Assembly (NCBI GenBank): GCA_019113745.1
Contig: DXGV01000003.1
Location: 1-64,000, forward strand
Source: Candidatus Blautia intestinavium
GTDB lineage: Bacteria > Bacillota > Clostridia > Lachnospirales > Lachnospiraceae
DNA: 64,000 nt
Direction of reading: 5' to 3'
A program made the position numbers and the translations under genes. Below are positions 1-64,000 of this stretch, one piece after another; position 1 is the first letter of the stretch; each line of letters opens with the position of its first letter. The notes under the pieces are model-generated. The model did no database searches, had not been told where the DNA came from, and saw only the letters and a list, made by a program, of their open reading frames with translations.

Positions 1-1281
1 AGGAAAGAAAAAATCATCCTGTATACAGTATTTGCCGTTACGGTCTTTCTGTCCGGCATGAAATACCGGATCGGTTCTGCCTTCAGCAGTCTGGCTTTTT
101 TTTACGGAATCCTTCTCCTTATACTGGGTACCTGGATCGCTTACAGGAAAAATCTGTTGCTGATCAGCGGGCTTGTTATGACTTATAATTCTTTCATCCT
201 GCTCCTGATTTATCTGTCAGCGTTTGTATTGTCTCTTTTGGCATCCGGTACGAAGGTTCCGGTATTGAACCGTTTCCTTGCAGATGGGGGTTCCAATGCG
301 ATCTTTTGTCTGCTCCGCTTGTGCGTGCTGGTCCTTCTTTTTCCGTTTGTAAAGAGGCTGCGGCGCGGGGAAATCTCCGGACAGATCCGGGAATATGAAA
401 AGCCGCTGCTTATCCTGGGGATCATCCTTTCTGTCCTTGTGCTGGAATACCAGAACGTTCTGGAATATGGCTTTCATTATCTGCCCGTCAGCATCCCGGC
501 AGTAACGGACGCCCTTCGGAACAGTCTTTTAAGCCTGGTGACATCGGCAGTTCTTTTGGCGGCGGCCGGGATCCTGCTCTTTAAGAACAGGATTATCCGC
601 AATGAAAACAATCTTCTGCTTATGAAGGATGAGATGGAACAGCAGAAATATCAGGAGATACGCGCGGCTGTAGAGAAAAACAGGGAACTGGTACACGATG
701 CAAAAAACCATTACCTTCTGATCGGAGAATACTTAAGGAGCAAAGACTATGAGAGCCTGGAAAACTATGTGACCGGTATTCAGGAAAATTTCGTAAGGAC
801 AGATTCCTGGGTGTATACAGGAAATCACGTGCTGGATCTGATCCTGGGACAAAAACGGATGATCGCAGAGAAAAAAGGGATTTTCTTTGAGATCCAGGCG
901 ACTCCCCTATCAAGACTGCCTTTTCAGGAATGGGAGCTATGTTCCCTGTTTGGAAATCTTCTGGACAACGCCATTGAAGCCTGTGAAAGAGTAACGGAGA
1001 AAGGGGAAAAAGACCGGGAAGGGGAAGAAAGACCCGCCAGGAAGATCCAGGTAAAAATCCAGCAGCGCGGCCAGATGCTTTTTGTGGAGATTGCCAACAG
1101 TACGGACCAAATACCAGAGCGGAAGGACCGAAGATTCCTTACAAGAAAGAAAAATCCATCCCTGCACGGATATGGATTGAAAAGCGTAGAAAGGATCGTG
1201 GAGGAGCATGAGGGCGTGATCTCCTACGAAACAAAGGACGGGCGTTTTAAGGCGACGGTTGTTTTTTTCGACGTAGAATAA
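1..1281 (+). CDS. GHKL-type sensor histidine kinase, 5' end outside window
   Basis: Membrane sensor kinase of the AgrC/CitA-like GHKL class. The reading frame is open from base 1, where it already encodes a hydrophobic segment, so the ATG at 58 is probably internal and the gene starts upstream. Several membrane segments fill the first ~190 residues. A phospho-acceptor box follows (ELVHDAKNH, His codon at 694), then the N box GNLLDNAIEA (about 955-985) and the G box HGYGLKS (about 1165-1185). No HAMP or classical HisKA domain is seen. The response regulator is not in the window and would be expected upstream. The kinase may control the lipoprotein/ABC genes that follow on the same strand after ~100 bases; that link is inferred from position only. 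Confidence 0.85.
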   Translation, partial: RKEKIILYTVFAVTVFLSGMKYRIGSAFSSLAFFYGILLLILGTWIAYRKNLLLISGLVMTYNSFILLLIYLSAFVLSLLASGTKVPVLNRFLADGGSNAIFCLLRLCVLVLLFPFVKRLRRGEISGQIREYEKPLLILGIILSVLVLEYQNVLEYGFHYLPVSIPAVTDALRNSLLSLVTSAVLLAAAGILLFKNRIIRNENNLLLMKDEMEQQKYQEIRAAVEKNRELVHDAKNHYLLIGEYLRSKDYESLENYVTGIQENFVRTDSWVYTGNHVLDLILGQKRMIAEKKGIFFEIQATPLSRLPFQEWELCSLFGNLLDNAIEACERVTEKGEKDREGEERPARKIQVKIQQRGQMLFVEIANSTDQIPERKDRRFLTRKKNPSLHGYGLKSVERIVEEHEGVISYETKDGRFKATVVFFDVE

Positions 1282-1384
1282 AATAAATAATGATGTCCAG
1301 AATAAATACCATTCATGTCCACTTCCTTGCAGGTGTGTTTGGAGCCCTGTATGATAAAGTCAGAAGAAAGGAGCGTGGACATTT

Positions 1385-2950
1385 ATGAGGACAAGGAATG
1401 TGTACCGGCCGGCAGCAATGCTCTTTCTTGCTGCCGGTATTGTTTTGCTTTCCGGCTGCCAGGAAACGCCGGAGGAAAGCGCGGTGGTAAGCCGGGCGGA
1501 GGGCCTGAGTGAAGATGCGGCCGCAGAACCTCTTAAGGAAGGAGAGACACAGACCATTGAGCTCCCTGCAAAGTGGGAAGAGACAAAGAAATGGAACGAT
1601 GATCGGTGGATCTTTCAGGCGGACATGGCCCTGGAACCCATTGAGACAGGAAATCTGCCGGTGGTAGAGATGGAGCCCTACGCCATGTCCCAGGAGGAAC
1701 TGGAAAAGCTGACCGCGTACTTTGCGGACGGCAGGGAGCTTTATGTGCCAAAGCCGGATTCCAGGGAAGATTATCAGAAGAAGCTGGATCGGATCCAGAA
1801 CATGGAAGGGGTTTATTCCGTCTATACCATCGATGTTTTATTAAGCGATGAAACCCGTATGCTTCGGGAAGGGCTGGAACTGGCCACGCCGGAGGCAGAA
1901 CTGACCGAACAGAAGACAGAAGTGCGCTTTGGACCGAGAGAGATGGATCCGGCGGAAGCCGCCACGTATAAGGACTACTATTCCGATGAAATAGAGACTT
2001 ATGACAGGGAGCTGTATTTTTCCGCAGATGTGGGAGAGGACAGAGGGAGCCATATCACAGCCAGAAAATACGACCCGGATACCGGCAAGACAAGTTCCTT
2101 TGAATGGATGGCCGGAGACGAGCTCCTTCTGCAGAAAAACGATATTGACCGGTATAAGAGCTACCATTCTCCGTATGCGGATGCCTCCGAGACGGACAAA
2201 AAGTGGGAGGAACTGCTGGACCGCTGTACCGCCATGATGACGGAAGAAAATATAGAGGAAAAAACCGGACAGGTGAAGGCGGAGGCGCTTCTTGCTGAAC
2301 TGGGAATAGCTGGTAAGATCTATGCCTACTCGGAACCGGCCCTGTGGTTTCCCAGTGGAACCTACGAAGAGGATATTGCCTTTTCTTATTCTGACAGTCT
2401 CTGGAATGCAGATCTGTCACAGGCTGAGCCGGGATATGTCTATACTTTTTTAAATGAGGTAGGCGATCTGCCGGTGGATATACAGTACGGCGGCGGTACC
2501 TGGGGAACCGGGGAAGGGGAGTCGGAAGCATACGCCCCGGCCATATCTGTGGAGACGGTCTCCGTTGCGGTGACAAGAAGCGGAATAAAAATGTTTTCCT
2601 GGACAGGGATGGCAAAAGAAGTTTCTGTTGTAGCAGAAAATGTCAAAATCCAGGACTTTGAAAAAATCCAGGAACGGATACGGCAGTATATTTCTTACTG
2701 CTTCCCGGACAGTCAGCCCGTGGACAGTACGGCTGTGTTTTACTATGAACTGGAAGAGATGTCTTTTGGATATACTTATATTCCGGCCTATGAAAATCCG
2801 GATCATGTGTGGGCAGTCCCGGCGTGGTTCCTGGAACTTAGAAACTATCAAGAGGAACCGGGGATGGACAGCGAGAAGGAAGAGAAGGCTGCTTACCGGC
2901 GTTCTTTAACATTCAATGCTATGGACGGCGGAGTTGTAAAAGCCGGATAA
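1385..2950 (+). CDS. Putative lipoprotein of unknown function
   Basis: 521 residues. The N-terminus is a lipoprotein signal: positive start, hydrophobic stretch, lipobox LLSGC with the lipidated Cys at residue 25. The rest is acidic, soluble and rich in Glu, Asp and Tyr; I recognise no catalytic motif. The start is supported by GAAAGGAG about 11 bases upstream. It lies 13 bases before an ABC permease gene, so it probably belongs to the same operon and acts outside the membrane with that transporter. It could be a sensor or accessory factor for peptide-type exporters. Function not recognised. Confidence 0.75.
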   Translation: MRTRNVYRPAAMLFLAAGIVLLSGCQETPEESAVVSRAEGLSEDAAAEPLKEGETQTIELPAKWEETKKWNDDRWIFQADMALEPIETGNLPVVEMEPYAMSQEELEKLTAYFADGRELYVPKPDSREDYQKKLDRIQNMEGVYSVYTIDVLLSDETRMLREGLELATPEAELTEQKTEVRFGPREMDPAEAATYKDYYSDEIETYDRELYFSADVGEDRGSHITARKYDPDTGKTSSFEWMAGDELLLQKNDIDRYKSYHSPYADASETDKKWEELLDRCTAMMTEENIEEKTGQVKAEALLAELGIAGKIYAYSEPALWFPSGTYEEDIAFSYSDSLWNADLSQAEPGYVYTFLNEVGDLPVDIQYGGGTWGTGEGESEAYAPAISVETVSVAVTRSGIKMFSWTGMAKEVSVVAENVKIQDFEKIQERIRQYISYCFPDSQPVDSTAVFYYELEEMSFGYTYIPAYENPDHVWAVPAWFLELRNYQEEPGMDSEKEEKAAYRRSLTFNAMDGGVVKAG

Positions 2951-2963
2951 AGGGGGATGCCAG

Positions 2964-3719
2964 GTGAAAAAGAGAAATTTTGAGATCATGACAGAAATCC
3001 GGGCGTCTGTTTTTCAGTTACGTTTTCTGACCGGGACGATCCTGCTGGTCATGATCTTTCTGGCAAAAGCGTTTCCCTACCGTGCCTGGCTGGTGGAATC
3101 CGGCGGTTCTTTGGAAGGGACTCCATGGATCGTGGTGTTTCTATACAGCATTTCTTCAGACACTGCGCTTCTTTTCCTGCCGCTTACAGTTCCTCTGGCG
3201 GCAGCGGGAAAAGCCCAGGAGGAACTGAAAAGCCGGTATGTGCTTTTTCTGACCGCAAGAGCCGGAAAGAAGAGGTACCTGGCAGGGAAGATCTATGGAG
3301 CGGCTCTGTCGGGAGGCGCCATGGTGATCGCTGCCATGGTGATCCTCATAGCCATTCTGATCCCCTGGTGCGCAGATATCCCGGATCTGAGCGCTCCCAT
3401 GGCAATGCAGAGTGTAAAAAGCCTGTTTCCGGGTATGGTGTGCGGCTTTCTCAACGGAGCGTTCTGGGCTCTGGCCGGGAGCGGGGCGGCGGTCATCACC
3501 CGGAACTCTTACCTGGGATACGCGCTGCCTTTTATCCTGTATTATGTTTTGACAGTGTTTCAGGAGAGGTACTATAGCAATCTGTTTTTATTAAGTCCCC
3601 GGCAGTGGGCTTATCCTTCCCGTTACGGAGCGGGAGTCTGTGCGGGGATCCTTCTGGTGCTGGGGGCCGCCGCTGCCCTTTTGCTGGGGAAGGTGATGGA
3701 AAGGAGGCTGACAGGATGA
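2964..3719 (+). CDS. ABC-2-type transporter permease
   Basis: 251-residue integral membrane protein with about six hydrophobic segments, of the type found in two-permease ABC exporters. It starts with GTG, preceded by AGGGGG seven bases upstream. It overlaps the next permease gene by ATGA at 3716-3719 and shares an operon with the upstream lipoprotein and the downstream ATPase. Substrate unknown; the two-permease/one-ATPase layout next to a sensor kinase resembles peptide-antibiotic immunity exporters, but the sequence does not prove it. Confidence 0.75.
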   Translation: MKKRNFEIMTEIRASVFQLRFLTGTILLVMIFLAKAFPYRAWLVESGGSLEGTPWIVVFLYSISSDTALLFLPLTVPLAAAGKAQEELKSRYVLFLTARAGKKRYLAGKIYGAALSGGAMVIAAMVILIAILIPWCADIPDLSAPMAMQSVKSLFPGMVCGFLNGAFWALAGSGAAVITRNSYLGYALPFILYYVLTVFQERYYSNLFLLSPRQWAYPSRYGAGVCAGILLVLGAAAALLLGKVMERRLTG

Positions 3720-4603
3720 TCCGAAAGATCTTTCTGATCGCCGGAGAGAACTTTTCCGGCTGGCACAGGAATGTGAGGATCTGGCTGACCTTTGTCCTTG
3801 GGCTGGTGCTTTGCCTGATGCTGTCGGAGCAGATGCTCTCCAGGGCGCAGACTTATGAAACCCCCATTCAGATGTTTGAACCCTTTATCTGGACCTTTGG
3901 AAACGGGCAGTCGGTGCTGCTGTCCACATTGCTTTTGCTGATCCTTTTCGCGGATATGCCCTTTTTTGACCAGACGGCCCCCTACCGGCTTGTGCGCATG
4001 GAGCGCGGGATCTGGCTTGCGGGACAGGTGCTGTATGTGGCTCTCGCTGTGACGGTCTATGATCTGTTCCTGCTGATCGCGGAGGCGCTGATCGCTATGC
4101 CCTTTGCATATGGCGGAAATGTCTGGAGCGAGACATCGGCGGCCTTTGCATACAGCGGGGAAGGGCTTTTGGGTGTGCCGGTTTCCCTGAAGACTATGGA
4201 AATCTCCACGCCTTACGGGTGCATGGCCCAGGTGTTTCTGCTGATGCTTTTGTATTCCCTTTTTCTTGCCTCTCTGATGCTGTTTTTAAATCTTACCTGG
4301 GGAAATGCCGCGGGAGTGTTGGGCGCGCTGCTGGTCAATCTGTACGGGTATCTGCTGGATCCGGAGCTGATCAGGCAGATCTTCCATATCCCTTCCGGGG
4401 TGCTCTACCGTGCCAATGTGCTGTGCGGATGGCTGTCGCCTTTAAACCATGCCACTTTTCCCATGCATAACTTCGGCTATGACTACCTGCCGGGGATTGG
4501 GGTGAGCGCAGGCTTTTTTCTGGTCTGCACCGGCCTGTTCCTGGGGCTGTCCGTATCCAGGATGAAAAAGTACAATTTTATTTTTGCACAGGTGGAGGAG
4601 TGA
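3716..4603 (+). CDS. ABC transporter permease, second membrane subunit
   Basis: 295 residues with about six membrane-spanning segments, partner of the preceding permease. The frame is open further upstream (to 3605), but the ATG at 3716 is chosen because it gives the coupled ATGA overlap with the previous stop and has GGAGG upstream at 3701-3705. Its stop TGA overlaps the ribosome-site region of the ATPase gene. Function in export is inferred from the operon. Confidence 0.75.
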   Translation: MIRKIFLIAGENFSGWHRNVRIWLTFVLGLVLCLMLSEQMLSRAQTYETPIQMFEPFIWTFGNGQSVLLSTLLLLILFADMPFFDQTAPYRLVRMERGIWLAGQVLYVALAVTVYDLFLLIAEALIAMPFAYGGNVWSETSAAFAYSGEGLLGVPVSLKTMEISTPYGCMAQVFLLMLLYSLFLASLMLFLNLTWGNAAGVLGALLVNLYGYLLDPELIRQIFHIPSGVLYRANVLCGWLSPLNHATFPMHNFGYDYLPGIGVSAGFFLVCTGLFLGLSVSRMKKYNFIFAQVEE

Positions 4604-4608
4604 GAGAA

Positions 4609-5250
4609 ATGAAGGCTGCGGTAAGACTGATCAAAGTAACAAAATCTTTTCAGAAGGAGCGGGTGCTCAAAGGGATCACCCATTCCTTTGAGGCGGGAAA
4701 GATCCACGGGATCATGGGATTTAACGGCTCGGGAAAAACCGTGATGTTTAAATGCATCTGCGGATTTATGATCCCGGACAAAGGGAAGGTGATCGTGCAG
4801 GCGAGACAGATCGGGAAGGATACGGACTTTCCCCCGTCTGTGGGAATGATCATTGAAAGTCCGGGATTTCTTCCCCATTTGACTGGATTTGCCAATCTGA
4901 AGAGGCTGGCGGCGATTAAGAGGCTGGTATCCGATGAGCAGATAAGGGAAAGCATTGCCCGGGTGGGCCTGGACCCCTTTTCCAAAAAGAAGGTGGGACA
5001 GTATTCCCTGGGAATGCGGGAGCGTCTGGGGATCGCCCAGGCCATTATGGAAGATCCGAAGCTTCTGGTGCTGGACGAACCCTTTAACGGGCTGGATAAG
5101 AGAGGCGCCCGGGAGGTATGCGACCTGCTTGAGGAACTGCGGGGCAGAGGACGAACCGTCCTTGTGGCGGCCCACAATATGCAGGAGATGGAATCCTTAT
5201 GCGACACGATCTGCGAGATGGACGCAGGCGTGCTTACACAGGTAAAGTAG
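4609..5250 (+). CDS. ABC transporter ATP-binding subunit
   Basis: 213-residue ATPase energising the two preceding permeases. Visible motifs: Walker A GFNGSGKT, a relaxed signature YSLGM in place of LSGGQ, Walker B LLVLDEP, and switch His in AAHNM. A GTG at 4600 is also in frame, but it abuts the GGAGG sequence; the ATG at 4609 lies ten bases after GGAGG and is the better start. The YSLGM signature is typical of the drug and lantibiotic export branch. Last gene of the operon; no clear terminator follows. Confidence 0.85.
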   Translation: MKAAVRLIKVTKSFQKERVLKGITHSFEAGKIHGIMGFNGSGKTVMFKCICGFMIPDKGKVIVQARQIGKDTDFPPSVGMIIESPGFLPHLTGFANLKRLAAIKRLVSDEQIRESIARVGLDPFSKKKVGQYSLGMRERLGIAQAIMEDPKLLVLDEPFNGLDKRGAREVCDLLEELRGRGRTVLVAAHNMQEMESLCDTICEMDAGVLTQVK

Positions 5251-5379
5251 AAGACGTACTGACGCTATGGTCAGGATAAAAAATTATTGACAGATTTTAT
5301 GCAAAGTAATCCTTCATCTTGAGGCATAATTGTGCTACAATATTTTACTTTATAGGAAATTCCGATTTTGGATAAGGGT

Positions 5380-5424
5380 AAAAAAGAACCCCCGCTGATC
5401 AAATAGATATTTGGCCAGCAGGGG
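5380..5424 (-). terminator. Rho-independent terminator of the IS remnant
   Basis: On the minus strand, CCCCTGCTG (5424-5416) pairs with CAGCGGGGG (5397-5389) with one bulge and is followed by TTCTTTTTT. It sits 32 bases after the small ORF. It could also be the hairpin of an IS91 terminus. Confidence 0.6.
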
Positions 5425-5455
5425 AATGGACATGACAATAGGACGATGGTCAGAT

Positions 5456-5632
5456 TTAGAAGATATAAAAACCTTCTTCTCCAAACAAATCGTCAAAAGG
5501 GTCGTCTTCATTCAGAAAATAATCCATATCCAGAAGGTCATCCCCGCTCATATGGCGAATGTCCTCGGATGTCATTCCTTCGGGCGGGTTTTCTATGTAT
5601 TTTTTGCGCAGCTCCTCGATATCTGGTTTCAT
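5456..5632 (-). CDS. Small acidic protein associated with the IS91 remnant
   Basis: 58 residues, very rich in Asp and Glu, with no Cys and no membrane segment; the C-terminal half is strongly acidic. An upstream in-frame ATG at 5641 directly abuts AGGAGG, so the ATG at 5632, nine bases after it, is the likely start. It begins 24 bases after the transposase fragment ends and is followed by the hairpin at 5380-5424. The good ribosome site and intact frame suggest it may still be made. Possibly a passenger or helper of the IS element; function unknown. Confidence 0.5.
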   Translation of the reverse strand: MKPDIEELRKKYIENPPEGMTSEDIRHMSGDDLLDMDYFLNEDDPFDDLFGEEGFYIF

Positions 5633-5656
5633 GGTAAACATCCTCCTTTGAGGAGA

Positions 5657-6156
5657 TTATAGCATAACAATCCTATGCATGAGAAGAGCTGTGCGGAAAG
5701 CATTTCGCAGATAATTGTAGTTAAAGTGTTTTACATGGCGCCAGAAGCCGTCATCACTGTAACCGCCTTCGGAAAGGAGACAATGGATGTGGGGATTCCA
5801 TTTGAGATCCCTGCCGAAAGTATGGAGGACCATGATATAACCGGGAGTATAGTTTTTGGCATGGTTCAGGTTGAAAAACATTCTTGACATCACACTGGAG
5901 ACAGAATGAAAGAGGCAGTTCAGGAGAGAGAGGTCTTTAAGGAAAAAGTCCCGGAGATTTTCGGCAATAGTAAAAACGCAATGACGGTGCTGGACACTGA
6001 CAAGTTTGAAAGACATACTTGTGGTGCGTTCCATAGCATATTTGTTCCCACAGGTAGGACAAAAGCGGCTGTGACAGCGAAAAGGAACAAACTTGAAATT
6101 ACCGCAATGGGGACAGGAGTACATGGCACCGCCAAAAGAGGGATCGCCGGAGCCTA
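5657..6156 (-). pseudogene. IS91-family transposase fragment
   Basis: Encodes about 165 residues matching the front-middle part of IS91-type HUH transposases: a zinc-finger region CPHCG ... FCPTCGNKY and the rolling-circle motif region HTFGRDLKWNPHIHC. Homology extends in frame upstream of the first ATG (6124) through SGDPSFGGA to about 6157, then a stop occurs at 6161-6163, so the true N-terminus is lost. The protein ends early at MHRIVML, far short of the ~400 residues expected, and the catalytic Tyr region is missing. Inactive. Confidence 0.8.
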
Positions 6157-6852
6157 TTTTTTAAGGAAGCGGGACTGGAGACAGGCGGTACAGGTTCCAA
6201 GGTACGTCCGGTGGTTTCCTGTAAAGGTACTACCTGCCAGTACGGGCTTATCGATACCTTCGATCTTTCCGAGAAACTTCACCAGTTATATTACATCGGC
6301 TATCACGGTGTGGATCTGCCGCACAAATTCAAGATCGCCGTGGGCGGCTGTCCCAATAACTGCGTGAAACCGAGCCTGAACGATATCGGAATCATCGGCC
6401 AGCGCATGCCGGAGATCGACCTTTCCAAATGTAAGAACTGCAAGAAGTGCCAGGTTCAGGATAACTGTCCGATCAAAGTGGCGAAGCTGGAAGACGGCAG
6501 TATCCGGATCCCGATGGACAAATGCAACCACTGCGGCCGTTGCATCGGAAAATGTCCGTTCGGCGCAGTTAATGAGGCGTTTACAGGATATAAGGTATAT
6601 ATCGGCGGACGTTGGGGCAAGAAAGTTGCCGAGGGCCGCCCGCTGGACAGAATCTTTACCACAGAGGAAGAGGTGATCGATCTTGTGGAACGTACGATCC
6701 TGTTCTTCCGCGACGAGGGAATTTCCGGAGAACGTTTCGCGGATACCATTGCGAGACTGGGATTCGACTATGTACAGGACAAGCTTCTGAACAGTAAGAT
6801 CGATAAGAAGAAAATCCTTGAGAAGACAGTAGTGGGAGGCGCTACCTGCTGA
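6157..6852 (+). pseudogene. Siroheme/4Fe-4S sulfite reductase, 5'-truncated
   Basis: C-terminal part of a nitrite/sulfite reductase of the small ferredoxin-fused type. Siroheme-4Fe-4S ligands are present as CKGTTC and GGCPNNC, followed by two ferredoxin clusters (CKNCKKC and CNHCGRC with their distal Cys). Family homology already reads in frame from about 6160 (FKEAGLE ... GSKVRPVV), before the only possible start codon, GTG 6211, which has no ribosome site. The ~90 residue N-terminal half-domain is missing and the IS91 remnant occupies its place. A stop at 6094-6096 closes the frame upstream. The 3' end overlaps the convergent AraC gene by 11 bases. Confidence 0.8.
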
Positions 6853-7741
6853 TCCGGTACTCGCCGGGAGTCATTCCCATGATCTTTTTAAACACTTTGA
6901 CGTAATAACTCAGGCTTTCGAATCCGCAGCGAAACGCTGTTTCGGAAATGCTTAGAGAGGGATCCTCCAGAAGGGGAAGAGACTGTTCCACCCGGAAGGC
7001 GTTTACATATTCCGTGAAGGAACGGCCGAACTGTTTTTTGAAATACCGGCTGAAATATTTGGGGGACAGATGCAGATATGCGGCGATGTCCTCCAGGAGG
7101 ATTTTTTCCTGATAGTGATCCCGGATATAGGACAGGATATCCTTGATCTGAGCCACCTGTTCCGGCGAAGTTTTCCGGGAGCGTTCGGATTCCGTGATAA
7201 AGAGATTTTCTCTGTACATTGTCATAAAGGCGGACAGCAGGGAGAGCTTGGTTTCAAACTGATAACAGGCATAACGGTGCTCATTGGATGCCAGAACATC
7301 CCGGAGCATCTGGAAGAGAGCGGGGAATTCAGTCCCCGCTTTTTCCAGCTTTTCGGGGAAGCGCAGCCTGCCGGAAAGCAGAGGCGCGAGATAATGGCTC
7401 TGTACATAGTCGTACATCTGGAAGGACAGGAACGCGGGATCGAATACAATGGCGTTGTAGACAGTGTTTTTTCCCTCCCGGGCGTACATGGTATGGAGAA
7501 AGCCGGGGTTGACGAAAAAAAGATCTCCTGTTTTTCCCGTGTATTCACGGTCTTCTATGGTGACGGTAAGTTCCCCTCTTTCAATCATCAGGATCTCAAG
7601 TTCCGGATGCCAGTGGTAGGATACGCAGATCTGGGGTTTGTTCTTGTTTTCCAGATTGAAATGGAACCGGTAGGTTTCCAGAGGGTACAGATATCCGCCC
7701 CTTTCTGTCTGTTCTTTATACTGTGTTCTTGTGCGCTGCAT
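6842..7741 (-). CDS. AraC-family transcriptional regulator
   Basis: 299 residues: an N-terminal cupin-like sensing domain (about 20-150, with HWHPELEIL) and a C-terminal pair of helix-turn-helix motifs (about 195-299, with the family pattern ending YYVKVFKKIMGMTPGEYR). Start supported by AAAGGAG six bases before ATG 7741. It is divergent from the alpha-glucosidase gene, with 149 bases between the starts, so it probably controls that gene in response to a sugar. That role is inferred from position. Confidence 0.85.
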   Translation of the reverse strand: MQRTRTQYKEQTERGGYLYPLETYRFHFNLENKNKPQICVSYHWHPELEILMIERGELTVTIEDREYTGKTGDLFFVNPGFLHTMYAREGKNTVYNAIVFDPAFLSFQMYDYVQSHYLAPLLSGRLRFPEKLEKAGTEFPALFQMLRDVLASNEHRYACYQFETKLSLLSAFMTMYRENLFITESERSRKTSPEQVAQIKDILSYIRDHYQEKILLEDIAAYLHLSPKYFSRYFKKQFGRSFTEYVNAFRVEQSLPLLEDPSLSISETAFRCGFESLSYYVKVFKKIMGMTPGEYRISR

Positions 7742-7793
7742 ATTATCTCCTTTAAAAAAGTGGAAATTTTACAATAAGTTATAGAAAAAATGA

Positions 7794-7822
7794 AAGACAA
7801 AGGATTTTTATGACACTATAAT
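7794..7822 (+). promoter_or_regulatory. Promoter of the alpha-glucosidase gene
   Basis: AAGACA (7794-7799), 17-base spacer, perfect TATAAT (7817-7822), about 68 bases before the chosen start. The weak -35 fits a promoter needing an activator such as the divergent AraC protein. Confidence 0.5.
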
Positions 7823-7890
7823 ACAATTGTATTTTGAAAAACACAAGAAAAACATACAGAGAAAATAAAGAGGACTGGAGTGTGAATTCT

Positions 7891-9561
7891 ATGAAAAAAC
7901 AGTGGTGGCATGACAAGGTTGCCTATCAGATCTATCCCAAGAGTTTTTATGATTCCAACGGGGACGGAATCGGAGATCTGCCCGGCATTATTTCCAAACT
8001 GGACTACCTGAAGGATCTCGGCGTGGATATCGTCTGGCTTTCTCCGATTTACAAATCGCCCCTTGCGGATGAAGGATACGACATCGCGGATTACTACAGC
8101 ATTGATCCCCGTTTCGGAACTATGGAAGACATGGAGCGCCTGATCGAAGAGGCGAAAAAAAGAGATATGTATATCCTGATGGATCTTGTGGTGAACCACT
8201 GTTCTGACGAACATGAATGGTTTCAGAAGGCCTGCCAGGATCCTGACGGTGAATATGGAAACTTTTTCTATATAGAAGACAGGAAAGACGGCGGGACGCC
8301 CTGCAACTGGAGAAGCTATTTCGGTGGACCGGTGTGGGAACCGCTTCCCGGCCATCCGGATAAACAGTATCTTCATGTATTTCATAAAAAGCAGCCGGAT
8401 CTAAACTGGGAAAATCCCAGGGTAAGGGAGGAAGTATATAAAAATATCAACTGGTGGCTGGATAAAGGACTTGGAGGTTTCCGCATCGATGCTATCATCA
8501 ATATCAAGAAAAAACTTCCGTTCCGGGATTATCCTGTGGACAGAGCGGACGGCCTTTCCGGTATCGACCATATGCTGGCTGAGGCGGAGGGGATCGGAGA
8601 ATTTCTGGGAGAGATGGCTGAGAAAACCTTCCGTCCTCATAACGCATTCACGGTAGGAGAGGTTTTCAATGAGAAACCGGAGGAGATCGCTGATTTTATC
8701 GGAGAAAACGGATATTTTTCCAGTATGTTTGATTTTGCGGAGACTGTTTACGGCAAGAGCGACAGGGGATGGTATGACAGCAGTGCGTATCTTAATCCGG
8801 AAGAGTATAAATCCTGTATTTTTTCCACACAGAAAAAAATTGGCGATACCGGTATGATCTCCAATATCATCGAAAACCATGATGAACCGAGAGGCGTAAG
8901 TCATTATATTTGCCCGGAGGATCTCTGCGACGCATCCAAAAAACTTCTGGCAGGAGTTTACTTTATGCTGAAAGGACTTCCTTTTATCTATCAGGGTCAG
9001 GAGATCGGTATGGAAAATATGAAGTTCAACAGCATTGAAGATGTAGACGACGTAAGTACGCTGGACGAATATCAGGTGGCGCTGAACGCTGGCCTTGGTG
9101 AGGAAGAAGCTTTTCGGAGAGTGGCCGCTTTTTCCAGGGATAACGCGCGTACGCCCATGCAGTGGACTGACGGAAAGAACGCCGGTTTTACCGAGGGAAC
9201 TCCGTGGCTCAGGGTGAATCCCAACTGCAGCCGCATCAATGTAAAAGACCAGGAAAAGAATGCGGGATCTGTTCTGTCTTTCTATAAGAAGCTGACAGCC
9301 CTGAGAAAATCAGAGGAATATAAGGAGACGGTGGTTTACGGAGAATTTGTACCCTATTTGGAGCAGGAGAAGAATCTCATCGGATATTTCAGAGAGGGTG
9401 AGAAAAAACTTCTTGTTCTTGCCAATTTCCAGAAAGCGCCCAGAGAAGTGGAACTTCCGGGAATTGTGAAAAAGGTGCTGCTGAATAATCTGGAAGATCT
9501 GACGCTGAATGATAACAGAATTCATCTGGATTCCTGGCAGTTTGTGACGCTGGAAATCTGA
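7891..9561 (+). CDS. GH13 alpha-glucosidase / oligo-1,6-glucosidase
   Basis: 556-residue cytoplasmic glycoside hydrolase acting on short alpha-glucosides. Catalytic triad seen: Asp200 (GGFRIDAII), Glu257 (TVGEVF), Asp331 (ENHDEPR); also DLVVNH and the region V motif QPDLN of the oligo-1,6-glucosidase subfamily. The residue after the nucleophile is Ala rather than Val; in this family that position influences alpha-1,4 versus alpha-1,6 preference, so maltose-type substrates are possible. ATG 7834 is in frame, but the ATG at 7891 follows GGAG by ten bases and gives the usual family length. No signal peptide. Trehalose-6-phosphate hydrolase is a less likely alternative. Confidence 0.9.
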   Translation: MKKQWWHDKVAYQIYPKSFYDSNGDGIGDLPGIISKLDYLKDLGVDIVWLSPIYKSPLADEGYDIADYYSIDPRFGTMEDMERLIEEAKKRDMYILMDLVVNHCSDEHEWFQKACQDPDGEYGNFFYIEDRKDGGTPCNWRSYFGGPVWEPLPGHPDKQYLHVFHKKQPDLNWENPRVREEVYKNINWWLDKGLGGFRIDAIINIKKKLPFRDYPVDRADGLSGIDHMLAEAEGIGEFLGEMAEKTFRPHNAFTVGEVFNEKPEEIADFIGENGYFSSMFDFAETVYGKSDRGWYDSSAYLNPEEYKSCIFSTQKKIGDTGMISNIIENHDEPRGVSHYICPEDLCDASKKLLAGVYFMLKGLPFIYQGQEIGMENMKFNSIEDVDDVSTLDEYQVALNAGLGEEEAFRRVAAFSRDNARTPMQWTDGKNAGFTEGTPWLRVNPNCSRINVKDQEKNAGSVLSFYKKLTALRKSEEYKETVVYGEFVPYLEQEKNLIGYFREGEKKLLVLANFQKAPREVELPGIVKKVLLNNLEDLTLNDNRIHLDSWQFVTLEI

Positions 9562-9601
9562 AAAAAGTAAGCTGTCTGGCTGCAGGCAGCTTACTTTTTT
9601 T
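9561..9601. terminator. Terminator after the alpha-glucosidase gene
   Basis: Perfect inverted repeat AAGTAAGCTG/CAGCTTACTT with A-tract before and T-tract after, so it can work in both directions. Confidence 0.9.
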
Positions 9602-9661
9602 GGGAAACATTTTGCAGGTGAATTGTAAAGAAAATGTGAACACAGATTATAAATTGTTTAC

Positions 9662-9691
9662 TTGATTTTTGAGAATACCGCACACTATAAT
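9662..9691 (+). promoter_or_regulatory. Promoter of the CmpB-like membrane protein gene
   Basis: TTGATT (9662-9667), 18-base spacer, TATAAT (9686-9691), about 30 bases before the start codon. Confidence 0.7.
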
Positions 9692-9723
9692 AAGAATGAA
9701 AGTACAGTAAAAAGGGGGAGTGC

Positions 9724-10248
9724 ATGAAAAAATTTCAGGAATACTTCCTGTATTTTATGTTATATTCCGTTATTGGCTGGTGTTATGAAGTCTTTCTTGA
9801 GGTCGTGGTATACAGATGGGGATTTTCTAACAGAGGCATTCTTTTCGGGCCTTATTGCGTTGTATACGGATTCGGAGCGCTGATTCTTATGGGAACTCTG
9901 AAATGGCTGAAAGAAAAGGACATAAGAGCAGGAAGAGTGTGTATCACACCTGTACTTGTTTTTGCAGGTATTGTTGCAGTTACCACCCTTGTGGAATTGG
10001 CGGCAAGTTATATTATGGAATTTATCAGAGGATACTGGATGTGGGATTATACCAGATTCGCATTTAATTTCCAAGGCAGGATTGCCCTTAACCCCAGCAT
10101 CCGGTTTGGAATCGGCGGAATGGTGATCCTGTATCTTTTACAGCCGCTGTTTGAGAAAGGGATGAAGCGGACACCGGAGAGAGTACGGGCGGTTGCTTTC
10201 TGGATTCTGATTATTCTTCTTGCTGTGGATGTGTTTAGTAATTTATAG
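9724..10248 (+). CDS. Putative ABC-transporter type IV membrane protein (CmpB-like)
   Basis: 174-residue membrane protein with about five hydrophobic helices, matching the small clostridial family annotated as putative ABC-transporter permease type IV. The N-terminal YSVIGWCYEV and NRGILFGPY segments are characteristic of that family. AAGGGGGAG lies just before ATG 9724. It has its own promoter and no ATPase gene nearby, so the transporter label is only a family name; the real function is unknown. Confidence 0.75.
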   Translation: MKKFQEYFLYFMLYSVIGWCYEVFLEVVVYRWGFSNRGILFGPYCVVYGFGALILMGTLKWLKEKDIRAGRVCITPVLVFAGIVAVTTLVELAASYIMEFIRGYWMWDYTRFAFNFQGRIALNPSIRFGIGGMVILYLLQPLFEKGMKRTPERVRAVAFWILIILLAVDVFSNL

Positions 10249-10310
10249 TTCGCTGCAGTTCACGGAGCTTTTGCATCAGGCTTTGGTGCCTGTATTCTTA
10301 AGGAGGAAAA

Positions 10311-10754
10311 ATGTACAAAGTTTTCGGACGAAGGGAGAAGGGGCAGTATTACAATAGGGAAGGGGCTTATCTGATTACATTTTCCGGGGACAGGACCGCG
10401 GTGGTCCGCACGCCGAGAGGATATTTTCTTCTTGGAGGAGGGATCCAGGGAGATGAAAGCGATGAAGAATGCATACGAAGAGAATGTCTGGAGGAATGCG
10501 GATACAGCTGTACTCCGCAGATGCTGGTAGCCTCCGCGGAGAGCTACTGCATACATGACCGAAAGGGGCTTTTCCACCCCATACAGCGGTATTATTACGG
10601 GAAACTGAACGACAGGGTGCAGTGTCCTGTTGAGAAAGATCATGAATTCCTCTGGGTGGAATATGACAAGATCCGGGGTAAGATGTTTTCAGAGATGCAG
10701 AACTGGGCTCTTGACCAGTGCAGAAACCTGGAACTGGCAGGCAGACTTGAATAA
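10311..10754 (+). CDS. Nudix hydrolase
   Basis: 147 residues with a complete Nudix box (GGIQGDE followed by RECLEECGY, about residues 43-66), matching G-x5-E-x7-REUxEExGU. Such enzymes hydrolyse nucleoside diphosphates linked to another group, using the box glutamates to bind magnesium; the exact substrate cannot be read. AAGGAGGAAAA precedes the ATG. It ends before a large hairpin shared with the convergent ABC genes. Confidence 0.88.
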   Translation: MYKVFGRREKGQYYNREGAYLITFSGDRTAVVRTPRGYFLLGGGIQGDESDEECIRRECLEECGYSCTPQMLVASAESYCIHDRKGLFHPIQRYYYGKLNDRVQCPVEKDHEFLWVEYDKIRGKMFSEMQNWALDQCRNLELAGRLE

Positions 10755-10774
10755 AAATATCATATCTCAAATTT

Positions 10775-10843
10775 AAAATACCAGATTTCCGAAACCTGAA
10801 TCCATAAATAATTTATGGTCAGGTCCGGGAATCTGGTATTTTT
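10775..10843. terminator. Large bidirectional hairpin terminator
   Basis: AAAATACCAGATT pairs with AATCTGGTATTTT at the base, ACCTGA with TCAGGT in the middle, and CCATAAA with TTTATGG at the tip. It separates the convergent Nudix and ABC genes and has a T-rich end in either direction. Confidence 0.85.
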
Positions 10844-10851
10844 GCGCAATA

Positions 10852-12612
10852 TTATTCTGTCACGCTGACAAACTGGCTGTTATAGAGATTTTCATAGAAA
10901 CCGCCTTTTTTCATCAGTTCGTCATGGCTGCCCTGTTCGATAATGCTTCCGTCTTTCATCACAAGGATCGTATCGGCATTGCGTATGGTTGACAGACGGT
11001 GGGCGACGATGAAACTGGTGCGTCCTTCCATCATCTGGTCGAAGGCTTCCTGGATCATCATTTCTGTTCTGGTATCAATGCTGGAAGTAGCTTCGTCAAG
11101 GATCAGCATAGGCGGCAGGCAGAGCATGACGCGGGTGATACACAGAAGCTGCTTCTGTCCCTGGCTTAAACTGTCCTCTTTCAGGACTGTGTCCAGTCCT
11201 TTGGGAAGACGGCGGATAAATTCCCAGCTGTGGGATTTCTTTGCCGCCTCAATGATCTCATCCTCTGAAGCATCCGGTTTTCCGATGCAGATATTTTCCC
11301 GTACCGTGCCGTTCTTGATCCAGGTGTCCTGAAGCACCATTCCGTAACTCTTTCTGAGAGCGTGGCGGGAAAGCTCTTTTACCGGATGCCCGTCCACGGA
11401 AATGGTACCGCCGTTGACGTCATAAAAACGCATCAGCAGATTGATGAAAGTTGTCTTTCCGCAGCCGGTGGGGCCTACAATGGCGATCCGTTTTCCCGGT
11501 GAGACATGGAGATTGAAGTTCTCGATCAGCTTTTTATCCGGAGTGTAGCTGAAGCATACATTCTCTATATCCACCTCGCCCTGTACGTTATCGACAGAGC
11601 CGGAAGCATCCGGGCTTTCCGGCGCCTCCTCCAGAAAAGCGAAGATCCTGGACGCGCATGCAAGGGCGTTCTGGAGCTCAGTGATCACGGAGCTGATGTC
11701 GTTGAAGGGCTTCATATACTGGTTTGCGTAGGCGAGAAGTACGGAAAGTCCTCCGACGGTCAGATATCCGCCGGGGATGAGGAACGCGCCTACAAGAGCC
11801 ACCGCCGCGTAGATCACATTATTTACAAAACGGGTGGACGGATTGGTAAGGCTGCTGAAAAACACCGCTTTCTGGCTGTATTCTTTCAGTTCCTTATTGA
11901 CCTGGGAAAACCTCGCGGAGGATTTTTCTTCATAGCCGAACGCCTGGACCAGCTTCTGATTTCCGATCATCTCTTCAATGAGAGCTGTCTGGCGTCCTCT
12001 GGCGTCGCTCTGTTTCCGGAACATCTGGAAAGAGCGTCCGGAAATAAATTTTGCCACAAAGAAACTCAGTGGCGTCAGCACGATCACAAGAAGGGTGATC
12101 CATACATTCTTGGAAAGCATGAATATCAGAGTTCCGATGATAGTGACGATTCCCGAGAAAAGCTGGGTAAATCCAAGCAGAAGTCCGTCGGAGAGAATAT
12201 CGGTATCCGCGATCACCCGGCTGATAATATCTCCGGTGCTGTGCTGGTCCAGATAGGACAGCGGCAGCTCCTGGATATGCCGGATGGCTTTTGCGCGGAT
12301 GTCTCTTACGGTGTTATAGGTCATGCGGTTGTTGATGATATTCATGATCCAGGTTGCGGCTCCGGATACGATCACCATAACAAGGATCCTGGACAGATAA
12401 TACCACATACTGTCAAAGTTCACCTGTCCCTCGCCGACGATCTCATCTATGGCGTCGCCGAAAAGGATGGGAACGTAGAGCTGAAGGATCACAGAAGCCG
12501 AGGCGAGAACAATGCTGAGGATCAGAAGGAAACGGTACCTCCCGATGAAGCGGAGTACCTTCCACAGGATTTCCATGCTGTTGTTCTTCTGCTGCGCTGT
12601 ATCTGTTTTCAT
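10852..12612 (-). CDS. Heterodimeric ABC exporter, catalytic half
   Basis: 586 residues: six-helix exporter membrane domain (about 20-320) then a nucleotide-binding domain. Walker A IVGPTGCGKTT (about 375-385), signature LSQGQKQ, Walker B LILDEATSSID with the catalytic Glu, switch His in VAHRLSTI. The modified LSQGQ signature is typical of the half that completes the degenerate site of its partner. It overlaps the upstream partner gene by ATGA at 12609-12612. Probably exports drugs or peptides; substrate not determinable. Confidence 0.9.
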   Translation of the reverse strand: MKTDTAQQKNNSMEILWKVLRFIGRYRFLLILSIVLASASVILQLYVPILFGDAIDEIVGEGQVNFDSMWYYLSRILVMVIVSGAATWIMNIINNRMTYNTVRDIRAKAIRHIQELPLSYLDQHSTGDIISRVIADTDILSDGLLLGFTQLFSGIVTIIGTLIFMLSKNVWITLLVIVLTPLSFFVAKFISGRSFQMFRKQSDARGRQTALIEEMIGNQKLVQAFGYEEKSSARFSQVNKELKEYSQKAVFFSSLTNPSTRFVNNVIYAAVALVGAFLIPGGYLTVGGLSVLLAYANQYMKPFNDISSVITELQNALACASRIFAFLEEAPESPDASGSVDNVQGEVDIENVCFSYTPDKKLIENFNLHVSPGKRIAIVGPTGCGKTTFINLLMRFYDVNGGTISVDGHPVKELSRHALRKSYGMVLQDTWIKNGTVRENICIGKPDASEDEIIEAAKKSHSWEFIRRLPKGLDTVLKEDSLSQGQKQLLCITRVMLCLPPMLILDEATSSIDTRTEMMIQEAFDQMMEGRTSFIVAHRLSTIRNADTILVMKDGSIIEQGSHDELMKKGGFYENLYNSQFVSVTE

Positions 12613-14408
12613 GAAAGAACCTCCTTTCCGCTGATAACAGGGGTTCCGTCCTGCCTGCCGGAAATCTTTTCTCCGTTCTCATAACGGTTCCGTTCCTCCG
12701 GAAACTGGGAGAAGTAGATCTCACGGTAGGTGGAGCAGGAACGGATAAGAGTATCATGAGTTCCCAGCCCGCAGAGCGCTCCGTCGTCCAGCACCAGGAT
12801 CTGATCGGCCTGAAGGATGCTGGCGGCACGCTGGGAGACGAGGAAGGTGGTAACCTGTCCGCCAAGTCCGGCGAGGGCTTTTCTGAGCGCGGCGTCTGTG
12901 GCGAAATCCAGCGCGCTGGCGCTGTCGTCGAGGATCAGTATTTCCGGATTTTTGACGAGGGCCCTGGCGATGGTGAGACGCTGGCGCTGGCCTCCGGAAA
13001 GATTTTTGCCGTTCTGTTCCAGGGCGAAATCAAGCTGTCCCGGTTTGCCTTCCACGATCTCTCTGGCCTGGGCGGTGGTCAGCGCGCTCCAGATCTCTTC
13101 GTCTGTGGCGTCCTCCCGGCCCCATTTCATATTGTCGCGGATGCTTCCCTTAAACAGGGCGGCTCTCTGGGGAACAACTCCGATCTTGTCGCGAAGCGCC
13201 CGGCGGGAATAATTTCTGATGTTTTCCCCGTCCAGCAGGATCTCTCCGGACGTGGCGTCATAAAAACGGGCGATCAGGTTGACAAGCGTGCTTTTGCCGC
13301 TTCCTGTACCGCCGATGATACCTACGGTTTCTCCTCTTTTTACGGAAAAACTGATGTCGGTGAGGCTGGGAGCGCCGGTTCCCTGATAGGAAAACGTAAC
13401 GTTCTGAAACTCGACGGAACGGCTGCCCGTGGAATCTCCGGAAGATGAGCCGGCAAATTCCATAGTGGAATCCACTTTAAGGATATCCGCCACACGTCCG
13501 GCGCAGGCTGCGGATTTGTTCAGTGTGATGATCAGAGAAGCGAGCTTGATCAGCTCCACGATCATCTGCGCCATATAGTTGTACAGAGCCACAACTTCAC
13601 CCTGCTGCATGTTCCCAAGGCTGACCTGGAGTCCTGCGTTATTGATGAGGATAACGGTAGCGATGTTGATGAGCACATAGGTGACCGGATTGAGGAGGGC
13701 GGAAAGCCTTCCCACGAACTCGTTCAGTTTTGTCAGAGCCAGGTTGCTCTGGTCGAATTCCTCAACAGCTTCTTTTTCCCGGCAGAAAGCGCGGATCACA
13801 CGAACGCCGGTAAGATTTTCTCTTGTAAGGCCGGTCACCGCGTCCAGTTTGCCCTGAACCCTGCCGAATAGAGGGATACTGAGATACATGATCACAAAGA
13901 CAACCAGGAACAGTACCGGTATCGCGGCCGCGAAAATAAGGGCGCAGCGAACATTGATGGTGAAAGCCATCACCATGGAGCCGATAACGATAAAGGGGCT
14001 TCGGAGCAGAAGCCGAAGGCCCATGTTCAGGCCGTTCTGCACCTGGTTGATATCGTCGGTGAGACGGGTGATCAGGGTATCCGTTCCCAGAGTATCCAGC
14101 TCTGAGTAAGAAAGCCCCTGAATGTGGTCGTACACCGCCTGCCGGAGCTCTGTGGCAAAACCAACGCTTGCCTTTGCGGCAAAGAACTGGGCGGTAATGC
14201 TTACAGTCAGGCCGGCGGCGGCCATAAGTATAAGAAGAAAGAAATTCCGGACGATGAAGCCATGGTCGTTCCTGGCGACACCGGTATCAATGATACGGGC
14301 AACTACGATGGGAACAAGAAGATCGAACACGACTTCCAGAAACTTGAAAAAAGGCGCCAGAATGCTTTCTTTTTTGTAGTCCTTCAGAAAAGGCGCAAGA
14401 GTACGCAT
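12609..14408 (-). CDS. Heterodimeric ABC exporter, degenerate half
   Basis: 599 residues: exporter membrane domain plus ATPase domain. Walker A GGTGSGKST (about 365-373) and signature LSGGQRQ are intact, but the Walker B catalytic Glu is Asp (LILDDSASALD) and the switch His is Gln (LVSQRAAS). That is the known pattern of a non-hydrolysing site in asymmetric exporters such as BmrCD or TM287/288. The ATG at 14408 follows GGAGG by nine bases; an in-frame ATG at 14441 has no ribosome site. First gene of a two-gene operon, divergent from the LysR gene. Confidence 0.9.
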   Translation of the reverse strand: MRTLAPFLKDYKKESILAPFFKFLEVVFDLLVPIVVARIIDTGVARNDHGFIVRNFFLLILMAAAGLTVSITAQFFAAKASVGFATELRQAVYDHIQGLSYSELDTLGTDTLITRLTDDINQVQNGLNMGLRLLLRSPFIVIGSMVMAFTINVRCALIFAAAIPVLFLVVFVIMYLSIPLFGRVQGKLDAVTGLTRENLTGVRVIRAFCREKEAVEEFDQSNLALTKLNEFVGRLSALLNPVTYVLINIATVILINNAGLQVSLGNMQQGEVVALYNYMAQMIVELIKLASLIITLNKSAACAGRVADILKVDSTMEFAGSSSGDSTGSRSVEFQNVTFSYQGTGAPSLTDISFSVKRGETVGIIGGTGSGKSTLVNLIARFYDATSGEILLDGENIRNYSRRALRDKIGVVPQRAALFKGSIRDNMKWGREDATDEEIWSALTTAQAREIVEGKPGQLDFALEQNGKNLSGGQRQRLTIARALVKNPEILILDDSASALDFATDAALRKALAGLGGQVTTFLVSQRAASILQADQILVLDDGALCGLGTHDTLIRSCSTYREIYFSQFPEERNRYENGEKISGRQDGTPVISGKEVLS

Positions 14409-14547
14409 ATTCTTTTTCCTCCGTTTCTTTTGAATTGACATTTTCTATTATATTCCTGTACAATATGATATGTATAATATTGTTTTTGATGCAGAATGAT
14501 ATAAAATTTGTATGATACTTATAATTTAAAGAAAGAATGAAGAAGAA

Positions 14548-15414
14548 ATGGAAATCAGGCAGTTGGAATACTTCAGGGAAATTGCGGCTACCGGAAGTAT
14601 TAACGAAGCGGCAAGGAGGCTGAATATGTCCCAGCCTCCGTTAAGTTATCAGATGAAGCAGCTGGAGGCGGAGCTTCATGTAAAGCTGTTCGAGCGAAAA
14701 AGAACAGGTGTAACTCTGACAAAGGCTGGGCAGCTTCTCTATGAGCGTACAGAGAACCTCCTGGCTTTTGTGCGCTCCACAGAGAACGAAGTGGCAAAAG
14801 CGGGAAAAAAGCAGGTTCTCCGCATCGGGATCACGCCGACTACGGTCAGTACGATCATGCCGTGTATCGCCGCCTTTTCCAGGGAAAATCCTGACGTTAA
14901 TTATGAGGTGCGCGACGCGATCACCTTTACCCTGTTTAATTATCTTATGGAAGGGATCATTGATATTTCAGTAGTCCGGACGCCCATCAACCTGACGAAT
15001 GTGGAATGCCTGGAGTTGGGCAGAGAACCGATGATCGCGGTTTTTCCGCCTTCTGAGGAAAACACGGGAGAGAAGAAAAACGAAAAAACTCTTCTTTTGG
15101 AAGACCTGACATGCAGACCGCTGATCCTTTACCGCAGATACGAAAAATTTATTATGGAAGCTTTTTCCCGGCGTAATCTGACGCCGGATATTTTCTGTGT
15201 CTGCGACGATCCCAGAGACGCCATGCTCTGGGTAAAGGAAGGACTGGCTGTGGCGGTCTTTCCGGAATCCATGAGCAGTATGTGCGGCGGTCTTGGGATC
15301 CGCTTACTGGAGGAAGAGTCGCTGGAAACAAAGATTCTTCTGATCTGGAAAAAGGGAAAACATCTCTCAGAGCCTGTACAGAGGTTTCTGGAGATCTGCG
15401 AAAAAATGAAATAG
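14548..15414 (+). CDS. LysR-family transcriptional regulator
   Basis: 288 residues: N-terminal winged helix-turn-helix (about 1-60, MEIRQLEYF and SQPPLSYQMKQLE) and a two-lobed effector-binding domain (about 90-288). It starts 139 bases from the divergent ABC exporter operon, the usual arrangement for a LysR protein and its target. The AT-rich region between them is where it would bind; I cannot define one clear site. The effector is unknown. Confidence 0.88.
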   Translation: MEIRQLEYFREIAATGSINEAARRLNMSQPPLSYQMKQLEAELHVKLFERKRTGVTLTKAGQLLYERTENLLAFVRSTENEVAKAGKKQVLRIGITPTTVSTIMPCIAAFSRENPDVNYEVRDAITFTLFNYLMEGIIDISVVRTPINLTNVECLELGREPMIAVFPPSEENTGEKKNEKTLLLEDLTCRPLILYRRYEKFIMEAFSRRNLTPDIFCVCDDPRDAMLWVKEGLAVAVFPESMSSMCGGLGIRLLEEESLETKILLIWKKGKHLSEPVQRFLEICEKMK

Positions 15415-15456
15415 AACGAATTACGTTAAGGCGCATTAAGAAAGGAAGAAAAATAT

Positions 15457-16128
15457 ATGAGACGGGAAGTTATTCTGGAGGAAATTTCAGACGGAAGATT
15501 ATATGAGGCCAACGATATGGTGAAGGCGGACTGCCAGGACTGCAGAGGCTGCTGCGACTGCTGTAAAGGAATGGGAGATTCTGTCGTCCTGGATCCATAT
15601 GATGTCTGGCGGCTTGGCAGGGGACTTCATAAAAGTGCAGACGAGCTGATGGCGAAAGAACTGGAACTGAGCGTGGTGGACGGCAATATCCTTCCTCACC
15701 TTGCCATGACAGGAGAGGAGGAGAGCTGTGTTTTCCTTAATAAAGAGGGAAGATGCTCCGTACATGAGTACCGGCCGGGATTCTGCAGGCTGTTCCCGCT
15801 GGGCAGATATTATCAGGAGAACGGTTTTTCCTATATTCTGCAGATCCATGAATGTTCCAACCGGAACCGTACCAAAGTGAAAGTAAGGAAATGGATCGAT
15901 ACGCCGGATCTGAAGCGTTATGAGAAATTTGTGTACGACTGGCATGAATTCCTTCTGCAAGTCCAGGAGATATTTTATAAAGCGGAAGATAAGGAGCTGG
16001 AAAAAAATCTGAACCTGTATGTTCTGGGGAGATTTTACCGTACGCCCTATGATGAAAACAGGGATTTCTACGAGCAGTTCTATGAGAGGCTGAAAGAAGC
16101 GGAGGGGCTCCTGGCTCTTGAGGCGTAA
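15457..16128 (+). CDS. YkgJ-family cysteine-cluster protein
   Basis: 223 residues with the putative zinc- or iron-chelating cysteine cluster: CQDCRGCCDCC near residues 26-36, then ESCVF, GRCSVHEYRPGFCR and a later Cys. Proteins of this family bind metal, but their cellular role is mostly unknown. AAAGGAAG precedes the ATG. It lies 42 bases after the LysR gene and may be cotranscribed with it. No membrane segment or signal peptide. Confidence 0.8.
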   Translation: MRREVILEEISDGRLYEANDMVKADCQDCRGCCDCCKGMGDSVVLDPYDVWRLGRGLHKSADELMAKELELSVVDGNILPHLAMTGEEESCVFLNKEGRCSVHEYRPGFCRLFPLGRYYQENGFSYILQIHECSNRNRTKVKVRKWIDTPDLKRYEKFVYDWHEFLLQVQEIFYKAEDKELEKNLNLYVLGRFYRTPYDENRDFYEQFYERLKEAEGLLALEA

Positions 16129-16158
16129 ACCGGGAGGAGTTTTTCATGCAAAAAACAG

Positions 16159-16187
16159 TTGACTTTGCTGTTTATCATCGGTATAAT
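16159..16187 (+). promoter_or_regulatory. Promoter of the marR-ABC operon
   Basis: TTGACT (16159-16164), exactly 17 bases, TATAAT (16182-16187). Confidence 0.85.
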
Positions 16188-16193
16188 ATGCAA

Positions 16194-16209
16194 AGTTAGG
16201 ACACTAACT
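16194..16209. promoter_or_regulatory. Probable MarR operator
   Basis: Perfect inverted repeat AGTTAG-GACA-CTAACT placed at the transcription start of the promoter just upstream. The TTAG-N4-CTAA core is typical of MarR-family sites, so the encoded regulator probably represses its own operon. Confidence 0.65.
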
Positions 16210-16231
16210 ATAATTGAAAGAGGTGCAGATG

Positions 16232-16720
16232 ATGCAGGATAATGATGAAAAGATCAGAAACATGCACATGGGTCTTCTGATCCATACTCTTTCCAATCAG
16301 ATGAAGCGCGCCTGTTCCGATATAGGCGGAACGGAGGAGCTGACGCCGATCCAGAGACATATTCTGAAGTATATTCTTCTTAACACCCTGTGCAGGGACG
16401 TATATCAGAAGGATATCGAGGCGGAGTTCCAGATACGTAAATCCACGGTGACAGGGATACTGAAACTGATGGAGAAAAACGGTTTCATAGAGAGAGTAAA
16501 TTCCGAAAAAGACGCCAGATATAAAAGACTGGTGCCCACAGAGAAGGCGGAAGGGTTAAGGCCCAGCATCATGGAGCATATCCGGGAAACGGAAGAACGG
16601 CTTGTCAGGGGAATCCCTGAAGAGGAGCTGGCTGTCTGCAGAAGCGTGATGTACCGGATGCTTGACAATCTTGCAGAAAAAAACAGGGAGAATAAGGAGG
16701 TAGAGCAAAAAGATGAATAA
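16232..16720 (+). CDS. MarR-family transcriptional regulator
   Basis: 162 residues with a winged helix-turn-helix centred at about residues 55-95 (KSTVTGILKLMEKNGFIERV and a wing with KDARYKRL). ATG 16232 lies six bases after AAGAGGTG; a TTG at 16214 is also in frame but lacks a ribosome site. Its end overlaps the first exporter gene by eight bases, giving a regulator-exporter operon behind a promoter with an inverted-repeat operator. Likely represses the exporter until a toxic compound binds. Confidence 0.88.
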   Translation: MQDNDEKIRNMHMGLLIHTLSNQMKRACSDIGGTEELTPIQRHILKYILLNTLCRDVYQKDIEAEFQIRKSTVTGILKLMEKNGFIERVNSEKDARYKRLVPTEKAEGLRPSIMEHIRETEERLVRGIPEEELAVCRSVMYRMLDNLAEKNRENKEVEQKDE

Positions 16721-18446
16721 GACACTTTTGAGATCAGTCCGGGAATACAAAAAACAGTCTGTGCTGGCCCCAATCTTTGTAATCCTTGAAGTGCTGATGG
16801 AAGTCCTGATTCCTATGGAAATGGCGAAGATCATTGATATCGGTATTTCCGGCGGAGATCTTGGATATATCGTGCAGAGAGGCGTGATCCTTGTGATCAT
16901 GGCCATGCTGGCGCTGTTTTTCGGAATGCAGGCCGGAAACACGGCTGCAGTTGCCGGGGCAGGATACGCGAAAAATTTACGGCATGATATTTTTTATAAA
17001 ATACAGGAATTTTCTTTTAAAAACATCGATCACTTTTCCACTTCAGGACTTGTGACACGTATGACTACAGATATCACTAACGTGCAGATGGCGTACATGA
17101 TGAGCATCCGTCTTCTGGCCCGCGCGCCCATCATGGTGATCCTTTCCTGGATCATGACGCTTATGATCAACCGCGAGATCGCGCTTCTGTTTCTGATCGT
17201 GATTCCACTTCTGGGCGGCGCTCTGATTTTTATCGCGAAAAAAGCCCATCCACACTTTGTCAAGGTGTTCGACGAATATGACGTTTTAAATAATTCCGTA
17301 CAGGAAAACGTCAACGCTTCCAGAGTGGTAAAAGCCTTTGTAAGAGAAGACTTTGAGATCAGAAAGTTCCACGGGATTTCTCAGTACGTATATGATCTGT
17401 TTACAAAAGCGGAGAAGATCGTGGCCTGGAACTCGCCGGTAATGCAGTTTACCGTATACGCGGTGGTGCTTGCCATGATCCTGATCGGAGGAAAGAGTAT
17501 TGTGTTCGGCACCATGGAAACGGGAGAGATGACAAGCGTTGTAGTTTACGCCATGCAGATGCTGATGTCCCTTATGATGGTTACGTTCGTCTTTGTAATG
17601 ATCATGATCGCGGAAGCGTCCACAGACCGAATCACAGAGGTTCTTACCGAGATTCCGGATATGCAGGAAAAGGAAGACGCTGTAAAGGTTGTTCCCAACG
17701 GGGATATCGACTTTGACCATGTGGAATTCAGCTATGCGGGCGAGGGTGGAAATCTTTCTCTGAAAGATGTAAGCCTCCATATTAAATCAGGTCAGACCAT
17801 CGGAATCATCGGTGGAACAGGAAGCGCGAAATCTACTCTTGTACAGATGATCCCCAGACTTTACGATGTAACGAAGGGTTCCGTAAAAGTAGGAGGTATC
17901 GACGTACGCAACTATAATCTGGAAGCTCTGAGAGATCAGGTTTCCATGGTGCTTCAGAAGAACGTGCTGTTCTCCGGCACAATCTATGAGAATATACGCT
18001 GGGGAAATGAAAACGCTACGGACGAAGAGGTTCAGAGAGTCTGTAAGCTGGCGCAGGCCGACGGTTTTGTAAATGAATTCCCGGCAGGCTATAATACTAT
18101 GATCGTGCAGGGAGGAAACAATGTTTCCGGAGGACAGAAGCAGCGTCTCTGTATTGCCCGGGCCCTTCTGAAGAAACCGAAGATCCTGATCCTGGACGAT
18201 TCCACCAGCGCTGTAGATACAAAGACAGACGCGATGATCAGGAAAGCGTTCCGTGAAGAGATTCCCGATACCACCAAGATCATTATCGCACAGCGTGTTT
18301 CTTCTATAGAAGATGCTGATCAGATCATCGTTCTTGATAAGGGCGAGATTTCCGGTATCGGTACTTCTGAAGAACTTTTGAAGACAAATGAGATTTACCG
18401 GGAAGTTTATGAATCACAGGTGAAAGGAGGAGAAGACGATGAGTAA
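16713..18446 (+). CDS. Heterodimeric ABC exporter, degenerate half
   Basis: 577 residues: exporter membrane domain (about 15-310) and ATPase domain. Walker A is GGTGSAKST, with Ala in place of the usual Gly; signature VSGGQKQ; Walker B ends in Asp-Asp (LILDDSTSAVD), so the catalytic Glu is missing; the switch His is Gln (IIAQRVSS). This is the non-hydrolysing half. It overlaps marR upstream and its partner downstream by eight bases each. Closest in type to BmrC-like drug exporters. Confidence 0.9.
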   Translation: MNKTLLRSVREYKKQSVLAPIFVILEVLMEVLIPMEMAKIIDIGISGGDLGYIVQRGVILVIMAMLALFFGMQAGNTAAVAGAGYAKNLRHDIFYKIQEFSFKNIDHFSTSGLVTRMTTDITNVQMAYMMSIRLLARAPIMVILSWIMTLMINREIALLFLIVIPLLGGALIFIAKKAHPHFVKVFDEYDVLNNSVQENVNASRVVKAFVREDFEIRKFHGISQYVYDLFTKAEKIVAWNSPVMQFTVYAVVLAMILIGGKSIVFGTMETGEMTSVVVYAMQMLMSLMMVTFVFVMIMIAEASTDRITEVLTEIPDMQEKEDAVKVVPNGDIDFDHVEFSYAGEGGNLSLKDVSLHIKSGQTIGIIGGTGSAKSTLVQMIPRLYDVTKGSVKVGGIDVRNYNLEALRDQVSMVLQKNVLFSGTIYENIRWGNENATDEEVQRVCKLAQADGFVNEFPAGYNTMIVQGGNNVSGGQKQRLCIARALLKKPKILILDDSTSAVDTKTDAMIRKAFREEIPDTTKIIIAQRVSSIEDADQIIVLDKGEISGIGTSEELLKTNEIYREVYESQVKGGEDDE

Positions 18447-20331
18447 GCAGAAAAAGCAGTCGAGAGTTACGCAGAATACGCTGAACACGGCGAAACGTCT
18501 CCTGAAATATATGACGGAAACCTATAAAGTCCAGTTTATTATCGTATTTATCTGTATTCTGTTAAGCTCCATCGGTACGATTTCCGTATCGCTGTCTCTG
18601 AAATTCCTTCTGGATGACTTTATCATCCCGCTGATCGGTCAGCAGACTCCGGATTTTTCCGGACTTTACAGTGCGCTTGCGGTCCTTGCCTGTATCTTCC
18701 TTGTGGGAGTGGCGGCGACCTTTACTTACACCAGAATGATGGTTTATATCGGACAGGGCGTTCTGAAAAAAGTGAGGGACGATATGTTCGAACATATGCA
18801 GACCCTGCCTATCCGCTATTTTGACCAGCGTACCAACGGCTCTATCATGAGCCTTTACACCAACGATACGGATACGCTGCGCCAGATGATCAGCCAGGCG
18901 ATCCCCCAGGCGCTGATGTCGTTTTTCACAATTATTGTTACCTTTATTTCCATGATTATTCTCAGTCCTCTGCTGACTATACTGGCAGTGGTGATCATTT
19001 TCGTAATGCTTGCTGTTACCAGACTTATCGGCGGAAACAGCGGCAAGTATTTTGTCCGCCAGCAGATGTCTCTGGCAGATGTGACAGGTTTTGTGGAAGA
19101 GAGAATGAACGGACAGAGAGTGGTTAAAGTATTTAACCACGAGAGAAAATCCGAACAGGAATTTGACAAGCTGAATGAAGCGCTTTTTCAGAGCGCGGCC
19201 AGCGCCAATAAATACGCCAATATGATGGGACCGGTGATCGGAAATATCGGAAACCTGCAGTTCGTGCTCACAGCGGTTCTGGGCGGTTTCCTTTCCGTAG
19301 CGGGAGTGGGAGGAATTACTCTCGGCGTTATGGCGTCCTATCTGCAGTTTACGAAGAGCTTTACCCAGCCTTTCATGCAGGTAGCCCAGCAGTTCAACTC
19401 CATTATCATGGCTCTTGCCGGAGCGGAACGTATCTTCCAGCTTATTGATGAGAAGCCTGAGGTGGACGAGGGCTATGTAACGCTTGTCAATGCGAAAAAA
19501 GATGAAAAGGGCAATATCGTGGAATGCGCGGAACGTACAGGAATGTGGGCATGGAAACATCCTCATTCTGCCGACGGCTCTGTAACTTATACGGAACTTA
19601 AGGGCGACGTTGTATTTGAGGACGTTACCTTCGGCTACAACGATGATAAAGCAATCCTTCACGATATCAGCCTGTATGCGAAGCCCGGACAGAAGCTGGC
19701 CTTCGTAGGTTCCACAGGAGCCGGAAAGACAACGATCACCAACCTGATCAACCGTTTCTACGATATTCAGGAAGGAAAGATCCGGTACGACGGCATTAAT
19801 ATCACTAAGATCAAAAAAGACGATCTGAGACGTTCTCTCGGAATCGTTCTCCAGGATACGCACCTGTTTACCGGTACGATCATGGACAATATCCGCTACG
19901 GTAAACTGGACGCGACGGATGATGAGGTTTATGAGGCAGCGAAGCTTGCCCATGCGGATCACTTTATCCGGATGCTTCCCAACGGTTATCAGACATTGCT
20001 CAGCAGTGACGGCGAGGAGCTTTCACAGGGGCAGAGACAGCTTCTCTCCATTGCCAGAGCGGCTGTGGCAGATCCGCCGGTACTGATTCTGGACGAAGCG
20101 ACTTCCAGTATCGATACACGTACAGAACAGATTGTACAACAGGGTATGGATAACCTGATGAAAGGACGTACGGTATTCGTGATCGCTCACAGACTTTCCA
20201 CTATCCGCAACAGTGACGCCATCATGGTTCTGGATCACGGAAAGATCATTGAGAGAGGAGATCATAAGGACCTGATCAAACAGAAGGGTACGTATTATCA
20301 GCTCTATACAGGAAAGCTGGAGCTGTCATAA
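18439..20331 (+). CDS. Heterodimeric ABC exporter, catalytic half
   Basis: 630 residues. Membrane domain, then an extra ~40-residue insert between the two domains (about residues 350-390, with KKDEKGNI and TGMWAWKHP), then a full ATPase domain: Walker A STGAGKTT, signature LSQGQRQ, Walker B LILDEATSSID, switch His IAHRLSTI. Partner of the preceding degenerate half. Last gene of the marR operon, closed by a strong terminator. Confidence 0.9.
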   Translation: MSKQKKQSRVTQNTLNTAKRLLKYMTETYKVQFIIVFICILLSSIGTISVSLSLKFLLDDFIIPLIGQQTPDFSGLYSALAVLACIFLVGVAATFTYTRMMVYIGQGVLKKVRDDMFEHMQTLPIRYFDQRTNGSIMSLYTNDTDTLRQMISQAIPQALMSFFTIIVTFISMIILSPLLTILAVVIIFVMLAVTRLIGGNSGKYFVRQQMSLADVTGFVEERMNGQRVVKVFNHERKSEQEFDKLNEALFQSAASANKYANMMGPVIGNIGNLQFVLTAVLGGFLSVAGVGGITLGVMASYLQFTKSFTQPFMQVAQQFNSIIMALAGAERIFQLIDEKPEVDEGYVTLVNAKKDEKGNIVECAERTGMWAWKHPHSADGSVTYTELKGDVVFEDVTFGYNDDKAILHDISLYAKPGQKLAFVGSTGAGKTTITNLINRFYDIQEGKIRYDGINITKIKKDDLRRSLGIVLQDTHLFTGTIMDNIRYGKLDATDDEVYEAAKLAHADHFIRMLPNGYQTLLSSDGEELSQGQRQLLSIARAAVADPPVLILDEATSSIDTRTEQIVQQGMDNLMKGRTVFVIAHRLSTIRNSDAIMVLDHGKIIERGDHKDLIKQKGTYYQLYTGKLELS

Positions 20332-20359
20332 AGAAGTTCGGTATGAAAAATTAATATGA

Positions 20360-20400
20360 AAAAGCGTCCCGCGCCAGATATCTGCCGCGGGACGCTTTTA
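20360..20400. terminator. Terminator of the marR-ABC operon
   Basis: Perfect 14-base inverted repeat AAAAGCGTCCCGCG/CGCGGGACGCTTTT (20360-20373 and 20386-20399). Confidence 0.92.
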
Positions 20401-20470
20401 TCTGTATAAACTTCTTCTTGGGGATGTTGTAAAATGCGTAGGAGAGCTTCGACAAAATTTTATGAGAAAC

Positions 20471-20520
20471 AAAAAAGCAGCATTTCTGTTCTTCTGGTCA
20501 GAAGAGAGATGCTGCTTTTT
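20471..20520 (-). terminator. Terminator of the yibE/F-like operon
   Basis: Inverted repeat AAAAAGCAGCAT / ATGCTGCTTTTT with further pairing inside (TCT..TTCTTC with GAAGAGAGA). It lies 15 bases after the stop of the minus-strand gene and can serve both strands. Confidence 0.85.
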
Positions 20521-20534
20521 CTGTGGATGAAGAT

Positions 20535-21764
20535 TTATATATTCTCAGATGCTTCTGTGACGCTGTGTATCTGTGCTCCGGCGGTCTCAATGGCCTCTGT
20601 GTTTTCCGCTTTTCTATGTTTCTTAAGATACATGATAGAAGCGAAGAGTACGGTGAAGGGCACGCTTAAGACGATGCCGAAGCTTCCGGACAATCCCTGC
20701 ATGATAGCAATCCCGATGTTATTGGAGTTGATGATCTGCTGGTAGGGAAGATTGTAGGCGTAGTCCAGAAGGAGCATGCTTACACTGCTTCCTGCGAAGG
20801 CCAGGATCAGGGTGTTGCTGTCTGTTCCCATCATGTCCCGTCCTACATGGATGCCTGCCTTGAAAAGCTCTTTTCTCGTCATCTCCGGGTTCTGCTTCAG
20901 GATCTCAGACATGGAGCTGCTGATGGACATAGCCACATCCATAACGGCGCCCATACTGGAGATCAGAAGACCGGAGAAGAGCAGTCCGCCTACCTGGATC
21001 CGGTTGGTATTCCATAAAGTCATTAATGTCTCAATATCGGATACGTTATATCCGGTAATGCCGGAAAGAAGGCTGAAAAGCTGGGCGGAGATTCCGGCGC
21101 AGAGAACGCCTACCATTGTTCCGAGAATGGAAACCAGGGTCTTTTTTGTGGGGCCTCCGATAAGGTACATGGTTACGACTGTAGTGATGGCGCATACAAA
21201 AACCGCCGCCCAGAAAGGAGACAGGCCCCGGTACACCAGAGGAAGATAAACGAAGATCACACAGAAAAAGGTGAAGATCAGTCCTGCGCTTCCTTTGATT
21301 CCCTGTTTTCCTCCGATCACACACAGAAGAAGAATATATAAAGCCGCAAAAAGATAGATTACCCATCCCCGGTCCTGGGAATAGACGCTGGCGATCACAG
21401 ATTCCCCCGCTACGCTCTGCATGACGATGACATGCATGCCAGGGGTGCATCCTGCGCCGAACAGATAGCCGGAACTGCTTGTCACAGTCAGTTCCTCGCC
21501 TTTTCTTTCGCCGGAATCCATACGCACTACCACTTTTTGTTCTCCTACCCGGGTTCCGTCCGCCTGCAGGTTGTCCTGAAGGATTTCTACCACTGTGGCT
21601 TTTTCAAAAGTCTGTCCCTCTCTGGAGACAAGCTCTGTTTTTTCTACCTGATTGATTTTAACTGTAAAAACTATAAATATAATACAAATAAGAAATAAGA
21701 TAAGCCGACGGGCAGCTTTTCTGGAAAGAAGCTGCCCATCGTGTTTCTGAAAATACGTTTTCAA
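20535..21764 (-). CDS. YibE/F-family membrane protein
   Basis: 409 residues. One membrane helix near the N-terminus (about 18-36), an extracellular beta-rich segment (about 45-130), then about seven more helices with the family motifs GPTKKT and SMGAVMDVAMSIS. The family is membrane-bound and of uncertain function, possibly transport. The start is TTG at 21764, 14 bases after the stop of the upstream phosphatase gene and behind AAGGCGG; no ATG or GTG is available before residue 80, and the N-terminal helix needs this start. Probably translated together with the phosphatase gene. Confidence 0.8.
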   Translation of the reverse strand: MKTYFQKHDGQLLSRKAARRLILFLICIIFIVFTVKINQVEKTELVSREGQTFEKATVVEILQDNLQADGTRVGEQKVVVRMDSGERKGEELTVTSSSGYLFGAGCTPGMHVIVMQSVAGESVIASVYSQDRGWVIYLFAALYILLLCVIGGKQGIKGSAGLIFTFFCVIFVYLPLVYRGLSPFWAAVFVCAITTVVTMYLIGGPTKKTLVSILGTMVGVLCAGISAQLFSLLSGITGYNVSDIETLMTLWNTNRIQVGGLLFSGLLISSMGAVMDVAMSISSSMSEILKQNPEMTRKELFKAGIHVGRDMMGTDSNTLILAFAGSSVSMLLLDYAYNLPYQQIINSNNIGIAIMQGLSGSFGIVLSVPFTVLFASIMYLKKHRKAENTEAIETAGAQIHSVTEASENI

Positions 21765-21778
21765 TGCTGATTACCGCC

Positions 21779-23560
21779 TTACTGTGCTGTTTCTTCGGTT
21801 GCTGCCGCGTCGTCTGCCGCCTCCTCAGTCGCCGCTGTGTCGTCTGCTGCGTCATCGGTTGCTGCCGCATCGTCTGCTGCCTCCTCAGTCGCCGCTGTGT
21901 CGTCTGCTGCCTCTTCAGTCGCCGCTGCGTCATCTGTGGCTTCTTCTGCAGTTTCCTCAGCCGTCGCATCCTCTGCTCCGTCGGTAGTTTCCGCAGAAGC
22001 GTCTCCTGTCTTTTCGATTGTGAAGGCCTCGTCGATAGACTCAACCGTTCCGTCGTCTTTGATCTGATAGGTTTCGATGGTAAAGCTGTCTGCGTCCATG
22101 GTGATCACAGAGTAGGAGGGTAACCAGTTCTGGCTGCGGACAGCAACGTAATCCTGCTGGGTCGGGATCAGTTCGTAATATTTGGAACCGCTGGCAGAGT
22201 TTGCCGTCATGTAAAGGATACCCTGAGGATCAGTTACGGTATTTCCTTCTGTGTCTTCAATGGTGTAGCACATATTGTCTTCTGTGAAAGCGTCTTTCAG
22301 AGCCGCGCCTTCTTCATCGCCGTCTTCCGGATAGAGCGGGATCTGCTCGCCGGTCTCTACGTTGTATGCGTGATCCCAGTCGTAGTCCATTCCGTCCTCT
22401 GTAAGCTGGAACTCATAGCTGCTGTGTGTCTGACCGTCTCCATAGAGGAGTTTTGTACGGCTGTATGTATGGTCATGTCCCTGAAGAACTACATCGATAT
22501 CATTTTCGTCGAATATGGGAGTAAGCTGTGTTCTCAGGATCATGCCGTCTGTATCGGAGTGATCAAGGCCGGAACCATAGATATCCTGATGAATCGTAAC
22601 GATACGCCATTTTGCATCCGGATAAGCGGCAACCGCTTCTTTGATGGCTTCGGAATGTTCCGCTACGTTGTAATTATTTGTATTCAGTACGATGAAAAGT
22701 CCGTCGCCGTAAGAGTAGTAATAATCGCCGCCGGCTGCCGTTTTGCCGTAATCTGTGGTGTTGGGATTATTGAAATGGTAGGAATAGTCAGGATTCAGAG
22801 AATCATGATTTCCGATAGTGGTGGCGACAGGAAGGCTTGCAAGAGCGTCTGCACCTAAATATGCGGCATATTCTTCTTCCTTTGCCTCTCCTGTTTTATT
22901 TACCTGGTCGCCTGCGGAGATCACGAAGTTGATGTCCGGATTTTCCTCAAGGGCGGTATTCAGCGTTCTGTTCCACGCGAAACCGTCGTTCTGTGCAGCA
23001 GTATTTGCAGCTCCGGATTCATCAGAAAGTTCGCCGCCGTCCTGTGGCTGTCCTTTGGAAGCGCCGATCTGCGGATCGCCTACATACAGCATTTTTACGG
23101 TTTCCGTATCCTGAGTCGTATATTCTACAACATCACTCTGCTCCCCGTTTCTTTCCACTGTGTAATAGTAGGTGGTGTTCGGCTGAAGACCGGTAACAGT
23201 TACATAATTATATTCATAAGCTTTGTCTCCTGTCAGAGACTGATCCACATCACCCACTGTACCGGTGAATGTTTCAAGAGCGTTCTGATCAGTTCCGAAA
23301 TGTACAACAGGAGTTCCCTCGGAGTCTGTCTTTTCACTGTACCATGCAAAATTCAGCTCTGTTTCGTCTTTTCCCGGAGTAAGGGACACTTTTGTATAAT
23401 CGGAAGACAGGTTCTCCCAGTTATCTTTATAAGCCTGCCATTCTTCCGCGTCGCCTGTCACACTGCTGTCGTTGTAATGCTCGGTAGCCGCATAAGCTGT
23501 GGGACATACCATAGTTGCTGTTAATAAAGTAAGCATTGCTGCGATAACTTTTCTTTTCAT
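21779..23560 (-). CDS. Secreted purple-acid-phosphatase-like metallophosphoesterase
   Basis: 593 residues. Signal peptide 1-24 ending TAYA. A fibronectin-like domain (about 50-150) precedes the metallophosphatase domain, with metal-binding blocks GDPQIG, SAGDQV, GNHDS, HQD and GHDHTYSR. The enzyme would cleave phosphate esters outside the cell. The last ~65 residues are Ala/Thr/Asp/Glu only, ending in five 10-residue repeats. There is no LPXTG anchor or C-terminal helix, so it should be released or held by the acidic tail. ATG 23560 follows GGAGTG; the frame runs further upstream without a ribosome site. Confidence 0.88.
   Translation of the reverse strand: MKRKVIAAMLTLLTATMVCPTAYAATEHYNDSSVTGDAEEWQAYKDNWENLSSDYTKVSLTPGKDETELNFAWYSEKTDSEGTPVVHFGTDQNALETFTGTVGDVDQSLTGDKAYEYNYVTVTGLQPNTTYYYTVERNGEQSDVVEYTTQDTETVKMLYVGDPQIGASKGQPQDGGELSDESGAANTAAQNDGFAWNRTLNTALEENPDINFVISAGDQVNKTGEAKEEEYAAYLGADALASLPVATTIGNHDSLNPDYSYHFNNPNTTDYGKTAAGGDYYYSYGDGLFIVLNTNNYNVAEHSEAIKEAVAAYPDAKWRIVTIHQDIYGSGLDHSDTDGMILRTQLTPIFDENDIDVVLQGHDHTYSRTKLLYGDGQTHSSYEFQLTEDGMDYDWDHAYNVETGEQIPLYPEDGDEEGAALKDAFTEDNMCYTIEDTEGNTVTDPQGILYMTANSASGSKYYELIPTQQDYVAVRSQNWLPSYSVITMDADSFTIETYQIKDDGTVESIDEAFTIEKTGDASAETTDGAEDATAEETAEEATDDAAATEEAADDTAATEEAADDAAATDDAADDTAATEEAADDAAATEETAQ
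21797..21946. repeat. 30-base tandem repeat coding the phosphatase tail
   Basis: Five imperfect 30-base units encode EEAxDDxAAT-type decapeptides (EEATDDAAAT, EEAADDTAAT, EEAADDAAAT, DDAADDTAAT, EEAADDAAAT). Units with DDA and DDT alternate, suggesting growth by doubling of a 60-base block. Confidence 0.85.
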
Positions 23561-23614
23561 TGTTTCACTCCTATTCTTCAAAAACAAAAAAGTTTTATGT
23601 TCCGGAACGAGGCA

Positions 23615-23643
23615 AGTATAGCACCGTAAAAAATCAGATTCAA
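23615..23643 (-). promoter_or_regulatory. Promoter of the phosphatase-yibE/F operon
   Basis: Minus strand: TTGAAT (23643-23638), 17 bases, TATACT (23620-23615), about 55 bases before the ATG. Confidence 0.75.
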
Positions 23644-23762
23644 TAGGAGTCAGGAAGAATTGAGATACATTTAACATGCCGTTTACAAAAGACAGGAAAA
23701 ACACAAAAATATACGATTGACGGCACGCCTTACAAAAATTCGGAAAAACTCCGAAAATTTGC

Positions 23763-23791
23763 TTGATTTAAATACGAATTCGTAATATAAT
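23763..23791 (+). promoter_or_regulatory. Promoter of the marR-MATE operon
   Basis: TTGATT (23763-23768), 17 bases, TATAAT (23786-23791). The spacer contains the first of two palindromic operators. Confidence 0.8.
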
Positions 23792-23818
23792 AGAGAATAC
23801 TGAATACGAATTCGTATT
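23773..23818. promoter_or_regulatory. Twin palindromic operators for the MarR-type regulator
   Basis: TACGAATTCGTA at 23773-23784 lies between -35 and -10; the longer AATACGAATTCGTATT at 23803-23818 lies just after the start point. Centres are 32 bases apart, three helix turns, so two dimers would sit on the same DNA face and block the promoter. Confidence 0.7.
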
Positions 23819-23868
23819 TAAATGAAGACCGGATAAAGAAGAAAAAGGATTTACAGGAGGGCGGAGCA

Positions 23869-24324
23869 GTGGGGGAACATCGGAAATATATTGACAGAAT
23901 CAACCTCTGTATGAACCAGATCGACGGACTGTATTATATGGCGGCAAGAAAGATGGGAATCAAGGATAATACCCTGATATTATTTTATGTTCTGAATGAC
24001 AGAAAGCCGCATACGCAGAAAGAAATCTGTGAGGAATGGCTGATCCCGCGGACAACGATCAACACGATTGTAAGAGAGAATGTAAAAGAAGGGCGGATCA
24101 GACTGGAAAACGCAGGACATAAAAAAGAAAAGCAGATTTTTCTTACAGAAAAGGGGAAGCTTTATGCGGATCATATCCTGAAAAGCGTGTACGAAGCGGA
24201 AGAGAAAGCTGTAGAAAGAACGCTTAAGGAATTTTCGCCGGAGCTTCTTACCGGGCTGGAAGCGTTTACCGGATATCTGAAAGAAGAATTCCAAAGAGAA
24301 ATACTGGATAAAGACGTCAGATAA
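23869..24324 (+). CDS. MarR-family transcriptional regulator
   Basis: 151 residues with a winged helix-turn-helix (about 50-95, PRTTINTIVRENVKEGRI and the wing KKEKQIFLTEKG). It starts with GTG at 23869, eight bases after AGGAGG. Directly upstream are two copies of a palindrome overlapping the promoter, which it probably binds to repress itself and the MATE transporter ten bases downstream. Ligand unknown. Confidence 0.88.
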   Translation: MGEHRKYIDRINLCMNQIDGLYYMAARKMGIKDNTLILFYVLNDRKPHTQKEICEEWLIPRTTINTIVRENVKEGRIRLENAGHKKEKQIFLTEKGKLYADHILKSVYEAEEKAVERTLKEFSPELLTGLEAFTGYLKEEFQREILDKDVR

Positions 24325-24334
24325 GGAGATGTTT

Positions 24335-25660
24335 ATGGACTCAAAAACTTTATTTACTAAAATTCCGGTGCTGAAGCTGTTTTTCATTGCGTCTGTACCT
24401 GGAGCGGTCAGTATGCTGGCTTCCGCGCTGTACCAGTTGATCGACGGTATACTGGTGGGACAGGTTTTAGGAGATACGCCCTTCGCGGCGCTGAATCTGG
24501 CGATGCCTTTTGTGATCATTAACTTTTCTCTGGCGGATCTGGTCGGCGTAGGATCGGCTGTGCCTATCTCTATCAGCCTGGGGAGAAAAGAAGAAAAAGA
24601 AGCGGATAATTATTTTACCTGTGCCTGTCTTATGATCGTAGCAGCCGGCGTACTGATCGGAGCGGTTCTCTTTCTTCTGGCCGTGCCTCTTCTAAAACTC
24701 ATGGGAGCGGAAGGCGAGCTTCTGAAGCTTTCTGCCCAGTATTTGCGTGTTTACGCCCTCTGCGCTCCGGTAACGACGATCATTTTTGCCGTGGATAATT
24801 ATCTTCGTATCTGCGGGAAAATACGGGCAAGTATGCTTTTGAACATTTTTATGTCTCTTCTGACCGCAGTTTTGGAATTTGTCTTTCTCTATATTTTCCG
24901 GTGGGGGATCTGGGGAGCCGGACTTGCTACCTGCAGCGGCATGTTCATCTGCACCCTGATCGCTTTTTATCCTTTTTTCAGAGGAAAAATGCAGCTTCGT
25001 TTCTGCAGGCCGAAATTTTCCAGGGCGATGATCAAAAAAATTGTAAGCTGCGGCAGCCCGAACTTTCTGAACAATATTGCGGGAAGGATTACCTCGATCC
25101 TTATGAATTTTCTTCTGCTGCGTATGGGAGGAGCCCAGGCTGTATCCGTATATGGGATCCTGATGTATGCGGACGGATTTGTACAGCCTTTGCTTTATGG
25201 AATGTGCGATTCTCTCCAGCCGGCAGTAGGCTATAATCTGGGAGCGGGAAACAGGGGGCGTATCCGTTCTATTGAGAAGTGCTGCTATACGGCCAGCGCC
25301 GCTGTTTCCCTTTTGTCAGCCGCCGTGCTGTTCTTTTTTACAGATATTGTTATCCGTATGTTTGTCAGCGAACCGGACGCCGGATTTATGGAGATGGCCC
25401 ATACGGCGGTCCGTCTTTTTGCCTTTACTTATATTACCCGGTGGTTTTCCTTTGCCACACAGAGCTATATGGTAGCTGTGGACAGACCGAAAGAGGCGGC
25501 GGTGATATCACTTGCCACAGCTTTAATTTTTCCGGTGATCCTGATAGGGCTTCTGTGGCCTCTGGGGCTTAACGGAATCTGGTTTAATTTTGCGGGCACA
25601 TCTCTGCTGGCGGGTATCCTGGCGGCGATAATCCTTGCAAAAAAGCGGCGTCCCCTGTAA
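24335..25660 (+). CDS. MATE-family multidrug efflux transporter
   Basis: 441-residue membrane protein with about twelve helices in two similar halves, the MATE architecture; such proteins exchange cations for drugs or metabolites. The ATG at 24329 directly abuts AAGGAG, so the ATG at 24335, six bases after it, is preferred. Cotranscribed with the MarR gene upstream and probably with the HAD phosphatase gene 34 bases downstream. Substrate unknown. Confidence 0.87.
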   Translation: MDSKTLFTKIPVLKLFFIASVPGAVSMLASALYQLIDGILVGQVLGDTPFAALNLAMPFVIINFSLADLVGVGSAVPISISLGRKEEKEADNYFTCACLMIVAAGVLIGAVLFLLAVPLLKLMGAEGELLKLSAQYLRVYALCAPVTTIIFAVDNYLRICGKIRASMLLNIFMSLLTAVLEFVFLYIFRWGIWGAGLATCSGMFICTLIAFYPFFRGKMQLRFCRPKFSRAMIKKIVSCGSPNFLNNIAGRITSILMNFLLLRMGGAQAVSVYGILMYADGFVQPLLYGMCDSLQPAVGYNLGAGNRGRIRSIEKCCYTASAAVSLLSAAVLFFFTDIVIRMFVSEPDAGFMEMAHTAVRLFAFTYITRWFSFATQSYMVAVDRPKEAAVISLATALIFPVILIGLLWPLGLNGIWFNFAGTSLLAGILAAIILAKKRRPL

Positions 25661-25694
25661 ACTGACGCTAACGACAGAAAAAGGAGTAATTAGA

Positions 25695-26525
25695 ATGAAG
25701 CAAAAAATAATTTTTCTGGATATTGACGGAACTTTTACAGAACCAGGCAGCAATGTGCCTCCGGCTACAGCCTGTGAGGCTGTGAGAAAAGCAAGGCAGG
25801 CAGGCCACCTTGTATTTCTCTGCACGGGAAGAAGCTATGGGATGATGTCAGGACTTCTGACTTACGGCTTCGACGGCGTGGTAGCCAGCGCCGGAGCCTA
25901 CATTCTGGCGGGAGAAAAAGTGATTTACGATTGTCCTCTTACGGAAAAACAGAAAAACAGCGCCATGCAGGTCCTTAAAGAAAACGGGATCTTCCGCACA
26001 TTGGAATGCAGAGACGGGGCGTATACAGACGAAGGGGTCAGAGAGTTCCTGCTGAAATGTACAAAAAACGGCGGGGGAAGCGAACTTCTTCGCTGGAGAG
26101 AGCAGATTGAAAAATCCATGAATATTCATCCAATGAGCGAATACCGGAACCAGGCCGCATATAAAATGGTGGTTATGAGCCCTTCGGCAGAAGCTCTCAT
26201 AAAGTCTCAGGAGTCTCTCAAAGATGATTTTTATATCTGTATCCAGGACAGCGGGAACAGAGATTATGTAAATGGCGAGGTTATGAACAGAAAAATCAAT
26301 AAAGGAATTGCGGTGGAATATGTCTGCAATTATTTCCATATCCCACTGGAGGATTCCGTTGGTTTCGGAGACAGTATGAACGACAAAGAGATGCTGGAAA
26401 AAACAGGGCTGGGCATTTGCATGGAAAACGGCTGCGAAAGTCTGAAGGCCGTTGCGGACGATGTTTGTCCCTCTGTGGTCGAGGACGGGATATGGAAAGC
26501 GTTTCAGAAGCACCATCTGATATAG
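25695..26525 (+). CDS. HAD-superfamily Cof-type phosphatase
   Basis: 276 residues. HAD motif I FLDIDGTFT near residues 6-14 gives the nucleophile Asp, motif II FLCTGR, and motif IV GFGDSMNDKEM; a Cof-type cap domain lies between. These soluble enzymes remove phosphate from sugar phosphates or cofactors. AAGGAG is eight bases before ATG 25695; the frame extends upstream but without a ribosome site. It may ride on the marR-MATE transcript. Confidence 0.87.
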   Translation: MKQKIIFLDIDGTFTEPGSNVPPATACEAVRKARQAGHLVFLCTGRSYGMMSGLLTYGFDGVVASAGAYILAGEKVIYDCPLTEKQKNSAMQVLKENGIFRTLECRDGAYTDEGVREFLLKCTKNGGGSELLRWREQIEKSMNIHPMSEYRNQAAYKMVVMSPSAEALIKSQESLKDDFYICIQDSGNRDYVNGEVMNRKINKGIAVEYVCNYFHIPLEDSVGFGDSMNDKEMLEKTGLGICMENGCESLKAVADDVCPSVVEDGIWKAFQKHHLI

Positions 26526-26592
26526 AGTGACAGATAATACACAGCTTTTCTCAAAAATTTACAAAGAATTTTTGGACAGAACGTTATTTTTA

Positions 26593-26621
26593 TGGAAATT
26601 ATCCAATAATCATGGTATACT
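26593..26621 (+). promoter_or_regulatory. Possible promoter of ppk2
   Basis: TGGAAA (26593-26598), 17 bases, TATACT (26616-26621). The -35 box is weak. Confidence 0.45.
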
Positions 26622-26673
26622 ATGGAAAAATAGTAACTGGAAAAAAGAAAAAGAAGAAATGAGGTGGCTGTGT

Positions 26674-28146
26674 ATGTTAAAAACCTGGAATCCCCCGGAA
26701 ATCCCGGAAAAGGAAGAGATTTCGCTGCGGCTGGACAAAGCGAGAGGAAAGCTTTATGAACTTCAGATGAAGATCAAAGAGCATAAGGTTCCGGTACTGG
26801 TCCTGTTTGAAGGATGGAGTTCCGCCGGAAAAGGAAGCATGATCGGTAAGGTGATCAGGAATATCGACCCGAGATTTTTTAAAGTGGCTACAATGGCGGC
26901 TCCTACAGAAGACGAGCGCCGCCGTCCGTTTCTGTACCGGTATATGCGTCAGATACCGGAGCAGGGGAAATTTACCTTCCTGGATTCCGGATGGATGGAA
27001 GAGACCACGAAAGCAGTGCTGGAAGACGGGCTGTCAGGAGAGGACTATGAGAAGCGGATCGACAGTATCAAACGTTTTGAGAGACAGCTTACGGATAACG
27101 GCTATCTGGTAGTAAAATATTTTATGCACATTGACAGAGACGAGCAGGCGAAACGTATGAAGGGTCTGCTTTCCGGGGAAGATACACAGTGGCGTGTACA
27201 GAAGTTCGATCAGTGGCAGAATGAACATTATGGAAAATGTGAGAAAGTCTACGACAGATATCTGAAAGATACAAATATGTCCACTTCCCCCTGGTATATC
27301 GTGGACGCCAAAAATAAAAAATGGGCGGAGCTGCAGGTGTTGGAAACTCTGGTAAGCAATATTGAAGTGGCCCTGCAGAATCAGATGCATTCTGTTCCCA
27401 TTCTTCAGAACGTTTTTCCGCTGGTAAAAATGCCGAAGCTCCAGGATGTGGAGCTGGAAGGCAAAGTGATTGAAGAAGAGGAGTACCGGAAGGAACTCAA
27501 GGAACTGCAGAAGCGTCTTGGAGAGCTTCATAACCGGGTTTACCGGAAACGTGTTCCTGTGATCATTACCTATGAAGGATGGGACGCGGCAGGCAAAGGC
27601 GGAAACATCAAGAGGATTACGGGCGCTCTGGATCCAAGAGGATATGAAGTGCATCCTATCGCAAGTCCGGAACCTCATGAGAAGGCGCGCCATTATCTCT
27701 GGAGATTCTGGACGAGGCTTCCAAAAGACGGGCATATCGCTATTTTTGACCGCACCTGGTACGGCCGCGTTATGGTGGAGCGCCTGGAGGGCTTCTGCTC
27801 GGAAAACGACTGGAAGCGCGCTTATAATGAAATGAACGAGTTTGAAAAAGAACTTTATGACTGGGGCGCTGTGATCATCAAGTTCTGGGTTCAGATCGAT
27901 AAGGACACCCAGCTTGAAAGATTTACGGACCGTCAGAACAATCCGGAGAAACGGTGGAAGATAACGGATGAGGACTGGAGAAACAGAGAGAAGTGGGATC
28001 TCTACGAGGACGCGGTAAACGAGATGCTGAAAAAGACCAGCACCACCTATGCGCCCTGGCATATTCTGGAATCTGTAGATAAAAAATACGCCCGGATCAA
28101 AGCTTTGAAAATTGTAATAGAAGAACTGGAAAAGGCCCTGGATTAA
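26674..28146 (+). CDS. ppk2: Two-domain polyphosphate kinase 2 (polyP:AMP phosphotransferase type)
   Basis: 490 residues made of two PPK2 domains in tandem. Walker A is GWSSAGKGS (about 47-55) in the first and GWDAAGKGG (about 302-310) in the second. The second domain keeps the full lid/Walker B motif FDRTWYGR, while the first has LDSGWMEE at that place and is probably structural. Fused PPK2 of this kind are known to transfer phosphate from polyphosphate to AMP. ATG 26674 has GAGGTGG upstream; the longer open frame has none. A terminator overlaps the stop codon. Confidence 0.88.
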   Translation: MLKTWNPPEIPEKEEISLRLDKARGKLYELQMKIKEHKVPVLVLFEGWSSAGKGSMIGKVIRNIDPRFFKVATMAAPTEDERRRPFLYRYMRQIPEQGKFTFLDSGWMEETTKAVLEDGLSGEDYEKRIDSIKRFERQLTDNGYLVVKYFMHIDRDEQAKRMKGLLSGEDTQWRVQKFDQWQNEHYGKCEKVYDRYLKDTNMSTSPWYIVDAKNKKWAELQVLETLVSNIEVALQNQMHSVPILQNVFPLVKMPKLQDVELEGKVIEEEEYRKELKELQKRLGELHNRVYRKRVPVIITYEGWDAAGKGGNIKRITGALDPRGYEVHPIASPEPHEKARHYLWRFWTRLPKDGHIAIFDRTWYGRVMVERLEGFCSENDWKRAYNEMNEFEKELYDWGAVIIKFWVQIDKDTQLERFTDRQNNPEKRWKITDEDWRNREKWDLYEDAVNEMLKKTSTTYAPWHILESVDKKYARIKALKIVIEELEKALD

Positions 28147-28158
28147 GGGCCTTTTCTT
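28131..28158 (+). terminator. Terminator overlapping the ppk2 stop codon
   Basis: AAAGGCCCT/AGGGCCTTT with TTTTC; the left arm encodes the last residues of PPK2. Confidence 0.85.
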
Positions 28159-28187
28159 TGTCTGATAAGCTGTATCAAAGAGTTGTG

Positions 28188-28640
28188 TTACGGTTCCATA
28201 AATTTCTTCAGCTCCTCCATAAAAGTGCTGACGTCCTTGAATTCACGGTAAACGGAGGCGAAGCGGACGTAAGCTACAGGATCCAGGTGCTGAAGATGTT
28301 CCATGACGATCTCTCCGATCTGGCTGCTGGAAATTTCCCTGTCCGCACGGTCAAAAATGGCTCCTTCGATAGAATCTATCATGGTTTCTATTTTTTCTAC
28401 AGGAATCGGTCTTTTGTAACAGGCGCGGAGAACTCCGTCCTGGATCTTGCTCCGGTCATACTGTTCCCTGGTCTGGTCTTTTTTGATCACGCTCAGCGGG
28501 ATAGTCTCTACCTTCTCGTATGTAGTGAAACGCTTTCCGCAGGACTCGCACATCCGCCTTCTTCTGATCGAGTTTGTATCTTCTACTGGCCTGGAATCAA
28601 CGACTCTTGTATTATCCTGGCCGCAAAACGGGCATCTCAT
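28188..28640 (-). CDS. nrdR: Transcriptional repressor NrdR
   Basis: 150 residues. Zinc ribbon at the N-terminus (CPFCG and CESCGKRFTTYE) followed by an ATP-cone domain (about 48-138). NrdR senses ATP/dATP and represses ribonucleotide reductase genes. The start MRCPFCG is the invariant family start; AAGGGGA precedes ATG 28640, although the frame is open for 11 more codons. Monocistronic with a strong promoter. Confidence 0.95.
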   Translation of the reverse strand: MRCPFCGQDNTRVVDSRPVEDTNSIRRRRMCESCGKRFTTYEKVETIPLSVIKKDQTREQYDRSKIQDGVLRACYKRPIPVEKIETMIDSIEGAIFDRADREISSSQIGEIVMEHLQHLDPVAYVRFASVYREFKDVSTFMEELKKFMEP

Positions 28641-28673
28641 GGCAAATTCCCCTTTCTCCCCTTTTATGGGCAC

Positions 28674-28703
28674 ATTATACTATAATTCTTATTTTTAAGT
28701 CAA
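28674..28703 (-). promoter_or_regulatory. Promoter of nrdR
   Basis: Minus strand: TTGACT (28703-28698), 18 bases, TATAAT (28679-28674). Confidence 0.8.
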
Positions 28704-28816
28704 TAAACCATGGAGAGAGTTTTCGATTTTTCGCAGCGGCTCCACATTTTAAACATCGCGTCATCAGGCATATTTAAGCTTTTTCTGAATAGGAATAAAG
28801 AAAAACAGGTATTATC

Positions 28817-29080
28817 ATGCGTTTATGCGAGCTGAAACAGAAAGAGATCATTAACACCTGCACCTGCCGGAGTCTTGGCTGCCCTATAGACGTGGAGTTC
28901 GACTGTATTACCGGACGGATCACGGCTCTGGTCGTTCCCGGACCGGGCCGTTTTTTCTGCTTTTTCGGGAGAGAAAGCGAGTATGTGATCCCCTGGAAAT
29001 GTATCTGCCAGATTGGGGACGATATTATTTTAGTGGAGATCCAGGAAGAAAAATGTTTCCACAAAGAGAGACTTCCGTGA
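28817..29080 (+). CDS. ylmC: YlmC/YmxH-family PRC-barrel sporulation-associated protein
   Basis: 87 residues of the small PRC-barrel family found in spore formers (MRLCELKQKE at the start, GRITALVVPGPG in the middle, IPWKCICQIGDDIIL at the end). It commonly lies beside sigG in Clostridia, as here (sigG begins 104 bases later). Exact role unknown. The ribosome site is weak. Confidence 0.85.
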   Translation: MRLCELKQKEIINTCTCRSLGCPIDVEFDCITGRITALVVPGPGRFFCFFGRESEYVIPWKCICQIGDDIILVEIQEEKCFHKERLP

Positions 29081-29121
29081 ATCTGTCAAGGGCTTTTATT
29101 TTTTATATTTTTCTGAAAAAA

Positions 29122-29151
29122 GTATATTTCTCCTTCAGTCTGAGAATGATT
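29122..29151 (+). promoter_or_regulatory. Possible forespore sigma (F/G) promoter of sigG
   Basis: GTATA (29122-29126), 15 bases, GAGAATGATT (29142-29151) resembles sigma-F/G promoters. sigG is known to be transcribed by these factors in related bacteria. The -10 match is partial. Confidence 0.35.
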
Positions 29152-29184
29152 TTTAGTAACAAAAGATTGAAGGAGGATGTTACG

Positions 29185-29964
29185 ATGACACTTAATAAAG
29201 TAGAGATCTGCGGGGTCAACACCTCTAAACTTCCCGTACTGAAGCCTGAGGAAAAGGAGGAACTGTTCCGCAGGATCAAAGAAGGGGATATGGAAGCCCG
29301 GGAAATGTATATCAAAGGAAATCTCAGGCTTGTATTAAGTGTTATCAAGCGTTTTCAGAACAGTGGAGAAAACGCGGACGATCTTTTTCAGATCGGCTGT
29401 ATCGGGCTTATGAAGGCCATTGACAATTTTGACGTCAGTTTAAATGTGAAATTTTCTACTTATGCGGTGCCCATGATCATCGGAGAGATCCGGAGATATT
29501 TAAGAGACAATAACAGTATTCGGGTCAGCAGATCCTTAAGAGATATTGCCTATAAAGCCATTTATGCAAAAGAAAATTACACAAAGCAGTACCTGAAGGA
29601 GCCCACTCTGGCGGAAATATCCCGGGAGATCGGGATTGAAAAGGAACTGATCGTTTACGCTATGGACGCTATCCAGAATCCTGTAAGCCTTTTTGAACCG
29701 GTCTACTCTGAAGGGGGAGATACGCTGTACGTAATGGATCAAATCAGCGACAAAAAGAACAGAGAAGATCACTGGATCGAGGATCTGTCTCTGAAAGAAG
29801 CCATGCAAAGACTGTCGGACAGAGAGCGTCATATCATTGAGATGAGATTCTATGAAGGGAAAACACAGATGGAGGTGGCGAGAGAGGTGGGGATTTCCCA
29901 GGCCCAGGTCAGCCGCCTGGAAAAGAACGCTCTGAAAAGCATGAGAAATTTTTTGAGATCATAA
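29185..29964 (+). CDS. sigG: Sporulation sigma factor SigG
   Basis: 259 residues, late forespore RNA polymerase sigma factor. The N-terminal VEICGVNTSKLPVL segment is diagnostic. Region 2 (FQIGCIGLMKAIDNFD), region 3 and region 4 with the helix-turn-helix TQMEVAREVGISQAQVSRLE are present. AAGGAGG lies seven bases before ATG 29185. Length is standard. Its presence shows that the organism belongs to a spore-forming lineage. Confidence 0.96.
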   Translation: MTLNKVEICGVNTSKLPVLKPEEKEELFRRIKEGDMEAREMYIKGNLRLVLSVIKRFQNSGENADDLFQIGCIGLMKAIDNFDVSLNVKFSTYAVPMIIGEIRRYLRDNNSIRVSRSLRDIAYKAIYAKENYTKQYLKEPTLAEISREIGIEKELIVYAMDAIQNPVSLFEPVYSEGGDTLYVMDQISDKKNREDHWIEDLSLKEAMQRLSDRERHIIEMRFYEGKTQMEVAREVGISQAQVSRLEKNALKSMRNFLRS

Positions 29965-29996
29965 AAGAGACGCCGCCCCATTGGGACGGCGCCGTC
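29961..29996 (-). terminator. Terminator of gdhA
   Basis: Minus strand: a GC-rich stem formed by GACGGCGCCGTCCC and GGGGCGGCGTC with a small bulge, followed by TCTTTTAT. It lies between the convergent sigG and gdhA. Confidence 0.6.
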
Positions 29997-30010
29997 TGTC
30001 ACTGTCAGGA

Positions 30011-31357
<1,347 letters not shown>

Positions 31358-31374
31358 TCATCCATTTTGTAAAT

Positions 31375-31392
31375 GCCGGCTTTGCCGGCCTT
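31375..31392 (-). other. Leader hairpin upstream of gdhA
   Basis: GCCGGC-AAA-GCCGGC in the 5' leader, between the -10 box and the ribosome site. It has no U-tract, so not a terminator; it may stabilise the message. Confidence 0.5.
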
Positions 31393-31399
31393 CGGGACT

Positions 31400-31428
31400 A
31401 TTATACACGAAAGTGGTAAAGTTGAAAA
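31400..31428 (-). promoter_or_regulatory. Promoter of gdhA
   Basis: Minus strand: TTTTCA (31428-31423), 17 bases, TATAAT (31405-31400). Confidence 0.6.
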
Positions 31429-31487
31429 GAGTTGAATGAAAAAAAGTTATTGTCAGACGGTTTTGAAAGAATGACGGTTTTCTGAGG

Positions 31488-31516
31488 TAGACTTAAATTG
31501 AAGAAAATGGTATACT
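31488..31516 (+). promoter_or_regulatory. Promoter of the citrate synthase gene
   Basis: TAGACT (31488-31493), 17 bases, TATACT (31511-31516). A leader of about 115 bases follows; no riboswitch fold is recognised in it. Confidence 0.65.
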
Positions 31517-31638
31517 ATACTACAGACAGCGGCCGCCGGGAGATGATTTCTGCCCTGACAGGCCGCAAATCATAGAGAAAGGGATGAGGAGGGACCTTGA
31601 TCGATCAGTGAAGATATATTTGAAAGGAGATTGCAAAA

Positions 31639-33000
31639 ATGACAGGATTTAACACAAAAGTAACACCGGAAATTGAAAAACTGACCCAGATCTGTAAAGA
31701 CCATACAACCATAGATCTGTCTCTGTACGGTAAATACGACGTAAAAAGAGGACTCCGCGATATTAACGGAAAAGGCGTTCTTGCCGGACTGACCCAGGTA
31801 TCCAACGTACAGGCTGTGAAGGTTGTGGACGGGAAAGAGGTTCCCTGTGCGGGAAGCCTTTATTACCGGGGATATAATATCAAGGATCTGACGGCAGGAT
31901 TTGTACGCGACAACCGTTTTGGATTTGAAGAGACTACCTACCTGCTCCTTTTCGGCGTACTGCCGGATAAAAAGCAGCTTGCCGATTTCAGCCATCTGCT
32001 GGCAAACCAGCGGACGCTTCCGAGAAACTTCGTAAGAGACGTCATCATGAAGGCTCCCGGCAGAGATATTATGAACGCCCTGTCCCGAAGCGTGCTGACA
32101 CTGTACTCCTACGACAACAACCCGGAAGATATCTCGCTTCCAAATGTTCTCCGGCAGTGTCTAAACCTGATCAGCGTATTTCCTCTGCTTTCTGTCTACG
32201 GATATCAGGCATATAATCATTATATCAAGGGAAAGAGCCTTTATATACATAATCCCAAAAAGGAACTTTCCACAGCGGAAAATATTCTCCGTATTCTGAG
32301 GCCGGACAAGAAGTATACGGATCTGGAAGCAAAAATTCTGGATCTCGCCCTGATCCTTCATATGGAGCATGGCGGAGGAAACAACTCTACCTTTACCACT
32401 CACGTTGTATCTTCTTCAGGAACAGATACCTATTCTACCATCGCGGCTGCCCTGGGCTCTCTGAAGGGACCAAAACACGGCGGAGCGAATATTAAAGTAA
32501 TCCGCATGTTCCAGGATATGAAGCATGCCGTTCATAACTGGGACGATGAAGACGAGGTACGTGCATATCTGAAAAAACTTCTCCATAAAGAAGCTTTTGA
32601 CAGAAGCGGTCTGATCTATGGAATGGGACACGCTATCTATTCTGTATCCGACCCGAGAGCGGAAGTCTTGAAGGGCTTTGTGGAGAGTCTTGCGAAGGAA
32701 AAAGGCCGGATGAAGGATTACCGCCTGTATTCCATGGTAGAAAGACTTGCTCCCGAGGTGATCGCGGAGGAACGCCGGATCTATAAAGGCGTAAGCGCCA
32801 ATGTGGACTTCTACAGCGGATTTGTTTACAGTATGCTGGATCTTCCGCTGGAACTTTATACGCCGATGTTCGCTGTTGCAAGGATCGTGGGCTGGAGCGC
32901 CCACCGGATGGAAGAGCTGATCAACACCGACAAGATCATCCGTCCGGCATATAAGAACGTTCTTGATTCAGCGGAATATATCCCTCTGGATGCCCGCTGA
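31639..33000 (+). CDS. gltA: Citrate synthase
   Basis: 453 residues. Condenses acetyl-CoA and oxaloacetate. The catalytic residues are in place: His280 (GPKHGGAN), His331 (GMGHAIYS) and Asp390 (NVDFYSGF). The ~60-residue N-terminal extension before the core is usual for clostridial forms. AAAGGAG lies before ATG 31639. With gdhA next door this supports an incomplete oxidative branch toward glutamate in an anaerobe. Confidence 0.94.
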   Translation: MTGFNTKVTPEIEKLTQICKDHTTIDLSLYGKYDVKRGLRDINGKGVLAGLTQVSNVQAVKVVDGKEVPCAGSLYYRGYNIKDLTAGFVRDNRFGFEETTYLLLFGVLPDKKQLADFSHLLANQRTLPRNFVRDVIMKAPGRDIMNALSRSVLTLYSYDNNPEDISLPNVLRQCLNLISVFPLLSVYGYQAYNHYIKGKSLYIHNPKKELSTAENILRILRPDKKYTDLEAKILDLALILHMEHGGGNNSTFTTHVVSSSGTDTYSTIAAALGSLKGPKHGGANIKVIRMFQDMKHAVHNWDDEDEVRAYLKKLLHKEAFDRSGLIYGMGHAIYSVSDPRAEVLKGFVESLAKEKGRMKDYRLYSMVERLAPEVIAEERRIYKGVSANVDFYSGFVYSMLDLPLELYTPMFAVARIVGWSAHRMEELINTDKIIRPAYKNVLDSAEYIPLDAR

Positions 33001-33025
33001 AAATCAAAAGCACAGGGAGAGAGAG

Positions 33026-33529
33026 ATGTTTCGATGTTTTTTTCCGGATGAATATCTGGATTCAGCCTATGAAATAGATTATGAGAAACTGTATGCAGAA
33101 GGATACAGAGGCCTTCTGTTCGACATTGACAATACGCTGGTGCCCCATGGGGCGCCGGCGGATAAAAAGGCGGTGGAACTGTTTGACCGCCTTCGGAGAA
33201 TAGGATTTAAGAGCTGCTTTTTATCGAATAACCAAAGGGAAAGAGTGGCTTCTTTTAACGAAAAGATCGGGGAGCATTTTATAGAAAATGCCCATAAACC
33301 TGCGGTTCGCAATTATGAGAGGGCAATGGAACTGCTGGGGACGAACCGCACAAATACAATCTTTATCGGAGATCAGCTTTTTACGGATATCTATGGAGCC
33401 AGAAGAACCGGGATCCACAGTATTCTTGTAAAACCGATTCATCCCAAGGAGGAGATCCAGATTGTGTTTAAGCGGTATTTGGAAAGAATCGTACTTTATT
33501 TTTACAAAAAAGAGGAGGGAACTTTATGA
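33026..33529 (+). CDS. YqeG-family HAD phosphatase
   Basis: 167 residues. HAD motif I FDIDNTLVPHG (about 30-40), motif II FLSNNQ, and late motif FIGDQLFTDIYGA. The family includes phosphatidylglycerophosphate-type phosphatases, but the substrate is not read from the sequence. ATG 33026 follows GGGAGAGAG. It overlaps the shikimate kinase gene by ATGA (33526-33529) and follows citrate synthase by 25 bases, so one transcript is likely. Confidence 0.85.
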   Translation: MFRCFFPDEYLDSAYEIDYEKLYAEGYRGLLFDIDNTLVPHGAPADKKAVELFDRLRRIGFKSCFLSNNQRERVASFNEKIGEHFIENAHKPAVRNYERAMELLGTNRTNTIFIGDQLFTDIYGARRTGIHSILVKPIHPKEEIQIVFKRYLERIVLYFYKKEEGTL

Positions 33530-34047
33530 ACCATGTGGTGATCATCGGGTTTATGGGTTCAGGTAAAACGAGAGTGGGGAAACAGCTTTCCAGAGACTTG
33601 GAACTGCCGTTTATTGATCTGGAAAAGCTGATCGTGAAAAAAATGAATCTTTCAGTAAGAGAAATGTTTGAAAGATTCGGCGAGCCTTTTTACAGAGCGC
33701 TGGAAACGGTGGCGCTGAAAGAACTGATCAAAGATACAGAGCGCAAGGTGATCTCTCTTGGAGCGGGGGCGCCCCTTCAGGAACAGAATGAAAATTATAT
33801 CAGGGAACTGGGGACGGTAGTATATCTGAAAGGCTCCCTGGAAACCTTAAGGAAGAGACTGGAAAATTCACGGAAGGATCCCCTGCTTGACGGAGACGAC
33901 AGAGACGAAAAAATTAAAAAGCTCCTGAAACAGAGAGATCCTGTATATAAAAAATTTGCGGACATTCAGGTTGTGACGGGAGTTAAACCTTTTGAGGAGC
34001 TGATCCGTGAGATTGAAGATAAATTACAGGCGTATGAAAAAAAATAG
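33526..34047 (+). CDS. aroK: Shikimate kinase
   Basis: 173 residues. P-loop GFMGSGKTRVG (about 8-18), the shikimate-binding segment FIDLEKLI, the ERFGEPFYRALE motif with the conserved Arg, and a SLGAGAP variant of the family GGG motif. Phosphorylates shikimate in the chorismate pathway. No other aro genes are near. It is translationally coupled to yqeG through an ATGA overlap. Confidence 0.88.
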   Translation: MNHVVIIGFMGSGKTRVGKQLSRDLELPFIDLEKLIVKKMNLSVREMFERFGEPFYRALETVALKELIKDTERKVISLGAGAPLQEQNENYIRELGTVVYLKGSLETLRKRLENSRKDPLLDGDDRDEKIKKLLKQRDPVYKKFADIQVVTGVKPFEELIREIEDKLQAYEKK

Positions 34048-34076
34048 TTGAAAAAAATTCCATGGTATTATAGAAT
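34048..34076 (+). promoter_or_regulatory. Promoter of efp
   Basis: TTGAAA (34048-34053, overlapping the aroK stop region), 17 bases, TAGAAT (34071-34076). Confidence 0.75.
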
Positions 34077-34114
34077 GAAAGATAGCGAACAGTACAAGAA
34101 GGAGGAAATAAACT

Positions 34115-34672
34115 ATGATTTCAGCAGGTGATTTCAAAAATGGTATCACACTTGAAATTGATGGAAATGTATGTCAGATTGTTGAATTTCAGCATGTAAA
34201 ACCTGGAAAGGGCGCTGCATTTGTCAGAACAAAATATAAAAATATCATTACAGGAGCCGTACTTGAGAAATCTTTCCGTCCTACGGAAAAATTCCCGCAG
34301 GCACGTATCGACCGTGTGGATATGAGCTACCTGTATAATGACGGTGAACTTTATAACTTCATGAATACAGAAACATATGATCAGATCGCTCTTACAGCAG
34401 AGCAGGTAGGGGATTCCCTGAAATTTGTTAAAGAAAACGATGTTGTAAAAGTATGCTCCTACAATGGAAACGTATTCGCCATCGAGCCGCCTCTGTTTGT
34501 AGAACTTGAGGTAACGGAAACAGAGCCCGGATTTGCAGGAAACACTGCTCAGGGCGCAACCAAGCCGGCGATCGTTGAGACAGGCGCTCAGGTTATGGTT
34601 CCTCTGTTTGTAAACCAGGGAGACAAATTAAAGATCGACACAAGAACAGGTGAATATCTGTCCCGAGTATAA
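34115..34672 (+). CDS. efp: Elongation factor P
   Basis: 185 residues, three beta-barrel domains; relieves ribosome stalling at proline runs. The domain I tip loop reads [10 protein letters not shown] with Lys32 at the position modified in many bacteria. The C-terminal signature [16 protein letters not shown] is complete. AAGGAGG precedes the ATG. No EpmA/EpmB genes are nearby. Own promoter and strong terminator. Confidence 0.96.
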
Positions 34673-34686
34673 AAAGCATATTGTTT

Positions 34687-34713
34687 CAGCCGCCGTATCC
34701 CGGCGGCTGTTTT
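34687..34713 (+). terminator. Terminator of efp
   Basis: CAGCCGCCG-TATCC-CGGCGGCTG then TTTT. Confidence 0.92.
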
Positions 34714-34817
34714 ACTGATAAAAACCATGATTTTCTGGTACGGGGGACATGGACGGGGACAGAAGGCGGAAGTATAATGAATTATCCGATCATTTCGTGA
34801 TAGAAAGGAAGTTGGCT

Positions 34818-35825
34818 ATGGAGTACAGAGTGTTAGGAAAAACAGGACTTCGCGTTTCAAAAATGGGATTCGGAGGGATTCCCATTCAGAGGATCGACAG
34901 GGAAGGAACGAAAAAGCTTCTGCAGGAGATGGCAGAAAAGGGCGTCAATTATATTGATACGGCCAGAGGATATACTGTCAGTGAAGAATATATCGGATAC
35001 GGCATGGAGGGAATCAGGGATCAGTTTATTCTGGCGACAAAATCAATGTCAAGAACAAAAGAGGCTATGGCTTTGGATGTTGAGACAAGTCTCCGGAATC
35101 TCAGAACAGACTATATTGATCTTTACCAGATCCATAATCCCAGTATGGAACAGCTTGAGCAGGTGATGGGAGAGAACGGCGCTCTGGAAGCGCTTATAGA
35201 AGCAAGGGCTGCCGGAAAGATCGGACATATCGGGATCACGGCTCATTCCACTGCGGTGTTTGAGAAAGCTCTTGAACTTGAATGGGTGGAAACAGTCATG
35301 TTCCCGTATAATATTGTGGAAAGCCAGGGAGAAGAGCTGATCAGACGCTGTGCAGAAAAGAACATTGGTTTTATCGCCATGAAACCGCTGGCAGGAGGCG
35401 CTATAGAGAATCCCACTCTGGCGCTGCGTTATGTCTGTTCCAATCCGGATATGACTGTAGTGATCCCGGGAATGGCGGAAATGTCTGAACTGGAGACGAA
35501 TATTGCGGCGTGCGAAAATACAGCGCCTCTCTCCGGGGAGGAGCAGGAGCAGATTGAAAATGTGCGGAAACTGCTTGGAACGGATTTCTGCCGCCGCTGC
35601 AATTACTGCGCGCCCTGCACAGTGGGAATCGATATTCCCAGCGTATTCCTGTTTGCAGGATATCTGCAGAGATATAATCTGGCGGAATGGGGAAAATCCC
35701 GCTACAGTACCCTGAAGGTAAAGGCATCCGCCTGTATTGAATGCGGCGAATGTGAGACAAGATGCCCCTATCATCTTCCCATCAGGGAGAAAATGAAACA
35801 GTGCGCCAAGGATATGGGAGAATAA
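34818..35825 (+). CDS. Aldo/keto reductase with C-terminal 4Fe-4S domain
   Basis: 335 residues: aldo/keto reductase TIM barrel (about 1-260; GKTGLRVSKMGFGG, catalytic Tyr in DTARGYTVSE) joined to a ferredoxin-like tail with CRRCNYCAPC and CIECGECETRCPY. The family is common in Clostridia and likely couples NAD(P)H and iron-sulfur electron transfer, substrate unknown. ATG 34818 follows AAAGGAAG; an in-frame ATG at 34749 has no ribosome site. Confidence 0.88.
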   Translation: MEYRVLGKTGLRVSKMGFGGIPIQRIDREGTKKLLQEMAEKGVNYIDTARGYTVSEEYIGYGMEGIRDQFILATKSMSRTKEAMALDVETSLRNLRTDYIDLYQIHNPSMEQLEQVMGENGALEALIEARAAGKIGHIGITAHSTAVFEKALELEWVETVMFPYNIVESQGEELIRRCAEKNIGFIAMKPLAGGAIENPTLALRYVCSNPDMTVVIPGMAEMSELETNIAACENTAPLSGEEQEQIENVRKLLGTDFCRRCNYCAPCTVGIDIPSVFLFAGYLQRYNLAEWGKSRYSTLKVKASACIECGECETRCPYHLPIREKMKQCAKDMGE

Positions 35826-35861
35826 AAACTTATTTTAGGGAATCTTTCCATTTTTTACTGG

Positions 35862-35890
35862 AAAAACTGCCTGTAATAGGGCAGTTTTTC
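35862..35890 (+). terminator. Terminator of the aldo/keto reductase gene
   Basis: AAAAACTGCC-TGTAATAG-GGCAGTTTTT, perfect 10-base stem. Confidence 0.9.
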
Positions 35891-35892
35891 TA

Positions 35893-35922
35893 TTGTATAG
35901 GAATTTCTGTTTGTGATATAAT
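35893..35922 (+). promoter_or_regulatory. Promoter of lrgAB
   Basis: TTGTAT (35893-35898), 18 bases, TATAAT (35917-35922), right behind the preceding terminator. Confidence 0.65.
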
Positions 35923-35984
35923 AACAAAAGTTGGTTTGGCCAAAAACAAAACCTGGCAGGACCATACAGAGGGAGGACAGATGT

Positions 35985-36350
35985 ATGCGGTATATGAGAC
36001 AATTTGGTATTATTTTAGGAGTTACCTGTGTGGGAGAGGTGCTGAAATATTTTCTTCCCCTGCCTGTACCGGGAAGCATTTACGGACTTATACTGATGCT
36101 GGCGCTTTTAATGTCCAAAGTGATCAAAGTGGAACATGTAAAAGAGGTGGGAGAGTTTATGATAGAAATCATGCCTCTTATGTTTATTCCGGCAGGCGTG
36201 GGGCTTATGACTTCCTGGAGCCAGTTGAAGACTTTTCTGCTGCCCCTTGCGGTAATTACCGTGATCTCCACTTTTGTCGTGATGATCGTAACCGGAAAAG
36301 TTACGGACTTCCTTCTGGACAGAAAAGAAAAGGAGAAAAATCATGGATAA
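35985..36350 (+). CDS. lrgA: CidA/LrgA-family membrane protein
   Basis: 121 residues, four membrane helices, with the family signature LPVPGSIYGLI and PLMFIPAGVGLM. Holin-like proteins of this family modulate cell lysis or carry small organic acids. ATG 35985 lies eight bases after GGAGG. It overlaps lrgB by eight bases. No LytSR-type regulator is nearby. Confidence 0.87.
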   Translation: MRYMRQFGIILGVTCVGEVLKYFLPLPVPGSIYGLILMLALLMSKVIKVEHVKEVGEFMIEIMPLMFIPAGVGLMTSWSQLKTFLLPLAVITVISTFVVMIVTGKVTDFLLDRKEKEKNHG

Positions 36351-37035
36351 ACTGATAGTAAATTCAGCTACCGTAGGCATTGTGATCAGCCTTCTGGCCT
36401 ACGAGATCGGGCTTGCCGCAAAGAAAAAATGGAAGCTGGCGATACTGAATCCTCTTTTGATCTCCATCCTGCTGGTGATCCTGTTTCTGGCTGTTTTTCA
36501 TGTGGATTATGAGAGTTATAATGAGAGCGCGCAGTATCTCAGCTATCTTTTGACGCCGGCCACGGTGAGTCTGGCAATCCCTCTGTATCTGCAGATGGAA
36601 GTGCTGAAAAAGAATTTTGCGGCTATTATGGCAGGTATTTTTTCGGGCGTGCTGGCGAGTCTTGGATCTGTTCTCGCTATGGCGGCGCTGTTCGGGCTGA
36701 GCCATAAGGAATATGTCACTCTGCTTCCGAAATCTATCACTACGGCTATCGGAATGGGAGTTTCTGAGGAACTGGGCGGATATGTGACCATATCTGTAGC
36801 CGTGATCATTATCACCGGTGTTCTGGGGAATATGGCGGCGGAGACTGTCTGTAAAATATTCCGTATCCGCTATGCGGTATCCAGAGGACTTGCGATCGGA
36901 ACCTCATCCCACGCGGTGGGAACGGCCAGGGCCATGGAAATGGGCGAGGTGGAAGGAGCAATGAGCAGCCTTGCCATTGTTGTCTGCGGGCTCTGTACGG
37001 TGATCGGAGCTTCGGTGTTTGCGGGGATGCTGTGA
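36343..37035 (+). CDS. lrgB: LrgB-family membrane protein
   Basis: 230 residues, about seven helices. Family motifs [22 protein letters not shown] and [12 protein letters not shown] are present. Partner of the preceding LrgA-like protein. Pairs of this type were named anti-holin systems and have also been linked to pyruvate or glycolate transport in other species; which applies here cannot be told. Confidence 0.9.
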
Positions 37036-37100
37036 TTTTTTTAATATTTTTGAAATTTTAATCTTTTTATTTTTTTACTTCTGTGCTATACTGGCCATAT

Positions 37101-37173
37101 GGGGCATTAGCGCAGTTGGGAGCGCGCCACACTGGCAGTGTGGAGGTCACGGGTTCAAGTCCCGTATGCTCCA
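37101..37173 (+). tRNA. tRNA-Ala (anticodon GGC)
   Basis: 73 bases, CCA not encoded. Acceptor stem GGGGCAT/ATGCTCC contains the G3-U70 pair that identifies alanine tRNAs. Anticodon stem CCACA/TGTGG with loop CTGGCAG; T arm ACGGG-TTCAAGT-CCCGT. TATACT lies nine bases upstream. Confidence 0.97.
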
Positions 37174-37215
37174 TAGCCTTGTTCGTTTGTAAACCAGTGA
37201 AGAGAATACCTTTGT

Positions 37216-37561
37216 GGGCTTGTACTGGTTTCGACGGGGGCTTTGAAGTTGAGGAAGCCATCCGCAGACTCCTGGACTGCGTATCAACCGGGAAACTAAA
37301 TATAAACGCAGACGAACAGTACGCGTTAGCAGCCTAATTGCTGCTCGTCAGCCCTGACGCACTCACACGTCAGGGATCTGGCGTCGACTATGTGAGAAAC
37401 CTTGGCAGGTAAGCTTTGCCCTGTCAGATGTATTATGAAGCTACTGAAGTCTTAAGCCTGTCGGTGGGCGTAAGGCGGAGGGAATGTTAAAACAGCGACT
37501 GTGATGGGAGATGCCGCAGGGGATAGGCTTTCGGACGCGGGTTCGATTCCCGCCAGGTCCA
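37216..37561 (+). ncRNA. ssrA: Transfer-messenger RNA (tmRNA)
   Basis: 346 bases, one-piece. The 5' GGGCTTG pairs with the 3' CAGGTCC, again with a G3-U70 pair; the D-like segment TACTGGTTTCGACGGGG and the T arm GCGGG-TTCGATT-CCCGC are standard. The tag frame reads N-A-D-E-Q-Y-A-L-A-A-stop (37305-37337), with resume codon AAC or GCA. Rescues stalled ribosomes and tags unfinished proteins for proteolysis. It lies 42 bases after tRNA-Ala and is probably cotranscribed with it. Confidence 0.95.
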
Positions 37562-37565
37562 TTTT

Positions 37566-37610
37566 TAAAGCCGTGGAGACTGCCGATACCGGTATTATTC
37601 CACGGCTTTA
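37566..37610 (+). terminator. Terminator of ssrA
   Basis: Perfect 12-base stem TAAAGCCGTGGA/TCCACGGCTTTA, inner palindrome ATACCGGTAT. Confidence 0.85.
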
Positions 37611-37642
37611 AATGTATAATACGGAAAGGAATGGAGCACACC

Positions 37643-37804
37643 ATGAAAAAGAATACTCGTAAAAAAATAATCATTGCGGCAGTTATTATCCTTCTTTGTC
37701 TGGGCGGCGTTTCACTTGCGCTTTTTTTGCATGATAAACCGATGACAGTCACAAAAAATTCGTCTCCAAACGGCGCTTCGATTAAATTTTCTTTTGAGTT
37801 TTAA
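37643..37804 (+). CDS. Small single-helix membrane protein, function unknown
   Basis: 53 residues: positively charged N-terminus (MKKNTRKK), one membrane helix (about 9-29), short polar outer tail ending FSFEF. GGAG lies six bases before ATG 37643; the ATG at 37631 abuts its ribosome site. A TATAAT box at 37615-37620 and a hairpin terminator at 37856-37892 frame it as a single gene. It could be an uncleaved signal anchor. Not a family I recognise. Confidence 0.55.
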   Translation: MKKNTRKKIIIAAVIILLCLGGVSLALFLHDKPMTVTKNSSPNGASIKFSFEF

Positions 37805-37855
37805 GCAATCTGTACTGCGCGCTTCAAAAAGGTTTTATATCTGCGGATTTTCCAG

Positions 37856-37892
37856 AGGCTCTCTCCTGCATTTCAAAGGAGGGAGCCTTTTT
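37856..37892 (+). terminator. Terminator after the small membrane protein gene
   Basis: AGGCTCTCTCCT pairs with AGGAGGGAGCCT (one G-T pair), followed by a T-run. Confidence 0.85.
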
Positions 37893-37903
37893 ACTGGTAT
37901 GTG

Positions 37904-38635
37904 TTACGCATGTACATCCCTATGTTTCAAAAACCATACGGACAGCCCGCAGAAAATCAGTGAAAAAACAGCGGCGGATACCAGGAAGGGCAGTATCCCT
38001 CCTGCCAGACTGTCTTCTGTTTTATTTGAATTCATGCCGAGAAGCATCAGGCTGTAAGGCCAGATAAGTCCCATATCATTGTTTATGATGAGCATTCCGG
38101 TAACGCTTCCTATCAGGGCAATGCCGATGGGGACGGAGAAACTGCGGATTTTCATAGAAAGGAGAAGCTGCAGGGAACAGATCGGCACGGCGCCCAGAAG
38201 GCCTCTGAGAAGCCAGAGGATAATTTCCGGAGGGCAGAATCCGGGCAGGCCGACAAGCTTTCCACATATGAGATACAGAGCGCCCATCCATATCTGGGTA
38301 AGCAGGGTGATTGCCAGGATGACTGCCAGTTTGGCAAAAAATAAACAGGATACAGGAACCGGGGCAGTCATGATCATATTCCAGTTGTTGTGCCTGTGTT
38401 CCAGCCGCCACAGATAGGAGCAGTAAAGCCCTATCAGGGGCGCGAAAAAGAAACAGGCATAAAATAAGGTGTTCTGCGTCCACAGGGAATACCATTCGGA
38501 TTCCAGGATTCCCTGATTTTGTAAATAATTGAAGGTTCCCATGATCGCGGGGATAATGGGGATAAGAAGGCAGGCAGGAAGGATCATGGAATGGCACAGC
38601 TTCCTGCTTTCTGCCGAGATACAGCGAGTCAGCAT
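37904..38635 (-). CDS. Lantibiotic-immunity-type ABC permease (MutG/EpiG-like)
   Basis: 243 residues, about six helices, second membrane subunit of a three-gene exporter of the lantibiotic protection class (also seen in C. difficile CprABC-like systems). It follows the other permease gene by three bases. The transporter would remove cationic peptides from the membrane. Assignment rests on operon layout, size and the resemblance of the N-terminal SAESRKLCHSMIL segment. Confidence 0.78.
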   Translation of the reverse strand: MLTRCISAESRKLCHSMILPACLLIPIIPAIMGTFNYLQNQGILESEWYSLWTQNTLFYACFFFAPLIGLYCSYLWRLEHRHNNWNMIMTAPVPVSCLFFAKLAVILAITLLTQIWMGALYLICGKLVGLPGFCPPEIILWLLRGLLGAVPICSLQLLLSMKIRSFSVPIGIALIGSVTGMLIINNDMGLIWPYSLMLLGMNSNKTEDSLAGGILPFLVSAAVFSLIFCGLSVWFLKHRDVHA

Positions 38636-38638
38636 AGG

Positions 38639-39403
38639 TCAGACCTCCTTTTTCTGAATTATGGTCCGGCAGATCAGGTAAATAAGTACTCCTGCCGCCA
38701 GAAACAGAAGAAACGAAACGGTGGGAAAAGGAATTTCATAATAGCCGAGGATTTTGTTGATCTCAGAATCCCAGTTCATTCCCACGCAGGAAAACAAAGC
38801 ATAATATCCCCACAGGACCAGACGGGCTACAGGCGCGGGGAAAAACATGGAAAACAGCCCCAGGAAGCATCCTGCAAGCCCTACCCCAAGCGGAAGAAGC
38901 TGATTTTCTGAGATCAGGGACAGAAACTGCTGAATACACAGAATAACAGCGCTTACCGTAAAGGTGACAAGAAGGTAAAGAAGATAGAGGGATATTTTCA
39001 GGCTGCCGAAATGGTTCACAGTTCCCAGTACCGGAAGCATAACGCCCTGTCCCGCCACAAATACAAGAAGATATTTGAGACAGGTGAGATATTTGCAGTC
39101 AAAAAAGCCGGTACGTTTCTGAAGAGTAAAAAGGATCTTCATAGTATCGCCCTTTACCTCCATATCGCAGATCCTGCTGGCGATCACAGACAGCATCAGA
39201 GGAAGCATGATCGCGTTCATTGGCGGAAGCTGATAAAGAAACATCATATATCCGTCCGGAAGCTCCTGGGGATCCATGGAGGAAATCTGCCAGATCGCCC
39301 ACAAAATCTGGAACAGAAGAAAGCCCAGGGGAACGAGGATCGCTTTTTTATGCCGGGCCTTCAGTTTTTCCGCCCGCATCTGCCGGATAAATACAGAACT
39401 CAT
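38639..39403 (-). CDS. Lantibiotic-immunity-type ABC permease (MutE/EpiE-like)
   Basis: 254 residues, about six helices. The N-terminus (RQMRAEKLKARHKKAIL) has the basic cytoplasmic lead typical of this permease type. Overlaps the ATPase gene by ATGA (39400-39403) and precedes the second permease. Functions as half of the membrane channel. Confidence 0.8.
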   Translation of the reverse strand: MSSVFIRQMRAEKLKARHKKAILVPLGFLLFQILWAIWQISSMDPQELPDGYMMFLYQLPPMNAIMLPLMLSVIASRICDMEVKGDTMKILFTLQKRTGFFDCKYLTCLKYLLVFVAGQGVMLPVLGTVNHFGSLKISLYLLYLLVTFTVSAVILCIQQFLSLISENQLLPLGVGLAGCFLGLFSMFFPAPVARLVLWGYYALFSCVGMNWDSEINKILGYYEIPFPTVSFLLFLAAGVLIYLICRTIIQKKEV

Positions 39404-40314
39404 AAACTCACCTGCTTTCCTGTAAGATGAAGGAAGATATCTTCAAGGCTCATCTGCTGTTCCTCAAGCCGGAGGATTCCGATTCCTGAGTTTACAAGAA
39501 GAGAAACGGCCTGCATGATCCTGTTGTCCTCCAGTGTACGGAGACTGAGAGATCCGTTTTTCCATTCTGCAGGAAGTCCGGAATGTTTCAGATAACTGAA
39601 GGCTCTCTGATCGTCCGAGGTGCGCAGAAGCAGTCTGGAACGGCTGTGTTCGTGGAGAACAGACAGGCTGTCCTGGAATACCAGCTCGCCCTGGTTAATG
39701 ATTCCTACATGGGTGGCCATCTGGTCGATTTCGGAAAGAAGATGGCTGGAGATCAGGACTGTAATGCCGAACGTCCTGGGAAGAGATGAGATCAGCTCCC
39801 GCATTTCCTGAATACCTGCCGGGTCCAGGCCGTTGGTAGGTTCGTCCAGAAGAAGAATCTTCGGATTCCCCAGAAGAGCGGCGGCCAGGCCGAGACGCTG
39901 TTTCATACCCAGAGAATACTGGCTGACTTTTTTATTCTGCTGATCTTTCATGCGTACAATCTGCAGGACTCTGGGGATTTCTGTTTCCGGAACATTTTTT
40001 AACGTGCAGATGATCTGTAGATTTTCTTTTCCGCTTAAATGTCCGTAATAGGCAGGCGACTCGATCAGAGAGCCGGTAGAAGAAAGAATACCCAGGCGGT
40101 TTTTCGGGGTGACCTCTTTCCCGAGGATAGTGATGTTTCCGGCTGTTGGTTTTACCAGTCCCAGCAGCATTTTCAGGGTGGTGGATTTCCCTGCCCCGTT
40201 GGGTCCGAGAAAGCCGTATATGCTTCCTCCGGGAACGCGCAGGTCAAGCTGATCCACCACAATCTTTTCTTTGTACTTTTTTGTAAGAGATTCTGTAGCG
40301 ATAACAGGTCCCAT
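39400..40314 (-). CDS. Lantibiotic-immunity-type ABC ATPase (MutF/EpiF-like)
   Basis: 304 residues. Walker A GPNGAGKST, signature YSLGMKQR, Walker B LLLDEPTNGLD, switch His SSHLLSE, and the C-terminal extension ending FLHLTGK common to this branch. First gene of the three-gene operon on the minus strand, divergent from the two-component system. The 224-base gap holds both promoters; I could not define them with confidence. Confidence 0.87.
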   Translation of the reverse strand: MGPVIATESLTKKYKEKIVVDQLDLRVPGGSIYGFLGPNGAGKSTTLKMLLGLVKPTAGNITILGKEVTPKNRLGILSSTGSLIESPAYYGHLSGKENLQIICTLKNVPETEIPRVLQIVRMKDQQNKKVSQYSLGMKQRLGLAAALLGNPKILLLDEPTNGLDPAGIQEMRELISSLPRTFGITVLISSHLLSEIDQMATHVGIINQGELVFQDSLSVLHEHSRSRLLLRTSDDQRAFSYLKHSGLPAEWKNGSLSLRTLEDNRIMQAVSLLVNSGIGILRLEEQQMSLEDIFLHLTGKQVSL

Positions 40315-40538
40315 AAATAATGCCTCCTTTATTTTTTTTAATACTATAAAACATCAGGCTTATCAGAGACTTAAGCAAACCTTATTTTTTCCTTAAATCT
40401 GCCGGAAAGCTATTGGAATGGAAAGCCGGGAGCAGTTATAATAAAGAACAGAAACAAGAGCTCCGGACTGATATACTGGCGCTGAAAGCTAAACAGAGAC
40501 AGTCCGGGCCGCATACAACGATATGGAGGAAAGATCTC

Positions 40539-41249
40539 ATGGATATCCATCAATATAAGATCATGCTCGTGGACGACAATCATGATCTGTCGGAAATGAT
40601 CGCCGGGATTTTGCGTCAGAGCGGATATGAGAATATTGTAACGGCAGGAAGCGTGGCGGAGGCTCTGGATGTATTTCAGAGAGAGCGGCCCGATATGGCG
40701 GTGCTGGACGTGATGCTTCCGGATGGAGACGGCTTCCGGCTGTTTCAGAAGCTGAGAGAAAAATCCCAGATCCCGATTCTTTTTCTTTCCGCAAAGGATG
40801 AGGACAGAGACAGGCTGTTCGGTCTGGGGCTGGGCGCGGACGATTATATTACGAAACCTTTTCTGCCGCCGGAGCTGGTGCTGCGTATCAGCGCCATTCT
40901 GAAGAGAGCGTATCAGTTCGGAAAGGAAGCCGGAACAGAGAATTCTTCTGTTCTTTCACTGGGAAAATGTCAGGTGCTGTTTGATTATGGAACTGTGCGC
41001 AGGGGAGAGAAAGAAACGCCCCTGACTGCGAAAGAGCTTGCTCTTTTAAAAAAGCTGAATGAAAACAGAGGAAAGATCGTAACCTTTGACGCCCTGTGCG
41101 GCGCGGCATGGGGAGATTCCTATTATGGATATGAAAATACCCTGATGGTGCATATCAGGCATCTGCGGGAAAAGATAGAGGAAGATCCTTCCCATCCCCG
41201 CTGGCTTCTCACCGTCCGGGGACTGGGATACCGTCTGGCAAAGGAGTAA
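40539..41249 (+). CDS. OmpR-family response regulator
   Basis: 236 residues: receiver domain (about 5-120; phospho-acceptor Asp in VLDVMLPDGDG, Lys in DDYITKPF) and winged-helix output domain (about 140-235). GGAGG lies nine bases before ATG 40539; the frame is open for 42 codons upstream without a ribosome site. Paired with the next kinase gene; probably activates the divergent ABC operon. Confidence 0.9.
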   Translation: MDIHQYKIMLVDDNHDLSEMIAGILRQSGYENIVTAGSVAEALDVFQRERPDMAVLDVMLPDGDGFRLFQKLREKSQIPILFLSAKDEDRDRLFGLGLGADDYITKPFLPPELVLRISAILKRAYQFGKEAGTENSSVLSLGKCQVLFDYGTVRRGEKETPLTAKELALLKKLNENRGKIVTFDALCGAAWGDSYYGYENTLMVHIRHLREKIEEDPSHPRWLLTVRGLGYRLAKE

Positions 41250-41251
41250 GT

Positions 41252-42628
41252 ATGAAGAGTCTTTTGAAAATCATTTTCCGTTATTCTGTTACCGCAGGGG
41301 TCATTATTTTCGCCATGCTGATTTTTAATGTGGCGGCGTTTATGTACTGGGGATACAGAACAATAAAATCTGATACAAACGCGAAATTCAGCAGAGGGGC
41401 CATAGAAGAGATCGGGCAGGAGCTTTACCAGGAGGATGGGCGCTGGGAAATTACCGGATCGGGTATTGAAAAGATGAAAAATATGGAATGTCAGTGGGTG
41501 ATGGCTCTGGACGATCAGGGAAGGGTGGTATGGGACTGGCAGCTTCCGGAGGATTTTGCCCTCTCTTACAGTCTGAAGGATGTGGCGGTCTTTACAAGAT
41601 GGTATCTTCACGATTATCCTGTGGCCGTGTGGCAGTCCGGGGATCTTCTCCTGGTAGTAGGACTGGATAAAGAAACATATATGAGGTTCAGCGAACTGTT
41701 TCCACGCAGCAACGTGGATGGGATTCCGGCATATCTCAGGCTGGCGTTTACCGTAAATACAGTTCTGATCCTGTTTTTTGTCCTTCTTCTGGGATATCGG
41801 TTTTATAAGGCTCTGAAACCCATAGGAAAAGGTATTGAAAAACTCTCCAGACAGGAACCGCTGCAACTGAAGGAAAAAGGAATGGCGGGAGATCTGGCGG
41901 GACAGCTTAACAGGTCTTCCTCTGTCCTGCAAAAACAGAAGGAGATGCTTTCCAGAAGAGATCAGGCCAGGACCGAGTGGATCTCCGGCGTATCCCACGA
42001 TATCCGTACGCCGCTTGCGCTGATCCTGGGATATTCGGACAGGCTGAAAAAGGAAGAAAATCTAAGCGGGGACGCAAAAAAATCGGCAGAGATCATCTGC
42101 CGTCAGAGTCTTATCATAAGCCAGCTTATCGACGATCTGAACCTGACTTCAAAGCTGGCATATCAGGCGCAGCCGCTGAAAAAATTTTTCTGTTCTCCGG
42201 CGCAGCTTCTGCGGGAATGCGCGGCGGATATATATAATGAGGAGATTCCGGAAGAAAAAAGTAAGGAAACGGAAATCGAACTTTATATAAGCCCGGAGGC
42301 GGAAAAGGTAAAGATCCTGGCAGACGAGGGGCTTTTAAAACGGGCGCTGCGCAATCTTATCGGGAACAGCGTCCGCCATAATCCGGAGGGATGCCATGTG
42401 GATATCTGCCTGGGATGCAGGAATGGCCAGGTGTTCTGGAAAATTTTTGATACAGGAAAAGGTATTCCGGAGGTGGTCGTGCAGAATATGGACACGCAGA
42501 CAGAGAAAGTTCACATCATGGGTCTGCGCCTTGCCCGGCAGATCGCCAGGGCCCACGGGGGAGACCTGGCTTTCTGCAAAAGAGAGACAGGAACCTATGA
42601 TGTGGAGGTGTTCCTTCCGGTAAGCTGA
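41252..42628 (+). CDS. Sensor histidine kinase
   Basis: 458 residues. Two membrane helices (about 10-33 and 170-190) flank an extracellular sensor region of about 135 residues. HisKA His in GVSHDIRTPL, N box NLIGNSVRHN, G1 DTGKGIP, G2 HIMGLRLA. The gene starts two bases after the response regulator stop. With the divergent exporter it forms a probable antimicrobial-peptide sensing and detoxification module. Confidence 0.9.
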   Translation: MKSLLKIIFRYSVTAGVIIFAMLIFNVAAFMYWGYRTIKSDTNAKFSRGAIEEIGQELYQEDGRWEITGSGIEKMKNMECQWVMALDDQGRVVWDWQLPEDFALSYSLKDVAVFTRWYLHDYPVAVWQSGDLLLVVGLDKETYMRFSELFPRSNVDGIPAYLRLAFTVNTVLILFFVLLLGYRFYKALKPIGKGIEKLSRQEPLQLKEKGMAGDLAGQLNRSSSVLQKQKEMLSRRDQARTEWISGVSHDIRTPLALILGYSDRLKKEENLSGDAKKSAEIICRQSLIISQLIDDLNLTSKLAYQAQPLKKFFCSPAQLLRECAADIYNEEIPEEKSKETEIELYISPEAEKVKILADEGLLKRALRNLIGNSVRHNPEGCHVDICLGCRNGQVFWKIFDTGKGIPEVVVQNMDTQTEKVHIMGLRLARQIARAHGGDLAFCKRETGTYDVEVFLPVS

Positions 42629-42651
42629 GAAAACGTGTTCTGCTTTTTTAA

Positions 42652-44097
42652 TTATTTATCAAAATGCAGGGTCTTGTGGTATTTTGCGTGCTTATCAAGA
42701 AGATCGCTCCATTTCTCTCCCTCCGGTTTGCTTTCGTTATTGTTATAATTTTCTTCCCCTTTTAATTCATCCATATACTGGACATAGTCCAGAATGTAAA
42801 TATCTACAGTGGAAATATCCCTGTCCTGGATGGCAAAGTTGTTGGTGTCGCCGGAGGAATCATTGTAGGGAAGTCTGTTGCCCTGAGCGTCCAGAGCAAC
42901 AAGGAAGCAATCGCTGTCAGCGCCTTCATTGTAGAGCTCCTGGACGGTCAGCTCATAAGGCGTTTTTGTGACAGACTTCAGTCCGACGCCGTTCTCGTTC
43001 GTTTCATTGATATCCAAAGTTACAGTCCGGGAAGCGTCTACTGTCACTGGGATCTCAAAATCCCAGTTCCCTTCAAAAATATACTGAGGGATTTCAAAGC
43101 TGGCGGGATCGTCCGTATTGACCGCCGTCCCGTCGATGGGCTTGTCGCCGCGCAGCTCTGTAATATGAAGAGACAGGCGGAAGGAATCCGGAATATCAAT
43201 AGTTTTGATGTAGGACTGGAGGGCGCCGCCTCTTGCGCTGACTTTATCCACAAATTCAGAAAGAAGCGCGTAGCCTTCTTCTGTTTCATCGTTCAGATCG
43301 TCCATGGACACGCCCATTTCATCCAGCACTTCCTGAGTCATAAGATCGTACTGCTTATTATACTCAGTAAAATCTCTGGCAGCCTCCGCAAGATCGATAC
43401 GCAGGATGCAGGAGTAAGTGTGATCGTCCAGAAAAGCTCCTTCCAGGTTATAATACTGTATTTCAGGGGCGTCGTCTTCCTTGAAATCAAAGCCTGTGGA
43501 AGCCAGGAGGGATACAACGGGCTTTCCGTTCTGATCCATCATGGTTTCCGGGAAAGCGTCGGAAGTTTCGGCGGACATAGTGAGATATATGGCCTGATCG
43601 TTGGCGTAAATTTCGGAAAATGTAATTGTCAGGTCGCCGCAGGTCTTTGTGTAAAGGCCGTTTTCCTGCGGAGCTTTTTCCGGGGAAGAGGCATCCTCTG
43701 AAGCTGCCTCTCCAGTCGCTGCCTCTTTATTTGCTGCCGCTTCCGGTTCCTCAAGAACGGAGGCGTTATCCGCGAAGTTTCCGAAGAAGCTTACGTTATC
43801 CTGAAGCTTCTCGAAGAGACTGCCTACCAGTGGAAGATCTCTGGCCATTACCGGGTCAGACACACAGACGATAAATCCAAGAGCCATAACTGCGGCAAGG
43901 CCTCCGGCAATCTTTCCTCCTGTTTTCATCCAGCGGAAAGGATCTGCAGGAGCCGGTTTTTGCATGATCTTCCGGCTTTCTATGACGCGATACGCTTTGT
44001 TTATTCTGTCGTGGACAACGGCGGGAATCTCCGCGTCCAAGCGCAGGCTTTCCTGCAGGTCGTTTTCATTTATATTTTTAAGGTGTGTATTCTTCAT
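42652..44097 (-). CDS. DUF4179 membrane protein, probable anti-sigma factor
   Basis: 481 residues. A cytoplasmic N-terminal part (1-58), one membrane helix (about 62-82), then a large extracellular DUF4179-type domain preceded by an Ala/Glu-rich linker (about 115-145). Proteins of this layout, encoded right after an ECF sigma gene with an ATGA overlap (44094-44097), hold the sigma factor inactive until an envelope signal arrives. AAGGAGG lies seven bases before the start. Confidence 0.82.
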   Translation of the reverse strand: MKNTHLKNINENDLQESLRLDAEIPAVVHDRINKAYRVIESRKIMQKPAPADPFRWMKTGGKIAGGLAAVMALGFIVCVSDPVMARDLPLVGSLFEKLQDNVSFFGNFADNASVLEEPEAAANKEAATGEAASEDASSPEKAPQENGLYTKTCGDLTITFSEIYANDQAIYLTMSAETSDAFPETMMDQNGKPVVSLLASTGFDFKEDDAPEIQYYNLEGAFLDDHTYSCILRIDLAEAARDFTEYNKQYDLMTQEVLDEMGVSMDDLNDETEEGYALLSEFVDKVSARGGALQSYIKTIDIPDSFRLSLHITELRGDKPIDGTAVNTDDPASFEIPQYIFEGNWDFEIPVTVDASRTVTLDINETNENGVGLKSVTKTPYELTVQELYNEGADSDCFLVALDAQGNRLPYNDSSGDTNNFAIQDRDISTVDIYILDYVQYMDELKGEENYNNNESKPEGEKWSDLLDKHAKYHKTLHFDK

Positions 44098-44612
44098 GCA
44101 TGTTCCTCCTTAATGGGATAATGATATTCGCGGGCAAGAAGCTGACGACCTCTCTGGAGTCTTGTCTTTACCGTACTGACGCTCAGATTCAGGATCTGGC
44201 CTATTTCTCTGGTGTTAAAGCCTTCCATATAATAGAGAAGAAGAATCAGACGGTATTTTTCATCCAGAGGGGCTAATACCTGGTTCCATTCGGCTGTTTC
44301 ATAGTCCTCCTCGTAAACGACGGTTTCCGGAATCGTATCGGAACAGAGCATCCGTTTTTTTCTGCTCAGGATATCCCTGCATTTGTTGATGAGAATCCGG
44401 GTGAGCCAGGTTTTGAAATAGCGGTTGTTCTTCAGACTGAGGAGATTTTCATAACAGGACAGGATAGTGTCCTGAATGGCGTCAGCGGCGTCTTCGTCGT
44501 TTTTTAAATAGGTACGGGCTATTTTATACATGCTCTGCGTCTGTGTGTCCATCAGAGAACAGAAAGCGTCAGGATCCCCTTTCTTTGCTTTGCGCAGTAA
44601 ATGTTCTGTCAT
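44094..44612 (-). CDS. ECF-type RNA polymerase sigma factor
   Basis: 172 residues with sigma region 2 (AADAIQDTILSCYENL, about 45-60) and region 4 (FNTREIGQILNLSVSTVKTRL). No region 3, so ECF class. ATG 44612 has AGGGGGAA before it; the frame is open 35 codons upstream without a ribosome site. Upstream lies an imperfect 25-base palindrome (44668-44692) including TGTAAC on the minus strand, possibly part of an autoregulated promoter. Confidence 0.88.
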   Translation of the reverse strand: MTEHLLRKAKKGDPDAFCSLMDTQTQSMYKIARTYLKNDEDAADAIQDTILSCYENLLSLKNNRYFKTWLTRILINKCRDILSRKKRMLCSDTIPETVVYEEDYETAEWNQVLAPLDEKYRLILLLYYMEGFNTREIGQILNLSVSTVKTRLQRGRQLLAREYHYPIKEEHA

Positions 44613-44879
44613 TTTGTTCCCCCTGTATTGATGACCGGTCGGTTTTTGTAGATGATCAAAAGCTTTTGTCTTATCTGTTACACTTATTAGACAGTTTAAG
44701 CCCTGAAAAGGATTCATAAAAGCAAATGTTTAAAAGAATTATGTATATATGTTCACATTTCTAACATAAATCTCTGCTATGATAAAATTTAATAAAGCAT
44801 GATCAGTTTATAATAACAGATGGCGGACATGCTGCGGTATAGATATATATATTTTTTTAGAAAACTGGAGGAAGCATAT

Positions 44880-45563
44880 ATGGATACTCTGAAAATCCTT
44901 GTTGTAGATGATGAAAGCCGTATGAGGAAGCTGGTGAAGGACTTCCTGGTGAAAAAAAATTTCCAGGTTATTGAAGCCGGAGACGGCGAGGAAGCCATGG
45001 ATATCTTTTATAAGGAAAAAGACATTGCGTTAGTTATCCTGGATGTAATGATGCCGAAAATGGACGGATGGGAGGTATGCCGCGAGATCCGGAAGAATTC
45101 CAAGGTGCCGATCATTATGCTGACTGCCCGGGGCGATGAAAGAGACGAGCTTCTTGGCTTTGACCTGGGGGTGGACGAGTATATTTCCAAGCCCTTCAGC
45201 CCGAAGATCCTTGTAGCCAGAGTAGAGGCCATCTTAAGACGGACGGGGCAGGATATGGCGGAAAATATTCTTTCAGCAGGCGGTATTGTGATCGATAAAG
45301 CGGCTCACCAGGCCACTGTGGACGGAAAGCCCATGGAGCTGAGCTTTAAGGAATTTGAACTTCTGACATATTTCCTGGAAAATGAAGGGATCGCTCTTTC
45401 CAGGGAGAAAATCCTGAATTCTGTCTGGAATTATGACTATTTCGGGGACGCCAGAACAATCGATACCCATGTGAAGAAGCTGAGAAGCAAAATGGGGGAC
45501 AAGGGCGAATATATCAAAACAGTCTGGGGAATGGGATATAAATTTGAGGTTGAAGAAAAATGA
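44880..45563 (+). CDS. OmpR-family response regulator
   Basis: 227 residues. Receiver domain with VDDESRM at the acidic pocket, phospho-acceptor in ILDVMMPKMDG and Lys in DEYISKPFSP; winged-helix DNA-binding domain from about residue 130. GGAGG lies eight bases before ATG 44880. Overlaps the kinase gene by ATGA (45560-45563). Target genes unknown. Confidence 0.92.
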   Translation: MDTLKILVVDDESRMRKLVKDFLVKKNFQVIEAGDGEEAMDIFYKEKDIALVILDVMMPKMDGWEVCREIRKNSKVPIIMLTARGDERDELLGFDLGVDEYISKPFSPKILVARVEAILRRTGQDMAENILSAGGIVIDKAAHQATVDGKPMELSFKEFELLTYFLENEGIALSREKILNSVWNYDYFGDARTIDTHVKKLRSKMGDKGEYIKTVWGMGYKFEVEEK

Positions 45564-47125
45564 AATTCATGAGCAGGAACCGGGAAACAGGGGGGCGCAG
45601 GTTCCATCCTCTGAGAAGGCAGATCGCGGCACTTTTTATCGGACTTATTCTTTTATCTATCTGTCTTATCACCGCGGTCAACGGCCTCTTCCTGGAGTCA
45701 TATTATATCAGTAAGAAGACGGAGACTCTGCAAAATGCAGTGGAGGGACTGAAAAAACTTAATATCATCGAAAACGCGGACGGCACATGGACGGCGGAAA
45801 TTCCGGACAGTATGTATAAGGCAAGCTCTGAAAAAAACCTTTCCTGGACGGTGATCACCTGGGACGGACAGGAGGTGGCCTCTTTCGGCAGCAACGACGA
45901 TATGCTGGAAAACCGTCTGATCGGCTATGCATATGATCTGGATCAGAATAAAGGAAGACAGAAAATCTTGGAAAAAACAGACACCTATGTGATCCAGCAG
46001 GTCAGCGACCGTTTTGCGGAAATGGATTACGTGGAAAGCTGGGGAAATATAGACGGCCGGTTTTATTTTCTGATCCGCTCCCCGCTGGAAAGTATCCGCG
46101 AAAGTGTTTCAATCTCCAACAGCTTCTATTTATATGTGGGCGCGGCGATTCTCCTGATCAGCGGACTGGCTATCTGGGTGATCACAAAACGAATCACAAA
46201 ACCCATCAGCGAACTGACAGTTCTTTCCAGAAAAATGAGCGATCTTGATTTTGACGCCAAATATGAAAGCCGGGCGGGAAACGAGATCGACGAACTGGGA
46301 GAGAACTTCAACAGGATGTCCGCACAGCTTGAGAAGACGATTTCCGAACTGAAATCTGCCAACAACGAGCTGCAGAAGGATATTGAAAGCAAGATCAAAA
46401 TCGACCAGATGAGGCGGGAGTTTCTGAATAACGTCTCCCATGAACTGAAAACGCCCATCGCCCTTGTGCAGGGGTATGCGGAAGGGCTGAAGGAGAATAT
46501 TTCCGACGATCCGGAAAGCCGGGAATTTTACTGCGACGTTATTATGGACGAGGCGGCAAAAATGAATAAGCTGGTAAAAAATCTCCTGACACTGAATCAG
46601 TTGGAGGAAGGCCGGGACGAGGTTGTCATGGAGCGGTTCGACGTGGTAAGCCTGATCCGGGGAGTCCTTCAGTCCATGGATATCATGATCCAGCAGAAAG
46701 AGGCAAAGGTCAATTTTGCCGTGGACGCGCCTGTTCACGTCTGGGCGGATGAATTTAAAATAGAAGAAGTAGTTACGAATTATGTCAGCAATGCACTGAA
46801 TCATCTGGAAGGTGAGAAGGAAATTGAGATATGTATCCGCCCGAAAGGAGAAAACCAGGTAAGGATTTCTGTTTTCAACACAGGGACGCCGATCCCGGAA
46901 GCGGATCTGCCTAATCTGTGGAACAAATTTTATAAAGTGGATAAGGCCAGAACCCGGGAATACGGCGGCAGCGGCATCGGTCTTTCTATCGTAAAGGCTA
47001 TTATGGAGAGTCTCCATCAGGAATATGGAGTACAGAATTATGACAATGGAGTGGAATTCTGGTTTACTCTGGATACAGGAAAGGGAGACTGGACTTCGGA
47101 GTCCGCCGCGCCGGCCGGGGAATGA
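45560..47125 (+). CDS. Sensor histidine kinase with HAMP domain
   Basis: 521 residues. Membrane helices at about 20-42 and 190-210 enclose an extracellular sensor domain; HAMP (about 212-262, TKRITKPISELT), a short coiled segment, HisKA (NVSHELKTPIALVQGYAEGL) and HATPase with NALNH, FNTGTPIP and GGSGIGLSI. Partner of the overlapping response regulator. The signal is not evident. Confidence 0.92.
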   Translation: MKFMSRNRETGGRRFHPLRRQIAALFIGLILLSICLITAVNGLFLESYYISKKTETLQNAVEGLKKLNIIENADGTWTAEIPDSMYKASSEKNLSWTVITWDGQEVASFGSNDDMLENRLIGYAYDLDQNKGRQKILEKTDTYVIQQVSDRFAEMDYVESWGNIDGRFYFLIRSPLESIRESVSISNSFYLYVGAAILLISGLAIWVITKRITKPISELTVLSRKMSDLDFDAKYESRAGNEIDELGENFNRMSAQLEKTISELKSANNELQKDIESKIKIDQMRREFLNNVSHELKTPIALVQGYAEGLKENISDDPESREFYCDVIMDEAAKMNKLVKNLLTLNQLEEGRDEVVMERFDVVSLIRGVLQSMDIMIQQKEAKVNFAVDAPVHVWADEFKIEEVVTNYVSNALNHLEGEKEIEICIRPKGENQVRISVFNTGTPIPEADLPNLWNKFYKVDKARTREYGGSGIGLSIVKAIMESLHQEYGVQNYDNGVEFWFTLDTGKGDWTSESAAPAGE

Positions 47126-47175
47126 AGGCCGGCGCCGGATGTGAATATGTCCGGGAACCGCAGCCGAGAAAAATC

Positions 47176-47214
47176 GACAGATGCAAAGAAATGACTTTGC
47201 ATCTGTCATTTTTT
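47176..47214 (+). terminator. Terminator of the two-component operon
   Basis: Perfect 13-base stem GACAGATGCAAAG/CTTTGCATCTGTC, then ATTTTTT. Confidence 0.92.
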
Positions 47215-47224
47215 AGGGTATACT
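47197..47224 (+). promoter_or_regulatory. Promoter of hisH, embedded in the terminator
   Basis: TTGCAT (47197-47202, inside the right arm of the terminator), 16 bases, TATACT (47219-47224). Confidence 0.6.
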
Positions 47225-47256
47225 TGTTTACATGAAAAAAGACAGGATGTGTAAAG

Positions 47257-47877
47257 ATGATTGGTATTATTGATTATGACGCAGGAAATATAAAAAGCGT
47301 GGAAAAAGCTCTGATCCATCTGGAAGAGGAGCCTGTAGTATCCCGCGATCCGGAGATATTGAAAAAGGCGGACAAAGTGATCCTTCCGGGAGTGGGAAGC
47401 TTTGGGGAATCTATGGCGAATCTTCACAGATTCGGACTTGTTTCTGTAATTCAGGATATGATAAAGGAAGGAAAGCCTTTTCTGGGGATCTGTCTGGGGT
47501 TGCACCTGCTTTTTGAGAGCAGCGAGGAGAGCCCGGGAGTGGACGGCCTGGGAATCCTGAAGGGAAAAATAAAAAAAATTCCTCCGGCCCCGGGGCTTAA
47601 GATCCCTCATATGGGATGGAATTCTCTGGAACTTCAGAATAATGGAAGGCTGTTCAGGGGGATCCCGCAGGACACGTATGTGTATTTTGTCCATTCCTAT
47701 TATCTGGAAGCGGAGGAACCGGAAATTGTAAAGGCGGTTACGCAGTATGGAACCTGTATTCATGCTTCTGTAGAGAAAGACAATGTGTTTGCCTGCCAGT
47801 TCCATCCGGAAAAAAGCGGCGGCACGGGTCTGAAGATACTGGAAAATTTTGCGAAGCTTGAAAGGGAGGGAAACTGA
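47257..47877 (+). CDS. hisH: Imidazole glycerol phosphate synthase, glutaminase subunit
   Basis: 206 residues, class I glutaminase making ammonia for HisF in histidine synthesis. Nucleophile Cys79 ([12 protein letters not shown]) and the His/Glu of CQFHPEKSG near residue 185 complete the triad. The stop is one base before the hisF start. No other his genes are in the window, so the rest of the pathway must be elsewhere. Confidence 0.92.
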
Positions 47878-47878
47878 G

Positions 47879-48637
47879 ATGTTTACAAAGAGAATTATTC
47901 CCTGCCTTGACGTGAATAATGGAAGGGTAGTAAAAGGCGTTAATTTTGTGGATCTGAAAGACGCGGGAGATCCGGTGGAGATTGCGAAAGCATATGACGC
48001 CGCCGGGGCGGACGAGCTGGTCTTTCTGGATATCACAGCTTCCAGCGAGGGACGGGATACGGTGGTTGAGATGGTGCGCCAGGTGGCGGCCAATGTATTT
48101 ATCCCATTTACTGTAGGCGGCGGTATCCGCACCACAGATGATTTTAAGCGCCTTTTAAGAGAAGGAGCGGACAAGATTTCCGTCAATTCCGCGGCTATCG
48201 ACCGGCCGGAGCTGATCTCGGAGGCTGCGGAAAAATTTGGAAGCCAGTGTGTGGTGGTGGCCATAGACGCGAAGAGAAGAGCGGACGGAGGATGGAATAT
48301 TTATAAACACGGCGGCCGCCTGGATACAGGGATCGACGCTCTTGAGTGGGCGAAAAAAGCGGAAGCCCTGGGCGCGGGAGAAATCCTTTTAACCAGCATG
48401 GACTGTGACGGAACAAAGGCCGGATATGATATTCCTCTTACCCGGGCGGTGGCGGACGCAGTATCCATACCGGTGATCGCTTCCGGCGGAGCGGGAACAC
48501 TGGAACATTTTTATGACGCCCTGACGGCGGGCGGCGCGGACGCGGCTCTTGCGGCGTCGTTATTCCATTACAAAGAACTGGAAATCTGCCAGGTAAAAGA
48601 TTATCTGGCGAAAAGAGGGGTTTCCGTTCGCAGATAA
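47879..48637 (+). CDS. hisF: Imidazole glycerol phosphate synthase, cyclase subunit
   Basis: 252 residues, beta/alpha barrel. The catalytic Asp11 ([10 protein letters not shown]) and the second Asp in VVAIDAKR are present; the phosphate sites VGGGIRT and ASGGAG are intact. ATG 47879 is preceded by AAGGGAGGG within the end of hisH. Works with HisH. Confidence 0.94.
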
Positions 48638-48650
48638 AAGAGGTGAAGAT

Positions 48651-49442
48651 ATGGCTCCTTTGTCAGGAGAATGGCTGGAAGCGCTGAAGGATGAATTTCA
48701 CCAGCCATATTATGTGAAATTATATAAAACGATCATACAGGAATACAGGACGAGAAAGATTTTCCCTCCTGCTGACGAGATCTTTAACGCTTTTCATCTG
48801 ACCCCGTTAAGTCAGGTGAAAGTGGTGATCCTGGGACAGGATCCTTACCACAACGACGGACAGGCCCAGGGTCTGTGTTTTTCTGTCAGAGAAGATGTGG
48901 ACATTCCTCCTTCTCTGGTAAATATTTATCAGGAGCTTCATGACGATCTGGGGTGCTATATACCGGATAATGGAAATCTGGAGAAGTGGGCCCGGCAGGG
49001 CGTGCTGCTTCTGAATACAGTGCTGACGGTCCGCGCCCATCAGGCGAATTCCCACAGGGGGATCGGCTGGGAGCAGTTTACCGACGCGGCGATCCGCGTG
49101 CTGAACGAGCAGGACAGGCCGATGGTGTTCCTTCTGTGGGGAAGACCTGCGCAGATGAAAAAGGCGATGCTGAACAACCCGAAACACCTGATCCTGGAGG
49201 CGCCGCATCCAAGTCCTCTGTCGGCTTTCCGAGGGTTTTTCGGATGCGGGCACTTCAGCAGGACAAACCGTTTTCTGATGGAAAACGGCCTGGAACCCAT
49301 AGACTGGCAGATTGAAAACCGGCGCGGGAAAACAGAACCGGAAGCCGGAGACTGGATCGCGGCGAATACAGCGGGAAATCCGTTTGCGCCGGATACGACA
49401 ACGGACGCGCCGGTCGGAAACAGGGGTAAGGAGAACATATGA
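48651..49442 (+). CDS. ung: Uracil-DNA glycosylase
   Basis: 263 residues, family 1 UDG removing uracil from DNA. Water-activating motif GQDPYH with Asp64 and the HPSPLS loop with His186. The core ends at about residue 225; the last ~38 residues (Glu, Thr, Pro, Asn rich) are an extra tail. Lies 13 bases after hisF and overlaps the flippase gene by ATGA. Confidence 0.94.
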   Translation: MAPLSGEWLEALKDEFHQPYYVKLYKTIIQEYRTRKIFPPADEIFNAFHLTPLSQVKVVILGQDPYHNDGQAQGLCFSVREDVDIPPSLVNIYQELHDDLGCYIPDNGNLEKWARQGVLLLNTVLTVRAHQANSHRGIGWEQFTDAAIRVLNEQDRPMVFLLWGRPAQMKKAMLNNPKHLILEAPHPSPLSAFRGFFGCGHFSRTNRFLMENGLEPIDWQIENRRGKTEPEAGDWIAANTAGNPFAPDTTTDAPVGNRGKENI

Positions 49443-51055
49443 GCCAGAAAAACAATTTAGTAAGAAATGCGTCTTTTTTGATGATCGCGGCCATGATTTC
49501 CAAAGTCATCGGTCTTCTTTACAAGAGTCCGCTGTCGTCTATTGTAGGAAATATGGGGATGGGCTATATCAGCCTGGCTCAGAACGCTTATATGATCCTT
49601 CTGATGATCGCTTCGTTCAGTATTCCGCAGGCGGTCTCAAAATTAATTTCTGAACGGGTGGCGCTGAGAGATTACAAGAACGCCCAGAAAATATTCAGGG
49701 GCGCTATGATCTATGCGGCGGCAGTAGGCGGGGTCGTAGCCCTGATATGTCTTTTCGGCGCGAGATTTATTATTCCCAGCAACCAGCCGAACGCGGTTCT
49801 GGCGCTGCAGATTCTTTCTCCTACGATCTTTCTTTCCGGTATCCTGGGAGTATACAGAGGATATTTTCAGGCATACCGAAATATGCTGCCTACTTCTGTA
49901 TCACAGATTCTGGAACAGATATTTAACGCGGCGGTAAGCCTTCTGGCTGCATGGCTGTTTATCCGGTATTTGTCAGACGGGACGGACGGACAGACTGCCA
50001 AATGGGGAGCGGCAGGCTCTACAGTGGGAACAACGGCCGGCGTAGTGATCGCCCTGCTCTTTATGCTTTTAGTATATGGCCTGAACAGGCGTGGGATACG
50101 GGCCCGGGTGAAAGGAGACCGTTCCCACAGAGAAATGTCTTACGGGCAAATTCTGAAACTGATGATTCTGATCGTATCGCCGATCATCCTCAGCGCGTTT
50201 ATCTATAATGTCAACGGCTACGTGAACGGCGTACTCTATTCGGAGATCCTCGGGAGACAGGGCGCGGACGCGGACGCTCTCAGCATGATGTATGCGGAAT
50301 ACGCCACGTATTTTATGAGCATTATCAATATCCCTCTTACGCTTTCCAGCGCGGCGCCGACTTCCATGATCCCGGAGATCTCCGCACTTTACGCGGTAAA
50401 GGATATGAAGGAAACAAGACGCAGGATCGATCAGACGGTGCAGCTTTCCATGTTTATTTCCATTCCCTGCGCCGTGGGTCTGGCGACGCTGTCACAACCG
50501 ATCGTTTCTTTCCTGTTCGGGGGGACAAACGGCGTGGCGGGCAGGCTTTTGACGCTGGGTTCCTTCACTATCCTGTTAAATGGAATGTCCAATATCTCCA
50601 ACGGAGTTCTTCAGGGGATCGGAAAACCGAAGATTCCCATGATCACTGCCGCGGCAGCCCTTGTGGTGGACGTGGTGGCGGTGGTTCTGCTGCTTCTGTT
50701 TACAGACCTGGGTATTTACTCGCTTCTTGTGGCGATGATCATTTACGCGGTAGTTGTCTGTGTTCTGAACGATATCGCCATGAAAAAATATCTGAAATAT
50801 AAAAATCCATGGAAGAATGCGTATCTGAATCCAATACTGGCTTCTGTGCCGATGTGCGCGGTTGCAGGCCTTGTGTACTATGGGCTTTACCGGCTGATCC
50901 ATTCCAACGCTGTCTGTCTGGTGCTGGCGATTTTCCTTGCGGCTCTAACGTACCTTCTGGTTTATCTTTTGCTGGAAGGGCCGTCAAAAATGTCACGGAT
51001 GCCGGGAGGAAGATATCTGGTAAAATTCCTTGGAAAAAGCTCCGGAAAAAAATAA
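49439..51055 (+). CDS. SpoVB/MurJ-like oligosaccharide flippase
   Basis: 538-residue membrane protein with about fourteen helices of the MOP exporter superfamily. The N-terminal FLMIAAMISKVIGLLYK and the later internal repeats match the SpoVB/polysaccharide-flippase branch. Such proteins flip lipid-linked cell-wall or spore-cortex precursors. It overlaps ung by ATGA (49439-49442). Several spoVB-like genes usually occur in one genome, so the exact role is open. Confidence 0.85.
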   Translation: MSQKNNLVRNASFLMIAAMISKVIGLLYKSPLSSIVGNMGMGYISLAQNAYMILLMIASFSIPQAVSKLISERVALRDYKNAQKIFRGAMIYAAAVGGVVALICLFGARFIIPSNQPNAVLALQILSPTIFLSGILGVYRGYFQAYRNMLPTSVSQILEQIFNAAVSLLAAWLFIRYLSDGTDGQTAKWGAAGSTVGTTAGVVIALLFMLLVYGLNRRGIRARVKGDRSHREMSYGQILKLMILIVSPIILSAFIYNVNGYVNGVLYSEILGRQGADADALSMMYAEYATYFMSIINIPLTLSSAAPTSMIPEISALYAVKDMKETRRRIDQTVQLSMFISIPCAVGLATLSQPIVSFLFGGTNGVAGRLLTLGSFTILLNGMSNISNGVLQGIGKPKIPMITAAAALVVDVVAVVLLLLFTDLGIYSLLVAMIIYAVVVCVLNDIAMKKYLKYKNPWKNAYLNPILASVPMCAVAGLVYYGLYRLIHSNAVCLVLAIFLAALTYLLVYLLLEGPSKMSRMPGGRYLVKFLGKSSGKK

Positions 51056-51095
51056 GTCCGGCAAAAAAGGCCGCGCCGTCTTTCTCTATCCAAAG

Positions 51096-51124
51096 TTGAC
51101 ATCAGAAAAGCGCTGTGATATGAT
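51096..51124 (+). promoter_or_regulatory. Promoter of the alcohol dehydrogenase gene
   Basis: TTGACA (51096-51101), 17 bases, TATGAT (51119-51124), preceded by a TG element. Confidence 0.85.
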
Positions 51125-51195
51125 GAAAAAGAACATAAGTTACAAGATAAATATCATTCGTTCCAAAAAGACGTGTTATCTATGGAGGAATTGTC

Positions 51196-52356
51196 ATGAG
51201 TGGTTACCGAGAATTATACCAGCCTGCCCATACGATCATCGGAAAGGGCAGTATTAATGAGATACCCCGTCACATCGATCTGATTTCCGGACGAAAAGCG
51301 CTTGTCGTTACGGACGGGGGTCTGAAAAAGATAGGAACATTGAAGAAAGTTACAGACGTTCTGGAACGTCAGGGGAAGAGCTATGCCGTTTATACAGGCG
51401 TAAAATCCAATCCTACAGTGTCTATTGTAAACGAGGCGAAAGCTGTATATGACAGAGAAAACTGCGATTATCTCATCGGGATCGGCGGAGGATCCCCCTT
51501 GGATGTGGCCAAAGCGGTCAGCATCCTTGCCGGCAACGGAGGAAATATTGAAGATTATAATGGCCTGGATAAATCAAAAAGAACCGGAGCGCCTATCATT
51601 GCGATCAATACCACGGCGGGTACAGGTTCCGAAGTGACAAGGGCTTACGTTGTTACGGATGAAGTGAAAAAAAGCAAAATGCTTATGGTGGACGCCAATT
51701 GTCTGGCGTATCTTGCCATTAACGATCCGGAGCTAATGATCGATATGCCGCCTGCCCTGACGGCTTCTACAGGAATGGACGCGCTGACACATGCCATCGA
51801 GGCTTATGTGGCGAAATCTCATTTCCCATTCACCGACGGGATCGCACTGGAAGCAATCGCTTTGATTGGAAAATCACTGGAAAAGGCATATCGGGACGGA
51901 CATGATATCGAAGCCAGGACAGACATGTGCTGGGCGGAATATATGGGCGGTCTGGCTTTCTCCAACGCCGGACTGGGGATGGTTCATGCAATGGCCCATC
52001 AGTTGGGCGGTTTCTATAATACACCCCATGGAGTGGCCAACGCGATCCTTCTGACACATGTCATGCGCTATAATACGCCGTCCTGTAAAGAAAGGTATGC
52101 GGACGTTGCAAAAGCTCTCGGTATTAATATTTCCGGGATGACTGCGGATCAGGCGGCAAATGCCGCTATCGAGTATATCGAAGGCATGGCACGGAGAATG
52201 AAGATACCGAAACTGTCGGAGACGGCGTTCCGCCCGGGCGACGTTATAACACTGGCGCTTCATGCCCTGGATGACACAGGAATGCCGGAAAATCCCAGAG
52301 AGGCAACTCTGGTAGATGTGCAGAAAGTATTTATGGACGCATACTATGCGAAATAG
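51196..52356 (+). CDS. Iron-containing (group III) alcohol dehydrogenase
   Basis: 386 residues, NAD(P)-dependent. GIGGGSPLDVAKA binds the cofactor; metal ligands lie in TGMDALTHAIEAYV (Asp, His) and GMVHAMAHQLGGFYNTPHG (two His). Reduces aldehydes such as acetaldehyde, lactaldehyde or butanal. It has its own strong promoter. Convergent with the SorC regulator of the sugar/BMC region, so it might dispose of aldehyde made there; this is inference. Confidence 0.92.
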   Translation: MSGYRELYQPAHTIIGKGSINEIPRHIDLISGRKALVVTDGGLKKIGTLKKVTDVLERQGKSYAVYTGVKSNPTVSIVNEAKAVYDRENCDYLIGIGGGSPLDVAKAVSILAGNGGNIEDYNGLDKSKRTGAPIIAINTTAGTGSEVTRAYVVTDEVKKSKMLMVDANCLAYLAINDPELMIDMPPALTASTGMDALTHAIEAYVAKSHFPFTDGIALEAIALIGKSLEKAYRDGHDIEARTDMCWAEYMGGLAFSNAGLGMVHAMAHQLGGFYNTPHGVANAILLTHVMRYNTPSCKERYADVAKALGINISGMTADQAANAAIEYIEGMARRMKIPKLSETAFRPGDVITLALHALDDTGMPENPREATLVDVQKVFMDAYYAK

Positions 52357-52372
52357 AGATTTTTAAATCCTG

Positions 52373-52428
52373 AAAAACGGGGTCTGTTCCAGACTGCAAT
52401 TTCAGCAGTCCGGAACAGGCCCCGTTTA
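52373..52428. terminator. Bidirectional terminator between adh and sorC
   Basis: AAACGGGG..CTGTTCC..ACTGC pairs with GCAGT..GGAACAG..CCCCGTTT; the minus-strand end has five T, the plus-strand end three. Confidence 0.85.
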
Positions 52429-52459
52429 TGTATATGCCGCTTTAACGGCAATGTCAGAT

Positions 52460-53419
52460 TCAGGGATTCATATAATCATCCTGTCTTAATATCAGATCTG
52501 CAGTCTCTTCGCTGGTGATCAGGATATTGGCAATACCGCCGTTTAAGGCTCCCAGCATGGAGTCTACCTTGCTCAGGCCCTGAGCGACACAGATTCGGTA
52601 CTTCTTCTTCTTTATTTCTTCCAGAGGAACGGCAATCGTCCGTTCGTCCAGTTCCGGATCGCAGATATTTCCGTGAATATCGATCAAGTGTGAACAGATG
52701 TCGCCCACAGCGCCTCTGTCCGCCAGAAGCTTCATTTCGTCATGGCTGATATATCCGGCATGGACGAGAGCGCTTTTCTGGCCGAAAGCGCCGGTGGTAA
52801 TAAGCGCGATATTGGAATCGTATCCATACTGCAGGATCTTTGCTATGTTGTGATCCTTTTGAACAATGTCCTTCATGCGTTTGGAATCCATAACGGCCGG
52901 AAGGGGCAGGGTGTAGGAAATGCTGCCGATGGAAACGGAGAAATTGTTGCCGATCTCTGTAGCGTAGATGCTTTTGTTAAGATTGCTGATGCCTCCGCAA
53001 AGCTGCACGGCAATAATATTATGCAGATCGTTCCGCTGAAGGAGCGCCTGAGAACAGGCGTGGATCGTGGCTCCCCATGACAGTCCGATGATATCGTTAT
53101 CCTGGAGAATGGAGTCCAGAAAACGAGCAGCCTCCAGCCCGAGACGGGATAAGGAAGCGGGTCCCTCGGACATCGGTACGATACGGACTTTTTCCAGGCG
53201 GAAGCGTTCGCGCAGCTTCTGCTCCAGAGGTGTTTCCGTGCTGAGCGGGTCAATGACCTGAAAACGGACAATCCCGTTTTCCTTTGCCTCATTCAGAAGC
53301 TTGGAGATATAGGGCCGGGACAGTCCAAGCTTTTTAGCGATCATTTCCTGGCTGAAATCATTTTCATAATATAATTTTGCCACCTTTACCAGCAATTCGA
53401 TTCGTTTATAATCCGTCAT
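52460..53419 (-). CDS. SorC/DeoR-type sugar-responsive transcriptional regulator
   Basis: 319 residues. N-terminal helix-turn-helix (about 20-45; FSQEMIAKKLGLSRPYISKLL) and a C-terminal SorC sugar-phosphate-binding domain (about 60-315) including GLSWGATIH and the VAQGLSKVDSMLGALNGG effector region. It is divergent from the sugar kinase operon. Two promoters in the cluster carry the same direct repeat, which this protein is the best candidate to bind; release would be triggered by a phosphorylated sugar. Confidence 0.9.
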   Translation of the reverse strand: MTDYKRIELLVKVAKLYYENDFSQEMIAKKLGLSRPYISKLLNEAKENGIVRFQVIDPLSTETPLEQKLRERFRLEKVRIVPMSEGPASLSRLGLEAARFLDSILQDNDIIGLSWGATIHACSQALLQRNDLHNIIAVQLCGGISNLNKSIYATEIGNNFSVSIGSISYTLPLPAVMDSKRMKDIVQKDHNIAKILQYGYDSNIALITTGAFGQKSALVHAGYISHDEMKLLADRGAVGDICSHLIDIHGNICDPELDERTIAVPLEEIKKKKYRICVAQGLSKVDSMLGALNGGIANILITSEETADLILRQDDYMNP

Positions 53420-53667
53420 TTTTTTCTACTTCTATCCTCATTTCTTTTATCTTTCACATTCAGTTGTTTTTAATTATATGATGCCATTTAAAGAACGGTT
53501 TTGTCAAGAAAATACCATGGTTTCTTTTGACCGATTTCTGAAAAAACAGAGGAAATCAAGATGTATAAAATGCTGATAATTTTTCGATAAAATGCAAGAA
53601 AATATGTCTAATTACAATAGAAAACAAAAAATAAGAGCTAAAAATTGTGCATAAGAACAAATAATAG

Positions 53668-53696
53668 TTGACAAGTGTAGAAAATTATTGTAGTAT
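53668..53696 (+). promoter_or_regulatory. Promoter of the sugar kinase-ABC operon
   Basis: Perfect TTGACA (53668-53673), 17 bases, TAGTAT (53691-53696). Confidence 0.82.
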
Positions 53697-53705
53697 TCAA
53701 ATATA

Positions 53706-53736
53706 AACAAATGATATTAATTAAGTAACATATGTT
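53706..53736 (+). promoter_or_regulatory. Operator-like direct repeat, copy 1
   Basis: AACAAATG (53706-53713) and AACATATG (53727-53734) are exactly 21 bases apart, just after the transcription start; the second half lies in the palindrome AACATATGTT. The same arrangement occurs at 59792-59820. Confidence 0.65.
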
Positions 53737-53776
53737 CCTAAAACACAGGCAAAGCACCAATTTCAGGAGGTTGTTT

Positions 53777-55279
53777 ATGGAAGCATATTTTATGGGAATT
53801 GATACGGGAACACAGGGAGTCCGGGTTGCTGTCAGCAATAAGGAAGGCGTTCTTCTTTTTGAGGAAGAGAAAAAATGGGAGACGCTGTTTCCGAAAAAAG
53901 GCTGGGCGGAGCAGAACCCCCTGGACTGGTGGGATGCAATTTCCGGTATTTTTGAGGATGCTTTGGCAGGTCTGGGAAGGGAACAGATGAAAAAGATCCG
54001 GGCCGTATGTGTCTGCGCCACTTCTTCTACCGTGTTTCCGGTAGACCGGGACGGACGGCCTTTGCGAAACGCTATGATGTGGATGGACGCCCGCTCCAGA
54101 AAAGAGATGGACGCGATCAACGAGACGAAGCATCCGGTATTGGATTACTGCGGAAAAGAGACGTCTTTTGAATGGATGATTCCGAAAGCGCTGTGGCTGA
54201 AACATCATGAACCGGAAATATACGGTTCATGCTACAAGATCGTGGAACAGCTTGACTGGATTAATTACCAGCTCTGCGGCGAATGGTCATCCTCTATCTG
54301 CAACACTACCTGTAAGTGGAATTATGTAGCTTCCCTGGGAGGCTATCAAAGAGACTTTTTTGAACAGATCGGGTTTGAAGATTATGAAGAAAAACTGGTA
54401 ATGCGGGTGGATAAGATCGGCGATACGGTGGGCTCCATCCGCCTGGAGCTTGCGGAAAAATATGGATTCTCGGAAGAAATGGAAGTTGTTCAGGGAGGGA
54501 TCGATGCTCATATGGCGATGTTCGGACTGGACGTTCTCAGACCCGGAAAGCTCGGCATCATTATGGGAACCAGTTTTGTCCACCTCTGTCTTTCCGATAA
54601 GAAACCGGATATGCCGGGGATCTGGGGGCCTTACGACAGCGCAGTACTTGATGGGATGTGGCTCCTGGAAGGCGGACAGATTTCCGCATCCGGTCTGGTA
54701 AACTGGTTCAGAAAAAATTTCCATATTCCGGAAGAAAACGGGAATCCATATGCGAAACTGCTTGACATTCCGGAAAGAATCCCCATCGGAGCGGACGGCT
54801 TAACGGTTCTGGATTTCTTTCAGGGGAATAGAACTCCATACAAGGATGCCGGGGCGAAAGGCGTGATATTCGGTCTGAATATCAGACATACCTGGGAGCA
54901 TATTTACAGGGCGGTTCTGGAGGCGGTTTCCTACGGTACCTATAATATTATCTGTAATTATGAAAAGTATGGCTATATGGTTGATATGATCACAGCCTGC
55001 GGCGGTGTGACGAAAGACGGCCAGTGGATGCAGATGATCTCCGATATTACCGGAAAGCCGATTACCGTGAACCGCAATAGCCAGGCCGGAGCGCTGGGAT
55101 GCTGCGTAGTCTCGGCTGCCCAGGGCAGGGGATATGAAAGTTTTCAGGAAGCGGCGGCGCATATGGTAGTTCCAAAGAAAGTTATTTATCCGGATATGGA
55201 AAAGCACAGGGACTATGAGCCGTATTTCCAAAAGTATCTGGATTTATACCGAAATCTGAAAGATTTTATGCATCAATGA
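53777..55279 (+). CDS. FGGY-family carbohydrate kinase
   Basis: 500 residues. Phosphorylates a sugar or polyol with ATP. N-terminal phosphate loop GIDTGTQGVR (7-16), catalytic Asp region QGGIDAHMAMFG, and C-terminal ATP-site segment TACGGVTKDGQW are visible. AGGAGG lies six bases before ATG 53777. First gene of the kinase-importer operon. The substrate cannot be fixed; a pentose, deoxypentose or pentitol would fit the downstream aldolase and dehydrogenase. Confidence 0.9.
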   Translation: MEAYFMGIDTGTQGVRVAVSNKEGVLLFEEEKKWETLFPKKGWAEQNPLDWWDAISGIFEDALAGLGREQMKKIRAVCVCATSSTVFPVDRDGRPLRNAMMWMDARSRKEMDAINETKHPVLDYCGKETSFEWMIPKALWLKHHEPEIYGSCYKIVEQLDWINYQLCGEWSSSICNTTCKWNYVASLGGYQRDFFEQIGFEDYEEKLVMRVDKIGDTVGSIRLELAEKYGFSEEMEVVQGGIDAHMAMFGLDVLRPGKLGIIMGTSFVHLCLSDKKPDMPGIWGPYDSAVLDGMWLLEGGQISASGLVNWFRKNFHIPEENGNPYAKLLDIPERIPIGADGLTVLDFFQGNRTPYKDAGAKGVIFGLNIRHTWEHIYRAVLEAVSYGTYNIICNYEKYGYMVDMITACGGVTKDGQWMQMISDITGKPITVNRNSQAGALGCCVVSAAQGRGYESFQEAAAHMVVPKKVIYPDMEKHRDYEPYFQKYLDLYRNLKDFMHQ

Positions 55280-55300
55280 CAGGAAAAGGAGGATGAGAGC

Positions 55301-56809
55301 GTGCAGGAACAGAACAACATTCTGGAAATGCGGAAGATCGATAAGCTTTTTCCAGGTGTAAAGGCGCTCGACCAGGTGGATTTTTCCGTGAGAAGGGGAG
55401 AAGTCCATTGCCTGATCGGAGCCAACGGAGCCGGAAAATCAACGCTTATGAAAGTGCTTTCCGGCGCATACGTGGAGGACTCGGGAGAAATTATTTTTGA
55501 CGGAGAAAAACTGAAGCCTCATGGAACTCTGGAGAGAAAGAAAAAAGGCATTGCCGTTATTTATCAGGAACTGTCATTGGTAAATGAATTAACGGTAGGG
55601 GAAAACGTCTACATCAATAATTATCCGAAAACAAAATTCGGGACCGTAGACTGGAAGGAAGTATACAGAAAAACACAGGAGATCGCCGATGAAATGAATA
55701 TGAAGATCGACGTCCGCGCGAAAGTCAGCGATCTGAATATCGGACAGAGACAGATGACGGAAATCATGAAAGCCCTGGCCGGAAACGCAAAGCTGATCGT
55801 CATGGACGAACCGTCTTCTACTTTGTCAAAGCGCGAGTTTGAGACGCTGATACGGCTGATCAGAGAACTGAAGGAAAAGGGGATCACTCTGATCTATATT
55901 TCCCATCATCTGGAAGAACTGTTTATCGTGGGCGACAGGATCACGATCCTCAGGGACGGAAGATTTGTGGCATGCCGCAGCGCAGCCGAGATCAACGAGG
56001 ATGATCTTGTGGAATATATGACGGGAGCGAAAGTCAGCAGCCAGAAAACGTATGTGGAAGCCAAACCTCTGAACGAGGAAAAGGTGCTGGAAGTAAAAAA
56101 TCTCTGCAATGAGAAAGTCAGCAATATTTCCTTTGATCTTCACAGAGGGGAAGTGCTTGGACTGTACGGTCTGGTAGGAGCCGGACGAACAGAAGTGATC
56201 CGATCGATATTCGGCGCGGATCCGTTCAGCGAAGGGGAGATCCGCCTTCATGGAAAGCCGGTCCATTTCAAACATACAGGAGAAGCAATCGCCAACAAGA
56301 TCGGCCTGATCCCGGAGAACAGAAAAACACAGGGTCTGGTGCAGATTCTTCCTGTCTGGGAAAATATGACGATGGTCGCTCTTGATAAATGCAAAAAGAA
56401 TAAGATCATAAATTATAAGATTATTCAGGAAACATGTGAGAAATATAAAAAGAGCCTGAATATCAAAACGCCTTCAATCAATACGATTATCCAGAACCTC
56501 TCCGGCGGGAACCAGCAGAAAGTGATCATTGCCAAATGGCTGTTCCGGGACTGCGATATCCTGCTGATTGACGAACCTACACAGGGCATCGATGTGATGG
56601 TAAAAGAGGAGATATATAAAATTATTCACCAGCTTTCGCAGGAGGGAAAAAGTATGATTGTGGTTTCATCGGAACTGGATGAGCTGCTTCGTATCTGCGA
56701 TAACATTATCGTGATGTTTGACGGGAAACAGATCATGTCCTCGTCAAAAGAAAACTTCGATGCAGATAAAATTTTACAGGTTTCTGTTACAGGGAGGAAC
56801 GAATCATGA
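55301..56809 (+). CDS. Ribose-type sugar ABC importer, ATPase
   Basis: 502 residues with two ATPase domains, as in RbsA/MglA. First domain: Walker A GANGAGKST, signature-like NIGQRQ, Walker B IVMDEPSS. Second domain: degenerate Walker A GLVGAGRTE (usual for the family), signature LSGGNQQK, Walker B LLIDEPTQGID. Start is GTG 55301, eight bases after AAGGAGG. Overlaps the permease gene by ATGA (56806-56809). Confidence 0.93.
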   Translation: MQEQNNILEMRKIDKLFPGVKALDQVDFSVRRGEVHCLIGANGAGKSTLMKVLSGAYVEDSGEIIFDGEKLKPHGTLERKKKGIAVIYQELSLVNELTVGENVYINNYPKTKFGTVDWKEVYRKTQEIADEMNMKIDVRAKVSDLNIGQRQMTEIMKALAGNAKLIVMDEPSSTLSKREFETLIRLIRELKEKGITLIYISHHLEELFIVGDRITILRDGRFVACRSAAEINEDDLVEYMTGAKVSSQKTYVEAKPLNEEKVLEVKNLCNEKVSNISFDLHRGEVLGLYGLVGAGRTEVIRSIFGADPFSEGEIRLHGKPVHFKHTGEAIANKIGLIPENRKTQGLVQILPVWENMTMVALDKCKKNKIINYKIIQETCEKYKKSLNIKTPSINTIIQNLSGGNQQKVIIAKWLFRDCDILLIDEPTQGIDVMVKEEIYKIIHQLSQEGKSMIVVSSELDELLRICDNIIVMFDGKQIMSSSKENFDADKILQVSVTGRNES

Positions 56810-57753
56810 GGAAAGAACCGTTAAAAATAGGAGATTTGCTGAAAAAGTACAATTTACTGGTACTGTTGATCGTATTTGTAGTGATCTCATCCATTTTGTC
56901 GCCGAATTTCCTGACGCTGGGCAATCTTCTGAATCTGCTTCAGCAGGCGTCGATCCCCGGAATCGTGGCGATAGGAATGACGATCGTCATCATACTTGGA
57001 GGAATCGACCTGTCTGTCGGCTCTGTGGCCGCTTTCGCAGGAATGATCTCATCCATTATGGTGAGCGCGGGTATTCCGATCGTGATATCTATTCTTGCAG
57101 GCGTGGCTCTGGGCGCGGTTCTGGGACTTGTCACCGGCGTATTGATCGCGCGTTTCGGACTTCCTGATTTTATCGCGACACTGGCGATGATGGAGATCGC
57201 CAGAGGAGCGGCTCTTCTTACCACAGCCGGAGTTCCGGTGTTCGGACTTCCTGCTGAATTTAAATTTATCGGAGGCGGGTTCATCGGACGGGTTTCCGTC
57301 AGCGGCATTATCTGGATCCTTCTGACTGTTTTTTTCATGCTGATGCTGAAATACACGACTTTTGGACGCAGCCTGTTTGCAATCGGTGGCAACCGTGAGG
57401 CGGCGACGCTTTCCGGTATCAAGACGACAAGAAATTACGCGCTGGCCTATGTGATCTGCGCCTGTCTTTCGGCTTTCGCGGGCGTTCTGACTGCTTCGTG
57501 GCTGGCTACCGGACAGCCGACGGCCGGAGACGGAATGGAGCTGAACGCGATCGCCGCGTCTGTTATAGGCGGAGCCAGTCTTTCCGGCGGTATCGGATCG
57601 ATCGTCGGTACTTTCGGCGGCGTATTTCTGCTCCAGATCATTACCAATATCTTTAATCTTGTAGGTCTGGCTTCGTTCTACCAGCAGATTGCCAAAGGTA
57701 TCATCATTATCGCGGCGTTGCTTCTGAACCGTGCCATTGATTCAAGAAAATAA
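56806..57753 (+). CDS. Ribose-type sugar ABC importer, permease
   Basis: 315 residues, about ten helices, RbsC family. The cytoplasmic loop GGNREAATLSGI that contacts the ATPase and the GGASLSGGIGS segment are characteristic. Forms the membrane channel with the two-domain ATPase; overlaps its gene by ATGA. Confidence 0.93.
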   Translation: MRKEPLKIGDLLKKYNLLVLLIVFVVISSILSPNFLTLGNLLNLLQQASIPGIVAIGMTIVIILGGIDLSVGSVAAFAGMISSIMVSAGIPIVISILAGVALGAVLGLVTGVLIARFGLPDFIATLAMMEIARGAALLTTAGVPVFGLPAEFKFIGGGFIGRVSVSGIIWILLTVFFMLMLKYTTFGRSLFAIGGNREAATLSGIKTTRNYALAYVICACLSAFAGVLTASWLATGQPTAGDGMELNAIAASVIGGASLSGGIGSIVGTFGGVFLLQIITNIFNLVGLASFYQQIAKGIIIIAALLLNRAIDSRK

Positions 57754-57814
57754 GAATGATGAAGTGCCGATGAGTACTTATCAGATAAAAAATACCATTT
57801 AAGGAGGAATGAAG

Positions 57815-58795
57815 ATGAGAAAAAAAGGTATCGTAGCAGTATTGACTGCAGCAGCTATGGTGGCATCCATGGCAATGACCGTAAGCGCGGCTGAGGACAC
57901 CGCAGAGAACACGGACGCCAGCTATAAGATCGGTTTTGCACAGTGTACGCTGGCATCGCCCTTCTATGTATCCATGAAGGATGTTGCGGAAGAATACGCC
58001 AAAGAGCTGGGCGTGGAGCTTACGGTTGTAAGCGCGGATGACGACGTTACAAAACAGAATAATGACATCAACGATATGATCACCAGCGGTATCGATGCCC
58101 TGATCGTAAATCCGATCAACGCAGAGGGAATCGCGCCGGCTATCGAGGCATGTACCAACGCAGACATTCCGGTAATCACCGTTGACCGGAACATCAACGA
58201 AGGCTATACCGCTTATGTAGGACGCGACAATGAAGAAATGGGACGTCTGGTAGGCGAGGCGCTTGTAGAGCTTCTGGGCGGAAAAGACGCGGCTGAAGGA
58301 ACCATCCTGGAGATTCAGGGAACCGCAGGCGATACAGTTATGATGGCAAGAAGAGATGGATTTGAGGCGGCTGTCGCAGAGGCTCCCGGCCTTGAGGTAG
58401 TGCAGTCCGCATACTGCGATTACACCAGAAGCAAAGCCGTTACAGCTACACAGGACCTTCTGCAGAGCAACGACAACATCGTGGCTGTATATGGACACAA
58501 TGACGATATGGCACTGGGCGCATCTCAGGTTCTGCAGGAGCAGGGCGTGGAAGGCGTTGCAGTCTGCGGCGTGGACGGACTGATGGAAGCAGTTATGGCC
58601 ATCGAAGACGGCACATATTCCATTACCACCATGAACGACCCGGGCTCTCTGATCAGAGCGGCTCTTGACACAACTCTGCAGATTCTGAACGGCGAAGACT
58701 ATGAAGAATATGTAGACGCGGGCACAGGTGTTATCGACAGCGAGAATGTAGCGGATTATGTAGACGACAGTCTGGCTTTCGCGGCAATGAAGTAA
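57815..58795 (+). CDS. Ribose-type sugar ABC importer, substrate-binding protein
   Basis: 326 residues, RbsB-like fold (IGFAQCTLASPFY near the start, ALIVNPINAEGI, VYGHNDDMALGA). ATG 57815 lies seven bases after AAGGAGG; the ATG at 57809 is too close. The signal peptide (MRKKGIVAVL..., cleavage near TVSA) has no Cys, so unlike most Gram-positive binding proteins it does not look like a lipoprotein. Binds the imported sugar outside the cell. A weak hairpin follows the gene. Confidence 0.9.
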   Translation: MRKKGIVAVLTAAAMVASMAMTVSAAEDTAENTDASYKIGFAQCTLASPFYVSMKDVAEEYAKELGVELTVVSADDDVTKQNNDINDMITSGIDALIVNPINAEGIAPAIEACTNADIPVITVDRNINEGYTAYVGRDNEEMGRLVGEALVELLGGKDAAEGTILEIQGTAGDTVMMARRDGFEAAVAEAPGLEVVQSAYCDYTRSKAVTATQDLLQSNDNIVAVYGHNDDMALGASQVLQEQGVEGVAVCGVDGLMEAVMAIEDGTYSITTMNDPGSLIRAALDTTLQILNGEDYEEYVDAGTGVIDSENVADYVDDSLAFAAMK

Positions 58796-58881
58796 ATCAA
58801 AAAAGTGCATACATGCTGTTCAGCAGTAATACGGGAACACGTTTGTGGAAACAGGAACAGCGGGAAAGGAAAAAAGATTCT

Positions 58882-58915
58882 GGCTGGCCATAAACTGTGG
58901 CCGGCCGTTTCTTTT
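58882..58915 (+). terminator. Weak terminator or attenuator after the binding-protein gene
   Basis: GGCTGGCC pairs with GGCCGGCC (one G-T pair), then GTTTCTTTT. It would reduce read-through into the next genes. Confidence 0.6.
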
Positions 58916-58946
58916 ATAAAAATTCTAATAGTGGAGGAGACAGAAT

Positions 58947-59168
58947 ATGTATCGACTGATCAAACTGGAAGAGGCGAATGACCTGAGGGATTTTATGCAT
59001 CTGGCATGCAAATGCAAAAGCGACGTGGGAGTCCACACAGATGAAAACCAGATTGCGGATGCGAAATCCATTCTGGGACTGATGGCCCTCGACTATCATC
59101 ACCCGGTGAAGGTGGTAACAGAAGACGAGGCCTTTCTGAAAAAATTAGATAAATGGGCGGTGGAATAA
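58947..59168 (+). CDS. HPr-like protein lacking the phosphocarrier histidine
   Basis: 73 residues aligning with HPr: CKSDVGVHTDE corresponds to the FKSD strand, and DAKSILGLMAL to the Ser46 regulatory site, which is intact. The active-site HARP segment is absent; by alignment His15 is replaced by Glu in LEEANDL. It therefore cannot act in the PTS but could be phosphorylated on Ser like Crh of Bacillus and signal in catabolite repression. GGAGGAG precedes the ATG. Lies ten bases before the acetyltransferase gene. Confidence 0.75.
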   Translation: MYRLIKLEEANDLRDFMHLACKCKSDVGVHTDENQIADAKSILGLMALDYHHPVKVVTEDEAFLKKLDKWAVE

Positions 59169-59177
59169 GGAGACTTT

Positions 59178-59729
59178 ATGAAGACGGAATATGAAAAAAT
59201 GGTTTGTGGAGAATATTATGATTCTCTTTCCGAAGAGATCCTGGTTCATGTGCGGAGGGCAAGAGCACTGTGCGACAGACTGACGGAGTTTAAATCTGAC
59301 GAAGAGGAAAAAAGTAGGATTATAAAAGAACTCTTTGGAACTACAGGAGAAAAGGTCGCCGTCAATCCTCCTTTTACCTGCGATCATGGAGAGCATATTC
59401 ATGTGGGCGAGAATTTTTTTGCCAACTATGACTGTACGATCATGGACGCCTGCGATGTGCGGATCGGAAAAAACTGTCTTCTCGGCCCAAAGGTTTCTAT
59501 ATTTTCGGTAGGGCATCCGCTGGATGCGGAACTCAGGGCAAAAAGACTGGCGATCGCGAAGCCGGTCACGATTGGAGACAATGTATGGATCGGCGGAAAC
59601 GCGGTGATCTGTCCGGGCGTGAAAATTGGAAATAACGTAGTGGTAGCCGCGGGAGCGGTAGTAACGAAAGATCTGCCGGACAATGTTCTGGCAGGAGGAA
59701 ACCCGGCGAAGATCATCAAAAAAATATAA
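59178..59729 (+). CDS. Maltose/galactoside O-acetyltransferase-like protein
   Basis: 183 residues: N-terminal helical MAC domain (about 3-55) followed by left-handed beta-helix hexapeptide repeats (IGDNVWIGGNAVICPGVKIG). The catalytic His is in SVGHPLD. Transfers acetyl from acetyl-CoA to a sugar hydroxyl; in sugar operons it is thought to remove non-metabolisable sugars by acetylation. AAGGAG precedes the ATG. Confidence 0.9.
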   Translation: MKTEYEKMVCGEYYDSLSEEILVHVRRARALCDRLTEFKSDEEEKSRIIKELFGTTGEKVAVNPPFTCDHGEHIHVGENFFANYDCTIMDACDVRIGKNCLLGPKVSIFSVGHPLDAELRAKRLAIAKPVTIGDNVWIGGNAVICPGVKIGNNVVVAAGAVVTKDLPDNVLAGGNPAKIIKKI

Positions 59730-59751
59730 CCGGGTGTTTCTAACATTCATA

Positions 59752-59779
59752 TTGACAGTTTGTTTGCTGTGTGATACTC
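59752..59779 (+). promoter_or_regulatory. Promoter of the isomerase-aldolase-BMC operon
   Basis: TTGACA (59752-59757) followed by TGTGATACT (59770-59778). The -10 spacing is short (15 bases to GATACT) but a TG extension is present. Confidence 0.6.
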
Positions 59780-59791
59780 TTATCTCATAAG

Positions 59792-59820
59792 AACAAATGA
59801 TAATAATATAGTAACATATG
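59792..59820 (+). promoter_or_regulatory. Operator-like direct repeat, copy 2
   Basis: AACAAATG (59792-59799) and AACATATG (59813-59820), 21 bases apart as in copy 1. The flanking bases also match (AAGAACAAATGATA and AGTAACATATGT). Confidence 0.65.
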
Positions 59821-59855
59821 TAACAAAAACACAAATGCAGAAAAAGGAGCTGCGT

Positions 59856-60644
59856 ATGGACAGGACAAAGGTGGATCAGATCATTCATGAAGTAGTGGCG
59901 AAATATTTCCGAAAGCCCCTGATCGTGGCGGGAAACTGGAAAATGAATATGACTGTACGGGAAGGTCTGGACTTTCTTGAAAAGCTGGGGAGCACAGAAG
60001 GAAACGTCCTGATTTTTCCTCCGTATACCACTCTTGCCGTACTGGCGCCGGAAATGAAAAAACGGGGTATCCTGTACGGTCCGCAGAATTTTCATTATGA
60101 AGACAGCGGCGCGTTTACAGGGGAGATTTCCATTCCCATGATCCGCGAGCTGGGATGCAGCTTCCTTCTGGCGGGACATTCCGAAAGACGCGGTTATTAC
60201 AATGAAACGGACGAAGCTCTCGGCAAAAAGGTGGCGAAGGGAATCCGTTCCGGTTTTCAGGTAATGCTATGTATCGGTGAAAGCCTGGAGGAGAGAAGAA
60301 GCGGACAGTGGCAGAGAAAGCTGACGGAGCAGATCGTTCTGGATCTGAGGAAACTGGAAAAGGAGGAACTGGATTCTATCCTGATCGCATATGAGCCGAT
60401 CTGGGCCATTGGAACAGGCGTCAGCGCGTCTCTGGAAGAGATCAACGAGACGCACAGTTTTCTGAAAATGACAATGCGGGAGATGTTTGGCCGCGATCTT
60501 CCACTGTTATACGGCGGAAGTGTAAATGAGAAAAACGCGCAGGAGATCGGAAGCTGTCCTTATGTGGACGGATTTCTGATCGGAGGGGCGAGTCTGAATC
60601 CTGAAAAATTCAGGAAGATCATCGAAGTCAGCAGAGGCGTGTAA
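59856..60644 (+). CDS. tpiA: Triosephosphate isomerase with N-terminal targeting helix
   Basis: 262 residues. Interconverts glyceraldehyde-3-phosphate and dihydroxyacetone phosphate. Catalytic Lys29 (GNWKMN), His108 (AGHSERR) and Glu180 (AYEPIWAIGTG) are intact. The usual start RKPLIVAGNWKMN is preceded by 18 extra residues (MDRTKVDQIIHEVVAKYF) with hydrophobic residues at 6, 9, 10, 13, 14, 17, 18: an amphipathic helix like BMC encapsulation peptides. ATG 59856 is six bases after AGGAG. Not linked to gap/pgk, so probably a pathway-dedicated copy. Confidence 0.93.
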   Translation: MDRTKVDQIIHEVVAKYFRKPLIVAGNWKMNMTVREGLDFLEKLGSTEGNVLIFPPYTTLAVLAPEMKKRGILYGPQNFHYEDSGAFTGEISIPMIRELGCSFLLAGHSERRGYYNETDEALGKKVAKGIRSGFQVMLCIGESLEERRSGQWQRKLTEQIVLDLRKLEKEELDSILIAYEPIWAIGTGVSASLEEINETHSFLKMTMREMFGRDLPLLYGGSVNEKNAQEIGSCPYVDGFLIGGASLNPEKFRKIIEVSRGV

Positions 60645-60709
60645 TGTCCGGGATCGTACCGGATTTTACCAGATAGAAATGAAATACAAATGGAAAGTGA
60701 GGGCAAATT

Positions 60710-61456
60710 ATGGAAATGGAGCAGTTGGTCAGCAAAATTACGGCGGAGGTTCTGAACAGCATCCGGAATCAGGGAGGCCTTGGCGGCGCTTTTAGTCAGA
60801 ACGGCGCGTCCGGAAATATAGCGGGGATGATCGATCATACTTTGCTGAAACAGGACGCCAGTGAGGAACAGATCAAAAAGCTTTGTCAGGAAGCGAGGGA
60901 ATATCATTTTTGTTCCGTATGCGTAAATCCCTCCTATGTTCCGTTGTGTTATGAGGAACTTCGCGGCAGCGGCGTAAAGGTGTGTACAGTAATCGGATTT
61001 CCTCTGGGGGCCACTACTACAAAATCAAAAATTTTTGAGGCCAACGAGGCGATCGAGAACGGGGCAAATGAAGTAGATATGGTTGTAAATGTGGGAAAGA
61101 TCAAATCCGGCAACTGGCAGTATGTGAAAAAAGATATTGCCGATCTGGTAACTGCCGTTCACGGAAGAGCAGTTGTAAAAGTAATCATCGAGACCTGCCT
61201 GCTGACAGATGAAGAGAAGGTTCACGTATGCCAGATTGCAAAAGAAGCAGGAGCGGATTTTGTAAAAACCTCCACAGGTTTCTCTACCGGAGGGGCGACT
61301 ACGAAGGACGTTGCTCTTATGCGCAGAACCGTAGGCCCGGATATGGGAGTAAAAGCTTCCGGAGGAGTCCGGGGACCGGAAGACGCAAAAGCTATGATCG
61401 AAGCAGGCGCGAACCGTATCGGCACCAGCGCGGGAATCGCCATCGTCCGGGGATAG
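60710..61456 (+). CDS. deoC: Deoxyribose-phosphate aldolase with N-terminal targeting helix
   Basis: 248 residues. Cleaves 2-deoxyribose-5-phosphate to glyceraldehyde-3-phosphate and acetaldehyde. Schiff-base Lys186 lies in [14 protein letters not shown]; the second active-site Lys is in [11 protein letters not shown]. The enzyme proper starts near residue 39 ([10 protein letters not shown]). In front are a helix ([19 protein letters not shown]) and a Gly/Asn/Ser linker, the arrangement of a BMC encapsulation peptide. GTGAGGG precedes the ATG. Confidence 0.93.
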
Positions 61457-61496
61457 ACTGAAAAAGATCATATTGAGAAAAGGAGATGCGTAAGAA

Positions 61497-62561
61497 ATGG
61501 CACAAAAAATGAGAGCGGTAAGATTATTTGCACCAAAGGATATCCGCTGTGTGGAGGTGGACATTCCTCATATTGAAAAGGACACGCAGGTTTTGATCAA
61601 GGTAAAGAGCTGCGGCGTATGCGGATCTGACATTCCCCGTGTTATGGTAAAGGGAACCTATCACTTCCCCACGACCATCGGACATGAGTTCGCCGGCCAG
61701 ATCGTGGACTGCGGAGATAAAGTGAAAAACAATCTGACAGTAGGGGACCGCGTATCTGTTATGCCGCTGATTCCCTGCGGGGAATGCCAGTACTGTAAAG
61801 TGGGCCAGTCTCATCTGTGTGACCACTATGATTATTACGGATCCAGACGCGACGGCGCTATGGCGGAGTATGTTGTGGTAGAATCCGAAAACTGCCTGAA
61901 ACTTCCGGACAATGTGGACTATGAAGAAGGATCCTTTACCGATCCGGTTTCCGTAGGTCTTCACGCAGTCAGAAAATGCCGTCTGGAAGCCGGTAAAACG
62001 GCAGCCGTATTCGGACTGGGAGCGATCGGCTATATCTGCGTACAGTGGCTGAGAGCGTTGGGATGTACGAAGGTTATCGCAGTAGATGTGGCGGACGATA
62101 AACTTGTGCTTGCAAAACGTCTTGGCGCGACGGCTGGCGTAAACGGAATGAAGACAGACGCCGTGAAGGCGATCAAAGAGCTTACAGGCGGCGAAGGCGT
62201 AGATATTGCCATTGAGTTTGCGGGAAATAAGGTCACGCACGTTCAGGCAGTGGAAGCCTGCAAAAAGAACGGAGAAGTCGTGTACGGCGGTATTACATAC
62301 GACGATGTAAATTATCCGAATAAGGCGATCCAGGCGATCTTAAGAGGCGAGCTTACCATCCATGGGAGCTGGAACTCCTCGATCAATCCCCTTCCAATTA
62401 ACGAGTGGAAGAGTGGTCTTGAATTTATGAGCACAGGTCAGATGAATGTAAATCCATTGATCACACACCGCGTTCGTCTTGAGGACTGCAAAGAAGTATT
62501 TGAAATGATGTTCCATCGTACAGAAGTATTTACCAAGGTGCTGTTTAAACCGGAAATGTAA
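61497..62561 (+). CDS. Zinc-dependent polyol-phosphate dehydrogenase (GatD-like)
   Basis: 354 residues, medium-chain dehydrogenase. Catalytic zinc site SCGVCGSD and GHEF; structural zinc cysteines CGECQYCKVGQSHLC; NAD fold FGLGAIGYICVQ. YGSRRDGAMAEY and the later HGSW resemble galactitol-1-phosphate 5-dehydrogenase. It would oxidise a phosphorylated polyol to a ketose phosphate, or reduce an aldehyde. No extra N-terminal helix is seen, so it may act in the cytosol or be carried into a shell by a partner. Confidence 0.9.
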   Translation: MAQKMRAVRLFAPKDIRCVEVDIPHIEKDTQVLIKVKSCGVCGSDIPRVMVKGTYHFPTTIGHEFAGQIVDCGDKVKNNLTVGDRVSVMPLIPCGECQYCKVGQSHLCDHYDYYGSRRDGAMAEYVVVESENCLKLPDNVDYEEGSFTDPVSVGLHAVRKCRLEAGKTAAVFGLGAIGYICVQWLRALGCTKVIAVDVADDKLVLAKRLGATAGVNGMKTDAVKAIKELTGGEGVDIAIEFAGNKVTHVQAVEACKKNGEVVYGGITYDDVNYPNKAIQAILRGELTIHGSWNSSINPLPINEWKSGLEFMSTGQMNVNPLITHRVRLEDCKEVFEMMFHRTEVFTKVLFKPEM

Positions 62562-62651
62562 AAGTACGGCCAGGACAGAAAAGGTCCGCGCTAAAAAACA
62601 GTATAAAAGGAATCTGTAAAAGGAAAACTCAGATAAGAGGAGGAAGAAAGA

Positions 62652-62933
62652 ATGACACAGGAAGCTTTAGGGTTAGTGGAAACAAGAGGACTTACAGCGG
62701 CTATCGAGGCGGCCGATCAGATGTGTAAGGCTGCAAATGTCGCGCTGGTTGGAACAGAAAAGATTGGTTCCGGTCTTGTGACCGTTATGGTACGCGGAGA
62801 CGTGGGCGCTGTTAAATCCGCCGTAGAGAGCGGAAGCACCGCAGCCTCCAGACTGGGCGAACTGGTTGCGACTCATGTGATCCCAAGACCGCATACAGAC
62901 GTGGAGAAGATTCTGCCGGTAATCAAGGCGTAG
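62652..62933 (+). CDS. BMC-H hexameric microcompartment shell protein (PduA/EutM-like)
   Basis: 93 residues, a single BMC domain of standard length. [20 protein letters not shown], the pore loop [24 protein letters not shown] and [14 protein letters not shown] match PduA/EutM-type shell hexamers closely. Such proteins tile the facets of a protein shell around metabolic enzymes; the KIGSG pore usually passes small polar metabolites. GAGGAGG lies eight bases before the ATG. A hairpin follows the gene. Confidence 0.95.
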
Positions 62934-62971
62934 TTGAAAGAAAAATAGATACACTGATGTGAAAGAGCGAG

Positions 62972-63048
62972 ATACCTCTGTCGTGGTATATATAAATAAA
63001 ATATTGCCTGATATTTTGTAAATGTATGTCAGGCAGAGGTATTTTGTA
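62972..63048 (+). terminator. Nested hairpin after the BMC shell gene
   Basis: ATACCTCTG (62972-62980) pairs with CAGAGGTAT (63034-63042); TGCCTGA (63005-63011) pairs with TCAGGCA (63029-63035), the two right arms overlapping by two bases, so they may be alternative folds. TTTTG follows. Confidence 0.6.
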
Positions 63049-63110
63049 TCGCTGGCGGTGCGGAACAAATGGAGATCATGCAGAAATGGTCTTTTTTTGT
63101 AAGTTTATAT

Positions 63111-63142
63111 GAAATATATTTCTCTATAGAAATATATTTCTA
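63111..63142. promoter_or_regulatory. Twin palindromes, possible operator
   Basis: GAAATATATTTC at 63111-63122 and again at 63129-63140, 18 bases apart; the second extends to the 16-base palindrome TAGAAATATATTTCTA. About 100 bases before the next start codon. Confidence 0.5.
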
Positions 63143-63244
63143 AAAACTGCAGCGTTTTATTGCAAAAACATACGAATTTGCGTCGTGAAAAGACAGCGTT
63201 AGTGTACAAGGAGACAATTCTGGCTGGAAAAGGAGGATGAAATA

Positions 63245-64000
63245 TGGCGATAAAGTACAGTGCGATCATAGGCTCGCTGGGACAGACTTCAGATCGTTTC
63301 ATGCGAATGGGATATAAAGATCCCCAGATTGATAAAGTGGAATTTCCGGATGTGATTAAGTCTTTGGAGAAGACAGGATGTATTCAGGGGGCTGATCTTT
63401 ACCAGGCTCCGGACGGGCCATTGTCTGATCCGGATACAGTAAATGAAATTCTTGAAGCGTCGGGCTTTGTATGCTCGTCTGTTCTGCCGCAGGTTTTCGG
63501 GGATCGCAGATGGCGGTATGGCTCTATCGCGGCAGCCGATCCGGAAACGAGAAAAGAAGCAATGGCGCTGATCCGGAAAAATATTGATTTTAATGCAAAA
63601 TTAATCGGAAATCCAAGTGTAAATCTGTGGCTTGGACAGGATGGATTTGATTATCCTCTTCAGACAGATTATACGAAACAATGGGATTATCTGGTGAAAA
63701 GTGTAAGAGAATTGGCAGACTATAACCCCCAAATACGTCTGACTCTGGAAGGAAAGATCCGGGAACCCAGAAACCGATGTCTGGTGGATACAACAATGAC
63801 GGCGCTTCTGATATGCATGGAAGTGGACAGAGCAAACGTAGGCGTTGCCATCGACACTGGACACGTATTTCAGGCACAGCAGAATGTAGCCCAGAATATT
63901 GAGGTGGCGGCGCGTTATCAAAAACTGTTTATGATCCATGCCAATGATAATTATAATCTCTGGGATGACGATATGATCGTGGGTTCTCTTCGGACGACGG
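63245..64000 (+). CDS. TIM-barrel sugar isomerase/epimerase, 3' end outside window
   Basis: 252 codons to the window end with no stop. The sequence fits the xylose-isomerase-like TIM-barrel family: metal-site candidates are Glu in LTLEGKIREPRN, Asp/His in VAIDTGHVF and His in FMIHANDN. It would isomerise or epimerise a sugar or sugar phosphate. ATG 63245 lies eight bases after AGGAGG; the ATG at 63237 abuts it. Separated from the BMC gene by a hairpin and possible operators, so it may begin a new transcript of the same locus. Confidence 0.78.

Follow-up and report, generated by a model that had tools for sequence, protein, structure and literature searches.

Gene content and conservation of the locus

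The window that we analyzed is the first 64,000 nt of a 76 kb contig (C48) of Candidatus Blautia intestinavium. The assembly (G000) contains 2.73 Mb in 60 contigs and is 82.7% complete. A first-pass annotation had grouped eight genes at 52460-64000 (a SorC regulator, an FGGY kinase, a ribose-type importer, triosephosphate isomerase, deoxyribose-phosphate aldolase, a polyol-phosphate dehydrogenase, a BMC-H shell protein, and a TIM barrel), and all of them were found there by profile searches, each with a clear family match. The regulator (SorC1; 52460..53419, reverse strand) is of the SorC/DeoR(Bsu) type (PF04198, 1.7e-61; NF053881, 317.5 bits, which is under the cut-off of 420). The other seven are on the forward strand. 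The sugar or polyol kinase FGGY1 (53777..55279; PF00370/PF02782) reaches no NCBIfam cut-off; its start was set by the gene caller, and the longest frame begins at 53732. The importer consists of an ATPase (55301..56809; profile matches), a permease (56806..57753; PF02653, 8.3e-39), and a substrate-binding protein (57815..58795; PF13407, 4.4e-64). These are followed by triosephosphate isomerase (TPI; 59856..60644; PF00121, 9.8e-76, in a search that was run from 59835 before the start was assigned to 59856), deoxyribose-phosphate aldolase (DeoC; 60710..61456; PF01791; TIGR00126, 299 bits vs. a cut-off of 117.3), and ADH1, a zinc-dependent MDR protein that resembles galactitol-1-phosphate 5-dehydrogenase (GatD-like; 61497..62561; profile matches). 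Next are the BMC-H hexamer protein (62652..62933; PF00936, 105.5 bits) and a xylose-isomerase-like TIM barrel (63244..64233, which runs past the window's edge at 64000; PF01261, 2.8e-22 for the full protein).

Two forward-strand genes within the same interval were missed by the first-pass annotation: an HPr-like protein of 73 amino acids (58947..59168; PF00381, 24.0 bits vs. a cut-off of 23), which is 90-93% conserved in the two relatives G025 and G009, and a maltose-acetyltransferase-like hexapeptide protein (59178..59729; PF12464, PF00132).

The locus is also wider than first described, at about 51.1-75.9 kb. To the left is an iron-type, lactaldehyde-reductase-like alcohol dehydrogenase (Fe-ADH; 51196..52356, forward strand; PF00465, PF25137), whose role is probably NAD+ recycling. 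Past 64 kb (64.2-75.9 kb) are a PHP protein (with no PDB relative at E 0.01), a second kinase (FGGY2), a second dehydrogenase (ADH2) with a putative tag, a second importer, a second SorC regulator (SorC2), and a CoA-acylating aldehyde dehydrogenase (AldDH; C48:68347-69744; PF00171; PRK15398 family, 648.8 bits vs. a cut-off of 403). The first-pass annotation, whose interval excluded Fe-ADH and these genes, had advised looking for such an aldehyde dehydrogenase beyond 64 kb.

The gene order from Fe-ADH through the TIM barrel is identical in Ca. Blautia faecipullorum, and it is kept in Ca. B. excrementipullorum, with one additional oxidoreductase gene following BMC-H. Because the order recurs in these two relatives, and a core of it also recurs in Robinsoniella peoriensis, the clustering is not due to chance. 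Fe-ADH adjoins SorC1 in the two cassette-carrying relatives G009 (97% complete) and G025 (89% complete), and it adjoins FGGY1 in Robinsoniella.

Predicted operators and regulons

The predicted operators are of two types, each with three sites, and they mark out two neighboring regulons. The SorC1-type operator is a 31-bp inverted repeat. It is found upstream of Fe-ADH (51132..51162, two mismatches; the counterparts have 2-3 mismatches in G009 and 3 in G025), at 53706..53736 (no mismatches, starting 9 nt past the end of a promoter-like -10), and upstream of the TPI-DeoC-ADH1-BMC-H group (59792..59822, one mismatch). With up to three mismatches allowed, the whole assembly (2.73 Mb) has just these 3 sites, and a reversed-pattern control gave 1. 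The SorC2-type operator (GAAATAWATTTC, 6 nt, GAAATAWATTTC) has 3 sites on C48, as compared to 0 in 30 shuffles, and the first of these is at 63111..63140 on the forward strand. AldDH belongs to the SorC2 regulon and is not grouped with DeoC.

Neither operator was found in the 36.0 of 36.5 kb that we scanned of C18, the contig with the genome's fucose/propanediol (PDU-type) locus, so the shell genes of that locus and the cassette are not co-regulated via SorC1 or SorC2. Promoter-like sites were not enriched (24 found vs. 18.1 expected), and the frequencies of promoter-like and terminator-like sites were about equal to, or modestly above, those in shuffles. A scan for catabolite-response sites with two mismatches gave scattered matches without clear meaning. 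We did not assign L-rhamnose as the sugar of the second regulon: FGGY2 scores 375 bits vs. the rhamnulokinase cut-off of 528, and the isomerase scores 66 bits vs. 531 for RhaI.

Shell genes, the hexamer, and enzyme N-termini

The first-pass annotation read the locus as making a compartment of its own, and this part of its reading is not supported. C48 contains one PF00936 gene, no PF03319 gene, and neither BMC-P nor BMC-T, including past 64 kb, where a search for them had been advised. No phosphotransacylase was recognized among the locus genes, and no diol dehydratase (PduCDE) is among the genes identified at 51-76 kb; PF02286, PF02288, and PF02287 are all on C18. The PDU-type locus on C18 carries BMC-H, BMC-T, and BMC-P, and its BMC-P is the only one found in this 83%-complete assembly. 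The first-pass annotation had staked its reading on a pentamer gene and an aldehyde dehydrogenase being somewhere in the genome, and the genome does have both. G009 likewise has a single BMC-P, inside its PDU locus. In the 89%-complete assembly of G025, the one of the three Blautia carriers compared that shows no pentamer gene, we found neither BMC-P nor PduP; AldDH, DeoC, TPI, BMC-H, and both regulators are present. The Robinsoniella cassette has no internal pentamer gene and no aldehyde dehydrogenase; two BMC-P genes are elsewhere in that genome, and PduP is in its shell locus.

A satellite locus has an insufficient shell complement, with PF00936 or PF03319 alone (Axen 2014, Sutter 2021); in Axen's strict sense it has no other BMC-related genes, and otherwise it is satellite-like. 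With a lone PF00936 gene beside DeoC, AldDH, and putatively tagged enzymes, the cassette is satellite-like in Axen's terms and a satellite in Sutter's. As for the markers of main loci for sugar phosphate utilization (SPU), the cassette has the DeoC-type aldolase (PF01791) and the aldehyde dehydrogenase (PF00171) but not RpiB, which a passage of PMC8217296 names as common to SPU types. RpiB (PF02502) has no match on C48 and three elsewhere in the assembly (contigs C31, C57, and C55). What stands of the first-pass interpretation is a DeoC-centered, shell-associated catabolic locus, related to SPU types, with TPI as a likely partner inside the shell and an aldehyde dehydrogenase past 64 kb.

The satellite hexamer is of the PDU (PduA-like) type. 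It is 96% identical to the genome's own hexamer from C18 and 68-73% identical to four SPU hexamers from Dorea. Similarly, in Robinsoniella the satellite hexamer shares 88% identity with the PDU hexamer of that genome and 80% with the Blautia satellite hexamer. In the hexamer tree (92 columns, with 3 of 25 inner branches starred), AU tests reject a single clade of satellite hexamers (p = 0.0053) and a clade of satellite and SPU hexamers (p = 0.0004). Hexamers of the PDU-like kind are widespread across the genus: 42 of 60 genomes (G025 left out) give a best match at E of 1e-45 or lower. Co-occurrence with a PDU shell therefore proves nothing by itself.

Four enzymes (AldDH, TPI, DeoC, and ADH2) have N-termini that resemble encapsulation peptides (EPs), and we predict that they are localized to a shell. 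The numbers of proteins, out of 696 in the background, that scored as high on our EP profile were 1 for AldDH, 6 for TPI, 31 for DeoC, and 37 for ADH2; for ten other tested proteins of the locus they were 109-586. FGGY1, ADH1, and Fe-ADH are untagged by this profile. DeoC and ADH2 give a weak signal, and the profile misses the Robinsoniella TPI (511 of 696). The profile spans 13 residues and was trained on eight N-termini of PDU-type cargo that were selected by visual inspection; several of these hardly differ between G000 and G009. (PduL from G000 was planned as a training sequence, but it was not found among the called proteins and was left out.) The top background match belongs to another BMC locus (L084 of G047), so the background itself contains tags. 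The hydrophobic moment was not discriminating: 28% of 99 background proteins scored as high as, or higher than, the N-terminus of PduP from C18.

If cargo is recognized by an N-terminal amphipathic helix that is absent from cytosolic homologs, then DeoC and TPI have this feature by comparison with EP-less homologs, and AldDH and ADH2 by the profile. TPI has about 20 more N-terminal residues than the TPI whose gene adjoins that of phosphoglycerate kinase in this genome. These form a helix (residues 3-17) in a structure model, so the proposal that TPI is a co-encapsulated partner is likely to be correct. The model of DeoC has an N-terminal helix (3-20) and a low-confidence linker (19-35). This extension is similar to those of SPU DeoCs from Dorea and Atribacteria, and the N-terminal stretch is absent from EP-less relatives of DeoC.

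A proposed satellite of the PDU shell

We propose, with a probability of about 0.6, that the locus is an enzyme-bearing, SPU-like satellite cassette that plugs into a PDU-type shell. Counting against it are the missing BMC-P and PduP in G025, the lack of either operator in the scanned part of C18, the place of AldDH in the SorC2 regulon, the weak EP signals of DeoC and ADH2, and the small number of columns and starred branches in the hexamer tree. An inducer would act on SorC1 to free three transcription units (Fe-ADH; FGGY1 and the importer; and TPI-DeoC-ADH1-BMC-H). The imported sugar or polyol would be phosphorylated and oxidized in the cytosol to an aldose phosphate similar to 2-deoxypentose 5-phosphate. 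DeoC, TPI, ADH2 (the second zinc dehydrogenase), and AldDH would be enclosed in a shell whose proteins come mostly from C18, with the satellite hexamer co-assembled; the fucose/propanediol locus would supply pentamers, trimers, and the phosphotransacylase PduL. Going by what is known of these families, DeoC would form acetaldehyde and glyceraldehyde-3-phosphate inside the shell, and TPI would draw the triose to DHAP. The acetaldehyde would be converted to acetyl-CoA and then acetyl-phosphate, with Fe-ADH turning part of it into ethanol and restoring NAD+. The second SorC regulon, which includes the putatively tagged AldDH and has an isomerase, kinase, and importer of its own, may channel another sugar to the same shell. 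The substrate of the first is perhaps a 2-deoxypentose or its polyol. Deoxyribonucleoside salvage is a disfavored source: none of the genes that were identified from SorC1 to SorC2 was recognized as a nucleoside phosphorylase or phosphopentomutase, and G009 and G025 each encode another DeoC, lacking the extension, at a separate place in the genome.

The pentamer and trimer genes of a self-contained SPU-type compartment might instead lie in the unassembled part of this incomplete, 60-contig genome, and in relatives from Dorea, related enzymes do occur alongside three BMC-P, BMC-T, and PduS of their own. However, the nearly complete G009 has its only BMC-P in the PDU locus, the Robinsoniella cassette also lacks a pentamer gene, and the satellite hexamer is of the PDU type rather than the SPU type, so we consider this unlikely. 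Or, the hexamer might form pentamer-free sheets or tubes, which would be an open scaffold for the tagged enzymes instead of a closed shell. PduA-type hexamers can form tubes when they are expressed alone, BMC-H is the sole shell gene near the SorC1 sites, and G025 has the cassette with no pentamer gene found. But an open scaffold would not retain acetaldehyde, and in both Blautia and Robinsoniella the nearest match of the hexamer is the PDU shell of its host, which fits co-assembly better; we view an open scaffold as improbable.

It is also rather unlikely that the enzymes are free in the cytosol, with N-terminal helices that serve some other function and a hexamer that is a relic or that retunes the permeability of the PDU shell. 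That satellite shell proteins act as permeability tuners has already been suggested (in a passage of PMC8217296), three of the enzymes are untagged, and the EP signals of DeoC and ADH2 are modest. Against this, four enzymes jointly have the extension, no such stretch is present in EP-less DeoCs or in the TPI encoded next to phosphoglycerate kinase, and the extension of DeoC resembles its SPU counterparts.

The proposed satellite of the PDU shell has much in common with the SPU loci of Dorea (Dorea sp. D27 is listed in PMC8156839 among SPU4 organisms). Both have DeoC and TPI with N-terminal extensions, a CoA-acylating aldehyde dehydrogenase, and a ribose-type importer. Dorea's ADH1 and FGGY1 are 83-86% and 58-59% identical to those of the cassette, and a SorC1-like regulator is in the flank (incomplete, at the locus end, in L104). 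Two Dorea loci combine much of the enzyme set (ADH1, FGGY1, TPI, DeoC, and AldDH) with their own three BMC-P. The Dorea loci also encode BMC-T, two BMC-H, and PduS, whereas the cassette has one PDU-type BMC-H; D27 has a PTA_PTB phosphotransacylase in its SPU locus. RpiB is absent from the cassette, and in the Dorea genome that we took as D27, it is on another contig. ADH1 and ADH2 are close to their Dorea homologs (ADH1 is 83-88% identical to the copies in Dorea and Robinsoniella and 56% identical to a copy from an Atribacteria SPU locus). We stop short of deriving the entire cassette from an SPU4 locus: the DeoC tree groups those of the satellites with two EP-less DeoCs from Blautia (80/91) and not with those from Dorea.

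In PMC8217296, HO, SPU3, and SPU6 BMCs are described as having satellite loci with EUT modules. Like the cassette, these are distal loci whose signature enzymes and shell protein would let a main BMC handle a second substrate. They place ethanolamine enzymes on SPU or HO shells, while the cassette would place SPU-like enzymes on a PDU shell; their shell protein is an EutL-type trimer instead of a hexamer, and the cassette adds its own importer, kinase, and regulators. The cassette resembles the fucose/propanediol BMC in its hexamer type and presumably shares PduL, pentamer, and trimer with it, but it lacks diol dehydratase, and its signature chemistry and regulators are different ones. PMC6685057 describes PTS operons for D-arabitol that include arabitol-phosphate dehydrogenases. 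A Gat-type PTS operon in Amphibacillus cookii, which we guess imports arabitol, encodes a distant MDR relative of ADH1 (38%), DeoC, RpiB, ribulose-phosphate epimerase, and transketolase. We saw no shell genes there, its DeoC is untagged, and import is by PTS rather than by an ABC importer and FGGY kinase.

In the portions of the literature that we cover, SPU compartments are genome predictions, and an experimental study of one is not evident. The cassette is a small version of SPU, with defined predicted operators, in gut Lachnospiraceae that include a named strain (Robinsoniella peoriensis WT), so SPU chemistry could be tested gene by gene. More tentatively, the shell may be a shared chassis for complete plug-in cargo cassettes, each with an importer, kinase, regulators, tagged enzymes, and a hexamer that, once the cassette has arrived, is rematched to the shell of the host. 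One shell would then serve at least two sugars, with a separate regulon for each set of genes (SorC1, SorC2, and that of C18). If the shell is shared, then these compartments would be chassis that can be interchanged, as opposed to organelles for one substrate, and the cassette-borne hexamer would offer a natural experiment on how shells stay compatible and on addressing.

Content of the locus and shell genes of the genome

The first-pass annotation had named eight gene types at 52460-64000, and all of them are located there with strong family matches. It had also proposed looking past 64 kb for a CoA-acylating aldehyde dehydrogenase. One is present on this contig (C48, 76018 bases, of which the window is 1-64000, from an assembly of 2.73 Mb that is 82.7% complete): AldDH, of the EutE/PduP group, at 68347-69744 (PRK15398, 648.8 bits, cut-off 403). 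Before it, the TIM-barrel isomerase runs on to 64233 and is followed by a PHP-domain protein (64357-65661), an FGGY kinase resembling rhamnulokinases (65664-67136), and a second zinc dehydrogenase with an N-terminal extension (ADH2, 67160-68287). After it come another importer of the ribose type (69941-74720) and another SorC regulator (SorC2, 74901-75848). At the left edge is a lactaldehyde-reductase-like Fe-type alcohol dehydrogenase (Fe-ADH, 51196-52356). Fe-ADH belongs to the locus because it adjoins the first regulator (SorC1) in two Blautia relatives and the first kinase (FGGY1) in Robinsoniella, and because it has a SorC1-type operator. An HPr-like protein of 73 amino acids (58947-59168; 90-93% conservation in two relatives) is, judged by eye, missing the phosphorylatable-histidine region while retaining a Ser46-like motif, as Crh does.

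Profile searches of the whole assembly gave 14 matches to PF00936 and a single match to PF03319, the pentameric shell protein (BMC-P). One PF00936 match is the window's hexamer (BMC-H), and seven, in six proteins, are in a locus on contig C18, beside the only BMC-P. Pfam matches identify on C18 a class II aldolase, an aldehyde dehydrogenase, PduL (PF06130), a PduS-like protein, the three subunits of diol dehydratase, a reactivase, PduO (cobalamin adenosyltransferase) and, farther along, L-fucose isomerase; its EutP, PduQ and BMC-T (trimer) were recognised by eye or by PF00936. Judging from these genes, C18 is a predicted fucose/propanediol (PDU-type) locus. Orphan shell genes lie elsewhere: two BMC-H on C10 (L019), two BMC-H of the EutS/PduU type along with a EutP-like gene on C17 (L020), and one two-domain BMC protein on C20 (L021). 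Shell genes are thus scattered on five contigs, including C18 and the window contig.

Excerpts of Sutter et al. 2021 (PMC8217296) describe satellites as distal loci that encode shell proteins and may or may not include enzymes, and give DeoC and RpiB as common to the subtypes of sugar phosphate utilisation (SPU) microcompartments. RpiB was not found on C48. We would call the window locus a satellite in this sense and, because enzymes occur in it, satellite-like in the scheme of Axen et al. 2014 (PMC4207490), as excerpted, in which loci with enzymes are so named.

Relatives of the cassette

The genus group of the window genome also holds Candidatus Blautia faecipullorum (G009) and Candidatus Blautia excrementipullorum (G025). 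A full-length, tagged DeoC (91-100% identity) occurs in 3 of 64 genus genomes, and the first zinc dehydrogenase (ADH1) at E 1e-120 or better in 3 of the 397 family genomes drawn, counting the window genome in both cases. An ADH1 scan of named genomes gave 77 loci, 71 of them at 41% identity or less and six at 56-99%: two from Blautia, one from Robinsoniella peoriensis (G242), two from Dorea, and an Atribacteria SPU locus (56%) in which RpiB is present (PF02502). We annotated ten of the 77 loci and parts of three more. In Robinsoniella the cassette genes, from SorC1 to FGGY1, share a strand, and a PDU-type shell locus lies about 17 kb away.

Both Dorea SPU-type loci carry ADH1, FGGY1, TPI, AldDH, DeoC, PduS, BMC-T, two BMC-H and three BMC-P together, and all six BMC-P were confirmed by PF03319. 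Their DeoCs (L103:16657-17505 and L104:16687-17532) end in a cysteine-rich, CxxCxxCxxxCP-type tail that resembles a 4Fe-4S site and is missing from the Blautia and Robinsoniella cassette DeoCs. We take genome G446 to be Dorea sp. D27, an SPU4 organism according to excerpts of PMC8156839. In its presumed SPU4 locus (contig C3, L104) the TPI is tagged. G446 has two RpiB matches on another contig, though RpiB is said, in the excerpted text, to be common to all SPU subtypes. In G034 (L080:9859-11665), a DeoC without the extension (70% identity) adjoins a SorC1-like regulator (52%), and this pair is possibly a cytosolic ancestor of the cassette pair.

Predicted encapsulation, pathway and substrate

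About 35 residues at the N-terminus of the window DeoC are missing from relatives without an encapsulation peptide (EP); the DeoC model has a helix at 3-20, a linker at 19-35 below pLDDT 50, and a confident core. The window TPI is about 20 residues longer than the TPI that adjoins phosphoglycerate kinase in the same genome, with a modelled helix at 3-17. We built an EP profile from eight PDU-type cargo N-termini and scored it against 696 background proteins. The number scoring as high or higher was 1 for AldDH, 6 for TPI, 31 for DeoC, 37 for ADH2, and 109-586 for ten other locus proteins (importer proteins left out). The Robinsoniella TPI scored poorly (511/696), and we therefore regard the tags of AldDH and TPI as well supported and those of DeoC and ADH2 as moderately supported. 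Within the background, the highest-scoring EP-like N-terminus is that of a protein with no Pfam match that is 31% identical to the window DeoC (BLAST), from a further BMC locus in this genus (L084:8864-11955, G047) with three BMC-P (PF03319), one BMC-H and an MDR dehydrogenase.

DeoC scores above the cut-off of the deoxyribose-phosphate aldolase equivalog, and its nearest solved relatives are named likewise. Aldolases of this family form acetaldehyde and glyceraldehyde-3-phosphate, as DeoC would here. TPI would convert the triose to DHAP; its NWKMN, GHSERR and AYEP-WAIGTG motifs, which have a catalytic role, are also in the glycolytic enzyme. AldDH is closest to solved enzymes named aldehyde dehydrogenase, which we take to be of the BMC-type, CoA-acylating kind, and PduL supplied by C18 would regenerate CoA.

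A 2-deoxypentose or its polyol is our preferred candidate substrate, with a probability of about one in three. FGGY1 is closest to pentulose kinases, with no cut-off reached, and ADH1 to galactitol-1-phosphate dehydrogenase. A distant ADH1 relative sits in a Gat-type PTS operon of Amphibacillus cookii (L117:4692-13191; compare excerpts of PMC6685057), which has EIIA, EIIB, EIIC, two ADH1-related MDR dehydrogenases, DeoC, RpiB, ribulose-phosphate epimerase and transketolase, with no shell genes in view. This operon is an unencapsulated parallel of the cassette pathway.

Regulation and the satellite hexamer

By position, we assign two repeats as putative operators. The putative SorC1 operator, a 31-bp inverted repeat (AACAWATGWTA-N9-TAWCATWTGTT), lies at 51132, 53706 and 59792, ahead of Fe-ADH, FGGY1 and TPI; no further site occurs anywhere in the 2.73 Mb assembly when up to 3 mismatches are allowed (reversed-pattern control, 1). 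There are 6 sites in G009 (control 0; five inside the locus), 3 in G025 (control 1; all inside), 4 in Robinsoniella (control 2; two inside) and 1 in G446 (control 1, so by itself the count does not exceed the control). In G009 and G025, counterparts precede all three of these genes; in Robinsoniella they precede FGGY1 and Fe-ADH, and in Dorea D27 ADH1. The putative SorC2 operator, GAAATAWATTTC-N6-GAAATAWATTTC, lies at 63111, 64305 and 69895, ahead of the TIM barrel, the PHP gene and the second importer; these are its only sites on C48, and 30 shuffles gave none. The same pattern occurs twice in G025 and once in G009, whose contig ends there.

Several points weigh against the shared-shell reading, in which cassette cargo would enter a C18-type shell. 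Neither operator type was found in C18 (36.0 of 36.5 kb scanned), so the shell locus would be controlled separately. The model has a real gap here, as co-expression of cassette and shell must come about by some other means. AldDH sits in the SorC2 regulon, which also counts against a shared shell. PDU-like hexamers are common across the genus, so co-occurrence has little weight, and in the G025 assembly, which has the cassette, neither BMC-P nor PduP was found. On the other side, the Robinsoniella cassette lacks an aldehyde dehydrogenase and the genome's nearest is PduP of the shell locus, an arrangement that fits a single shared lumen. Shared-shell assembly is a prediction from sequence. Enzyme-module satellites are already in print; the literature listings and excerpts covered gave no case of SPU-like enzymes borne by a PDU-shell satellite whose hexamer is nearest the host shell in two genera.

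We built a hexamer tree from 51 rows (28 different; 34 from loci L024-L041) and 92 alignment columns, with some rows long-branched and 3/25 branches starred. On this short alignment, grouping the four satellite hexamers as one clade was rejected (p-AU 0.0053), as was a clade of satellite and SPU hexamers (p-AU 0.0004).

The satellite hexamer appears to belong with its host's shell. The window BMC-H shares 96% identity with a C18 hexamer versus 68-73% with the four Dorea SPU hexamers, and the satellite hexamer of Robinsoniella shares 88% with the PDU hexamer of its own genome versus 80% with the window's. In the tree, the Blautia satellite hexamers fall among Blautia PDU hexamers (93/82, branch not starred) and the Robinsoniella one lies beside its own PDU hexamer (94/92, branch not starred). 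By contrast, ADH1 (88% identity between Blautia and Robinsoniella) and the satellite DeoCs (a single group in the DeoC tree, support 85/85) link the two satellite lineages, while the hexamers would track the PDU shell of each host.
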